A stretch of 44,029 bases of DNA from an uncultured Sphingosinicella sp. (GTDB lineage: Bacteria > Pseudomonadota > Alphaproteobacteria > Sphingomonadales > Sphingomonadaceae). Positions 1 to 44,029 of this stretch are shown one piece after another; positions within the stretch are counted from its first letter, which is position 1; each line of letters starts with the position of its first letter. A program made the translations under genes and the position numbers. Location: positions 1-44,029 of the forward strand of contig NZ_CADCWD010000077.1 of the NCBI RefSeq assembly GCF_902806315.1, given 5' to 3'. A model generated the notes under the pieces. It did not search any database. It had not been told where the DNA came from and worked only from the letters and a program-made list of their open reading frames with translations.

Positions 1-1702
1 GGTGGACCTTGGGCATCTCGGTGGTCGCGATCGTGCTATCGCTGGCCTTGGCAAGGCCTTCTGCGTCCGAGATCAGCACCACCTTCCCACCACGCGCCTG
101 CACTTCCTGCATGTTGCTGACGGTCTTGTCGAAGAGCGGCCCTGACGGCGCGAGCACGATCACCGGCACGTGATCGTCGATCAGCGCGATCGGCCCATGC
201 TTCATCTCGCCCGCGGCATAGCCTTCGGCGTGGATGTAGCTGATTTCCTTGAGCTTCAGCGCGCCTTCCAGCGCCATCGGATAATCCGGCCCTCGTCCGA
301 GATAAAGGACGTCCCGCGCGGCCGCGATGAAGTGCGACATGCGCTGGATCTGCTCGTCGCGATCGAGCGCGCGGTTCATCGCCGCCGGCGCTTCGGAGAG
401 GTGCCCGACGATCTCGCGCTCCTCCTCTTCGCTCATGCGGCCCTTGTCGCGCGCGAACTTCGTGGCGAGCGCCGCCAGCACCGAGAGCTGGCAGGTGAAG
501 GCCTTGGTTGAGGCGACGCCGATCTCCGGGCCAGCGCGGGTAGGGAGCAGCAGGTCCGCCTCGCGCGCCATCGAGCTGGTCGGCACGTTGACGACCACCG
601 CCACCTTCTGCCCCTGCTCGCGCGCATGGCGAAGGGCAGCCAAGGTGTCGGCCGTCTCGCCGGACTGGGAGATGAAGAGCGCCATCCCGCCCTCCTCCAG
701 AACCGGCTGGCGGTATCGGAATTCGGAGGCGATATCGAGCTCGACGGGCACGCGCGCGAACTGCTCGAGCCAGTATTTCGCGACCATCCCCGCATAATAG
801 GAGGTGCCGCAGGCGACGATCGTCACGCGAGGCACGTCCTTGAAGCTGAACTCCATGTCCGGAAGCGCCACTTCCTGCTCGTAGGAGCGAAGGTAGCTTT
901 GCAGCGTCTGGGCGACCACGAGCGGCTGCTCGAAAATCTCCTTCTGCATGTAATGGCGGTGGTTGCCCTTCTCGACTGCAGCGCCCGAAGCGCCGGAGGA
1001 GACGATCGGGCGCTTAACCTCGTTGTTGTCGCGGTCGTAGATGGTCGAGCCCTCGCGGGTGATCACCGCCCAGTCGCCTTCGTTCAGATAAGCGATCTGC
1101 TGGGTCAGCGGCGCCAGGGCGAGCGCGTCCGAACCGAGATAGGTCTCGCCCTCGCCATAGCCGACGGTCAGCGGCGCGCCCATCCGCGCGCCGATAAGAA
1201 GGTCGGGATGATCCTTGAACATGATCGCGACCGCGAACGCGCCCTCCAGGCGCGGCAGCACCGCCGCCACGGCGTCCTTCGGGGTCGCGCCCTTACTCAG
1301 CTCGTTTGCGACCAGATGAGCGACCACCTCGCTATCGGTCTGGCTCTCGAACGTGCGGCCGAGCGCGCGCATCTCCTCGCGCAGCGGGCGGAAATTCTCG
1401 ATGATGCCGTTGTGGACCAGCGCCACGCCATCCACAATGTGCGGATGCGCGTTGCCCACCGTCGGCGCGCCATGCGTCGCCCAACGGGTGTGGGCGATAC
1501 CGACCACGCCGGGGAGCGGTTCCTTCTGGAGCTCGGCGGCGAGGTTGTTGAGCTTGCCCTCGGCGCGGCGGCGTTCGAGCTGGCTGTCGACGATGGTGCA
1601 CACGCCCGCGGAATCATAGCCGCGATATTCGAGGCGCCTCAGCCCGCCCATTAGCCGCTCGGTAACTTCTTCACGCCCGACGATCCCGATAATCCCGCAC
1701 AT
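1..1702 (-). CDS. glmS: Glutamine--fructose-6-phosphate aminotransferase (partial)
   Basis: This enzyme makes glucosamine-6-phosphate from fructose-6-phosphate and glutamine, the first step of UDP-GlcNAc synthesis in the cytoplasm. The protein opens with MCGIIGIVG, so Cys2 becomes the N-terminal nucleophile of the class II glutamine amidotransferase domain. HTRWATHG and a GDWAVITREG stretch follow. Two SIS sugar-isomerase domains come next, with the SQSGETADT motif in the first and a GRGPDYPMALEGALKLKE stretch in the second. About 567 codons are present; the family is near 607, so roughly 40 C-terminal residues lie beyond the window start. It begins 4 nt after the glmU stop, so the two genes very likely share a transcript. 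The frame has no stop inside the window. Confidence 0.96.
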   Translation of the reverse strand, partial: MCGIIGIVGREEVTERLMGGLRRLEYRGYDSAGVCTIVDSQLERRRAEGKLNNLAAELQKEPLPGVVGIAHTRWATHGAPTVGNAHPHIVDGVALVHNGIIENFRPLREEMRALGRTFESQTDSEVVAHLVANELSKGATPKDAVAAVLPRLEGAFAVAIMFKDHPDLLIGARMGAPLTVGYGEGETYLGSDALALAPLTQQIAYLNEGDWAVITREGSTIYDRDNNEVKRPIVSSGASGAAVEKGNHRHYMQKEIFEQPLVVAQTLQSYLRSYEQEVALPDMEFSFKDVPRVTIVACGTSYYAGMVAKYWLEQFARVPVELDIASEFRYRQPVLEEGGMALFISQSGETADTLAALRHAREQGQKVAVVVNVPTSSMAREADLLLPTRAGPEIGVASTKAFTCQLSVLAALATKFARDKGRMSEEEEREIVGHLSEAPAAMNRALDRDEQIQRMSHFIAAARDVLYLGRGPDYPMALEGALKLKEISYIHAEGYAAGEMKHGPIALIDDHVPVIVLAPSGPLFDKTVSNMQEVQARGGKVVLISDAEGLAKASDSTIATTEMPKVH

Positions 1703-1706
1703 ACGC

Positions 1707-3068
1707 TTACTTTCTCGCCAGCTTCTTTTCGGCCATCTTCGCTCGGAAACGCGCGGCCCAGCCGGGAGCCACCTGCTGCTTGCCGCGCGCAAGCGCAAGC
1801 GCGTCTTCCGCCACGTCACGCGTCACCACCGATCCGGCGCCGACGATCGCTCCGGCCCCGATCGAGACCGGCGCCACCAGCGCGCTGTTGGAGCCGATGA
1901 AAGCGCCTTCGCCGATCTTGGTGCCGTATTTGAAAAAGCCGTCATAATTGCAGGTGATCGTCCCCGCGCCGATATTAGCCCCCGCGCCCACATCGGCGTC
2001 GCCGATATAGGAAAGGTGGTTGGCCTTGGCGCCCTTGCCGAGCCGCGCCTTCTTCACCTCGACGAAATTGCCGACCTTTGCATTTTCGTCGATCTCGGCG
2101 CCGGGGCGGAGACGGGCATAGGGGCCGATCTCCGCATTGCGGGCGATCGTCGCACCTTCAATATGACTGAACGCCCGGATGGTGACGCAGTCGGCGACGC
2201 GCACGCCCGGCCCGAACACGACATGGGGCTCGATGACGCAATCGCGGCCGACCTCGGTGTCGTGCGCGAACCAGACCGTGTCGGGAGCCACCAAGGTCAC
2301 TCCGTCCGCCATCGCTTGCAGGCGCCGCCTGCGCTGCCATTCGGCCTCGACGAGCGCAAGCTCGGCGCGGCTGTTGACGCCCGCCATCTCCCAGGGCTGC
2401 GCCTCGATGACGACGGACTTACGCCCGTCACCCTGCGCGAGCATGACGATGTCGGGCAGATAATATTCACCCGCGGCATTCTCGTTCCCCACCCGGCCAA
2501 GCAGCGGGAACAGGTCTTCGGCCCGCGCGGCCATCAGGCCCGAATTGCACAAGTCGACCGCGCGCTCCTCCGGCGTCGCGTCCTTGAACTCGACCATCTT
2601 CTGGATCGCGCCGTCGTCGCCCGCGATGATGCGGCCATAGGCCCCGGCATCGTCGGGTCGGAAGCCGACCACCACCACGGCGGGCGCATCGGCTCCGTTG
2701 AGCCGCTCGAGCATGCGCGACATCGTCTCCGCCTCGACCAGCGGCGTGTCGCCGTAGAGAATGAGGACGTCGCCCGCGAAGCCGTTCAGTTCCCGCTCCG
2801 CCTGACGGACGGCGTGGCCGGTGCCGAGCTGCTGCTCCTGCACCACGGTCTCGCCGCCGCGTGCGCTGACGAGATGCTCGACCTGCTCGCGCCCGCTGCC
2901 CACGACGACGATCTTGTGCGCGGGCGCCAGCCGGTCGACGACGCCCAGCAGATGGTCGAGCATGGCGCGCCCGGCGATCGGGTGCAGCACCTTGTGGACG
3001 TCGGATTTCATGCGCGTCCCCTTGCCGGCGGCAAGGATCACTGCGGCAAAGGGTCGGGCCGTCTTCAT
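1707..3068 (-). CDS. glmU: Bifunctional GlcNAc-1-P uridyltransferase / GlcN-1-P acetyltransferase
   Basis: GlmU acetylates glucosamine-1-phosphate and then uridylates it to UDP-GlcNAc, the precursor of peptidoglycan and lipid A. The start chosen gives 453 residues (E. coli GlmU has 456) and places the nucleotidyltransferase signature LAAGKGTRMKSDVHKVLH at the N-terminus. A longer open frame runs upstream but adds 114 residues with no family resemblance. The C-terminal half is a left-handed beta-helix of hexapeptide repeats ending in the acetyltransferase core (NIGAGTITCNYDG, FIGSNSALVAPV). glmS follows directly on the same strand. A divergent phosphatase gene starts 84 bp upstream, so both promoters must lie in 3069-3152. 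Confidence 0.96.
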   Translation of the reverse strand: MKTARPFAAVILAAGKGTRMKSDVHKVLHPIAGRAMLDHLLGVVDRLAPAHKIVVVGSGREQVEHLVSARGGETVVQEQQLGTGHAVRQAERELNGFAGDVLILYGDTPLVEAETMSRMLERLNGADAPAVVVVGFRPDDAGAYGRIIAGDDGAIQKMVEFKDATPEERAVDLCNSGLMAARAEDLFPLLGRVGNENAAGEYYLPDIVMLAQGDGRKSVVIEAQPWEMAGVNSRAELALVEAEWQRRRRLQAMADGVTLVAPDTVWFAHDTEVGRDCVIEPHVVFGPGVRVADCVTIRAFSHIEGATIARNAEIGPYARLRPGAEIDENAKVGNFVEVKKARLGKGAKANHLSYIGDADVGAGANIGAGTITCNYDGFFKYGTKIGEGAFIGSNSALVAPVSIGAGAIVGAGSVVTRDVAEDALALARGKQQVAPGWAARFRAKMAEKKLARK

Positions 3069-3152
3069 CTCAATTCCTGCGGGAGGTTTCGGGCGGCTCC
3101 ATCGCATGGAAATCTTGCGAATTCCATAGGCCTGGCCCATGGCGCCGCGCCT

Positions 3153-3821
3153 ATGCCCGCCATTCGTTTCGACTCTGTCGCCTTCGATCTCGACGGCACT
3201 CTGGCAGACACCGCGCCCGATATTGCCCACGCGCTGAACCACGCACTCGGCACGATCGGCCGCCTGGCCATCGCGTCGCAGGTCGTGCGCACCATGATCG
3301 GGGACGGCGCCCGCAACCTGATCCGCCGCGCGCTGACGGCCACCGGCGGCAACGACGAGGCTTTGATCGACCAACTCTATCCCGTTTACGTCGACTTCTA
3401 CGCCGACCATCCTTGCGGCGGCACGAAGCCGTTCGCGGGAGTGGAAGCGGCAATGGACGCGCTGGCCGCCAACGGCGTCCGGCTCGCCATCTGCACGAAC
3501 AAGCCGGAGCGGGTCAGCCGGGCGTTACTGGAAGCGCTGGGCTGGACCGAGCGGTTCTCGGCAATCGTCTGCGGCGACACCCTGAGCGTGCGCAAGCCCG
3601 ACCCCGCGCCGCTCTTCGCCGCCATTCGGGAGGCGAGGAGCGCCGCGTTCGTCGGCGACTCGCTGATCGACGCCGAGACGGCGCGCGCTGCCGCGGTCCC
3701 GTTCGTCGCCGTCAGCTTCGGCTATTCCAGCGTCCCCGCCGACCGGTTCGGGGCCGATGCCGTGATCGACAGCTTCGACGCACTGATCCCGGCCCTGGAC
3801 GGGCTCAGCGCCGCGCCTTGA
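3153..3821 (+). CDS. gph: HAD-family phosphatase, phosphoglycolate phosphatase-like
   Basis: This 222-residue protein is a haloacid-dehalogenase superfamily phosphatase. Motif I is FDLDGTLADT near residue 10 (nucleophile and acid-base aspartates), motif II is the CTNKPE stretch, motif III is the lysine of VRKPDP, and motif IV is VGDSLIDAETA. A helical cap follows motif I, as in the Gph branch that removes 2-phosphoglycolate left from DNA repair or oxygenase chemistry. The substrate is inferred from similarity only; other HAD phosphatases share the layout. The ATG chosen puts motif I at the usual distance from the N-terminus. The 3' end overlaps the converging nucleotidyltransferase gene by 17 bp. 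Confidence 0.85.
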   Translation: MPAIRFDSVAFDLDGTLADTAPDIAHALNHALGTIGRLAIASQVVRTMIGDGARNLIRRALTATGGNDEALIDQLYPVYVDFYADHPCGGTKPFAGVEAAMDALAANGVRLAICTNKPERVSRALLEALGWTERFSAIVCGDTLSVRKPDPAPLFAAIREARSAAFVGDSLIDAETARAAAVPFVAVSFGYSSVPADRFGADAVIDSFDALIPALDGLSAAP

Positions 3822-4812
3822 TCCAGAGGTGCCGCGCCAGCATCGGCAGCGGCATGCGCAGCAGGTGCGAGCGAACGTAGAAGCCCAGGCGCAGGGCCGG
3901 CCGGGTCGCCTGGCCCCACCCGTTGCGGGCGACCAGCCGCGCCCTGAAAGCCCGATCGACCTTGTGGCTGCGGGTCCAACCGGTTGGTGAAGGTGTCCCG
4001 TAGAAGTCGGCGGCGATACGCGCCGCCCGCTGAACCGCGGGGAGAAGCTGGTGGCGTGAAGCTCGATCGTGAAGCTCCGGCCAGAAGCCGGCCCTCCCCC
4101 CGAATTCACGCAGCATCCTGTCAATGTCCCAAAGGTTTCGAAGCCCGCCCGCGAGGTCGCCGTCGGCGAAGAGATGTGCCGCGGCGTGGACGATCATGTC
4201 TGGAGGCGAAAGGACTCTCAGGCCCCCGTCCAGCTCGACGCTGTCGGCGATCATGCCCGCCGCATCCGGTTTCGGCTTGGCAGTGAGCGGCAGGATCGTG
4301 TGGTGCACGTCGATCATGCGGTCGCGTTCGCGGTGGATCAGCGGCGGCAGCTCGTGCATCCATCGGCGATAATAAAGGCTGTCATAGGCGTCCTCCTTCA
4401 CCCACTCCCAGCCCGCCGCGAGCAACGCCTGCTCGACTTCGTCGAGCCGGTCGCGCGGCACCATGATGTCGAGATCGCCGATCGAGCGGCCGAGCCCCGC
4501 GTCCAGCCCCGCGGCCGTATATGCGGTGCCCTTGAGCAGGATGACCGGAAGGTCGAGCGGAGCCAGTGCGCGCCGTGCCATCTCCGCTTCCCAGAGCGCC
4601 TGCCGCTTCGCCTGCTCCGCATCGCGCCGCGCTGCCTCGAAAATCGTCCCGACGTTCGAGGGGAGCGCCTCCTCCTGCAGGCGATAGGCAAGGCTTCCGA
4701 TCAGCGCTTCCGCTCGGGCTACGGCAATGAGGGCCGTCCACTCCGGGTCGCGGAGTGAGCGGGCGCTGGACGGCTCCGCCAGAGCGCGGACGAGAAGCCG
4801 TGCCGCATTCAC
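3805..4812 (-). CDS. Nucleotidyltransferase family protein of the HprK-related cassette
   Basis: A 335-residue protein of the uncharacterised nucleotidyltransferase group (NTP_transf_5-like). The core is LLKGTAY at about 92-98, then GRSIGDLDIMVP at about 108-119, which supplies the Gly-Ser and Asp-x-Asp (D113, D115) of a minimal nucleotidyltransferase fold. The IDVHHTILP stretch and a DPPDM/AAHLF-like helix follow. It is the last gene of a four-gene minus-strand cassette and overlaps the kinase stop by 4 nt (ATGA), which points to translational coupling. The family is recurrent beside HprK-related kinases and PqqD-like proteins. Its substrate is unknown; NMP transfer to a peptide, protein or small molecule is an inference. 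The tail is basic (ends IKARR). Confidence 0.85.
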   Translation of the reverse strand: MNAARLLVRALAEPSSARSLRDPEWTALIAVARAEALIGSLAYRLQEEALPSNVGTIFEAARRDAEQAKRQALWEAEMARRALAPLDLPVILLKGTAYTAAGLDAGLGRSIGDLDIMVPRDRLDEVEQALLAAGWEWVKEDAYDSLYYRRWMHELPPLIHRERDRMIDVHHTILPLTAKPKPDAAGMIADSVELDGGLRVLSPPDMIVHAAAHLFADGDLAGGLRNLWDIDRMLREFGGRAGFWPELHDRASRHQLLPAVQRAARIAADFYGTPSPTGWTRSHKVDRAFRARLVARNGWGQATRPALRLGFYVRSHLLRMPLPMLARHLWIKARR

Positions 4813-5669
4813 TTGGCCCAGAGCTCCTCGACCTGGGCAAGCGCCGCCTCCGTGCTCGGATAATCGATGGCGAGCGCGGGCACGGTCGTCACGAGATGGG
4901 TCAACGCGTCGAAGGCGCGCTCGCCGAGCGCCACGTAATTGGTCGAAGCCTGGGTCAGGCGGACGAACACCTCGGCCGGGCCGACCGGTCGCACCGCAGC
5001 CTCGAGATCGCGACCGTAGCGCGGGAAAAGGATTAGCGCGGGAGCGGCCGGCTCACTCATCCGCTCGATTGCGTCCCGGCTGGGGCGGAAATGGCGGATC
5101 GCTCCCTTCGGCGTGCCCTTCAGCCAAGGGCCGAGGCGGTTGGGCCCTGCCCTTTCTTCCATGACGTACACCGACTGGTTCTTGAGGCTGACGGCGCGTG
5201 GAAACGGGTGCAGCGTGCCCGTGTCGAGGTCGAGCAGGGCGAATTCGTCGCCCATCAGCCGCCACCCCGCTTCGCCGAGCAAGGCCGCCAGAGTCGACTT
5301 GCCCGATCCGGAGAGCCCAGTCATCAGCAAGGCCCGGCCGTCCCGCTCCACGGTCGAGGCATGGAGCAGAAGGTGTCGCCGATACCCGAGCGCCATCTGC
5401 AGGTTCATGCCCATCTCGGCGGCCAGCAGCCCATGCTCCAGCGCCATCGGGACCGCATCCGGAAGCATATAATCGCCCCGGATCGCGACCGACGGCCGCA
5501 CCCATCGCCGCCAGGGTTTCTCCGCCTCCAGGCGCACGGTGAAATCGCAGACTGCATCGGCCGCCGGATAATCGCGGTAAAGCTCAGCCAGCTGCCGCAC
5601 CGGCGCCGCCCATTGCGATCCGACCCGGAACGTCACGGGCCCGACCTTCAGCCGATGCTCGTGCTTCAT
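4809..5669 (-). CDS. HprK-related kinase A
   Basis: A 286-residue protein related to the C-terminal kinase domain of HPr kinase/phosphorylase. It has a Walker A loop GLSGSGKST (about 118-126), preceded by the LLLHASTVERDG strand typical of the fold, and a LMGDEFALLD stretch (about 138-147) in the Walker B position. The HPr-recognition domain of true HprK is missing and no HPr gene is nearby, so HPr is unlikely to be its target. Family knowledge: HprK-related kinase A genes travel with a PqqD-like gene and a nucleotidyltransferase gene, and their function is undefined. Stop-start overlaps of 4 nt with both neighbours indicate a tightly coupled operon. Phosphorylation of a peptide or protein substrate is inferred. 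Confidence 0.88.
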   Translation of the reverse strand: MKHEHRLKVGPVTFRVGSQWAAPVRQLAELYRDYPAADAVCDFTVRLEAEKPWRRWVRPSVAIRGDYMLPDAVPMALEHGLLAAEMGMNLQMALGYRRHLLLHASTVERDGRALLMTGLSGSGKSTLAALLGEAGWRLMGDEFALLDLDTGTLHPFPRAVSLKNQSVYVMEERAGPNRLGPWLKGTPKGAIRHFRPSRDAIERMSEPAAPALILFPRYGRDLEAAVRPVGPAEVFVRLTQASTNYVALGERAFDALTHLVTTVPALAIDYPSTEAALAQVEELWAK

Positions 5670-5938
5670 GCGCGCCGCACCAGCCCCGCCGCTTCGAGTT
5701 CGGCCAGACGCGGCACCAAAGCCTCGGCTCCGCCCTCGACATCGAACCGCTCCTCAATACGGGCGAGCAGTACCTCTTCGTCAGCAGGAGCGCTGGCGAG
5801 CGCCTCCAATATCTGAGGCGCAGGCGGCGCGAGCAGATGGGTAATGCCGGAGGGGCGGTGAAAAATGGCAACGAGGCCGCCGAGCGGCACGGCCTTCAGC
5901 TCATCTGCGGAATCGGCAATGTAACGAGGACCGGCCAT
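5666..5938 (-). CDS. PqqD-like peptide chaperone of the HprK-related (HPr-rel-A) system
   Basis: A 90-residue protein with the size and pattern of PqqD-like RiPP recognition elements: an N-terminal beta-hairpin (LVAIFHRPSGITHLL), then helices with a conserved-type PAPQILEAL turn, and a C-terminal LAELEAAGLVRRA helix. In PQQ and lasso/ranthipeptide pathways such domains bind the leader of the precursor peptide and deliver it to modifying enzymes. It overlaps the kinase start by 4 nt and lies 17 nt after the stop of the exported small protein. That context makes substrate presentation to the kinase and nucleotidyltransferase the most natural role, which is inference. Similar proteins are called HPr-rel-A system PqqD family peptide chaperones. 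Confidence 0.82.
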   Translation of the reverse strand: MAGPRYIADSADELKAVPLGGLVAIFHRPSGITHLLAPPAPQILEALASAPADEEVLLARIEERFDVEGGAEALVPRLAELEAAGLVRRA

Positions 5939-5955
5939 GCCGGCCCACCCTTAGC

Positions 5956-6363
5956 CTAGCGCGGCATCTGGAGCGAGGCGTAGCAGGTAAATCCGCTCAT
6001 CCCCGCCTGAAGGCGCCGGATATAATTGGCATAGGCCTGCGAAGATTCGGCATCCATGCCCGCCGGAGTGAGGCCGCCGTTCAAGAGCTGCTTGGCTTCC
6101 TCGCCGGTCAGCGGGCGCGGCAGCGGCGGCACGGCGCCTTCCGTTCCTGCCGGGACGAGGCTGCCGTCCGGAGCGATATAGCTCCCGGCCGCCTGCGGCG
6201 AAGGAATTGGGATCTCGCAATTGAGAACGGACCCGGCGGTCTGCGCCAGCGCCGGCTTGATCGTGACCACCGTTGAGGCGGCCGCGGCGCCCAATGCGAG
6301 CACCAAACGGCGGGTGGGCTCGGGAGCCTGGCTCTCGCCCTTTGGATCGAACGCTTCGCTCAT
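5956..6363 (-). CDS. Exported small protein, candidate substrate of the HprK-related cassette
   Basis: A 135-residue protein not assigned to a named family. The N-terminus has a polar region, a twin arginine (PTRRLVLAL, R18-R19) and a hydrophobic stretch ending ALA|QT at about residue 40, so Tat or Sec export is expected; the motif fits the Tat consensus loosely. The mature part carries two cysteines, at about 49 (LNCEIP) and 127 (FTCYAS), which could form one disulfide. A Pro/Gly-rich middle follows (IAPDGSLVPAGTEG), then a helical ANYIRRLQAG segment, and it ends LQMPR. It is first in the operon, 17 nt before the PqqD-like gene, which is where a precursor would be expected. Substrate status is inferred from position only. 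Confidence 0.75.
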   Translation of the reverse strand: MSEAFDPKGESQAPEPTRRLVLALGAAAASTVVTIKPALAQTAGSVLNCEIPIPSPQAAGSYIAPDGSLVPAGTEGAVPPLPRPLTGEEAKQLLNGGLTPAGMDAESSQAYANYIRRLQAGMSGFTCYASLQMPR

Positions 6364-6460
6364 GCCTGCTCCGGATACTCGGCGGATCGTTTCTTAAGAG
6401 TAAAGCCTTGCAAATGCGAGCGGTAGAAGCTGTCACATGATCCCGCTAAGGGACAAATCG

Positions 6461-7714
6461 ATGGCGCGTGGGTGGATATTGCGGGCGCTCGGGGGCGTGG
6501 CGGCGGCGGTGCTGGGCGTCGCAGCGGCGGTGGCGGCCGGCGCGCCGATGACGGGTGCGCTCTTCGCCCTGCTCGCCGGCATTGTCGCGGCGGCTCTGGC
6601 GTGGCCGGGCCAGAGCAGCAGGCCGGCCGCTGAGACGCCGATCGTCGAGACCGGCCTCCCGCCCCTTCCCGAAGCGCTCGACCTCCTGGAAGCCGTCGAG
6701 GACCCCTTGCTGATCGTCCGCAACCGCCGCGTCGTCTATTCCAATCCTTCGGCGCGCGCAGTGCTCGGCGAGCATATCGAGGGCGCGGACGTGCGCCTCG
6801 CGATCCGGCATCCGGCCGCAGCCGAACGGCTGATCGACCGCGGCGAAGCGGCGGAGCGAGTGACGCGCACGGAGCTTGTCGGGCTTGGCGAGCGCGATCG
6901 CCGCTGGCTGATGACCACGACTCTCCTGAAGGACGGCTGCCGGCTGGTGCGCCTCACCGACCGCAGCGCCGCCCATGCATCGGAGCAGATGCGCGTCGAT
7001 TTCGTCGCCAACGCCAGCCACGAATTGCGCACGCCGCTCGCGACCTTGCTCGGCTTCCTTGAAACGCTGCAAGACGAACGCGCGGCGAGCGATGCGAAAA
7101 CACGCTCGCGCTTCATCAAGATCATGTTCGACGAAGCGCGCCGGATGCAGCGCCTGGTCGACGACCTCATCTCCCTCTCCCGTATCGAAGGCGAACGCTT
7201 CACCCTGCCGCGCGAGTCCGTCGAGCTGATGCCGGTCGTGGAGGAGGTGAAGGCGAGCCTCTCGCTTATGATGGAAGAGAAAGGGAGCAGCGTTCGCATC
7301 GAGCGGGGTGCGTTCGATCCGGTGGTTCTGGGCGATCAGTTCCAGCTGCTCCAGCTCGTGCAGAACCTGTTGGTGAACGCGCTCAAATATGGGCGGCCCG
7401 CATCCGAAGTCGTCATCCGCTTCGAGGAAGCCGGCCCGGACATGCTTCGGATGAGCGTGATCGATCAGGGCGAAGGCATCGCGCAGGAGCATCTCCCCCG
7501 CCTCACCGAGCGCTTCTACCGCGTCGATCCGAGCCGCAGCCGCTCGATGGGGGGGACGGGGCTGGGCCTTGCTATCGTCAAACATATCGTCGGGCGACAC
7601 CGCGGGCGGCTCGACATCAGGAGCAAGGTCGGGGAGGGAACGTCCGTCCGCGTCTACCTGCCGCGCGCCGGCGCCGCGGGAGCATCACCACCCCAGCAAA
7701 GCCTCAGCGGCTAG
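6461..7714 (+). CDS. phoR: Phosphate regulon sensor histidine kinase
   Basis: PhoR phosphorylates PhoB when phosphate is scarce. Two hydrophobic segments lie at the N-terminus (about 1-55), followed by a PAS-like domain (DLLEAVEDPLLIVRNRR), the HisKA H-box FVANASHELRTPL, and an HATPase_c domain with N-box LLVNALKYG, G1 DQGEGI and G2 GGTGLGLAIVKHI. The start at 6461 (417 residues) is preferred because AAGGGA lies about 8 nt upstream; an in-frame ATG at 6437 would add eight residues without a good ribosome binding site. phoR is apart from phoB, with the porin and pst genes in between. Its 3' end overlaps a small converging gene by 11 bp. Confidence 0.93.
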   Translation: MARGWILRALGGVAAAVLGVAAAVAAGAPMTGALFALLAGIVAAALAWPGQSSRPAAETPIVETGLPPLPEALDLLEAVEDPLLIVRNRRVVYSNPSARAVLGEHIEGADVRLAIRHPAAAERLIDRGEAAERVTRTELVGLGERDRRWLMTTTLLKDGCRLVRLTDRSAAHASEQMRVDFVANASHELRTPLATLLGFLETLQDERAASDAKTRSRFIKIMFDEARRMQRLVDDLISLSRIEGERFTLPRESVELMPVVEEVKASLSLMMEEKGSSVRIERGAFDPVVLGDQFQLLQLVQNLLVNALKYGRPASEVVIRFEEAGPDMLRMSVIDQGEGIAQEHLPRLTERFYRVDPSRSRSMGGTGLGLAIVKHIVGRHRGRLDIRSKVGEGTSVRVYLPRAGAAGASPPQQSLSG

Positions 7715-7883
7715 CGGCGAGGTTGCGATAAGCGGCCAGCGCGGCCGAGTAATCCATCGCGAGCTGGCGGTGGACCTGCGCCTCCGGGCTCCCGGAACGC
7801 CCCGCCGCTTCTTCTTGCGCGAGCCGGCGCGAGAAGAACTCGATCTCCTTTTCCGGCGTCCATCCCTGCTGCATTCTCACCAT
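7704..7883 (-). CDS. Small hypothetical protein
   Basis: A helical, charged protein of about 59 residues (starting MVRMQQGW) with the pattern EKEIEFFSRRLAQEEAA then HRQLAMDYSAALAAYRNLA, ending NLAASR. I do not recognise a named family. The pattern resembles other short sphingomonad proteins with a Glu-rich helix and a second Ala/Tyr helix, such as the one at 26590-26781. An in-frame GTG at 7901 would extend it, but that codon sits inside the PHO box of the porin, so the ATG at 7883 (or 7874) is more likely. It converges on phoR with an 11 bp overlap. Confidence 0.55.
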   Translation of the reverse strand: MVRMQQGWTPEKEIEFFSRRLAQEEAAGRSGSPEAQVHRQLAMDYSAALAAYRNLAASR

Positions 7884-7894
7884 CCCAAGCGCCT

Positions 7895-7912
7895 CTGTCA
7901 CAAAAATGTAAC
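7895..7912 (+). promoter_or_regulatory. PHO box upstream of the porin gene
   Basis: The sequence CTGTCACAAAAATGTAAC fits the PhoB site layout of two 7-bp repeats separated by 4 bp. The first repeat CTGTCAC is perfect and the second ATGTAAC matches at five of seven positions. It lies 65 bp before the porin start, in the proper orientation. Confidence 0.78.
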
Positions 7913-7977
7913 CTAGGCTTCAAATGGTTGTCATTCACTTGCATCAGCAGCGACGATGTCGGAGATGGCGGGCCCGT

Positions 7978-9165
7978 ATGCCTCGATCAACTCCCTTGCT
8001 GTGCGCCCTCGCCGCTGCGTTTTCCTGCCTCCCGACAGCGACCGCGGCCCAGCGGCTGGAGAGCAACGGCTGGTCGCTGGAGCCGCGCGGCCGCTTCCAA
8101 GTGGATGTGGGACGGGTCGAGCGCCCCGCCGGCGTCACCGTTCCGGATCTCGGCTCGGTCGGCGAGATCCGCCGGGCGCGGCTTGGCGTCCAGGGCGACA
8201 TACCCGGCGGGTTCGGCTATGTGTTCGAGGTCGATTTCGCGGGCGGCGGCCCGATCGAGATCACCGATGCCTTCCTGACCTACAAGGCTTCGGACCGCGT
8301 GAGGCTCACCGCGGGCCAGCACAACAATCTCCAGTCGCTGGAGGAGCTGACCAGCTCGCGCTTCACCTCCTTCCTCGAGCGCGCGGCCTTCACCGACGCC
8401 TTCAACTTCGAGCGCCGCGTGGGCCTGTCCGCAACCTTCTCAGAGGGCCCTCTCATTGCCAGCGGCGGCCTGTTCACCGACCCGCTTCCGGAACTGACCG
8501 GCGAGGATGATGGCGGTCAATCCGCCAGTGCCGACGCCCGGATCGTCTACGCGCCGAAGCTGCGCGGTACGCAGTTCCATCTCGGCGGCTCGGCTCATCA
8601 TCGCGACCTGGCGGGCGGCGCGGACGCAACGACACGCTATCGCGAACGCCCCTTGATCCACGCGACCGAGGCGCGCTTCGTCGCAACGCCGCGACTCCCG
8701 GCGAGGTCCGAAAGCCACTACGGGCTGGAGGCCGCGATGATCCGTGGCCCGCTGCATGCGGCAGGCGAGTTGCACTGGCTCCATTCCGATCTTCGCGGCC
8801 CGCGCGCGGATCCCACCTTCTTCGGCGGCTATGCGGAGGTGGGCTTTTATTTCACGGGAGAGACGCGCGGTTACAAAGGCGGCCGGTTCGACCGCACCAC
8901 CGTCAGGCGCCCAGTCGACAAAGGTGGCACCGGCGCACTCCAGCTCAACCTGCGCTACGATCACCTGTCGCTCAACGATGCCGGGATCGTCGGCGGCCGG
9001 CAGCAAGGCTACCAGGCGTCCCTGATCTGGATCCCGCACGATCAGATTCGCTTCCTGCTCAGCTACGCGCGGCTGAACTTGGACGATGCGGCCATCCCGG
9101 CAGCCGGCGGAGACCGGAACTACGGCATCGACGTGATCGGAGCGCGCGCGCAGCTCGACTTCTGA
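7978..9165 (+). CDS. Phosphate-selective porin, OprO/OprP family
   Basis: A 395-residue outer-membrane beta-barrel that would let phosphate or polyphosphate cross the outer membrane. A signal peptide (PLLCALAAAFSCLPTATAAQ) is followed by GRFQVDVGRVERPAG, the RRARLGVQGDIPGGFGYVFEVDFAG region typical of the family, and a terminal strand ending in LDF with the C-terminal Phe needed for barrel insertion. The ATG at 7978 is preferred since it gives a standard signal peptide; an upstream in-frame ATG at 7924 would add 18 mostly basic residues. The PHO box at 7895-7912 and the downstream pst genes support phosphate control. Confidence 0.9.
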   Translation: MPRSTPLLCALAAAFSCLPTATAAQRLESNGWSLEPRGRFQVDVGRVERPAGVTVPDLGSVGEIRRARLGVQGDIPGGFGYVFEVDFAGGGPIEITDAFLTYKASDRVRLTAGQHNNLQSLEELTSSRFTSFLERAAFTDAFNFERRVGLSATFSEGPLIASGGLFTDPLPELTGEDDGGQSASADARIVYAPKLRGTQFHLGGSAHHRDLAGGADATTRYRERPLIHATEARFVATPRLPARSESHYGLEAAMIRGPLHAAGELHWLHSDLRGPRADPTFFGGYAEVGFYFTGETRGYKGGRFDRTTVRRPVDKGGTGALQLNLRYDHLSLNDAGIVGGRQQGYQASLIWIPHDQIRFLLSYARLNLDDAAIPAAGGDRNYGIDVIGARAQLDF

Positions 9166-9179
9166 CCGGCCCGAAGCTG

Positions 9180-9208
9180 CTGTCATAAAAGTTACATGGA
9201 AACGTCAC
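9180..9208 (+). promoter_or_regulatory. Triple-repeat PHO box upstream of pstS
   Basis: Three 7-bp PhoB half-sites recur with an 11-bp period: CTGTCAT, GTTACAT and ACGTCAC, separated by AAAA and GGAA. The first is a perfect half-site. The block lies 69 bp before the pstS start, where PhoB would recruit RNA polymerase. Three units suggest more than one PhoB dimer can bind. Confidence 0.82.
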
Positions 9209-9276
9209 ACAAGGCGCTCGGATTCGTCTTTAGCCGGATCGCCGAACCCGGTTAGCGGGCTCCAAGGAGGCACATC

Positions 9277-10332
9277 TTGAACAAGGCACATCTCGTCTCG
9301 GCGCTGTCAGCGCTGGCCCTCGCCGCATGCGGTTCGGGCGGCGGCTCCGGTGGCGGCGGCGGCGGCACGGGCGGCAACCAGATCCAGATCGTGGGCTCCT
9401 CAACCGTTTATCCCTTCACCAAGGCGGTGGCGGAGCGCTTTGCCCAGTCGAACCCCTCCTTTGCCTCGCCGATCGTCGAATCGACCGGCACTGGCGCCGG
9501 CATGAAGCTGTTCTGCAACGGCGTCGGCCAGAACTTCCCCGACATGACCAACGCGTCGCGCCGCATCAAGGCCAGCGAGGTCGAGCAGTGCCGCACCAAC
9601 GGCGTCAACAAGATCATCGAGGTGCCCGTCGGCATTGACGGCCTGGCGCTCATCGAGGCGAAGAACGGCCCGGCGATGCAGCTGACGGTCGAGGACGTCT
9701 ATAAGGCGCTCGCCGCCAATCCCTATGGCAAGCCCAACACCGCCAAGACGTGGCGCGACGTGAACGCCTCGCTTCCGGCAATCCCGATCCAGGTGTTCGG
9801 CCCGCCGCCGACGTCCGGCACTCGCGACAGTTTCGCCGAGCTCATCCTGGAAAAGGGCTGCGACGCGAACCCCCAGATGAAGGCGCTGAAGGCAAGCAAT
9901 TCCGACCAGCACAAGGACATCTGCACCAAGATCCGCGAGGACGGCGCCTTCGTGGAGGCCGGTGAGAACGACAACCTTCTCGTTCAGAAGGTCTCCGGCA
10001 ATCCGGGCGCTCTGGGCGTGCTCGGCTACAGCTTCCTCGAAGCCAATCTCGACACGCTGAAGGCGGTGCCGCTGAACGGCGTCGCGCCGACCGCCGAGAC
10101 GATCAGCAGCCTGCAATATCCGGGCGCGCGCCAGGTCTATGTCTATGCCAAGGGCGAGCATGTCGGCGTCATTCCGGGCATGAAGGAATTCTTGGCCGAA
10201 TATGCCCGCGGCTGGACGCAGGGCGGCTATCTGGCGCAGCGCGGGCTCATCCCCTCGCCCGCCGACGTGCAGGCAAAGGCAACGGCGGCGGCGACGCAGC
10301 TGACGGCGCTGAACCCGAGCGAACTCAAGTAA
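9277..10332 (+). CDS. pstS: Phosphate ABC transporter substrate-binding lipoprotein
   Basis: PstS binds phosphate in the periplasm and hands it to PstCA. The start is TTG, set by a strong AAGGAGG at 9264-9270. The signal peptide ends in a lipobox LAAC, so Cys18 is probably lipidated, and a Gly/Ser linker joins it to the folded part. Phosphate-contact motifs are visible: VGSSTVYPFT, then GTGAGMKLFC, and TSGTRDSFAEL. The 351-residue length is normal. It is the first gene of pstSCAB-phoU-phoB. A stem-loop follows at 10343-10360. Confidence 0.94.
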   Translation: MNKAHLVSALSALALAACGSGGGSGGGGGGTGGNQIQIVGSSTVYPFTKAVAERFAQSNPSFASPIVESTGTGAGMKLFCNGVGQNFPDMTNASRRIKASEVEQCRTNGVNKIIEVPVGIDGLALIEAKNGPAMQLTVEDVYKALAANPYGKPNTAKTWRDVNASLPAIPIQVFGPPPTSGTRDSFAELILEKGCDANPQMKALKASNSDQHKDICTKIREDGAFVEAGENDNLLVQKVSGNPGALGVLGYSFLEANLDTLKAVPLNGVAPTAETISSLQYPGARQVYVYAKGEHVGVIPGMKEFLAEYARGWTQGGYLAQRGLIPSPADVQAKATAAATQLTALNPSELK

Positions 10333-10342
10333 ACGCGTAAAT

Positions 10343-10360
10343 GCCGGGCACCCGCCCGGC
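10343..10360 (+). promoter_or_regulatory. Intercistronic stem-loop between pstS and pstC
   Basis: GCCGGGC-ACCC-GCCCGGC is a perfect 7-bp stem with a 4-nt loop, 11 nt after the pstS stop. There is no T-run, so it is more likely an mRNA-stabilising or partial-attenuation element than a full terminator. Such elements let a binding protein be made in excess over its permease. Confidence 0.6.
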
Positions 10361-10382
10361 TGAAACAGGAACGGTCGTTCGC

Positions 10383-11765
10383 GTGTCATCTGGCGCAATC
10401 GCATTGCTGGTGCTCGGCCTGGGCCTCGTTGCCTGGCTGAGCGCGCGCGCCAAGGCGCAGGCCTTTGCCGGGCCCGGCAAGGCGCGCCTGCACTCCCTAC
10501 CCGGCTATCATGGCTGGTATGTGGCCCTGTGGGCGGTGATCCCGGCCCTGCTCTTCCTCGCGGTCTGGAGTTCCGTGTCCGGCGGCCTCGTCACCGCATC
10601 CGTGCTCGACAGCCCGGCAGCGGCCTCGCTTCCGGCCGAGCCGATGCAGCGCGGCGCCATTCTCGACGAGGCTCGCGCGCTGGCGGACGGCACCCAGGAG
10701 GCGGCGTTCAACCCGCAGGCGACCGCGCTCGCACCGGAATATGAGAGCGCCCAGTCCCGGATGGCGATCATCGGCACCGTCGCCGCGCTGCTGCTCGCCT
10801 TTGCCGGCGGTGCGTTCGCCTTCACGCGCGTCTCGCCCAATTTTCGCGCGCGGACGCGGGTCGAGCGACTGGTGATGGCTCTGCTGCTGGTCGCCTCGCT
10901 GATTGCGATCCTGACGACGCTCGGCATCGTCCTGTCGCTGCTCTTCGAATCGCTCCGCTTCTTCTCCCGGGTCAGCCCGATCGAGTTCCTGTTCGGCACC
11001 AGCTGGAGCCCGCAGACCGCCATCCGCGCCGATCAGGCCGGATCGTCGGGCGCGTTCGGCGCGATTCCGCTGTTCTGGGGTACGATCTTCATCGGCGCGA
11101 TCATCGCCATGATCGTCGCCATACCGCTCGGACTGATGAGCGCCATCTACCTCACCCAATATGCCACCCCCCGCGTGCGCAGCTGGATGAAGCCGCTGCT
11201 CGAGATCCTCGCCGGCGTGCCCACCGTGGTCTACGGCTATTTCGCTGCCTTGACGGTGGCTCCGGCGATCCGCGACTTCGGGCTTACCCTCGGCATTCCA
11301 TCCTCCTCGGAATCCGCGCTCGCGGCGGGCCTCGTCATGGGCATCATGATCATCCCGTTCGTCTCTTCCATGGCCGACGACAGCATTGCCGCCGTGCCGC
11401 AGGCGATGCGCGACGGTTCGCTCGCCATGGGTGCGACCACTTCGGAAACGATCAAGCGCGTGCTCGTCCCGGCCGCCCTTCCCGGCGTGGTGGGCGGTGT
11501 CCTGCTCGCCGTCAGCCGCGCGATCGGGGAGACGATGATCGTCGTCATGGCCGCCGGGCTTGCCGCCAACCTCACTGCCAACCCCTTCGAGAGCGTCACC
11601 ACCGTGACCACCCAGATCGTGCAGCTTCTCACCGGCGACCAGGAGTTCGACAGCGCCAAGACGCTCGCCGCCTTCGCGCTCGGCCTCGTGCTGTTCATCG
11701 TCACCCTGCTGCTCAACATCGTCGCGCTGCGCGTGGTGAAGAAATATCGCGAAGCCTATGAGTAG
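10383..11765 (+). CDS. pstC: Phosphate ABC transporter permease PstC
   Basis: One of the two channel-forming inner-membrane subunits of the Pst importer. Hydrophobic segments start at the N-terminus (AIALLVLGLGLVAWLSA), a long extra region lies between the early segments, and the permease core carries the EAA-like loop (GATTSETIKRVLVPAALPG). The GTG at 10383 is preferred: the alternative ATG at 10341 would translate the stem-loop at 10343-10360 and add 14 residues of polar sequence before the first membrane segment. This start gives 460 residues. Its stop overlaps the pstA start. Confidence 0.9.
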   Translation: MSSGAIALLVLGLGLVAWLSARAKAQAFAGPGKARLHSLPGYHGWYVALWAVIPALLFLAVWSSVSGGLVTASVLDSPAAASLPAEPMQRGAILDEARALADGTQEAAFNPQATALAPEYESAQSRMAIIGTVAALLLAFAGGAFAFTRVSPNFRARTRVERLVMALLLVASLIAILTTLGIVLSLLFESLRFFSRVSPIEFLFGTSWSPQTAIRADQAGSSGAFGAIPLFWGTIFIGAIIAMIVAIPLGLMSAIYLTQYATPRVRSWMKPLLEILAGVPTVVYGYFAALTVAPAIRDFGLTLGIPSSSESALAAGLVMGIMIIPFVSSMADDSIAAVPQAMRDGSLAMGATTSETIKRVLVPAALPGVVGGVLLAVSRAIGETMIVVMAAGLAANLTANPFESVTTVTTQIVQLLTGDQEFDSAKTLAAFALGLVLFIVTLLLNIVALRVVKKYREAYE

Positions 11766-13047
11766 CGTCGTCGCCCAACCGGCCGCCTCTGCCCTTCCAA
11801 AGCGCGCGCCCACCGATTGGAAGGCGAAGGCGATGCAGCAGCGCATCCGCCGCCGCTACGCGGCCGAGCGGCGCTTCCGCTACATCGGGCTTGGCGCCGT
11901 CTTGCTGTCTGCCGCCTTCCTCGCCTTCCTGCTCATCACCATGCTGGCCAACGGCGTCCGGGGGTTCACCCAGACCGAGGTGCGGCTCGACATCGACTTC
12001 GCTCGCAGCGCGCTCATCATCGATCCCGCCACCTTGCAGGGCTTCGGCGCGGATGCCGCGCTCGCCGGGGCCGACATAGACGGGGCGGTGCGCAAGGCCG
12101 CCGCCGCCCAATATGGCCCCCGCGGTGCGGATCTCCTTTCCGAAGGAGCCTGGCTGCGCATTCGCGATGCGATCAGGCAAGACCCACAGGTCCTGACACG
12201 CACCGCCACATTCTGGGTTCCCGCCTCCAGCCCGATCGACGTCGCCGCCAAGAGCGACGCGCCCGCCGAAATCGAACGCGCCTACGAAAGCCTGCAGCAG
12301 CGGAACGCCGTCCGGACCGGGTTCAACGCCAACTTCCTTGGCGGCTCCGACGCGACCGATCCAACGATGGTCGGCATCTGGGGCGCGTTCAAAGGCTCGC
12401 TGCTGACCATGCTGGTGACGCTCGCGCTCGCCTTCCCGATCGGCGTGCTCTCGGCCGTCTATCTCGAGGAATATGCGCCGCGGAACCGCTGGACCGACAT
12501 CATCGAGGTGTCGATCAACAATCTCGCGGCCGTCCCCTCGATCATCTTCGGCCTGCTCGGCCTCGCGGTGTTCCTCAATTTCATGCACCTGCCGCGGTCC
12601 GCGCCTTTGGTCGGCGGCCTCACACTGGCGCTGATGACCATGCCCGTGATCGTCATCGCCGGCCGCAACGCTATCAAGTCCGTGCCGCCGTCGATCCGCG
12701 ACGCCGCCCTCGGCATCGGCGCGTCCCGCATCCAGGTCGTGTTCCACCACGTGCTGCCGCTGGCACTGCCCGGCATCCTCACCGGCACCATCATCGGCAT
12801 GGCCCGCGCGCTGGGCGAGACCGCGCCGCTGCTGATGATCGGCATGCGGGCCTTCATCGCCTCGCCGCCGGGAGGAGTGACCGAGCCCGCGACCGTGCTG
12901 CCCGTGCAGATTTTCCTTTGGTCGGACGAAGTAAGCCGCGGTTTCGTCGAGAAGACGTCCGCCGCGATCATCGTGCTGCTGGTCTTCCTTCTCGCGATGA
13001 ACGGCATCGCCATCTATCTTCGCAACAAATTCGAACGGCGCTGGTGA
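11758..13047 (+). CDS. pstA: Phosphate ABC transporter permease PstA
   Basis: The second channel subunit of the Pst importer, 429 residues. A basic cytoplasmic N-terminus ([16 protein letters not shown]) leads into the first membrane segment, followed by a long periplasmic insert (about 70-190) as in DUF3333-type PstA proteins, then five or more membrane segments with the EAA loop [21 protein letters not shown]. It starts inside the pstC stop (8-nt overlap, ATGAGTAG), which indicates coupled translation. The insert makes it longer than the E. coli protein (about 296). Confidence 0.93.
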
Positions 13048-13052
13048 CCTTG

Positions 13053-13871
13053 ATGACCGACACTTCGATCAATGACATTGCCGCGCACCAGCGGGCGGAC
13101 CATCGCGGCGACGAGCGGCCGAAGATGACCGCTCAGGGCGTCAGCGTCTTCTACGGCGACAAGAAGGCGATCGACAACGTGTCGATCGACGTAAACCGCG
13201 AGAATGTCACCGCTTTCATCGGTCCGTCGGGCTGCGGCAAATCGACCTTTCTTCGCACCCTCAACAGAATGAACGACACGATCGGCAGCGCCCGCGTGGA
13301 GGGCCGGATCGAGCTTGACGGGGAGAATATCTATTCGCCCGACATGGACGTGGTGCAGCTCCGCGCCCGGGTCGGCATGGTGTTCCAGAAGCCGAACCCG
13401 TTTCCCAAGTCCATCTACGAGAATGTCGCCTACGGACCGCGCATTCACGGCCTCGCCTCGGGCAAGGCGGACATGGACCAGGTGGTCGAGAAGTCGCTCC
13501 GCCGCGCCGGCCTCTGGGACGAGGTGAAGGACCGGCTGCAGGACAGCGGCACCGCGCTTTCGGGCGGCCAGCAGCAGCGGCTCTGCATCGCCCGCGCCAT
13601 CGCCGTCGATCCCGAAGTGATCCTGATGGACGAGCCGGCTTCCGCGCTCGACCCGATCGCCACCGCCAAGATCGAAGAACTGATCCACGAGCTTCGCGGC
13701 CGGTACGCAATCGTGATCGTCACCCACAACATGCAGCAGGCCGCCCGCGTGTCGCAGCGCACCGCCTTTTTCCACCTCGGTCACCTCATCGAATATGGCG
13801 ACACGTCGGAAATCTTCACCAATCCGCGCGAGACCCGCACCAAGGATTACATCACCGGCCGCTACGGCTGA
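13053..13871 (+). CDS. pstB: Phosphate ABC transporter ATP-binding protein PstB
   Basis: The ATPase that drives phosphate import. A 272-residue ABC domain with Walker [11 protein letters not shown]-loop FQKPNPFP, signature [14 protein letters not shown], Walker [14 protein letters not shown] and switch His in VTHNM. The motifs [15 protein letters not shown] and the ending ITGRYG are typical of PstB. The ATG chosen lies 5 nt after the pstA stop; the open frame extends further upstream only as a shadow of pstA. About 25 polar residues precede the ABC fold. Confidence 0.96.
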
Positions 13872-13884
13872 TCAGGACCAGGAC

Positions 13885-14598
13885 ATGAGCGCAGCCCATA
13901 CCGTCAAAGCCTTCGACGACGACCTCGATCAGCTCCGCGCGACCATCTCGCAGATGGGCGGGCTTGCCGAAGCCGCTATCTCCGAGTCGATGCGCGCGCT
14001 CGTCCAGCGCGACACGGAGGCCGCCGACCGCGTGATCGAGGCCGACCGCAAGATCGACCTGCTCGAGGCCGAGATCGAGCGGCATGCGGTGCAGATCATC
14101 GCCCTTCGAGCGCCGATGGCGGACGATCTTCGCGATGTGATCGCCGCGCTCAAGATCGCGAGCGTCGTCGAGCGGATCGGCGACTATGCCAAGAACATCG
14201 CCAAGCGCGTCCATGTCATCGGCGAATCCCAGAATATCGAACCGCTCTCGCTGCTCCCGGAGATGGGCCGCATCGCAGGCGAGATGGTCCACAACGTGCT
14301 CGACGCCTTTGCCGCCCGGGATGCGCAAAAGGCCGTGCAGGTCTGTGAGCGGGACCGTTCGGTCGACGACTTCTACAATTCGATCTTCCGGACGCTCCTC
14401 ACCTTCATGATGGAGAACCCCCACAACATCACGCCCGCGACGCACCTCCTGTTCGTCGCCAAGAACCTGGAGCGGATCGGTGACCACGCCACAAATGTCG
14501 CAGAAATGGTCTATTTCGCTGCCACAGGCCAGCACATCGCCGAGCGCACGCGCGGGGGCGACTCCACCCATCTGGGCGGCAGCTGGTCCGATGAGTAA
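13885..14598 (+). CDS. phoU: Phosphate signalling protein PhoU
   Basis: PhoU is a cytoplasmic protein of two three-helix bundles that links the Pst importer to PhoR and keeps the regulon off when phosphate is plentiful. The 237 residues contain two copies of the metal-binding-type motif: SVVERIGDYAKNIAKR near 90-105 and KNLERIGDHATNVAEM near 195-210. The start follows pstB by 13 nt with an AGGACCAGGA ribosome binding site. Its stop overlaps the phoB start. Confidence 0.95.
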   Translation: MSAAHTVKAFDDDLDQLRATISQMGGLAEAAISESMRALVQRDTEAADRVIEADRKIDLLEAEIERHAVQIIALRAPMADDLRDVIAALKIASVVERIGDYAKNIAKRVHVIGESQNIEPLSLLPEMGRIAGEMVHNVLDAFAARDAQKAVQVCERDRSVDDFYNSIFRTLLTFMMENPHNITPATHLLFVAKNLERIGDHATNVAEMVYFAATGQHIAERTRGGDSTHLGGSWSDE

Positions 14599-15289
14599 GG
14601 GCCGCATCCTCCTCGTCGAGGACGATGCGGCGCTCGCCGAATTGCTTATCTATCATTTCACGCGCGAGGAGTTCGAGGTCCAGCAGACGCCCGACGGCGA
14701 GGAGGCGATGCTGCTCGCGACCGAGAACCCGCCCGACCTCGTCCTGCTCGACTGGATGATCGAGGGCGTTTCCGGGATCGAAGTCTGCCGGCGCCTGCGC
14801 CGCCTGCCCGGCACCGCCAACGTGCCGATCATCATGCTGACGGCCCGCGGCGAGGAAGCGGACCGCGTCCGCGGCCTCGAGACCGGCGCCGACGATTACG
14901 TCACCAAACCCTTCTCCCCGCGCGAGCTCGTCGCCCGCGTGGGAGCGGTGCTCCGCCGCGTCCGACCCGCCCTTGCCGGCGAGCAGCTCGCCTACGCCGA
15001 CATCGAGATGGACATCGTCAGTCACAAGGTGAAGCGCGGCGGCGACACGGTCGCGCTCGGGCCGACCGAGTTCCGGCTCCTCAAGCACTTCCTGGAGCAT
15101 CCCGGCCGCGTCTTCTCGCGCGAGCGGCTGCTGGACAGCGTCTGGGGCCACGACAGCTACATCGAGCCGCGCACCGTGGACGTCCATATCCGCCGGCTGC
15201 GCAAAGCGATCAATGTCGGCGGCAAGAGCGACATCATCCGCACCGTCCGTTCGGCCGGCTACGCGCTCGACAATGACGGGCACGCCTGA
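14591..15289 (+). CDS. phoB: Phosphate regulon response regulator PhoB
   Basis: A 232-residue OmpR/PhoB-type response regulator. The receiver domain has the acidic pair in LLVEDDAALA, the phosphorylation Asp in LVLLDWMIEG (about residue 53), Thr in MLTARG and Lys in VTKPFSP. The DNA-binding winged helix has GPTEFRLLKHFLEHPGRVFSR, then SVWGHDSYIEPRTVDVHIRRLR. It binds PHO boxes such as those at 7895-7912 and 9180-9208. It overlaps the phoU stop by 8 nt and ends the operon. Confidence 0.95.
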   Translation: MSKGRILLVEDDAALAELLIYHFTREEFEVQQTPDGEEAMLLATENPPDLVLLDWMIEGVSGIEVCRRLRRLPGTANVPIIMLTARGEEADRVRGLETGADDYVTKPFSPRELVARVGAVLRRVRPALAGEQLAYADIEMDIVSHKVKRGGDTVALGPTEFRLLKHFLEHPGRVFSRERLLDSVWGHDSYIEPRTVDVHIRRLRKAINVGGKSDIIRTVRSAGYALDNDGHA

Positions 15290-15336
15290 CCGCCTCACGC
15301 CGGCGAACTCAACCTATGTGAACGCATCTCCTTGGC

Positions 15337-15357
15337 CGGCGTGGATCGAACGCCGTT
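15337..15357 (+). terminator. Possible terminator after phoB
   Basis: CGGCGT-GGATCGA-ACGCCG is a 6-bp stem with a 7-nt loop followed by TT only, 47 bp after the phoB stop. It is short and has a poor T-run, so it may be chance. Confidence 0.25.
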
Positions 15358-15457
15358 GCCGCATCGTTCTGCTTGTCGTGACCGGGTCGAACAGGCCCGC
15401 ACCTGTTGGGGGGGATCAAACCCGTCGCCGGAACAGGGCGGCAACAGGAGAGACGAC

Positions 15458-16018
15458 ATGAAAGCACTCATTCTTGCGAGCGCGTTGATGCTCGGGGGCG
15501 CCGCCGTCGCCCAGACCACGAACACCAGCACCGGCGGAAGCACAGGCCAGACCGGCTCGATGTCCGGCCAATCCATGGGCTCCGATCAGTCAACCACAGC
15601 GCAGCAGCCCGGCAACAGCCGCAACAATAGCGGCCGCACGATGCGCAACGGCCAGTCGCAGGGCCAGGGCAGCACCATGGGCCAAGGCTCGACCCAGGGC
15701 ACCGGCAGCGGCACCATGGGAACCGGCGGCTCCATGAGCGGCTCCGGCACGATGGGGACCGGCGGCTCGATGAGCGGCTCGGGAACCATGGGCACGGGAG
15801 GCTCGATGAGCGGTTCCGGAACGATGGGCACGGGCGGCTCGATGAGCGGGTCCGGCACCATGAGCGGCGGCTCCATGAGCGGCGGCTCGATGGGCGGCAC
15901 CGGCGGCATGGGCGGCCCGATGGAAGCGGGCAATTACCCGCCTTGCTCGCGCACCGTCACCGACAGCTGCATCCAGACCTACGAACGCGGCGTCCGGCGC
16001 TCCTCGCGCAGGCGCTAA
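15458..16018 (+). CDS. Secreted low-complexity protein with GTMGTGGSMSGS repeats
   Basis: A 186-residue exported protein, family unknown. The signal peptide MKALILASALMLGGAAVAQ is followed by a Gly/Ser/Thr/Met/Gln-rich region. The centre is four copies of the 12-residue unit GTMGTGGSMSGS and some degenerate copies. The C-terminus holds the only cysteines, in YPPCSRTVTDSCIQTYERG, followed by an Arg-rich tail. The same C-terminus ends the next gene, so the two are paralogs in which only that part is under strong constraint. The start is set by CAGGAG at 15445-15450. A terminator follows at 16025-16051, so the next gene needs its own promoter. Confidence 0.8.
   Translation: MKALILASALMLGGAAVAQTTNTSTGGSTGQTGSMSGQSMGSDQSTTAQQPGNSRNNSGRTMRNGQSQGQGSTMGQGSTQGTGSGTMGTGGSMSGSGTMGTGGSMSGSGTMGTGGSMSGSGTMGTGGSMSGSGTMSGGSMSGGSMGGTGGMGGPMEAGNYPPCSRTVTDSCIQTYERGVRRSSRRR
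15710..15853 (+). repeat. Four in-frame 36-bp tandem repeats
   Basis: Each unit encodes GTMGTGGSMSGS. Third-codon positions differ between copies, so the units have drifted and were not copied very recently. Shorter GGSMSG-type variants continue to about 15900. Confidence 0.85.
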
Positions 16019-16024
16019 AGAGCG

Positions 16025-16051
16025 AAGGGGCGGGCCCACCCCGCCCCTTTT
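16025..16051 (+). terminator. Rho-independent terminator
   Basis: AAGGGGCGGG pairs with CCCGCCCCTT over 10 bp around a 5-nt loop, and the descending arm ends in four T residues. It begins 7 nt after the stop of the repeat protein. Confidence 0.85.
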
Positions 16052-16207
16052 GCACAGGTTGGGCCGACGAGCGCTGCCCTTTCGCAGCCGAATCGATTGA
16101 ACAAAGCCCCTTTGCCTCACGTTACCTCCGAAAGGCCGATCCCCGGGTCGCGCCTTCAGGGGGAATCGGACGGCGCCCAACCGCGCCGAGTGCAAGGAGA
16201 CTATCGA

Positions 16208-16591
16208 ATGAAGACCCTGCTTTTCGCCGCCGCTCTATCGATCAGCGGCGTGGCCCTGGCTCAGTCCCAGACCACCACCACCACGACCACCACGCAAAGC
16301 GGTACGGCCCAGCCGAGCGGCGAGACGGTGGACGATCCGTCGCAGAGCACCGGCCCTCAGGGCGTCACCCAGCAGGGCACCGATCCCGAAGGCCAGGCGA
16401 CCGCTCCGGCGGGCACCAACCAGATGCCCATGCAGGCACCGGGCCAGCAGGTGATGCCGAGCGCCGGCCAGGGCGCGGCTTTCACGCCCCGCCCCGCGGC
16501 AGGCGAATATCCGCCCTGCTCGCGCACCGTGACGGACGGCTGCACGCAGACCTATGAGCGCGGCGTGCGCCGCAGCTCGCGCCGCCGCTAA
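16208..16591 (+). CDS. Secreted protein sharing the C-terminal motif of its neighbour
   Basis: A 127-residue exported protein: signal peptide MKTLLFAAALSISGVALAQ, a Thr-run and Gln/Pro/Gly-rich low-complexity middle, then YPPCSRTVTDGCTQTYERG and a basic tail RRSSRRR. The tail matches the protein at 15458-16018 in all but two residues over 27, while many codons differ synonymously; that suggests selection on the peptide. Two cysteines ten residues apart could form a disulfide or bind metal. The start is set by AAGGAG at 16193-16198. No family is recognised. Confidence 0.8.
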   Translation: MKTLLFAAALSISGVALAQSQTTTTTTTTQSGTAQPSGETVDDPSQSTGPQGVTQQGTDPEGQATAPAGTNQMPMQAPGQQVMPSAGQGAAFTPRPAAGEYPPCSRTVTDGCTQTYERGVRRSSRRR

Positions 16592-16683
16592 GCGCGGAAA
16601 CGGCCGCCGGCGCTAGACCTGCCGGACCTGTCCACCTCCCCCTGCTTCTGCCAAGAGGCGCATGAAGAGCAGGGGGAGGATGG

Positions 16684-17589
16684 ATGCCCATCAGTTTCGA
16701 GAACCGGGTTGCGATCGTCACAGGCGCGGGCGGCGGCCTCGGCCGCGCTTATGCCCTGGAGCTTGCCCGGCGTGGCGCAAAAGTAGTCGTCAACGATCTT
16801 GGCGGCGCTCGCGACGGCTCCGGCAGCTCGGACGCGGCGCAGCGCGTGGTAGACGAGATCGAGGCGGCAGGCGGCACAGCCTTCGCGAACGGCGCCAGCG
16901 TCACGGACGAAGCCCAGGTGGCGGCGATGGTCGCCGGCGCAAAGGAACGCTGGGGCGACGTCCATATCCTCATCAACAATGCCGGCATCCTGCGCGACAA
17001 GAGCTTCGCGAAGATGACCATCGACGATTTCCGCGCAGTGCTCGACGTGCATCTGACCGGCTCGGCCATTTGCACGAAGGCGGTCTGGGACCTGATGCGC
17101 GAGCAGAGTTACGGCCGCATCCTGATGACCTCGTCCTCGACCGGCCTTTACGGCAATTTCGGCCAGTCCAATTACGGCGCGGCCAAACTCGGCCTGCTCG
17201 GCTTCGCCAAGACCTTGTCGCTGGAAGGCGCGAAATACGATGTCCGCGTCAACACGCTCGCCCCGACCGCTGCGACGCGCATGACTGAGGACATCTTCCC
17301 GCCCGAGATGCTCGCCGCGTTCAATCCGGAGAATGTCGTCCCCGCGGCGCTTTTCCTCGTTTCGCAGGACGCACCCACCGGCGCAATCATCGGCGCCGGC
17401 GCGGGCGTGTTCCAGGCCGCTTATGTGACGCTCACGCCCGGGGTCGCGCTTCCCGAAGGCGAGCGCACGGTGGAGCAGGTGGCGGCGCATTGGGGAAGGA
17501 TAACCGACCGCAGCGGCGAGATCGTGCCCAAGTCGGGATCGGAGCAGGCGATGCTGATCCTCCAGCAGCTTCAGGGGCTTAAGCAGTAG
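16684..17589 (+). CDS. SDR-family oxidoreductase, (3R)-hydroxyacyl-CoA dehydrogenase-like
   Basis: A 301-residue classical short-chain dehydrogenase. The nucleotide-binding loop is TGAGGGLGRAYALELARRGA, then VNDLGG, NNAG and the catalytic Ser with YGAAK (Tyr-x-x-x-Lys). The VNDLGGARDGSGSS stretch, the LRDKSFAKMT segment and the C-terminal extension past 250 are typical of the dehydrogenase domain of peroxisomal multifunctional enzyme type 2 and its bacterial relatives, which oxidise 3-hydroxyacyl-CoA. A role in fatty-acid or sterol side-chain breakdown is inferred. GGGGAGG lies just upstream of the ATG. No hydratase gene is beside it. Confidence 0.88.
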   Translation: MPISFENRVAIVTGAGGGLGRAYALELARRGAKVVVNDLGGARDGSGSSDAAQRVVDEIEAAGGTAFANGASVTDEAQVAAMVAGAKERWGDVHILINNAGILRDKSFAKMTIDDFRAVLDVHLTGSAICTKAVWDLMREQSYGRILMTSSSTGLYGNFGQSNYGAAKLGLLGFAKTLSLEGAKYDVRVNTLAPTAATRMTEDIFPPEMLAAFNPENVVPAALFLVSQDAPTGAIIGAGAGVFQAAYVTLTPGVALPEGERTVEQVAAHWGRITDRSGEIVPKSGSEQAMLILQQLQGLKQ

Positions 17590-17601
17590 CGGGCGCTGTG
17601 T

Positions 17602-17616
17602 TGTATCTATAATACA
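17602..17616 (+). promoter_or_regulatory. Candidate -10 element within a small palindrome
   Basis: TGTAT-CTATA-ATACA contains a perfect TATAAT (17608-17613) about 42 bp before the next ATG. No clear -35 hexamer was found at the right spacing, so the promoter call is tentative; the palindrome could also be a repressor site. Confidence 0.35.
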
Positions 17617-17654
17617 GCCGTGCTACACGTGAGTCCTCTAGGGAGGAACCGACC

Positions 17655-18737
17655 ATGTACAGCGAAAGCGATCTGGAGGCTGCCGTCGCGGCGGGCGCAT
17701 TGACGCCGGACGCCGCCGCTTCTCTTCGAAGCTACGTCGCGGAAACGCGCGCCGCTCCGGCCGTGGACGAGGAGCATTTCCGGCTCCTGACCGGTTTCAA
17801 CGACATCTTCGTCTCCATCGCGGCCGTGCTTCTGCTCGTTGCGGTTTCATGGATCGGCAACAGCATCCGCATCAATCCCGACCCCGCAATGCCCTCACCC
17901 TTTGCGGGCCTGTTCGTCGCGGCGACGGCCTGGGGTCTGGCCGAGTTCTTCACCCGCAAGCGCCGCATGGCGCTGCCTAGCATCATCCTGCTCCTCGCCT
18001 TTGTCGGCGGCGTGTTCGCAGCTTCGGGCTTGATGCTGGTCAATTTCCTTCCGGAAGAGCTGCTGAATAACAACGTCACTCTTGGCGCGCTTCTCGTCGC
18101 GGGCTGCGCGGCCATTGCGGCGGCTGGAGCCTGGCTCCACTGGCAGCGCTTCCGGGTGCCGATCACCATCGCTGCCGGTGCGGCCGCAGTGGTCGGCCTC
18201 GTGCTGGCCCTCATCGCATCCGTCATGGGCGACACGCCGCAGATCGAGCAGATCATGCTCGGCTTCGGCCTCGCGCTCGGCATCGGCGTGTTCCTGTTCG
18301 CAATGTGGTGGGATTCGTCCGACCCGCGCCGCGAAACGCGCCGTTCGGACGTCGCCTTCTGGCTGCACCTGCTGGCCGCTCCGTTGATCGTGCACCCGGT
18401 CTTCTCGCTGCTCGGCCTCACGGACGGCAACGCGACTGTGATCGAAGCCATCGTGGTGCTGCTCGTCTACGTGGTGCTTGGGCTCACGGCGCTGGCGATC
18501 GACCGGCGGGCCTTGCTGGTGTCGGCGCTCGCCTACGTGCTTTTCGCCCTCAACAGCGTCTTCCGCGAATATGGCGCGGTGGAGCTCAGCGTCGCCCTTA
18601 CGGCGCTGGTGATCGGCTCTGCCCTGCTGCTGCTCTCCGCCTTCTGGCACAGCGTGCGGCGCAGCGTGGTGCAGCCGCTTCCGGCCAACCTCAGGGCACG
18701 CCTGCCGGTCACCGATCGGGCGACCGTCACGGCTTGA
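17655..18737 (+). CDS. Multi-spanning membrane protein, DUF2157-like
   Basis: A 360-residue inner-membrane protein. A soluble N-terminus of about 45 residues (SESDLEAAVAAGALTPDAAASL) resembles the helix-turn-helix-like start of DUF2157 proteins and is followed by about ten hydrophobic segments. The family has no known function. GGGAGGA precedes the ATG. The gene stands alone: the SDR gene ends 65 bp before it and a palindromic repeat follows. Confidence 0.7.
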   Translation: MYSESDLEAAVAAGALTPDAAASLRSYVAETRAAPAVDEEHFRLLTGFNDIFVSIAAVLLLVAVSWIGNSIRINPDPAMPSPFAGLFVAATAWGLAEFFTRKRRMALPSIILLLAFVGGVFAASGLMLVNFLPEELLNNNVTLGALLVAGCAAIAAAGAWLHWQRFRVPITIAAGAAAVVGLVLALIASVMGDTPQIEQIMLGFGLALGIGVFLFAMWWDSSDPRRETRRSDVAFWLHLLAAPLIVHPVFSLLGLTDGNATVIEAIVVLLVYVVLGLTALAIDRRALLVSALAYVLFALNSVFREYGAVELSVALTALVIGSALLLLSAFWHSVRRSVVQPLPANLRARLPVTDRATVTA

Positions 18738-18746
18738 GAACACTCC

Positions 18747-18771
18747 TCCCCTCCCCCCAATGGGGAGGGGA
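18747..18771. repeat. Dispersed palindromic element, copy 1
   Basis: TCCCCTCCCC pairs with GGGGAGGGGA over 10 bp around CCAAT. It lies between converging genes and may also terminate transcription. A near-identical copy in the opposite orientation occurs at 22454-22483. Confidence 0.7.
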
Positions 18772-18776
18772 TCTCC

Positions 18777-19121
18777 TTATTGGTTGACGACCTTCATCAG
18801 CCGCCGCTCGATCGGCGAGAGCACCGGCCCAAGCTCCTGGCCACGCTTCAGCACCACGCCATTCTCCCCGATCAGCGCCCACATGCCTTGTTTGTTGCGC
18901 AGCGCAGGGCGCTTCTCGACCTTGAACTCCGGCCGCTCGGCCGTGCGGCGGAAGGCCCAGAAGGAGGCCGCATCGCCGCGAAACTCGATCGCATAATCCT
19001 TCCACTGACCCGCCGAAACCATGCGGCCGTAGAGGTCCATGATGCGCGACAGCTCGGCCCGTTCGAACCCGACCTGGGTGGCGGGCGATTTCGATGCCGG
19101 AAAAGGGTGGACCGTTCCCAT
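18777..19121 (-). CDS. DUF2794 domain-containing protein
   Basis: A 114-residue protein of an alphaproteobacterial family of unknown function. The recognisable core is FERAELSRIMDLYGRMVSAGQW, then DYAIEF, FRRTAERPEFKVEKRPALRNKQG and VLKRGQELGPVL. It starts at the cysE stop (1-nt overlap, TGATG), so it is probably translated from the same mRNA. No catalytic residues are evident. Confidence 0.85.
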   Translation of the reverse strand: MGTVHPFPASKSPATQVGFERAELSRIMDLYGRMVSAGQWKDYAIEFRGDAASFWAFRRTAERPEFKVEKRPALRNKQGMWALIGENGVVLKRGQELGPVLSPIERRLMKVVNQ

Positions 19122-19864
19122 CAGGCCCGATCCTGCTTCGAAGCGGCCCGCGCCCGGGAATCCGGCTCGTGATCTTGGGGCGGCTGCAATGCCGCCTCGC
19201 CGCCGTCCCGTTCCTCGATCAGCTCCGCCAACCTCTTCCTCAATTGCTCGACCTCGCAGCGCAGGATTTCGAGCTTCTGCGTCGAGGGATCATACATTTC
19301 GTTGCACGGAGTGCCATAGGGAACGAAGCCGGTCTTATACTGGCCCGCATCGACCAGGGTGGAACGGGCCGGGATGCCGATCATCGTCGCCCCTTCCGGC
19401 ACGTCCTTGGTGACCACGGCATTGGCGCCGATCCGCGCCCGGGCGCCCACAAGGATGGGACCCAGCACCTGCGCACCCGATCCGATGATCACGCCGTCGC
19501 CGATGGTCGGGTGGCGCTTGCCCGGGGTGCCGTCGGTTGGGTTGGTGCCGCCCAAAGTCACTTGCTGGTAGATCGTCACCTCGTCACCGATTTCCGCGCT
19601 CTCGCCGATCACGACGAAGCCGTGATCGATGAAGAAATTGCGGCCGATCACCGCGCCGGGATGGATGTCGATGGCAGTGATCATGCGGGAAAAATGGTTG
19701 ACCAGCCGCGCGAGGAAGTAGAGCTCGCCCTTGAACAGCCAGTGCGCGACGCGGTGCAGCCCGAGCGCCCAGACGCCGGGATAGAGCAAGACCTCCCAGC
19801 GCGAGCGCGGCGCGGGATCGCGCGCCTTCACGCTTTCCAGATAATCGACCAGCCCAGACGGCAT
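19121..19864 (-). CDS. cysE: Serine O-acetyltransferase
   Basis: Transfers acetyl from acetyl-CoA to serine, the entry step to cysteine. The 247 residues hold a helical N-terminal part ([19 protein letters not shown]), then left-handed beta-helix repeats: [18 protein letters not shown] with the catalytic-type His, then [22 protein letters not shown], and [10 protein letters not shown]. The N-terminal domain is shorter than in enteric CysE and matches the EpsC-like bacterial form. The C-terminal 60 residues form a charged, possibly coiled-coil region ([20 protein letters not shown]). Confidence 0.9.
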
Positions 19865-20012
19865 CAGGCAAGATCTCGCTCAGTCACGGAGGCGAAGATA
19901 GGGGAGGCTTGCGCGAAATGCCAGAAAGGCGCGCATTTTCACCGGCGCACCAGAACGTGCCGCTGCCGCGCCGCAACACCATCGCCCGGGTCGATCACAG
20001 TCACAGGTTTAA

Positions 20013-22385
<2,373 letters not shown>

Positions 22386-22453
22386 CCGAAACAGGATCCG
22401 GATTGCTGGAATCCGGAACCGCTCCAGCCGAATAGACCATGGTAGTGCCCCAA

Positions 22454-22483
22454 GGAGCCCTCCCCATTGTGGGGGAGGGCTCC
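22454..22483. repeat. Dispersed palindromic element, copy 2
   Basis: GGAGCCCTCCCC pairs with GGGGAGGGCTCC over 12 bp around a 6-nt loop. Read on the other strand its core CCCTCCCC...CAATGGGGAGGG matches the element at 18747-18771 except for one extra base. It lies 68 bp after the katG stop and can also act as a terminator. Confidence 0.75.
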
Positions 22484-22535
22484 GTGACCCTCAACAGAAG
22501 CACCGACTTCGGGGCTGTTCTTCATCGACAGATTT

Positions 22536-22557
22536 GATTAGATCGCGCTGACTAATC
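22536..22557. promoter_or_regulatory. Inverted repeat before oxyR, candidate operator
   Basis: GATTAG-N10-CTAATC is a perfect 6-bp inverted repeat 10 bp before the oxyR ATG. LysR-type regulators often control themselves through such sites, but the spacing does not match the classical OxyR ATAG-N7-CTAT pattern, so OxyR binding is a guess. Confidence 0.4.
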
Positions 22558-22567
22558 GAAGGTGTCG

Positions 22568-23482
22568 ATGACCTCCTACCTTCCCACCCTGAAGCAGCTC
22601 CAATATCTGGTCGCGCTGAAGGATCATGGCCATTTCGGCCGTGCGGCCGACGCCTGCTTCGTCACTCAGTCGACCCTCTCGGCAGGCTTGCGCGAGCTCG
22701 AATCGCTGATCGGCGTCACGCTTGTAGAGCGGACGCGGCGGGTGGTGCGGTTCACGGCGCTCGGCATCCGGATCGCTGAGAAAGCGCGGCGGATCCTCAG
22801 CCAGGCCGAGGAACTAAGCGACATGGCGCGGGCCGCGGGTAAGCCGCTCTCAGGCGAGCTGCGCATGGGAGTCATCCCCACCATCGCCCCATTTCTGCTG
22901 CCGACCCTGCTCCCCAAACTTCGAGGCGAGTGGCCCGATCTCAAGCTCTATCTGCGCGAGGAGCCGAGCCAGGCCGCCTGCGACTCCCTCCACCGCGGCG
23001 GGCTCGATTGCGTGCTGCTCGCGCTTCCCTATGGCTGCGGCGAGGTAGATTCAGCGGAGTTGTTCGACGATCGTTTGTTCGTCGCCTTTCCGCCGGGAGA
23101 TGACGGTGCGGTGGCGAGCGGCCCCGTCGCCGCGAGCGAGATTGACGAAAGCCGCCTGCTGCTGCTCGAGGACGGCCATTGCCTGAAGGAGCATGCCCTC
23201 GCCGCCTGCAATCGGCCCGAGCTGCGCGCCGAGGCAGCGATGCTTGGCACTTCGCTCCACACGCTCGTGCAGATGGTGGACAATGGCCTCGGCGTGACGA
23301 TGGTCCCCGAGATGGCGCTGCTGGCGGGGCTGCTGGAGGGCACGGGCGTGATCGCGCGGCCGCTCCAGGCGGAGCATGCCTCGCGCCGGATTGCGCTCAT
23401 CTGGCGAAAGGGCAGCCCCCGCGACAAGGAATTCCGCCTGCTCGCCGACGCGCTTCGGCAGGCACGCACCGATCATCATTGA
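22568..23482 (+). CDS. oxyR: Hydrogen-peroxide-inducible activator OxyR
   Basis: A 304-residue LysR-type regulator. The N-terminal helix-turn-helix is visible in FGRAADACFVTQSTLSAGLRE. In the sensor domain LLLLEDGHCLKEHALAAC has cysteines at 205 and 214, nine residues apart as in the peroxide-sensing pair of E. coli OxyR (199 and 208), and the surrounding DGHCL is the family motif. The ATG at 22568 has GAAGG about 6 nt upstream; a GTG at 22562 would have no spacing to it. Its position after katG indicates that katG is a target. Confidence 0.94.
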   Translation: MTSYLPTLKQLQYLVALKDHGHFGRAADACFVTQSTLSAGLRELESLIGVTLVERTRRVVRFTALGIRIAEKARRILSQAEELSDMARAAGKPLSGELRMGVIPTIAPFLLPTLLPKLRGEWPDLKLYLREEPSQAACDSLHRGGLDCVLLALPYGCGEVDSAELFDDRLFVAFPPGDDGAVASGPVAASEIDESRLLLLEDGHCLKEHALAACNRPELRAEAAMLGTSLHTLVQMVDNGLGVTMVPEMALLAGLLEGTGVIARPLQAEHASRRIALIWRKGSPRDKEFRLLADALRQARTDHH

Positions 23483-23511
23483 AGGCGCGCCCCTTCCCCC
23501 ACCGCAGCGTC

Positions 23512-24114
23512 ATGGTTAAGGGCCGGCTGGTGTCCAAGCATCTCGGCAGCCTTGCCCTTATCGCCCTGATCGCGGGGTGCGTCGCTCCCAGCGAGGAGAC
23601 GGGCGCGGGCGCAGGTGCGCCCGTCGTCGCCAACCCCATCGTCGGCGGCGCGGCCATGTATCCGACACGCACGATCATCCAGAACGCCGCCAACTCGCGG
23701 GATCATTCGACCTTCGTGCAAGCCGTCCGGGCGGCGGGGCTGACCGAAAGGCTTGGGAACGCGGGTCCGTTCACCGTCTTCGCTCCGACCAACGCCGCCT
23801 TCGACAAGCTCCCGACGGGCACGGTCCAGACCCTGCTCGACCCAGCCAACAAGAGCCTCCTCGCGAACATCCTCAATTATCATGTGGTGCCGGGGCGCAA
23901 GACGAGCACGCAGATAGCGGCCGACATCCGCGCAGGCGGCGGCGGCGCCACCTACACCAGCGCGGCGGGCGGCACGCTCCGCGCGCGGATGGAGGGCAAT
24001 GTTCTCATCGTTTCCGATGTGAAGGGAGGCCGCAGCCGAGTCATGCAAGCGGACGTGACGCAGTCGAACGGCGTCATGCACGTCGTCGATACTGTCCTTC
24101 TCCCGCCCCTCTGA
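23512..24114 (+). CDS. Fasciclin-domain lipoprotein
   Basis: A 200-residue exported protein. A short signal peptide ends in LIAGC, a lipobox, so the protein is probably anchored to the membrane by a lipidated Cys. The single FAS1 domain covers about 60-200: the H1 motif is FTVFAPTNAAFDKLP and the YH motif is LNYHVVPGR, and it ends with the MHVVDTVLLPPL strand. FAS1 domains mediate adhesion in several systems; the role here is unknown. It lies 29 nt after oxyR, and its start has only a weak ribosome binding site. Confidence 0.88.
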   Translation: MVKGRLVSKHLGSLALIALIAGCVAPSEETGAGAGAPVVANPIVGGAAMYPTRTIIQNAANSRDHSTFVQAVRAAGLTERLGNAGPFTVFAPTNAAFDKLPTGTVQTLLDPANKSLLANILNYHVVPGRKTSTQIAADIRAGGGGATYTSAAGGTLRARMEGNVLIVSDVKGGRSRVMQADVTQSNGVMHVVDTVLLPPL

Positions 24115-24178
24115 GGCGGCATCAGACTCTCCATGTCAGCAGAAGTGCCCCTCCCCGCTTCGCCGCGAAGGAACGGCC

Positions 24179-24745
24179 TTAATCCATGTGCCTGAGGCCG
24201 ACGCGGAGGTAATCCCAGCCGGTAATGAGAGTGAGGATCGCCGCCGCCCAGAGGCTGGCGAGGCCGACATCGTGCACCCATTCCCATTGCGGCACCGAGC
24301 CGCCGAGGATCAGAGCGCCCAACGCGACGAGCTGGAGCGTCGTCTTCCATTTGGCCAGCGCGCTGACCGGCACGGACACCTGCAGCCCCGCAAGGAATTC
24401 GCGCAGGCCCGACACGGTGATTTCGCGCAGCAGGATGACTAAAGCGGGGATGATGTGGAAGTCGTGGATCACCGGCTCACCGCTCGCCTGTCGGCTGGAG
24501 ATCAGCATCACGATCACCGCCACGACCATGATCTTGTCGGCGATCGGATCGAGGAAGATGCCGAGCCGCGAAACGGTTTTCTGAGCGCGGGCGAGATAGC
24601 CGTCGAAATAATCGGTGATGCCGACGAGGCAGTAGAGGACGAAGGTGATGGCGTAATCGTACCAGCTCGGCTTCCAGAGCAGGTAGACGAGGATCGGCAC
24701 GGCCAGGATGCGCGAAAGGGTGAGGATGTTGGGAAGCGTGAGCAT
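24179..24745 (-). CDS. pgsA: CDP-diacylglycerol--glycerol-3-phosphate 3-phosphatidyltransferase
   Basis: Makes phosphatidylglycerol phosphate, the committed step to phosphatidylglycerol and cardiolipin, in the inner membrane. The 188 residues include the CDP-alcohol phosphotransferase motif DG-x2-AR-x8-G-x3-D-x3-D (DGYLARAQKTVSRLGIFLDP, then IADK) and several membrane segments. NILTLSRI near the start is typical. The ATG at 24745 has AAGGGG about 8 nt upstream, better placed than the GTG at 24754. It converges with the fasciclin gene. Confidence 0.93.
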   Translation of the reverse strand: MLTLPNILTLSRILAVPILVYLLWKPSWYDYAITFVLYCLVGITDYFDGYLARAQKTVSRLGIFLDPIADKIMVVAVIVMLISSRQASGEPVIHDFHIIPALVILLREITVSGLREFLAGLQVSVPVSALAKWKTTLQLVALGALILGGSVPQWEWVHDVGLASLWAAAILTLITGWDYLRVGLRHMD

Positions 24746-24887
24746 CTGCCCCACCCCTTAGCGCGTCCGGCTTAACAATGGGAGCGGCAGTGACGAGGGG
24801 TGCCGCCGCCGACGCTCCATCTCTGGACGCGCGCCCAGAAGCCGCTATGACGCCTCTGACATGCGTGGCCGCCGAGTGAAGCGTTAG

Positions 24888-26171
24888 ATGGAAGCCTCCC
24901 TCGGCCTGCTTGGCAAGCGCCGCTTCCTGCCGCTGTTCGTCACCCAGTTCCTGGGCGCATTCAACGACAATCTCTACAAGTCGGCGATGGTGATCCTGGT
25001 CACCTACGCAGTCTATAATGACGAGACCAAGGAGGCGACGTTCAACGCCATCGCTGGCGGTCTCTTCATCCTCCCCTTCTTCCTTTTCTCCGCGCTTGCC
25101 GGGCAGCTGGCGGATTCGAGCGACAAAGCCCGGATCATCCGCATCGTGAAGACGGCCGAAATCTTCATCATGGTCGGCGGCGCCATCGGTCTCATCCTGC
25201 ACAACATCCCGCTGCTGCTCGCGGGCCTGTTCGCGATGGGAGTCCATTCGAGCTTCTTCGGCCCGATCAAATACGCCATCCTTCCTCAGCATCTCAAAGG
25301 AGACGAGGTTCTCGGCGGAACCGGGTTGGTGGAGGCCGGCACGTACGGCGCAATCCTGCTCGGCACGATCGCAGGTGGCCTGCTCGGGCGCGAGCATTAC
25401 AATATCGCGGCGGCCGGCGTGCTCGCCGTCGCCGTCCTGGGGTGGATCGTCGGCCGGATGGTGCCCGCCGCGCCCCCGGAATCGGACGCGCCGCCGCTCA
25501 AGATGGACTGGCACATCATCCGGGCGTCGATCACCCTGGTGAACGCTACCCTCCACATCCCACGGCTGTTCCTGGCGATCGCCGCGATCAGCTTCTTCTG
25601 GTCGATGGGAGCCATCCTCGCGGCGCAGTTCCCGCCCCTGGTGAAGAACGTGCTCCACGCGAACGAGGAAGTCGCAACCGCCTTTCTCGCCATCTTCTCG
25701 ATCGGGGTCGCTGTCGGCTCGGTAGCGATCAATCGCCTGCTCGCCGGCCGAGTGCTCGCGAAGTTCGCTCCCGCAGCCGCGATCGCGATGGGGCTGTTCG
25801 TGCTCCACCTCTACTGGAACGTACTGAGCTGGCCCGTCACGTCCGGCCCGCTGCTCGACTTCAAGACGTTCGCCCTGATCGGCCAGGCCGAATGGGTGAT
25901 GTTCGACCTGTTCGGAGTTGCCGTGGCCGGCGGCATGTTCGTGGTGCCGCTCTACGCCTTTCTTACCACGACGGTGCCGAAATCCGAGACCGCACGCACT
26001 GTGGCCGCCAACAACATCGTCAATTCAGGTGCGATGGTGCTGTCGGCTCTGATCCTGACCGGCCTCGTTCAGATCGGCGTCTCGGTCGAAGGCACTTTGC
26101 TTCTGGTGGCGGCCATGAGCCCAATCGCGGCCTGGATCGGCTGGAAGCTTCACCTCGCCTGCGACTGCTGA
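24888..26171 (+). CDS. MFS transporter, LplT-like
   Basis: A 427-residue carrier with about twelve hydrophobic segments. The N-terminal FVTQFLGAFNDNLYKSAMVIL and the SSFFGPIKYAILPQ loop are characteristic of the lysophospholipid transporter branch (LplT and the carrier half of Aas-like fusions). It would flip lysophospholipids across the inner membrane for repair, but substrate is inferred from family. No acyltransferase domain is fused and none is encoded beside it. The divergent neighbour is pgsA, another phospholipid gene. Confidence 0.82.
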   Translation: MEASLGLLGKRRFLPLFVTQFLGAFNDNLYKSAMVILVTYAVYNDETKEATFNAIAGGLFILPFFLFSALAGQLADSSDKARIIRIVKTAEIFIMVGGAIGLILHNIPLLLAGLFAMGVHSSFFGPIKYAILPQHLKGDEVLGGTGLVEAGTYGAILLGTIAGGLLGREHYNIAAAGVLAVAVLGWIVGRMVPAAPPESDAPPLKMDWHIIRASITLVNATLHIPRLFLAIAAISFFWSMGAILAAQFPPLVKNVLHANEEVATAFLAIFSIGVAVGSVAINRLLAGRVLAKFAPAAAIAMGLFVLHLYWNVLSWPVTSGPLLDFKTFALIGQAEWVMFDLFGVAVAGGMFVVPLYAFLTTTVPKSETARTVAANNIVNSGAMVLSALILTGLVQIGVSVEGTLLLVAAMSPIAAWIGWKLHLACDC

Positions 26172-26184
26172 TCGCTCCCCAAGA

Positions 26185-26358
26185 TCAGCTCAGATAGGTT
26201 CCGAAGAAGACCAGGCCCGCGATCCAGCCCGTCGAGAAGAGCTTGAGGTCGCCCAGGGGGTCCTTCTCAACTTCCGTGGGGAGGTTCTGCCAACGTCCGC
26301 GGGCGCGAAGATGCGGCTTCCTGTAATTGCGGACGATGAGGGGCGAGAGGCGGTTCAT
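26185..26358 (-). CDS. 57-residue single-pass membrane protein
   Basis: A small open frame, MNRLSPLIVRNYRKPHLRARG at the start, then an acidic linker (TEVEKDPLGDLKL) and a C-terminal hydrophobic segment (GWIAGLVFFGTYLS) that ends at the stop. The basic N-terminus and tail segment suggest a C-tail-anchored inner-membrane protein. Its stop lies 13 bp from the converging MFS stop. Ribosome binding sites upstream are only fair (GATGAGG). I do not recognise a named family. Confidence 0.55.
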   Translation of the reverse strand: MNRLSPLIVRNYRKPHLRARGRWQNLPTEVEKDPLGDLKLFSTGWIAGLVFFGTYLS

Positions 26359-26589
26359 GCCTCATCCGTTAACGCCCTCTTTACCAGCGCATCAAGCGGC
26401 TAAAGCCACGCTCGGGAGCCAAGTCCCAGGGCGGAACAGTTGAGACGCGCGGGATTACCGCCCACTCGCGGCACATGCCGAGACGCAGCCGACTGGGCCG
26501 CAGCCGACCCGCACGCAATTCTTCTAAGTGGGGTGCTGACGAACCGCCGGTGTCCTCACCGGCGGGAGGGAAGTCTCAAGCCCGCGAGT

Positions 26590-26781
26590 TCACGCCTGAA
26601 GGCGGTTGCTTTGTGAGTTCGAGCCGGAGCCTTGGCGGAGCGCCTGGTGCGCCATGTCGCGATAGCGGCTCGCGCGCGCTTGGTGGCCGCTGGCGGCGAG
26701 GCCGCTGCACTGGCGAGCGAGCTTCAGCTCCTTCTCCGCCCGATGCGCCCAATATTCAGCCTCATCCCGAAACGCTGCCAT
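26590..26781 (-). CDS. Small helical hypothetical protein
   Basis: A 63-residue soluble protein starting MAAFRDEAEYWAHRAEKELKLA with a second helix SRYRDMAHQALRQGSGSN. A perfect GGAGG at 26787-26791, 5 nt before the ATG, decides the start; the open frame extends 25 residues upstream without support. Its helices resemble the short protein at 7704-7883. Function unknown. Confidence 0.65.
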   Translation of the reverse strand: MAAFRDEAEYWAHRAEKELKLARQCSGLAASGHQARASRYRDMAHQALRQGSGSNSQSNRLQA

Positions 26782-26922
26782 GCCGACCTCCTGACGCGAG
26801 CATAAGCAGGCAAGACTTAGCGAAGGGTTGATGAACCGGACCCGAATTTCGAGCACGGGCCTGATTCTTGATCGATGCGGCGCAGTGCTTGGGAGGCAGT
26901 GCTCGGAAGGCCGTGCTCGCGG

Positions 26923-27714
26923 CTAATTGCCGCCGAACGTATAGGTCAATGCGAGGCCGCCCGAGAGCTGGTCGCGCGAGCCGAATTGCCTGACGATGGG
27001 CGAGCGCGCCGCGTCGCCGACCAGCCGGTCATATTTGGCATAGCTGTAGATGCCCCAACGACCGCCGAGCTGGTAAAGGAAGCCTGCGTTTCCGCCGACT
27101 GCCTGCACGCCGCCGCCCGGGCGATAGGCCGCCAATCCCGAAGCCACCGCTTCCGAAGGCGTCACCCCGAAATAGGCGCGATGATAGCGGCCGTCCGACA
27201 GGGTGACGCGCGGCCCGAGCGAGAAGAGATAACGATCCCGGTCGCGGATGATGTAATCGGCGCCGACATTGCCGCTCCAGCCGTCATGGCCTCCGATCCC
27301 CCTCCTGCCTTCTGCGCGGACGCGGAAGCTGGGGCTCAACTTATATTCGACGAAAGCGCCGACCTCGACGGTCGTGGAGACCTTGTTCAGCGGCGCGCCG
27401 ACATCCTTGGCCGTCCGGCTGCCTTCAATGCTCAAGACGGGGCCGAATTCGAAGCCGCCGGAGTCGAGGATCGAGAATCCGAAGCTCTCGTCCGCCGCTT
27501 CGAAGTCGAACGGATCGTCGCCGCGCGCGACCGCCACGTCCACCAAGGGGATGACGTCATGGTTGTCGGAGCCAGGATAGCTCGGCACGAGCTGCGCGCC
27601 GAGGCCGACACGAACCCGCCTGCTTCGTTCCTCGCCCTCTTCCTGAGCGAAAGCGGCGGTGGGAAGGAGGGCGGAAAGGGCCGCGGCAGCGGCGACGAAG
27701 CTGTTTCTGCGCAT
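26923..27714 (-). CDS. MipA/OmpV family outer-membrane protein
   Basis: A 263-residue beta-barrel. The start at 27714 gives the signal peptide MRRNSFVAAAAALSALLPTA ending in FAQ; the longer frame upstream adds 23 unrelated residues. Family features are VGLGAQLVPSYPGSDNHDVIPLVDV near the N-terminus, the AYFGVTPSEAVASGL segment and a terminal strand GLALTYTFGGN. MipA scaffolds murein enzymes in E. coli, but most homologs are uncharacterised and some respond to stress or antibiotics. Confidence 0.88.
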   Translation of the reverse strand: MRRNSFVAAAAALSALLPTAAFAQEEGEERSRRVRVGLGAQLVPSYPGSDNHDVIPLVDVAVARGDDPFDFEAADESFGFSILDSGGFEFGPVLSIEGSRTAKDVGAPLNKVSTTVEVGAFVEYKLSPSFRVRAEGRRGIGGHDGWSGNVGADYIIRDRDRYLFSLGPRVTLSDGRYHRAYFGVTPSEAVASGLAAYRPGGGVQAVGGNAGFLYQLGGRWGIYSYAKYDRLVGDAARSPIVRQFGSRDQLSGGLALTYTFGGN

Positions 27715-27893
27715 TGCGGTGTAACCTACAGCAATCGATTTCGTTGCGCAGCTGGAAAGAACTTCGTGAAGCGGTACGAACACAGCATACCAGAGACATC
27801 AGCGAGATGCCGGCTGAGGTGTTCTGGAGAATGTAGACGTCAAGACACGTCCGCAGCCCTCCGTCGCTGAAGCTTCGGAGGGCGTCCTGGATA

Positions 27894-27910
27894 GCTCGCC
27901 TCTGGCGAGC
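27894..27910 (-). terminator. Stem-loop after the tRNA gene
   Basis: GCTCGCC-TCT-GGCGAGC is a perfect 7-bp hairpin beginning 9 nt past the encoded CCA. A second stem (27856-27863 with 27876-27883, 8 bp) lies further on. Neither has a T-run, so they may act in 3' processing as well as termination. Confidence 0.5.
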
Positions 27911-27919
27911 GACGCAGGC

Positions 27920-27995
27920 TGGTGGAGCCGAGGGGGATCGAACCCCTGACCTTCGCAATGCCATTGCGACGCTCTCCCAGCTGAGCTACGGCCCC
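27920..27995 (-). tRNA. tRNA-Ala (GGC anticodon)
   Basis: A 76-nt cloverleaf. The acceptor arm is GGGGCCG with CGGCTCC (one G-T pair), the D-arm is GCTC-AGCTGGGA-GAGC, the anticodon arm is TCGCA-ATGGCAT-TGCGA with GGC at positions 34-36, the T-arm is AGGGG-TTCGATC-CCCCT, and the CCA end is encoded. All stems pair, so the call is secure. No integrase or attachment repeat lies nearby. Confidence 0.98.
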
Positions 27996-28075
27996 GAACC
28001 TTTTTGCCGCCCCTGGGGAGAGCCGGCCTTGTGACGCCGCCGCTTAAAGCAGGCGGCGGCGCCTATCAAGCAGGT

Positions 28076-28399
28076 TTAGAGTTCCTCGTCCTGATCGCCG
28101 GAGCCCGGAACGCCGATGTCGTCGTCGCCGCCGATATCGACTTCGTCGTCCGGATTTTCCTCGGCATCCTCGTCGATCTCCAGATCGTCGGCGGCCAGAT
28201 CGGCATCGGGCGCTTCGTCGACGACCGCTTCCTTCTTGGGAGCGTCGTACGGCAGCGGCTGCTTGGATTTCAGCACCGGCTCGGGATCCCAGGCGACGCC
28301 GCAATTGATGCAGGTCACAGGATCGTCCTTGCCGAGGTCATAGAAACGAGTGCCGCATTTCGGGCAGCTACGCTTGGTGCCCCATTCAGCTTTCACCAT
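28076..28399 (-). CDS. TIGR02300 (FYDLN acid) zinc-ribbon protein
   Basis: A 107-residue protein of the alphaproteobacterial TIGR02300 family. The N-terminal zinc-ribbon has CPKCGTRFYDLGKDDPVTC and then NCG, so four cysteines in two CxxC pairs could hold Zn. The C-terminal half is highly acidic (DLEIDEDAEENPDDEVD). Function unknown. The ATG at 28399 was chosen since it puts the ribbon at the N-terminus, as in the family. Family members usually sit beside aroA and cmk; here cmk is divergent and aroA is absent. Confidence 0.88.
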   Translation of the reverse strand: MVKAEWGTKRSCPKCGTRFYDLGKDDPVTCINCGVAWDPEPVLKSKQPLPYDAPKKEAVVDEAPDADLAADDLEIDEDAEENPDDEVDIGGDDDIGVPGSGDQDEEL

Positions 28400-28505
28400 C
28401 GGTGGTGAGCCTTTCGATAAAATGGTGAGAAGCGGCCGCACCGAATGGCAGGGCCGCGTGTCGGCGCGCGCTCTGCCACAGCCTTCTCCGGCTGTCAAAA
28501 CGTGA

Positions 28506-28528
28506 AGCGGCCTTGCCAAACGGCCGCT
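28506..28528. promoter_or_regulatory. Stem-loop between the zinc-ribbon gene and cmk
   Basis: AGCGGCC-N9-GGCCGCT is a 7-bp stem in the 187-bp divergent intergenic region. It may lie in the cmk leader; no function is assigned. Confidence 0.3.
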
Positions 28529-28586
28529 CCTCGGCGCATCGGCAGGCCATGATCGCACCCTCGCCTTCCCTCTGCAGCCCCCTCGG

Positions 28587-29216
28587 ATGATCATCGCCGT
28601 GGACGGGCCCGCAGCGAGCGGCAAGGGCACGATCGCGCGTGCGCTCGCCCGCCGATTCAAATTGCCGCACCTCGACACGGGCCTCCTCTACCGTGCGGTG
28701 GCGCTCAACCTGCTGCGCTGGGACGGGGACCCGGAAAGCGAGTTCGCGGCGATACGGGCTTGCGACTTCAGCCAGATCGATTTCGCCGACCGCGAGCTGA
28801 AGAGCGAGGCGGTGGGCGGCGTCGCGTCGCGCATCTCCGCTTATCCGGGGGTTCGGTCCGCCCTGCTGGAGCGGCAGCGCAGCTTCGCGAGCCAGCCGGG
28901 CGGGGCGGTCCTCGACGGGCGCGACATAGGGACGGTGATCGCGCCGGAGGCAGAGGCCAAGCTGTTCGTCACCGCTTTACCGGAGGTCCGCGCGCATCGC
29001 CGGCACCAGGAGCTGCAAGGCCTTGGCCGGCACAGCCATTATGAAGATGTGCTGATCGATATCCGCGCCCGCGACGAGCGCGACAGCAGTCGCGCCACGG
29101 CGCCGCTCGCCAAGGCTGACGACGCCTATCTGCTCGACACCAGCGCTCTCAGCATCGAAGCCGCGATTGCGGAAGCAGTCGCGGCGGTCGAACGGCGCCT
29201 CGCGACGTCAGCCTAG
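28587..29216 (+). CDS. cmk: Cytidylate kinase
   Basis: Phosphorylates CMP and dCMP. The 209-residue protein has a P-loop IAVDGPAASGKGT, the HLDTGLLYRAVAL segment, and DGRDIGTVIAPEA with the Arg-Asp pair that contacts the base and phosphate, plus the lid Arg-rich segment RARDERDSSR. All are standard. It is slightly shorter than E. coli Cmk (227). rpsA, its common follower, is not next to it in this window. Confidence 0.95.
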   Translation: MIIAVDGPAASGKGTIARALARRFKLPHLDTGLLYRAVALNLLRWDGDPESEFAAIRACDFSQIDFADRELKSEAVGGVASRISAYPGVRSALLERQRSFASQPGGAVLDGRDIGTVIAPEAEAKLFVTALPEVRAHRRHQELQGLGRHSHYEDVLIDIRARDERDSSRATAPLAKADDAYLLDTSALSIEAAIAEAVAAVERRLATSA

Positions 29217-29226
29217 GATTGGACGC

Positions 29227-29736
29227 TCAGGCTTCGCCCTGAGTATCGATGAGGGCCGCGGCGATGGCTTCCTGCGGCGTCTTGTCGGCCCAGAGGACGA
29301 ACTGGAAGACGGGGTAGAACCGCTCGCATTCCTCGATCGCCGCTTCCACCAGGGTTTCCGCCTGTTGGAGGGTCAGCGTGCCGCCCTGGTCGGTTTCCAG
29401 CAGGGCGGCGTGTCGGAAGAGGACGAGGCCGGACGAGGCCCAAAGTTCGAAATGGCCGAGCCAGAGCTGCTCGTTGATGAGGCCGATCGTCTCGTAGGTG
29501 ACGGCGCGCTTGTCGCTGCCGACGCGAATGTCGGGAAGCGCGAGGAACTGCAGGACATTGTCGTCGTCCCGCCAGATCGCGCGCAGCTCATATTGCGTCC
29601 AGCTGCCCTGGAAATTGGCGACGATCTCCTCGTCGCCGCTGCGCTCGTAAGCCCAGCCATGCGCGTTGAAATAATATTCGAGCATGTCGATGGGCGCGCT
29701 CGTATCGCGCTCAAGCTCATACTCTTCCGTCTTCAT
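29227..29736 (-). CDS. YbjN domain-containing protein
   Basis: A 169-residue soluble protein of the YbjN family (stress-response and type III chaperone-like fold). N-terminal features are APIDMLEYYFNAHGWAYER, followed by a beta-rich core with FQGSWTQYELRAIWRDDDNVLQFLA and a C-terminal helix QQAETLVEAAIEECERFYPVFQFVLW. The ATG has AGGAAGTAAGG in front. It is the last gene of a same-strand run and lies 112 nt after ubiK. Confidence 0.85.
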   Translation of the reverse strand: MKTEEYELERDTSAPIDMLEYYFNAHGWAYERSGDEEIVANFQGSWTQYELRAIWRDDDNVLQFLALPDIRVGSDKRAVTYETIGLINEQLWLGHFELWASSGLVLFRHAALLETDQGGTLTLQQAETLVEAAIEECERFYPVFQFVLWADKTPQEAIAAALIDTQGEA

Positions 29737-29848
29737 GACCTTACTTCCTGCAACGATCTGCGTAAGGAAAAGTGCACTGCACCATGAAGGGGTGCAATAG
29801 CACGCCGCCCACAAAGCTGTGGATTAGCCGAGGATACCCACAACTTCT

Positions 29849-30124
29849 TTACAGCGGAGCCGAAACGTTCGCTTCGGCAGGCGCGTTCCTCGCCTCCAGC
29901 GCGTCAAGCCGCGCCTTCAGCAGCATATTTTCTTCGCGCGCGGCGATCGCGATCGCTTTTACCGCTTCGAATTCGTCGCGGCTGACCATGTCGAGGCCGC
30001 CGACCCATTCGCGGGCGCGCTCGCGGAAGCCTGCCTCGGCCTCGCGGCCCATGCCGGCGACAGTGCCCGCGGCGCCGTTCAGCACCTTTACGAAATCGTC
30101 GAACAAGCGGTTCTGGGACTGCAT
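29849..30124 (-). CDS. ubiK: UbiK family ubiquinone biosynthesis accessory factor
   Basis: A 91-residue protein of the BMFP/UbiK family, which helps assemble the soluble ubiquinone complex. The N-terminal helix NRLFDDFVKVLNGAAGTVAG is amphipathic and the C-terminal half is coiled coil, DEFEAVKAIAIAAREENMLL, then LEARN. GGAGG lies 9 nt before the ATG. It follows tspO by 24 nt. Confidence 0.85.
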   Translation of the reverse strand: MQSQNRLFDDFVKVLNGAAGTVAGMGREAEAGFRERAREWVGGLDMVSRDEFEAVKAIAIAAREENMLLKARLDALEARNAPAEANVSAPL

Positions 30125-30148
30125 GGCCGTCCTCCAATCAGGATGTTT

Positions 30149-30703
30149 TCAGAGGATGATATCGGCCCCACCTTGGCTTGGGACAAGGGTTTCGGCATCC
30201 GGGTTCAACTGAATGACCTGGTAATTGAGAATGGCGGCGAAGCTCAGCCAGGCGATGTACGGGATCATGAGGTAAGCCGCGACGGGCCGAATCCGCATGA
30301 AAAGCACCGCCACGACGATGCTGAGAGCCAGCATGGCGAGGATGATGACGAGAGCCGTGCGCACCTGATGCATGCCGAAGAAGACCGGCGACCAGGCGAA
30401 GTTGAGCAGCATCTGGACTGCGAAGAGACCGACGGCCAAGCCCCTGCCCCGCGCGCCGCGCGCGTTGAGGATGATCGCGATCGAGAGGCCGAGCAGGATG
30501 TAGAGGATCGGCCAGACCACGCCGAACGCCCAGCCCGGCGGCATCAGTTCGGGCTTAACCAGAGCCGCGAACCAGGCATTGTCGTAGCCGCTGTTCGCGA
30601 TGCGGCCCGAAACGATCCCGAGCAGGAGAATGAGCGGCACCGTAAACAGCGCAAAGCGCAAATACGACATTCTGAGCTGCGACTTCGACGCTATTCCGGT
30701 CAA
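30149..30703 (-). CDS. tspO: TspO/MBR family protein
   Basis: A 184-residue inner-membrane protein with five membrane segments. The Trp/Pro-rich KPELMPPGWAFGVVWPILYILLG segment and the AWSPVFFGMHQ segment identify the TspO/peripheral-benzodiazepine-receptor family, which binds porphyrins and affects tetrapyrrole export. A TTG at 30703 is likely the start, since GGGAGGG lies 5 nt before it; the ATG 33 nt further in lacks a ribosome binding site. The stop of the RND pump is 10 nt upstream. The family's role in non-phototrophs is unclear. Confidence 0.88.
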   Translation of the reverse strand: MTGIASKSQLRMSYLRFALFTVPLILLLGIVSGRIANSGYDNAWFAALVKPELMPPGWAFGVVWPILYILLGLSIAIILNARGARGRGLAVGLFAVQMLLNFAWSPVFFGMHQVRTALVIILAMLALSIVVAVLFMRIRPVAAYLMIPYIAWLSFAAILNYQVIQLNPDAETLVPSQGGADIIL

Positions 30704-30713
30704 TCGTCCCTCC

Positions 30714-33700
30714 CTATTCGGCAGGCAATGGCGCCCCCTTATGGCCCTCCCCCGAGAGCTGAGCCTCCAGCTTGCGGCTGACGGCTTCGGGTGACCCAGT
30801 AAAGCGTGCGAGCCGCGAGTAAAGGATCGGAATCAGGAACAGCGTGATCACGGTGGAAATCGACACGCCGAACACCACCACCACGCCGATCGCCTGACGC
30901 GCCGCCGCACCGGCTCCGGATGCGATCATTAGCGGCACCGCGCCGGCGACAGTCGCGATCGAGGTCATCAGGATCGGGCGGAGACGGCGGGCGGAGGCTT
31001 CGCGGATGGCGGCGCCGATGTCTCGCCCCTGGTCGCGCAGCTGATTGGCGAACTCGACGATCAGAATACCGTTTTTGGCGGCAAGGCCGACCAGCATGAC
31101 GATGCCGACCTGGCTGTAGAGGTTGAGCGTCTGACCCATCAGCGCGAGCCCAATCACGCCGCCCGCGACCGCCAGCGGCACGGTGGTGATGATGACGCCG
31201 GGATGGACGAAGCTTTCGAACTGCGCGGCGAGCAGCAGGTAGACGACGAGGATGGTCAGAGCGAAAACGACCAGGATCGAGCTTCCCGCCTCGCGGAACG
31301 CCTGGCTTTCGCCGCGATAGCCCACCGCAGTGATCTCCGGCGCGCTGGCGGCCTGTTGCTCAAGGAAGGTCAGAGCCTCGCCGAGCGAATAGCCCGGTGC
31401 AAGACCGCCTTGGAGGGTGATGGCGCGGAGCTTATTGTAGCGGCCGAGGTCACGCGCACCCGCCGTCTCGCGCACCTGCACGAGGTTGGAGAGCGGAACG
31501 AGCTGCCCGGCACGGCTGCGGACATAGATCTGCGCAAGATTGGCTTCGGTGGCGCGGGCGCCGGCCTCCGCCTGCACGACGACGCGATATTCCTCGCCGC
31601 GATCGATGTAGGTGGACACGCGTCGCGACCCCAGCAGCGACTGCAGCGCCTGGCTTACGTCGGACACGGAGACGCCGAGATCGCCCGCGCGATTGGTGTC
31701 GACTTCGATGCGGATCTGCGGCTTCGTTTCCTTATAGTCGCTATCGAGGTTGACGATGCCGGGATTGGACGCGGCGGCGGCGAGGATGCGGTCGCGAGCG
31801 CGGGCAAGCCCTTCATAGGTGCTGCCGGCGATGACGAACTGGACCGGCTGGCCCCTGCCCCGGCCGCCGATGGAAGAGCGCACCTGCGCATTGCCGCGCA
31901 CGGCCGGAAGCTGGCCGAGCAGCTTGTTGACCTCCTGCACCACCTCCTGCGTCGTTTCATCGCGCTCTTCCCAGGGCTTGAGGAAGACGATGAAGGTGCC
32001 GGAATTGAAGTCGTCGCTGGCGCCGAAGCCGCCGGGGGTGCGCTGGATGACCGCGCGCACTGCGCCGTCCTCGGTGAGCTGCAGGAGCTTGCCCTGCGCG
32101 TCGAGCATGTAGCGATCCATCGCGTCGAAGCCGGTGCCTTCGGGCGCCGAAATGTTGGCGCTGAGGATGCCGACATCCTCGGCCGGCACGAGCTCGGACT
32201 GGAGCAAAGTGAACAGGAAGGCGGCACCGGCAAGGAAAAGGCCGATCACGATGCTGGGAATGAGCGGACGGCGGATCGTCCGGTCCAGCCCCGACTGGTA
32301 GCGCGCCTCGAGGCGGCGGAAGCGCTGGTCCACCCAAGCGGCGAGGCCACGGCGCTTCTCGCGGCGCAGCAGCTTGGAGCAGAGCATCGGTGCAAGGCTG
32401 AGCGCGAGAAAACCGGAAAAAGCGATGGCGCCGATCATGGCGACTGCGAGTTCGCGGAAGAGCAGCCCCGTCTGGCCGGTGATGAACATGACCGGCACGA
32501 ACACCGCGCAGACGACGAGCGTCGTCGAGATGATCGCAAAGCCGACCTGGCGTGTGCCCTCGAAGGCAGCTGCGAGCGGCGGCTCGCCTTCCTCGATGCG
32601 GTGATAGACGTTTTCCAGCACCACGATGGCGTCGTCGACGACGATTCCGATTGAGAGCACCATGGCAAGCAAAGTGAGGAGATTGATCGAGAAGCCGAAC
32701 ATCCAGAGCACGGCGAAGCTGCCGAGCAGGCAGAGCGGTACGGTAACGGCGGGAATAAGCGTTGCGCGCCAGCTGCCGAGGAAGAGAAAGATGACCGCCA
32801 CGACGAGCACCGCGGCTTCCGCGAGCGTCACCCAGACCTTGTCGATCGCGCGGCTGATGAAGAGCGAGTCGTCCGATCCTACGACGACCGTCATCCCCTC
32901 CGGCAGGTCCGGCCGGATCTCGTCGGCCATCTCCTTGGCGGCCGCGGCGACGGCGAGGGTGTTGGCGCCGGACTGACGGACGATGCCGAGCCCGACGGCG
33001 GGCTGGCCGTTGAGCCGGAAGGCGGAATAGGGATTTTCCGGCCCCTCCTCGACCCTGGCAATGTCGCCGAGGCGAACGAGATAGCCGTCCTGGCCGCGGC
33101 CGACGATCAGCGAGGTGAATTCCTGCGGGCTGGTGAAAGGCCGGTCGACCCGCAAAGTCACGTTCTGCGCGGCGGATTCGAGGCGCCCTGCCGGCAGCTC
33201 GACATTCTGATTCCTGAGCGCAGTTTCGACGTCGCCCGGGGTCAGGCCGAAGGCGGCAAGCCGCTCCGGCTGCATCCAGACGCGCATCGCCGGCCGCGCC
33301 TCACCGCCTACGAAGACGCGGGCGACGCCGTCAATCGACGAGAAACGGTCGAGGACGTTGCGGTCGATATAGTCGCTGAGCTGAAGGCGGGACCAATCGG
33401 GCTTTGCAAAGACGAGGAACAGGATCGGAGACGCGTCGGCATCGACCTTGCGCACCTGCGGCGGCCGGGCATCTTCGGGCAAATCGGCGGCGGCGCCGCT
33501 GACACGGTCGCGCACATCGTTTGCGGCCGTATCGACGTCCCGGCCGGCATAGAATTCGATGGTGATGCTCGACTGGCCGTCCTGAGAACGCGAAGTGATG
33601 GTCTGCAGCCCCTCGACGCCGGCCAGCCGTTCCTCCAGCACCTGGGTGATGCGGCTTTCCACCACGCTGGCGGCGGCACCGGTGTAGATGGTTTCCACCG

Positions 33701-33836
33701 ACACCACGGGAGGATCGACGTCGGGATATTCGCGAACCGAGAGGCTGAGAAAGCCGACGAGACCGACCACTCCGAGCAGGATTGCGAGCACCGCCGCAAA
33801 GACCGGCCGTTTGACGGAGACGTCGGAGAGCTGCAC
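30714..33836 (-). CDS. RND efflux pump inner-membrane subunit (HAE1 family)
   Basis: A 1040-residue proton-driven efflux pump of the AcrB/HAE1 type. Twelve membrane segments and two large periplasmic loops are visible. The N-terminus [20 protein letters not shown] and the proton-relay Asp pair in [16 protein letters not shown] are diagnostic. The GTG start directly abuts the adaptor stop (TAGGTG). Drug or solvent export with the neighbouring adaptor is expected; the substrate range cannot be told from sequence. No outer-membrane TolC-type gene lies beside it. Confidence 0.95.
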
Positions 33837-34916
33837 CTAGCCGCCCTTTGCCCGCGGCCCCGCAGCCGCGTTGCTGGCGCCGGCGACGCGCACCTTCATC
33901 CCCTCCGAAAGCTTCACCACGCCTTCGGTCACGACACGCTGGCCGGGGCGCAGCCCCTCTGCGATCTCCACGCGGCCGCCGGAGCGGACTCCCGTGCGGA
34001 CCGCCTGGCGCTTGGCGACATTGCCTTCGCCGAGCACGTAGACGTAGCGCTGGTCGCCCTCGCCGATCACCGCCAGCTCGGGCACCGAAAGCGACATGCG
34101 CGGCGCAGTCTCGATCGCAACGGTGAGGAACATGCCGGGCTTCAGCTTGCGGTCGGGATTGGGCAGGCGCGCGCGCACCATCACGGCGCGGGTGTTTGGA
34201 TCGATGACGGGATCGATCGTGGCGATCTGCCCGCGAAACGGCTGATCCGGCCAGGCTGCGGACTTTGCCGCGATCGTGAGCCCCGGACGAAGCGAGGAGA
34301 GCAGAGTCTCCGGGACGGGGAAATCGAGCTTGATCGCGCTCAAGTCGCTGACCGTAGCGATCTCGGTGCCCGCGTTGACGACGGCACCGGCCGAGATGTT
34401 GCGCAGCGACACCCAGCCCGAGAAAGGCGCCCGCACCACACGGTCGCCGATGGTCGCCTGCGCCTGGGCGGCCTGGGCGCGTGCCGTCGCGGCAGCGGCA
34501 ACCTGCTGGTCGAGATTGGTCTTGGTCGCAAAGCCGCGCTGCCGGAGCGTCTGGATGCGGGCGAGCTGCTGACCCGCCTCCCGGGCACGCGCCTGCGCCT
34601 CGGTGAGCTGCGCCGTCTCCTGAGCGGCGGCGAGGACCGCCAGCGTCTGTCCCTGAGTGACATAAGCGCCATCATCGAAGTTCAGGCGAAGGATCCGTTC
34701 GGTCACCGGCGCGGAGACGGTGACCTGCTCGTTAGCGCGCGCTGTCCCGACCGCCTCGACGCTCTCGACGAAGCGCATGGTGCTGGCCGGCTCCACCTTG
34801 ACCAGCGGAGGCGGGCGATCGCGACCCTTGCCCTTTCCTTCGCCACCGCCGGCATTGCCGCACGAAGTCAGCAGCGCGAGCAAGAGGATCGAAAGGACAG
34901 AAGAGCGCGTGGACAC
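33837..34916 (-). CDS. RND efflux periplasmic adaptor lipoprotein
   Basis: A 359-residue membrane-fusion protein that bridges the pump to an outer-membrane channel. The N-terminus STRSSVLSILLLALLTSC carries a lipobox (LLTSC), so it is anchored by a lipid. A lipoyl/beta-barrel region surrounds a helical hairpin (TEAQARAREAGQQLARIQTL). The GTG at 34916 is chosen since AGGTGG sits 6 nt upstream; a TTG at 34952 would overlap the tlyA stop and lacks a good binding site. The pump starts immediately after its stop. Confidence 0.92.
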   Translation of the reverse strand: MSTRSSVLSILLLALLTSCGNAGGGEGKGKGRDRPPPLVKVEPASTMRFVESVEAVGTARANEQVTVSAPVTERILRLNFDDGAYVTQGQTLAVLAAAQETAQLTEAQARAREAGQQLARIQTLRQRGFATKTNLDQQVAAAATARAQAAQAQATIGDRVVRAPFSGWVSLRNISAGAVVNAGTEIATVSDLSAIKLDFPVPETLLSSLRPGLTIAAKSAAWPDQPFRGQIATIDPVIDPNTRAVMVRARLPNPDRKLKPGMFLTVAIETAPRMSLSVPELAVIGEGDQRYVYVLGEGNVAKRQAVRTGVRSGGRVEIAEGLRPGQRVVTEGVVKLSEGMKVRVAGASNAAAGPRAKGG

Positions 34917-34948
34917 GACCCGCCACCTAGGTTGCGGACCAGGACCGA

Positions 34949-35683
34949 TCAAGCGCGCTGTGCTGCGAGGAGAAACTCTTTATTTCCTTCCGGACCAGTG
35001 ATCGGGCTCTCGATCAGCCCGACAACGTGCCACCCCCGGCTTGAGACCCAGGTTTGCGCCGCTTCGCTGACTCTGGCGTGAACGGCAGGGTCGCGGACGA
35101 CGCCGCCCTTGCCGATCTCGCCGCGCGCCGCCTCGAATTGGGGTTTGACGAGGGCGACGAGGCGCCCGCCACGCCTCGCGAAGTCGAGCGCGGTGTCGAG
35201 CACCTTGGCGAGACCGATGAAGCTCGCGTCGCACACGATGATGTCAACGGCTTCAGTGATGATCTCAGGCGTGAGATAACGCGCATTGGTCTGTTCGTGG
35301 ACGACGACCCGCGGGTTCTGCCGCAGCTTCCAGGCGAGCTGGTTGGTCCCGACATCGACCGCGAACACCTTGGCCGCGCCGCGCTGGAGCAGGACATCTG
35401 TAAAGCCGCCTGTGGAAGAGCCGACGTCGAGCGCGACCGCCCCGGCGACGTCCCAGTCGAAATGGTCGAGAGCATGCGCCAGCTTGATGCCGCCCCGCGA
35501 AACCCAGGGATGTTCACGTCCCCGGACCTCCAGCGGGGCGTCCGGCGGCAGCGTCTGCCCTGCCTTGTCGATCTTGCGCTCGCCGGAGAAGACCAGGCCC
35601 GCGAGAATCAAAGCCTGCGCCTTGGCGCGGCTCTCGGCGAGGGCGCGGTCGACGAGAAGCTGATCTGCGCGCGCTTTGGCCAT
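34949..35683 (-). CDS. tlyA: TlyA family RNA methyltransferase / hemolysin-like protein
   Basis: A 244-residue protein with an N-terminal S4 RNA-binding domain (MAKARADQLLVDRALAESRAK) and a Rossmann methyltransferase domain: LDVGSSTGGFTDVLLQRGA for SAM binding, then VDVGTNQLAWKLRQNPRV. TlyA methylates 2'-O of cytidines in rRNA in mycobacteria; similar proteins occur in many bacteria. The ATG at 35683 gives the usual size. It begins a same-strand run and a small divergent gene starts 148 bp away. Confidence 0.9.
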   Translation of the reverse strand: MAKARADQLLVDRALAESRAKAQALILAGLVFSGERKIDKAGQTLPPDAPLEVRGREHPWVSRGGIKLAHALDHFDWDVAGAVALDVGSSTGGFTDVLLQRGAAKVFAVDVGTNQLAWKLRQNPRVVVHEQTNARYLTPEIITEAVDIIVCDASFIGLAKVLDTALDFARRGGRLVALVKPQFEAARGEIGKGGVVRDPAVHARVSEAAQTWVSSRGWHVVGLIESPITGPEGNKEFLLAAQRA

Positions 35684-35815
35684 GGGCGCGGCATAACCGG
35701 CAAGACCGGGCCAGAGAAGCAGATGCAGATTCTGCACTCGCCGTTCTCTACCTTTGCAGTTGAGAATAGCGGCGCACCCGCTACCTGGATGTGGAGCCAA
35801 CGGGCTCTCTGCAAC

Positions 35816-35824
35816 AAAAGGAGG
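35816..35824 (+). promoter_or_regulatory. Strong ribosome binding site of the 26-residue gene
   Basis: AAAAGGAGG, 6 nt before the ATG, is a near-perfect match to the anti-Shine-Dalgarno and decides that start. Confidence 0.85.
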
Positions 35825-35830
35825 CAGACC

Positions 35831-35911
35831 ATGCGCTTATTCGAAACGGCGGCAGCCGGCATCGTCGCACTCGCCGCACAAATGCTCTTCGTCGCGACGG
35901 TCATGATCTAA
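35831..35911 (+). CDS. 26-residue membrane peptide
   Basis: A tiny gene encoding MRLFETAAAGIVALAAQMLF, then VATVMI, almost wholly one hydrophobic helix. Three points support it: a near-ideal ribosome binding site at 35816-35824, a terminator 25 bp after the stop, and its own space between a divergent gene and a converging one. Such peptides often assist or regulate a larger membrane complex. I believe similar short proteins occur in other sphingomonads, but this was not checked. The partner is unknown; tlyA and the RND genes are divergent from it. Confidence 0.72.
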   Translation: MRLFETAAAGIVALAAQMLFVATVMI

Positions 35912-35936
35912 CGATCGCCGGGCGAAGACATCTTGC

Positions 35937-35962
35937 AAGCCGCCGGTGTTCCGGCGGCTTTT
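35937..35962 (+). terminator. Rho-independent terminator
   Basis: AAGCCGCCGG-TGTT-CCGGCGGCTT is a perfect 10-bp stem with a tetraloop and TT after it. It can serve both strands, stopping the 26-residue gene and the converging secreted hypothetical gene. Confidence 0.9.
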
Positions 35963-36004
35963 GCATGTACGCCGTAGTTCGCGAGGCGTTATTAGCCCAG
36001 CAGG

Positions 36005-36577
36005 TCAGATCGAACTTTTGATCGGCGCGCCGAATTGCAGGCTCGACGGAAGACTGATCAAACGCTTCTGCAGCTTGGTTCTGAAAGGCTCGGGAAGCTT
36101 GCTTCGTATCTGGTCGAAGCGATCCTCGACCCGCATGTTCAACGATCGGCCCTCGCGATCGAAAACGAGATGGCCGATATAGACGACCTCACCGGGCCTG
36201 ACCTCGATCTCGCCCACGCCGCCGGCGCCATGAAAGGCGCTTATCAAAGCGTAGGATTGCAGCGATCCATTCAGGAACAGCGAACCGGCCACGTACCGGC
36301 CGGCGGGAACGCCGCCGCGCTTCACGTCCTTGCGAAGCTGGAAGCCGCTGAAGTGAGGCCGATCCGGATCTCGGCCAAGCTTGACGAAGTTGACGCTGCC
36401 CATGTTGCTGGTGCCGAGCACCAGGGCGTCCGAGGAGTTCAGTTCCGCGCCGTCGCGAACTGCAGATGGCGGCGCGGCTGGCGCGGATACCGAGTGGAAC
36501 GCAACACCGCACAAGATCAGCAAGGGAGCGCCGACTGTGCGCACCAAGCCGTTGATCAGACCGCCGAGCTTCGCCAT
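36005..36577 (-). CDS. Secreted conserved-type hypothetical protein
   Basis: A 190-residue protein with an N-terminal hydrophobic segment (VGAPLLILCGVAFHSVSAPA) that is either a signal peptide or a membrane anchor. The rest is beta-rich: LVLGTSNMGSVNFVKLGRD, then FSGFQLRKDVKRGGVPAGRY, and VRPGEVVYIGHLVFD. No named family is recognised, although the GxYxAGSLFL/GEVVYIGxL layout recalls beta-sandwich domains seen in envelope proteins. It follows dxs by 20 nt and is likely in its operon. Confidence 0.7.
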   Translation of the reverse strand: MAKLGGLINGLVRTVGAPLLILCGVAFHSVSAPAAPPSAVRDGAELNSSDALVLGTSNMGSVNFVKLGRDPDRPHFSGFQLRKDVKRGGVPAGRYVAGSLFLNGSLQSYALISAFHGAGGVGEIEVRPGEVVYIGHLVFDREGRSLNMRVEDRFDQIRSKLPEPFRTKLQKRLISLPSSLQFGAPIKSSI

Positions 36578-36597
36578 TCGCCTCGCCCCCGCCGGGG

Positions 36598-38523
36598 CTA
36601 GGCCCGGGCTCCTTCTACGACGCCTACGCTATTGATCCGCAGTGCTTTCAAAACGGTTTCGACGATGTGCGGCGCGTTGAGGGCGGCATCGTCATATTGC
36701 TTTTCGGGCTTGTCCTGGTCCTGGAAGACGTCCGGGAGCCGCATGGTGCGCAGCTTCAGGCCGCCGTCGATCAGACCGAGGTCGCTCGCTAGGGTGAGGA
36801 CGTGAGCGCCAAAGCCGCCGATCGCGGCTTCCTCGACCGTGACGGCGACTTCGTGGGTGGTGAGGAGGCGGCGGATCAGGGCTTCGTCGAGCGGCTTGGC
36901 GAAGCGGAGATCGGCCACGGTGGTGGAGAGGCCCCTCGCCTCGAGCGCTTCGGCGGCCTTCTCGGCCTCCGCGAGGCGAGTGCCGAGCGAAAGGATGGCG
37001 ACCTTGCTGCCTTCGCGAACGATGCGGCCCTTGCCGATCTCGAGCCGCTCCGGGACCGCCGGGAGCGGAACGCCGGTGCCGTTGCCGCGCGGATAGCGCA
37101 CCGCGCTCGGGCCGCTGTCGTGCAGCGCCATGGTGTGGACCATGTTGACGAGCTCGACCTCGTCCGCGGCCGCCATCACCACGAAATTGGGCAGCGTGCA
37201 GAGATAAGCGAGGTCGAAGCTGCCGGCATGGGTCGCCCCGTCCGCGCCCACCAGCCCCGCCCGGTCCATCGCGAAGCGCACCGGCAGGTTCTGGATCGCG
37301 ACGTCGTGGACGACCTGATCGTAGGCACGCTGCAGGAAGGTCGAGTAGATGGCGCAGAACGGACGGTAGCCTTGAGCGGCGAGCCCGGCGGCGAAGGTGA
37401 CCGCGTGCTGCTCGGCAATGCCGACGTCGAAGGTGCGGGTCGGGAACTGTGCCTGGAATTTGTCGAGCCCGGTGCCGGACGGCATCGCGGCGGTGATCGC
37501 GACGACTTTGTCGTCCCGCTCGGCTTCTGCAGTCAGCGCGGTCGCGAACACGCCGGTATAGCTTGGCGGGCCCGGCTCGGCCTTGGCCTGGACGCCTGAG
37601 ATGACGTCGAATTTCTGGACGCCGTGATATTTGTCGGAAGCGGCCTCGGCGGGCGCGTAGCCCTTGCCCTTCTTGGTCACGACATGGACCAACATCGGCC
37701 CTTCATCAGCGTCGCGGACATTTTCGAGGATCTGGACCAGCGCCTCGACGTCGTGCCCATCGACGGGACCGACATAATAGAAGCCGAGTTCCTCGAACAG
37801 CGTGCCCCCCGTCGCCATGCCGCGGGCGAATTCCTCGGCCTTGCGCGCCGCATTGTGGAGCGGGCGCGGGAGCTTGCGGGCGAAGCGCTGCGCAAGGTGG
37901 CGGACCGACAGATATTTGTCCGAAGAGACCAGCCGGGCGAGGTAGTGGGAGAGCCCGCCCACCGGAGGCGCGATCGACATGTCGTTGTCGTTGAGGATCA
38001 CGACCAGCCGGTTGCCGGCGGCTTCCGCGTTGTTCATCGCCTCATAGGCCATGCCGGCGCTCATCGCGCCGTCGCCGATCACGGCGATCGCCTTGCCGGG
38101 CGTGCCGGCGAGCTTGTTCGCCGTGGCGAAGCCCAAAGCGGCCGAGATGGAGGTGGAGCTATGCGCCGCCCCGAACGGGTCGTATTCGCTCTCGCTGCGC
38201 TTGGTGAAGCCCGAGAGGCCGCCGCCCATGCGCAAAGTCCGGATGCGCTCGCGCCGGCCGGTGACGATCTTGTGCGGATAGCATTGGTGCCCGACGTCCC
38301 AGATCAGCCGGTCCTCGGGCGTGTTGAACACATAGTGGAGCGCGACCGTCAGCTCGACCACGCCAAGCCCGGCGCCGAGATGGCCGCCGGTAACGGAGAC
38401 GGCCGAGATCGTCTCGGCGCGAAGCTCGTCCGAAAATTGGCGGAGTTGATCGACCTTTAGCCTGCGCAGGTCGTCCGGCGTGGCGACGGTGTCGAGAAGC
38501 GGCGTGTGCGGGCGCTCGGTCAT
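36598..38523 (-). CDS. dxs: 1-deoxy-D-xylulose-5-phosphate synthase
   Basis: First enzyme of the non-mevalonate isoprenoid pathway; it condenses pyruvate and glyceraldehyde-3-phosphate using thiamine diphosphate. The 641 residues contain the ThDP site [18 protein letters not shown], the [13 protein letters not shown] region with catalytic His, the transketolase middle domain [18 protein letters not shown], and a C-terminal domain with [20 protein letters not shown] precedes the ATG. Sphingomonads often need high isoprenoid flux for carotenoids and hopanoids, which is context only. Confidence 0.96.
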
Positions 38524-38589
38524 GAGGCTCCCTTAGCGCCCGCGCTTTTCACTGTCGAATGATCATCCTGTGCAGCGCGGGTGAGGCGT

Positions 38590-39051
38590 TCAGCTGGTCT
38601 CGCACTCGCCGCACCGGCCGCGGACTTCGATCACCGGGCGCTCGGGAGCGAAACCGGCCTTGCGGGCCGCGTCTCTCACGCCGCCCGACAGGCTGTCATT
38701 GTCGATATGAGTCGTCTGGCCGCAACTGTCGCAGATGAGGAAGATGCAATCGTGCAGGCAGTCGGGATGGTCGTTCGCCACATAGGCGTTGGCGCTCTCC
38801 ACCCGGCGGGCGAGGTTCGCGCCGACGAACAGATCGAGGATGCGATAGACGCTGTTGGCGGCGACGCGGCGGCCCTGGATCTGGCTGACCTTGTCGGCGA
38901 TGTCGTAGGCGGAAGCCGGCTGATCGAAGCTTGCCAGCGCCTCAAAAATGGCGGCGCGCATCTGCGTCCACTGCTCGCCGGATTTCTCCATCGTCGCCTG
39001 CGCCGCAAGCGCGAGCGACTCGCCGCGGTGAATGTGGTGGACGTGCGCCAT
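38590..39051 (-). CDS. zur: Fur-family zinc uptake regulator, Zur-like
   Basis: A 153-residue Fur-family repressor. The winged helix runs from about 20 to 85 (DIADKVSQIQGRRVAANSVYRIL), followed by a metal-binding dimerisation domain with HPDCLHDCIFLICDSCGQT and the closing GRCGEC cysteines. The two CxxC pairs fit the structural Zn site. Zur rather than Fur is inferred from the HDCIFLICDSCGQTTH pattern and from the merC neighbour. A His-rich N-terminus (HVHHIHRG) is unusual. It follows merC by 52 bp. Confidence 0.85.
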   Translation of the reverse strand: MAHVHHIHRGESLALAAQATMEKSGEQWTQMRAAIFEALASFDQPASAYDIADKVSQIQGRRVAANSVYRILDLFVGANLARRVESANAYVANDHPDCLHDCIFLICDSCGQTTHIDNDSLSGGVRDAARKAGFAPERPVIEVRGRCGECETS

Positions 39052-39103
39052 GCGGCCGATCTAGGCACTTAACACCCCCGTAACAAGGGAGCGCTCGAAG
39101 CGC

Positions 39104-39475
39104 CTAGATCACCGCACGGCGGTTGAGGTCGTGGCCGAGCGCGAGGATCGCGACACCGGCGAGCGTATAGAGGATTTCGTTGCTGTCGTGCGGCAGGCTG
39201 AGCGCACCGGCCATGACGCCGAGGCCGAGGCCGCCGATCGCGGACGGCATCATGAAGCCATGCTCAACAATGCCGCGGCCCAAGGCGACGAGTCCGAGCG
39301 CGATGGCGAGGCCCAGGCCCACGGCATGGACCCGATGATCGAGCAGCATGCCGCCCGCTGACGCCAGCACCGCCACCAGAACCGCGCTTGCAAGGCAGTG
39401 GACGAGGCACAGGCCGGACAAGGCGATGCCCAGCCGGTCGATCGCTCCACCCTTCAATGCCGACGCGAAATTCAC
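39104..39475 (-). CDS. MerC domain-containing protein
   Basis: A 123-residue protein with four membrane segments. The first holds CLVHC, a cysteine pair in the place that MerC uses to carry mercuric ions. No other mer gene is here, so mercury resistance is unlikely; the zur gene downstream suggests zinc or other metal transport. GGAG lies 5 nt before the ATG. Confidence 0.82.
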   Translation of the reverse strand: MNFASALKGGAIDRLGIALSGLCLVHCLASAVLVAVLASAGGMLLDHRVHAVGLGLAIALGLVALGRGIVEHGFMMPSAIGGLGLGVMAGALSLPHDSNEILYTLAGVAILALGHDLNRRAVI

Positions 39476-39800
39476 TCCAGGCCCCTATACTGCCGCCGCA
39501 CTTATAAGCTTCCCGGCGAGAAGATACAACATCACATCTTAAGAAAAGTTGCGGCGGCAGTCGACATCGGACGCTCAGCGAAGACGTCTGATCGTGCAGG
39601 CGGCTGAGCGCTGGAATGCGCTCGATAGTCGCCATTCCTCACATAGGTGGGTGATTTGGCTCCGCCATCCTGCTAGGCGCGCCGCTGATCCGAACAATCG
39701 GGAACTGTAGATGTTAGCCGCTTTGATTGCGTCGGGCGTGGCGCTCGCCTTTATCAGCCTCGCGTTTGAAAGCAGCAACTGAGCCGCGGTGCGTGCCGCC
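39476..39800. other. Intergenic region, mostly featureless
   Basis: This 325-bp stretch separates merC from the converging-side symporter gene. It contains an AAGAT-N10-ATCTT inverted repeat (39521-39540) close to merC, and a 23-codon open frame at 39711-39782. No other gene, RNA or terminator was recognised. Confidence 0.6.
39711..39782 (+). CDS. Possible 23-residue membrane peptide
   Basis: The frame encodes MLAALIASGVALAFISLAFE and three more residues, a single hydrophobic helix. Support is weak: GGGAA lies 8 nt before the ATG and no promoter or terminator is clear. It resembles the better supported 26-residue gene at 35831 only in being short and hydrophobic. Confidence 0.25.
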   Translation: MLAALIASGVALAFISLAFESSN

Positions 39801-41075
39801 TCATTGCTGTGAGAGCTGGCTCTCAACCTTGTCGACCACAGCCGGAGTTCGCGCCGCCACCACGACGGCAGCGGCCATGTCGGCCGTGACGTTGGCGACC
39901 GTGCGGATCATGTCGGGGATGGTGTCCACCGCGAGCAACAAGGGCAGCAGCTCGATTGGAGCGCCGATCGCGAGCGCGGCCGGTGCATTGGCGGCGAAGA
40001 AGCTGACCTGACCGGGCAGGCCGACCACCGCGAGTGTGCTCACGGCCGCGAGCAGGATCGCGATCAGCACTTGCCCCGGTCCGACTTCGATGCCCGAAAC
40101 ATGCGCAAGCGTCAGCGCGACGGTGAGCGCGACCAGCGGCGCCGAGATCTTGAAGGTGGCAACGGCAAGCGGCAGCACCAGCGAGCTTACCCGCTCGGGC
40201 AGTTCCAGCCGCTCGGCCGCGGCCACCATCGGGGGCAGCGAGGCGAGCGAAGACTGGGTGCTGAAGGCGACCGCCTGCGCAGGCAAGGCAGCCTTGGCAA
40301 AGCGCAGCGGCGACATGCGCCCGGCGGCGGCGACCAGCACATACATGATCAGAATCAGCAGCAGCGCGACCGCGATCTGCATGCCGATATAGTGGAGCAA
40401 GGCCGCGCCGGCGTCGATGCCGAGCTTGGATCCCGCGACCAGCGCGAGAGCGAACACGCCGAGCGGCGCCGCGACGAGCACCCAGCCGACGATCACCAGC
40501 ATCGCGTCCGCAATGCCGTGGAAGAGCTCGAACAAGGCGGCACGGCGCCCCTCCCCGATGCGGGTCAGCGCCATGCCGAGCACCAGGGCGAACAGCACAA
40601 GCGGCACGATCGCGTCGTTCGCTGCCGCCGCGACGACATTGGTGGGGATCAGAGCCTTGAGCCCATCGAGCGCGGGCGGCACGTCCGGCGCCGCCCCGGC
40701 ACCGGCCCTCAGCGCATCCAGCGCGCCCGGCGCCGGCGCCCAGAAGCTCAGCATCGGCGGCACCATCAATGCGGTGACGATTGCTGATCCGAGAAGCAGC
40801 AGCACGAACAGGACGAGTGCGCGCGCGGCGATGCCACCGGCCTGAAGCGTGGCGCTCGCGCTCGCCATGCCGGTGACCACGAGAGCGAACACGAGCGGGA
40901 TGATCGTCATGCGAAGCGCATCGAGCCAGAGGCCGCCGATCAGGCCTGCGACGCTCACCGCCTGTTCGAAGCCGCGCCCGAACAGCGATGCTCCGCTCGC
41001 ACCCGCGAGGACGCCGAGCAGAAGGCCTGCGACGATGAAGGCCGGACGGGCGCCGATCCGCCGCTCAAAGGCTAT
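39801..41075 (-). CDS. Dicarboxylate/amino acid:cation symporter (DAACS) with no canonical start codon
   Basis: A secondary carrier of the GltP/DctA type. The best start gives 424 residues; the first canonical start codon in frame (GTG at 40958) would cut off the first membrane segment (RPAFIVAGLLLGVLAGASGA). Family marks include GLWLDALRMTIIPLVFALV, the serine-rich reentrant-loop region AFSTQSSLASLP, and PGQVSFFAANAPAALAIG near the second loop. No ATG, GTG or TTG lies between 40958 and the upstream stop. An ATA codon at 41075 has GGAGAG 5 nt upstream, exactly where an ATG would be expected. It may use an AUA start, be a mutated gene, or use a rare CTG. Confidence 0.8.
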   Translation of the reverse strand: MAFERRIGARPAFIVAGLLLGVLAGASGASLFGRGFEQAVSVAGLIGGLWLDALRMTIIPLVFALVVTGMASASATLQAGGIAARALVLFVLLLLGSAIVTALMVPPMLSFWAPAPGALDALRAGAGAAPDVPPALDGLKALIPTNVVAAAANDAIVPLVLFALVLGMALTRIGEGRRAALFELFHGIADAMLVIVGWVLVAAPLGVFALALVAGSKLGIDAGAALLHYIGMQIAVALLLILIMYVLVAAAGRMSPLRFAKAALPAQAVAFSTQSSLASLPPMVAAAERLELPERVSSLVLPLAVATFKISAPLVALTVALTLAHVSGIEVGPGQVLIAILLAAVSTLAVVGLPGQVSFFAANAPAALAIGAPIELLPLLLAVDTIPDMIRTVANVTADMAAAVVVAARTPAVVDKVESQLSQQ

Positions 41076-41117
41076 GACGGCTCTCCGGTCTCTCGGACTT
41101 GCTCGCCGGCAAGGCGG

Positions 41118-41399
41118 CTAATGAAGTGGGGACTCGCGCAGCCACTCGTCCTTGATCTCGGCCAGACGCGCGCGCTGGAGCATGCATTCCTCGGAATCGC
41201 CGCCGCGCAGGGCGCCGTTGAGGCGCGCGAGATCGACGGAAATCTCCTGCAGCTTGGCGACGGCTTCGCGCGGCCCGCCCTTGGCGCGGAGCTCCGCGAT
41301 CGCGGCCTGAACCGCGGCTTCCGTTCCCGGCGCCACCGCTCGCTCCCCACTCGCCAACGCCGAATCCAGCGCCTGATAGACCTTCCTGTAGGCGTTCAT
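41118..41399 (-). CDS. Hypothetical helical protein
   Basis: A 93-residue soluble protein, mostly alpha-helix: NAYRKVYQALDSALASGE, then EAAVQAAIAELRAKGG, KLQEISVDLARLNGALRGG, and a Cys in SEECMLQRARLAEIKDEW. No family is recognised. An ATG 12 nt upstream would add MGHS. It lies 42 bp before the putative start of the symporter and may share its transcript. Confidence 0.65.
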   Translation of the reverse strand: MNAYRKVYQALDSALASGERAVAPGTEAAVQAAIAELRAKGGPREAVAKLQEISVDLARLNGALRGGDSEECMLQRARLAEIKDEWLRESPLH

Positions 41400-41537
41400 G
41401 CTGTGCCCCATTCACCGCGCTTCGCAGCCACGTTTCTGAGACACTGCATAAGGGAGAGATGAAACGTTGTTAATGCGCGGCGAACGGTTTTCAGAGCGAC
41501 TGTTACCAGCCCGCAACAACAGCGGCGCCGCTGCCGG

Positions 41538-41729
41538 TCAGGATCCGCCGTCCTTGGGCCAGCGAAAGAGCGGCCGGTCGGCACGCGCGAGCCGCCTCAG
41601 CTGACGTCGATAATCGGCCACGATCGCGCGGGTGGAAGCGATGCCGCGCTGAAGTTGAAGCTTCGCCTGCTCGGCGCTCGGCTCCTGGTCCGGCTGCCGC
41701 CTGCGGCGATCAATTCTTGCATTGTCCAA
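41538..41729 (-). CDS. Small basic hypothetical protein
   Basis: A 63-residue Arg/Gln-rich helical protein (QAKLQLQRGIASTRAIVADY, then RRQLRRLARADRPLFRW). TTG at 41729 is the only likely start; its coding region overlaps the end of the CxxC protein at 41710 by 20 nt. Function unknown. Confidence 0.45.
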   Translation of the reverse strand: MDNARIDRRRRQPDQEPSAEQAKLQLQRGIASTRAIVADYRRQLRRLARADRPLFRWPKDGGS

Positions 41730-41898
41730 AATCCGTCACCCGATCGTGATGCACCCTCGCGGTCGCACGTGCCGTCCACCCGCATCGGGGACAGGCATAA
41801 TCGACCACACAAGCATGGATGCCCCAGGGATGGTCCGGCGAGCACTGCGCCGGCTCTCCTCTGGCGAGGGAAGCGCTAATCATGTTACTAACCTGCAT
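41710..41898 (-). CDS. Small CxxC protein
   Basis: A 62-residue protein with a possible zinc knuckle: cysteines at QCSPDHPWG, IHACVVDYACPRCGWT and GQCKN, giving one CxxC pair and single cysteines on both sides. The N-terminus could also begin at the second Met (MISASL). No family is recognised. It overlaps the next small gene by 20 nt. The frame is short and the ribosome binding site is not strong. Confidence 0.45.
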   Translation of the reverse strand: MQVSNMISASLARGEPAQCSPDHPWGIHACVVDYACPRCGWTARATARVHHDRVTDFGQCKN

Positions 41899-41981
41899 CA
41901 GCTTGGAAATAGAACGGGCGGGTTCCCGAACTGTTTCATGAATTCCGCAGCCGTTCCGAAAATTCCTGCGCAGGCAACAGG

Positions 41982-42146
41982 TTAGTTCGTTCCGCCGCCC
42001 GGCGGATGGGCGTTGTCGTCATTGCCGCCGGCAGGCTTGCCGTGGCCGCCGCCCGACTTCTTGTTGTCGTCGACCGACTTGTGGCCGCGGCCGTGCAAGG
42101 GGCCGCCGCGTGTGCCGTCATTACTGTCGCGCCTGGGTCCGCTCAT
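41982..42146 (-). CDS. Small Gly/Asp/His-rich hypothetical protein
   Basis: A 54-residue hydrophilic protein, MSGPRRDSNDGTRGGPLHGR at the start and Gly/Asn/Pro-rich to the end. AGGAG at 42154-42158 lies 7 nt before the ATG at 42146; another ATG lies directly before it. The low-complexity composition means homology would be hard to judge. Function unknown. Confidence 0.45.
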   Translation of the reverse strand: MSGPRRDSNDGTRGGPLHGRGHKSVDDNKKSGGGHGKPAGGNDDNAHPPGGGTN

Positions 42147-42390
42147 CATTCTTCTCCTTGGTTGCGGGGAGAACGATCCTCGGCAGGGGCGGTTGCGGCG
42201 CAACGGAGGGGATGAGTTCGGAAAGTTCATAAGGTTCAGGCCCCAACGGCGAGAAAGGCGAGGCTGAACTTTTGCCGGGATCTGGCGAAGAAAAAGTGGG
42301 GCGTCCTGCTCATCCGACAGGGTGAACCAGCCGAAATCCTAATTGCAAGCGAGGCGGGGCGGGCGGCGCGCAGGCCGCCCGCCTTTCCGA

Positions 42391-42792
42391 TCAGGAGCCC
42401 GAAGGCGCGGTGAGATTGATCGCGACGATGATGTTGTTGACGATCGTGAACGAGCCCGGGGTGAGCGTGATCTGCTTGGTGCCGTCGATCTGGACGACCA
42501 GCACAACGACGATCGCGACGATGACGCCGGTGGGCGACTTGCGCACCTCCTTCACGCTGCCGATCATCTTGCCCTTCTTGTCGTGCACCATCATGCCGGG
42601 CTGAACATTGCCCTTGAGCACGCTGTTTTCATTGGAGCGCTCGATGCCGCGCGGGTTGGCATTGGCGGGACCCTGGCTGTTCTTGCGCGCTTGCTCGCGA
42701 GTCTGCTTGCCGTTGCTCTGCTGAGCAAGGACGGGGCCTGAGAGAGCGAGGGCAGCAGCGGCTGCGGCCATGGGGAGTACGCGATACATCAT
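42391..42792 (-). CDS. Secreted PRC-barrel-like protein
   Basis: A 133-residue exported protein: the signal peptide MYRVLPMAAAAAALALSGPV is followed by LAQQ. The middle is hydrophilic. The C-terminal half, VQPGMMVHDKKGKMIGSVKEV then a hydrophobic beta-region GVIVAIVVVLVVQIDGTK and LTPGSFTIVNN, resembles a PRC-barrel (a small beta-barrel that binds RNA or ligands). That likeness is by eye only. Nothing in the context shows its job. Confidence 0.72.
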   Translation of the reverse strand: MMYRVLPMAAAAAALALSGPVLAQQSNGKQTREQARKNSQGPANANPRGIERSNENSVLKGNVQPGMMVHDKKGKMIGSVKEVRKSPTGVIVAIVVVLVVQIDGTKQITLTPGSFTIVNNIIVAINLTAPSGS

Positions 42793-42840
42793 TGGAAAAT
42801 TCCTTTCCGTTGCAATGCGTTGCCCAACTGCCCACGAGGC

Positions 42841-42870
42841 ACGCCGGTTCCGCGGGAGCGAAACCGGCGT
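42841..42870 (-). terminator. Stem-loop after the Pro/Ala-rich gene
   Basis: ACGCCGGTT pairs with AACCGGCGT over 9 bp around a 12-nt loop, 5 nt past the stop of the minus-strand gene that ends at 42876. No T-run follows. Confidence 0.5.
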
Positions 42871-42875
42871 TAGGT

Positions 42876-44029
42876 TCAGTCCCGCCGCGGCTCGCCGTGG
42901 AGGCGGGCCTCGACGCCCTCATGCATGCCCGAGGGGTTGTCGACGTCGAACATGACCAGTTCTTCGCCGCGCGGCACGCCGACCGCGAAGGAAGCGGCGG
43001 TGCGGCCCTCGCTGCCGTCGGGCAGGCGATAGCGGGCATCGGCGACCACCACCGGCAGGATCGCATCCACCAGGCCCTGCCTGGACAACGCAACCGTGGT
43101 TTCGATCCGCGTCGTTTCGCCGGGGGCGAGATCGGCTTCGGTCCGCTGCGGTGCGTCGCCGCCTTCGATCAGCATCCGCTCCATTTCGGTGCCGGAGCCG
43201 GCCGGGAGCAGCCAGGTGGAAATGCGCACGTCGTGGGCGGGAGCGGAGCCGTTATTCTCCACGCCGAGTTCGAACTCGACGCGGGCGGCATCCTCACCGA
43301 CGCCGGCGCGGACCGGGCGGATCAGGAGGTCGAGCCAGGGCCGACCGTTGCTGGCCGAAGCCGCTGCGGCGGCGACCGGAATGGCTGCCGCGACCGGAGC
43401 CACATGCGTGTCGTGCATCGGGGTGGCGGCGACGGGCTCCTCATGGATGCGCGAGACCGGCTCTTCATGAACGACGGGTTCGGGGTGCAAAACGGGTTCA
43501 TGATGCGTGACGGGCTCATGATGCGTGACGGGCTCGTGATGAGCGGCTGCGACCGGCGCTACAGCATGCTCTTCATAGGCGACGGGCTCGTCATAGACAT
43601 ACTGTTCCTCCTCGGCACGGCGCCGACGGCGGCGGGTCAAGAGCAGCAGCGCACCGGCGACAAGCGCGGCACCGAGGAGCCACGGCCAGATCGAGTTGCC
43701 CTGCTGGTTCTCGGCCGGTGCGGCCGGATCGGCGGCGGCAGGAGCCGGCTCTGTAGCCGCGGGCGGCGCTTCGAAGGTCGGCGCAGGTGGAGCTTCCGCA
43801 ACGGGAGCCGGAGCCGGTGGCACGGCTGCGGGAGCAACGGCGGCGGGTTCCGCGACCGACGCTGCCGCGGGAGCCGGCGCCCTCGCGGCGCGAGGCGCGG
43901 CTGCTGCGCGCGGTCTGGCAGGTGCGGGGGCGGCGGTGCGGGTGGTGCGCTGACGCGGCGCAGGTCGGGCTGCCGGCGCTTCAGCGGCGGCTTCGTTCGC
44001 GTCGGCTGAAGCCGGCTCGCGTCCGGACG
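42876..44029 (-). CDS. Pro/Ala-rich single-pass membrane protein (partial)
   Basis: At least 384 residues, with the N-terminus beyond the window end. The visible order is: a long Ala/Pro/Arg/Glu-rich region, a membrane segment NSIWPWLLGAALVAGALLLL followed by RRRRRR (so the remaining C-terminus should be cytoplasmic), a His/Glu/Pro repeat zone (HHEPVTHHEPVTHHEPVLHP), then a folded domain of about 150 residues with FELGVENNGSAPAHDVRIST and DLAPGETTRIET, like CARDB/immunoglobulin-like folds. The segment plus Arg tail recalls LPXTG-type anchors but no LPXTG is seen. It may scaffold an envelope complex. Family unknown. Confidence 0.75.
   Translation of the reverse strand, partial: SGREPASADANEAAAEAPAARPAPRQRTTRTAAPAPARPRAAAAPRAARAPAPAAASVAEPAAVAPAAVPPAPAPVAEAPPAPTFEAPPAATEPAPAAADPAAPAENQQGNSIWPWLLGAALVAGALLLLTRRRRRRAEEEQYVYDEPVAYEEHAVAPVAAAHHEPVTHHEPVTHHEPVLHPEPVVHEEPVSRIHEEPVAATPMHDTHVAPVAAAIPVAAAAASASNGRPWLDLLIRPVRAGVGEDAARVEFELGVENNGSAPAHDVRISTWLLPAGSGTEMERMLIEGGDAPQRTEADLAPGETTRIETTVALSRQGLVDAILPVVVADARYRLPDGSEGRTAASFAVGVPRGEELVMFDVDNPSGMHEGVEARLHGEPRRD

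Follow-up and report, generated by a model that had tools for sequence, protein, structure and literature searches.

Which molecule do the three enzyme-type genes of this locus act upon, and could it be the small exported protein encoded directly ahead of them? The window, meaning the whole stretch of 44,029 nucleotides that was analysed, carries a four-gene unit on its minus strand, which according to ORF and profile searches encodes a small exported protein, PqqD_rel_X, HprK_rel_A and NTP_transf_5 (Table 1). The gap between the small protein and the PqqD-like gene measures 17 nt, and the two following junctions are 4-nt overlaps at 5666-5669 and 4809-4812; the gene order, position, common direction and junctions given in the original prediction are thus all borne out by the ORF coordinates. 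In short, we propose that the small protein probably receives its tag within the cell, ahead of its export, and the evidence for this is set out below together with the explanations that compete with it.

Table 1. Features of the four-gene unit and its divergent neighbour, in window coordinates.
Feature	Position	Strand	Evidence
Small Tat-type exported protein, proposed precursor, 135 aa	5956..6363	-	ORF; relatives; 66-row alignment A3
RR-type (Tat) signal region, residues 18-41	6241..6312	-	R19 invariant, R18 at least 90% in A3
Ser45, 4 residues before first Cys, second candidate phosphorylation site	6229..6231	-	Invariant in A3
Cys49, Cys right after signal	6217..6219	-	Invariant in A3
C-terminal motif G-F-T-C-Y-A-S-L, residues 124-131	5971..5994	-	G124, F125, T126, C127, S130 invariant, 66 rows
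Ser130, favoured candidate phosphorylation site	5974..5976	-	Invariant in 66-row A3
PqqD-like protein (PqqD_rel_X), 90 aa, proposed precursor-binding helper	5666..5938	-	TIGR04353 match
HprK-related kinase A, 286 aa	4809..5669	-	TIGR04352 match, invariant residues, model
Walker A loop of kinase, residues 118-126, GLSGSGKST	5292..5318	-	G121, G123, K124, S125, T126 invariant (19 rows)
NTP_transf_5 nucleotidyltransferase-like protein, 335 aa	3805..4812	-	PF14907 match, invariant residues
PhoR-like histidine kinase, divergent neighbour, outside unit (context)	6437..7714	+	TIGR02966 291.6 bits, below cut-off of 334.2

Both the kinase (TIGR04352, 262.5 bits, cut-off 200) and the PqqD-like protein (TIGR04353, 56.1 bits, cut-off 35) score above the curated cut-offs of the HPr-rel-A system, while the latter stays under the cut-off of Pfam PqqD (13.9 against 23.4 bits). 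PqqD-like proteins are peptide-binding helpers. The third protein matches PF14907 at an E-value of 1.4e-51, and G108, R109, D113, D115 and D168 are invariant in a 10-row alignment. In the kinase, H103, K124, D141 and E142 do not vary among 19 aligned rows. Its predicted model (pLDDT 93) matches PEPCK structures and, more weakly, HPr kinase structures; by sequence, solved structures yield weak P-loop matches only. In the account of the review PMC9266682, a His-Lys-Asp-Asp set is essential in lasso-peptide kinases, and H103-K124-D141-E142 may be its counterpart, a pairing that is our own and does not come from an alignment. The named neighbours of the unit are a HAD-type hydrolase, GlmU, the PhoR-like kinase, a porin and a phosphate ABC transporter. 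A phage defence reading was dropped, as no PADLOC defence model matched the locus at an E-value of 0.001.

The model names of the HPr-rel-A system give neither substrate nor function, and a literature search on these names, or on the kinase-PqqD combination, found nothing on function. Among 296 genomes of the order, 126 encode a kinase that exceeds the TIGR04352 cut-off; a phylum sample of 398 genomes, some of them shared with the order set, has 61. For the comparisons within the order, 128 genomes with a match of at least 187 bits were taken as kinase genomes (in three of these, G023, G045 and G051, the kinase is partial in the assembly), and the other 168 as genomes without it. Relatives of the window's small protein occur in 70 of the 296 genomes, all of them kinase genomes and none among the 168 others; by a Fisher test, which ignores kinship, this co-occurrence exceeds chance. 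When Tat-type small proteins in general are counted, whether linked to the trio or encoded elsewhere, 126 of the 128 kinase genomes have one, and at 78 of the 80 named loci that the search retained, a match lies within the 4-kb flanks. Moreover, in 12 genomes of one genus the small protein lies away from the trio and is kept nonetheless. Outside the order, all 22 loci from other classes, which we guess to be those of beta- and gammaproteobacteria, encode a protein with an RR signal upstream of the kinase. SCWxS is found near the C-terminus of ten of these proteins, while [ST]CxxS is absent at the other 12 loci. As such, the search for a conserved small exported partner of the trio, on which the original prediction had staked its case, did return one, and the protein appears to be a dedicated partner rather than a chance neighbour, which supports this part of the original interpretation.

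What, then, does this protein look like? No NCBIfam or Pfam family is reached above cut-off, and the curated Tat models of both collections likewise find nothing at cut-off. Nevertheless, an RR pair, a hydrophobic stretch and an AxA pattern are present, and TatC is encoded in the genome; the pattern and its conservation would fit Tat transport. RR occurs in 119/119 substrates by construction of the search, with Leu at RR+3 in 101 of them; these counts leave out one locus, L052, where the right ORF is 5151-5654. A Cys at the place equivalent to Cys49 is present in 118 of the 119, and the number of Cys residues is even in 114, to which shared ancestry contributes. The missing Cys and the odd Cys count of locus L053 are due to its RR having been assigned to an upstream extension. 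Towards the other end of the protein, [ST]-C-x-x-S was found in all 123 C-termini read, of which 111 were chosen by the motif and 12 were not; the unlinked proteins of G097, G215 and G240 were assigned by family match only, and their C-termini stand outside this count. Between clades the middles of the proteins barely align, and what they have in common is the Tat signal, the Ser-Cys pair after it and the C-terminal [ST]-C-x-x-S. By its sequence, the small protein may thus be described as a Tat-type protein with these two conserved elements. Its predicted model is of middling confidence (mean pLDDT 63.6), with a folded part at residues 61-120; against the PDB no fold match was obtained at E below 0.001, and by sequence no relative among solved structures (best E 1.8). 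In the window's family, residues 121-135 form the best conserved region (0.91, against 0.82 for residues 42-54), and the C-terminal tail is loose in the model (pLDDT 55 and 46). A tail that is both conserved and loose would suit a site of recognition or modification.

Tentatively, and as the leading candidate among several, we favour a system that modifies and then exports one dedicated protein, in which the kinase acts on the Ser of the C-terminal motif and the transferase subsequently acts on the phosphate. In the cytoplasm, the PqqD-like protein would bind the precursor, with the RR signal or its vicinity as the most likely site, and the HprK-like kinase would phosphorylate the conserved Ser of [ST]-C-x-x-S (Ser130 here). 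The NTP_transf_5 enzyme could then add a sugar or nucleotidyl group to the Ser phosphate, and the modified protein would be exported by the Tat pathway and cut by signal peptidase. The Cys after the signal may pair with that of the motif as a disulfide, and the product would probably serve an XrtA-type exopolysaccharide layer. For the transferase step we consider sugar addition at least as likely as nucleotidylation, because the nearest tested relatives, as described in PMC9266682, phosphorylate Ser, and one of them adds hexoses. LppK of PMC13381572 and the pair PsmK and PsmN, both described below, are precedents for the proposed chemistry. Of this scheme, gene order, conserved motifs, unvarying catalytic residues and co-occurrence are read from the sequences, whereas the chemical steps, the export, the disulfide and the polysaccharide role are inferred.

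So which Ser would be the target? The same system could use another site, with the kinase phosphorylating Ser45 in S-x-x-x-C and the C-terminal motif serving recognition or a disulfide, an alternative that we judge unlikely. A Ser lies at most five residues before the first Cys in 118/118 substrates (L053 left out), and exactly at -4 in 98 of 109 from the order; it is invariant in alignments A3, A6 and A7. Since this second Ser is as universal as that of the motif, conservation does not fix the site. According to PMC13381572, LppK acts on Ser3 of the core peptide. Ser-rich stretches follow the first Cys in several of the other-class proteins that lack the C-terminal motif. However, in the other-class alignment A5 this Ser is not invariant at one position, its offsets being variable, and within the window's family it is the C-terminal tail that is the better conserved of the two regions.

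Of similarly low probability is the explanation that the exported protein is a partner instead of a substrate, with the enzymes modifying a glycolipid, a sugar or a polysaccharide precursor, and the Tat protein acting on the product outside. Matches to XrtA-system polysaccharide genes lie beside 14 of the 22 other-class loci, with families confirmed for four, and XrtA is present in nearly all kinase genomes. The predicted folded part of the small protein would also suit such a role. Conversely, the middles differ between clades while the signal and the C-terminal motif stay, a pattern more in keeping with enzymes that recognise the two ends of a precursor than with a conserved function outside the cell, and the peptide-binding nature of PqqD-like proteins argues in the same direction.

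A much fainter chance falls to a RiPP in the strict sense, where processing would free a small modified peptide from within the protein. The comparison is invited by linear polyphosphorylated peptides (LPP; LppA/K/B/N/S/D), which PMC13381572 reported in 2026 from Bacillota. There, LppK attaches phosphates to a single Ser of the precursor, the clusters are found in capsular polysaccharide loci with a distribution called patchy, and they combine an HprK-like kinase, a discrete RRE protein and an uncharacterised NTP transferase, three gene types that paeninodin-like clusters share. An HprK-like kinase, an NTP transferase, a small precursor and, as a putative RRE, the PqqD-like protein are also what our unit offers. 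In contrast to the YxxP/WxxP leader motif, the SpI-like peptidase and the MsbA-like exporter of LPP, it has a Tat-type signal; the leader motif occurs in just two of the 119 substrates (search range, 45 residues ahead of the RR to 40 beyond it), and neither peptidase nor exporter is among the named neighbours. Furthermore, it carries a C-terminal Ser motif and belongs to Pseudomonadota, and much of one order keeps it next to the same neighbour, an observation made without a tree, whereas LPP is patchy. The main text of PMC13381572 does not contain the words Pseudomonadota, Proteobacteria, Sphingo-, twin-arginine or exosortase. On our favoured reading, modification before export, the unit would be related in logic to LPP while failing two of its features.

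Phosphorylated lasso peptides are another of the closest known systems. As reviewed in PMC9266682, HprK-like kinases phosphorylate a Ser in paeninodin (PadeK), with SyanK, and in pseudomycoidin (PsmK), and in the last case PsmK and PsmN, an NTP-transferase relative, phosphorylate and add hexoses to the phosphate. The kinase type is shared with our unit, as is the NTP-transferase relative in the case of pseudomycoidin. The macrolactam cyclase (C) and B2 leader peptidase, in contrast, are absent among the named neighbours, the other ORFs of 1-12000 having been read by eye, and five residues follow the motif Ser here, which is not the terminal one. A precursor of 135 aa, partly folded in its model and with a Tat-type signal, is moreover unlike those of lasso peptides or LPP.

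It seems very improbable that the small protein is merely a neighbour kept by operon inertia. Of the 91 order loci with room to see it, 76 have a phoR-like gene next to the block, divergent from the small-protein gene, so that adjacency alone is partly ancestry; against this stand the 12 genomes in which the protein has moved away and been kept, its family's absence from all 168 genomes without the kinase, and the RR-signal protein that other classes have in the same place despite a barely alignable middle (the C-terminal motif being present in 10/22). Carbon or PTS regulation through HPr, finally, is scarcely credible: the kinase is distantly related to HprK by sequence and fold, but stays far below the HPr kinase/phosphorylase families (TIGR00679, 16.1 bits against 240; Pfam Hpr_kinase_C, 14.6 against 33.3), and the single HPr match and the single classic HprK match of the genome lie 1.5 kb apart on another contig, in agreement with the earlier statements that no HPr gene is nearby and that a classic HPr role is unlikely.

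Returning to the favoured system of modification before export, the link to exopolysaccharide deserves consideration, and the XrtA-system matches at the 14 other-class loci count for it as well. XrtA exosortase was counted in 122/128 kinase genomes versus 89/168 others (E below 1e-50; 234 genomes), and at the curated cut-off (202 genomes) in 113/128 versus 89/168, a weaker link; both comparisons ignore kinship, and XrtA is frequent also without the trio. A more elaborate version, which we regard as doubtful, is that the PqqD-like protein keeps the RR signal in check until a conserved Ser carries a phosphodiester-linked sugar, and that the exported, disulfide-closed protein serves the XrtA exopolysaccharide as its protein anchor or primer. 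If so, this would be a new kind of link between protein and polysaccharide. More generally, a widespread kinase family with curated models gains a concrete candidate substrate, with motifs and a connection to XrtA, and two candidate Ser residues that make the question of the target directly answerable by mass spectrometry. If the proposal holds, the phosphopeptide chemistry of lasso and LPP peptides would extend to Tat-exported proteins and be tied to exosortase-type exopolysaccharide.

The PhoR-like neighbour also raised the possibility of Pho regulation, which we rejected: with a Pho-box consensus, the best matches upstream of the substrate reach at most 12 of 14 positions, and random stretches of the same loci up to 13, while the mean of the scan is slightly higher upstream of the substrate. 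As for the completeness of the unit, Sphingobium sp. SYK-6 (locus L314) is a laboratory sphingomonad that carries it. Against the favoured system, genome G053 has the kinase and the NTP gene, but neither a PqqD-like gene nor a Tat substrate lies in the 15 kb examined; the PqqD-like gene is missing by profile at six of the 22 other-class loci, and the 12 such loci without [ST]CxxS count in the same direction. At loci L147-L152, small ORFs lie between substrate and kinase, and these are candidates for divergent PqqD-like proteins.

The four-gene layout of the original prediction was recovered in full on the minus strand at 3805-6363, including the gene order and the junctions, which consist of a 17-nt gap followed by two 4-nt overlaps. 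Both the PqqD-like protein and the kinase score over the cut-offs of the two families that NCBI names the HPr-rel-A system. The genes named around the unit encode GlmU, a HAD-type hydrolase, a divergent PhoR-like kinase, a phosphate-selective porin and phosphate transporters. The phoR-like gene adjoins the unit in 76 of the 91 loci of the order with room to see it, and no sign of a Pho box was found.

Features of the four-gene unit and its flank in the window
Feature	Position	Strand	Assignment
Small protein, RR-type signal, 135 aa	5956-6363	-	no Pfam or NCBIfam family over cut-off
PqqD-like protein	5666-5938	-	over curated TIGR04353 cut-off
Kinase	4809-5669	-	over curated TIGR04352 cut-off
Nucleotidyltransferase-like (NTP) protein	3805-4812	-	PF14907 match
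Phosphate-selective porin, substrate-binding protein and PstC/PstA genes	7924-13047		3' of phoR-like gene

Across 296 genomes of the Sphingomonadales, a kinase match of at least 187 bits was found in 128 (126 over the cut-off, plus G006 and G093; three of the kinases are partial), and relatives of the window's small protein in 70, all of which are among these 128 (Fisher p ~1e-32, ancestry not controlled). When the surroundings of all 128 kinases were scanned upstream for an ORF with an RR signal and an [ST]-C-x-x-S motif in its last 80 residues, one was present within 2 kb in 111 loci. Twelve of the 17 remaining genomes, all of one genus, carry the small protein elsewhere (C-terminus read in nine), and in three further loci it lies 3.7 kb upstream of the kinase (L039), is partial at a contig end (L062) or has a shortened ORF (L227). 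At L223 the kinase itself is at a contig end, so that the partner cannot be judged there, and L033 (G053) has a kinase and an NTP gene, with neither a Tat protein nor a PqqD-like gene in the 15 kb fetched; its kinase, at 290.7 bits, is the third best of the order. The Tat-type small protein was thus counted in 126 of the 128 kinase genomes, linked or elsewhere, and the profile-detected PqqD-like gene and the NTP gene each in 126 of the 128 kinase loci. All 123 C-termini read carry the motif; since 111 of these had been picked by it, only the lack of counter-examples among the 17 inspected loci constitutes a test. For comparison, the motif occurs in the last 80 residues of 219 of 3633 ORFs of 100-330 aa (150 loci, substrates and shadow ORFs included).

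Of the best 80 named loci among at least 560 kinase relatives (almost all titled as Sphingomonadales), 78 show a match to the small protein within their 4-kb flanks. One of the 78, a Sphingobium draft record (L310), has the small protein split over two frames, through either a sequencing error or a broken gene, while a record titled Bacillus sp. 2B10 (L305), with a 65% identical kinase and the small protein, is probably mislabelled or a mixed assembly. Four loci (L034, L186, L197 and L226) place two tandem RR-signal proteins with the motif ahead of one trio, and at L052:5725-6903 a glycosyltransferase-like gene separates the small protein from the PqqD-like gene, with a match also in L217.

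In a phylum sample, 61 of 398 genomes carry the kinase over the cut-off, those beyond the order's own all belonging to other classes, from which 22 loci were fetched. Each of the 22 encodes an RR-signal protein upstream of its kinase, and in ten this protein has SCWxS near its C-terminus (SCWxSF in eight, SCWxSL in two). In the other 12, the RR signal was recognized by script in eight and by eye in L133, L134, L147 and L152; in eight of these 12, read by eye, a C-[ST]-[ILV]-S-G or S-[PH]-G-aromatic stretch replaces [ST]CxxS. With an RR-signal protein in every such locus and SCWxS in fewer than half, the Tat-type partner is, judging from the sequences, general, and the motif marks one large branch. 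The search of many genomes for a small exported partner of the trio, proposed with the original prediction, returned a Tat-type candidate in nearly all kinase genomes of the order and throughout the other-class loci. An NTP gene is present in 21 of the 22, and a PqqD-like gene, by profile, in 16. By eye, the proteins with these alternative stretches, in L133, L134, L142, L144, L147, L148, L149 and L151, form a second type of RR-signal protein in the same gene position, on which the same enzymes may act as on a further substrate class. A gene for a trypsin-like (HtrA-like) serine peptidase lies near the unit in eight of the 22 loci and in two of the order (carriers include L036, L210, L131 and L142).

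What do these substrates share? Of 119 substrates, 118 have a Cys after the signal and 114 an even number of Cys; in 118 of 118, a Ser precedes the first Cys by at most five residues. The even count and the Cys after the signal suggest disulfides, most simply one joining that Cys to the motif Cys. When profiles are compared between clades, the signal and first Cys align (42-49 columns) and the middle barely does, the sole pair aligned over most of its length, weakly, being A7 (another clade) and A3 (the window's family); as RR signals are alike anyway, such scores say little on common descent. Within the window's family (66 rows), residues 121-135 are best conserved, with a mean majority fraction of 0.91, against 0.82 for residues 42-54, 0.78 for 17-41 and 0.66 for 55-101. 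In the structure model this tail has pLDDT values of 55 and 46, residues 61-120 reach 81-88, and the signal region is lower still. A tail strongly conserved yet apparently loose looks like a recognition or modification site.

Both enzymes look active from their residues: H103, the Walker A residues, D141, E142, K163 and K188 are invariant in 19 diverse kinases, and G108, R109, D113, D115 and D168 in ten transferases, as would be expected for an active nucleotidyltransferase fold. The kinase model (pLDDT 93) matches PEPCK structures (best E ~1e-7), and HPr kinases at E ~1e-4 with low TM-scores; a PEPCK relation of the fold is known for HPr kinases. A separate HPr and a classic HprK are encoded on another contig of the genome, making a PTS role unlikely for the window kinase, in line with the earlier doubt about a classic HPr role.

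According to the review PMC9266682, PadeK places a phosphate on the C-terminal Ser of a lasso precursor, a His-Lys-Asp-Asp set being essential, and the addition of hexoses to the phosphate is ascribed to PsmN, a relative of NTP transferases, a host glycosyltransferase not being excluded. LppK, the kinase of linear polyphosphorylated peptides (LPP), phosphorylates Ser3 of its precursor, one or more phosphates being added, and its cluster also encodes a discrete RRE and an NTP transferase (PMC13381572). By analogy, the window kinase would place a phosphate on Ser130, in the C-terminal motif, or on Ser45, just after the signal. Ser130 is favoured because the tail is conserved; the Ser45 alternative would more nearly resemble LPP. 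The transferase would attach a sugar or a nucleotidyl group. No export signal was seen by eye on the three enzymes, so their work would be done before export, and as Tat carries folded, finished proteins, this route suits. Recognition of the signal by the PqqD-like protein is a guess; of the 119 substrates, just two show YxxP/WxxP, the motif that lasso and LPP helpers read. In logic the unit is nearest to LPP, but two LPP features are lacking, and we do not file it there. The comparisons lend good support to the core of the original prediction, namely that the trio acts on the exported protein, and supply two candidate residues; the chemistry we infer.

The exosortase XrtA (E <1e-50) is present in 122 of the 128 kinase genomes versus 89 of the 168 others (p ~2e-17), and at the curated cut-off in 113 versus 89 (p ~2e-11), ancestry being controlled in neither comparison. 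The six kinase genomes without it at E <1e-50 (G023, G045, G051, G084 and G101 unmatched, G113 weak) are all split into 60 to 400 contigs, and four come from a single genus, the rest of which match XrtA only below the cut-off. In the window's genus, the two other sampled genomes lack the kinase over the cut-off, the small protein and XrtA alike. XrtA lies within 14 kb of the kinase in at least 12 genomes, none of them from the window's family. Furthermore, genes matching XrtA-system glycosyltransferases, PrsT, EpsB or the export protein (phmmer, one example each) occur in 14 of the 22 other-class loci, and NCBIfam confirms them for L131, L132, L133 and L144.
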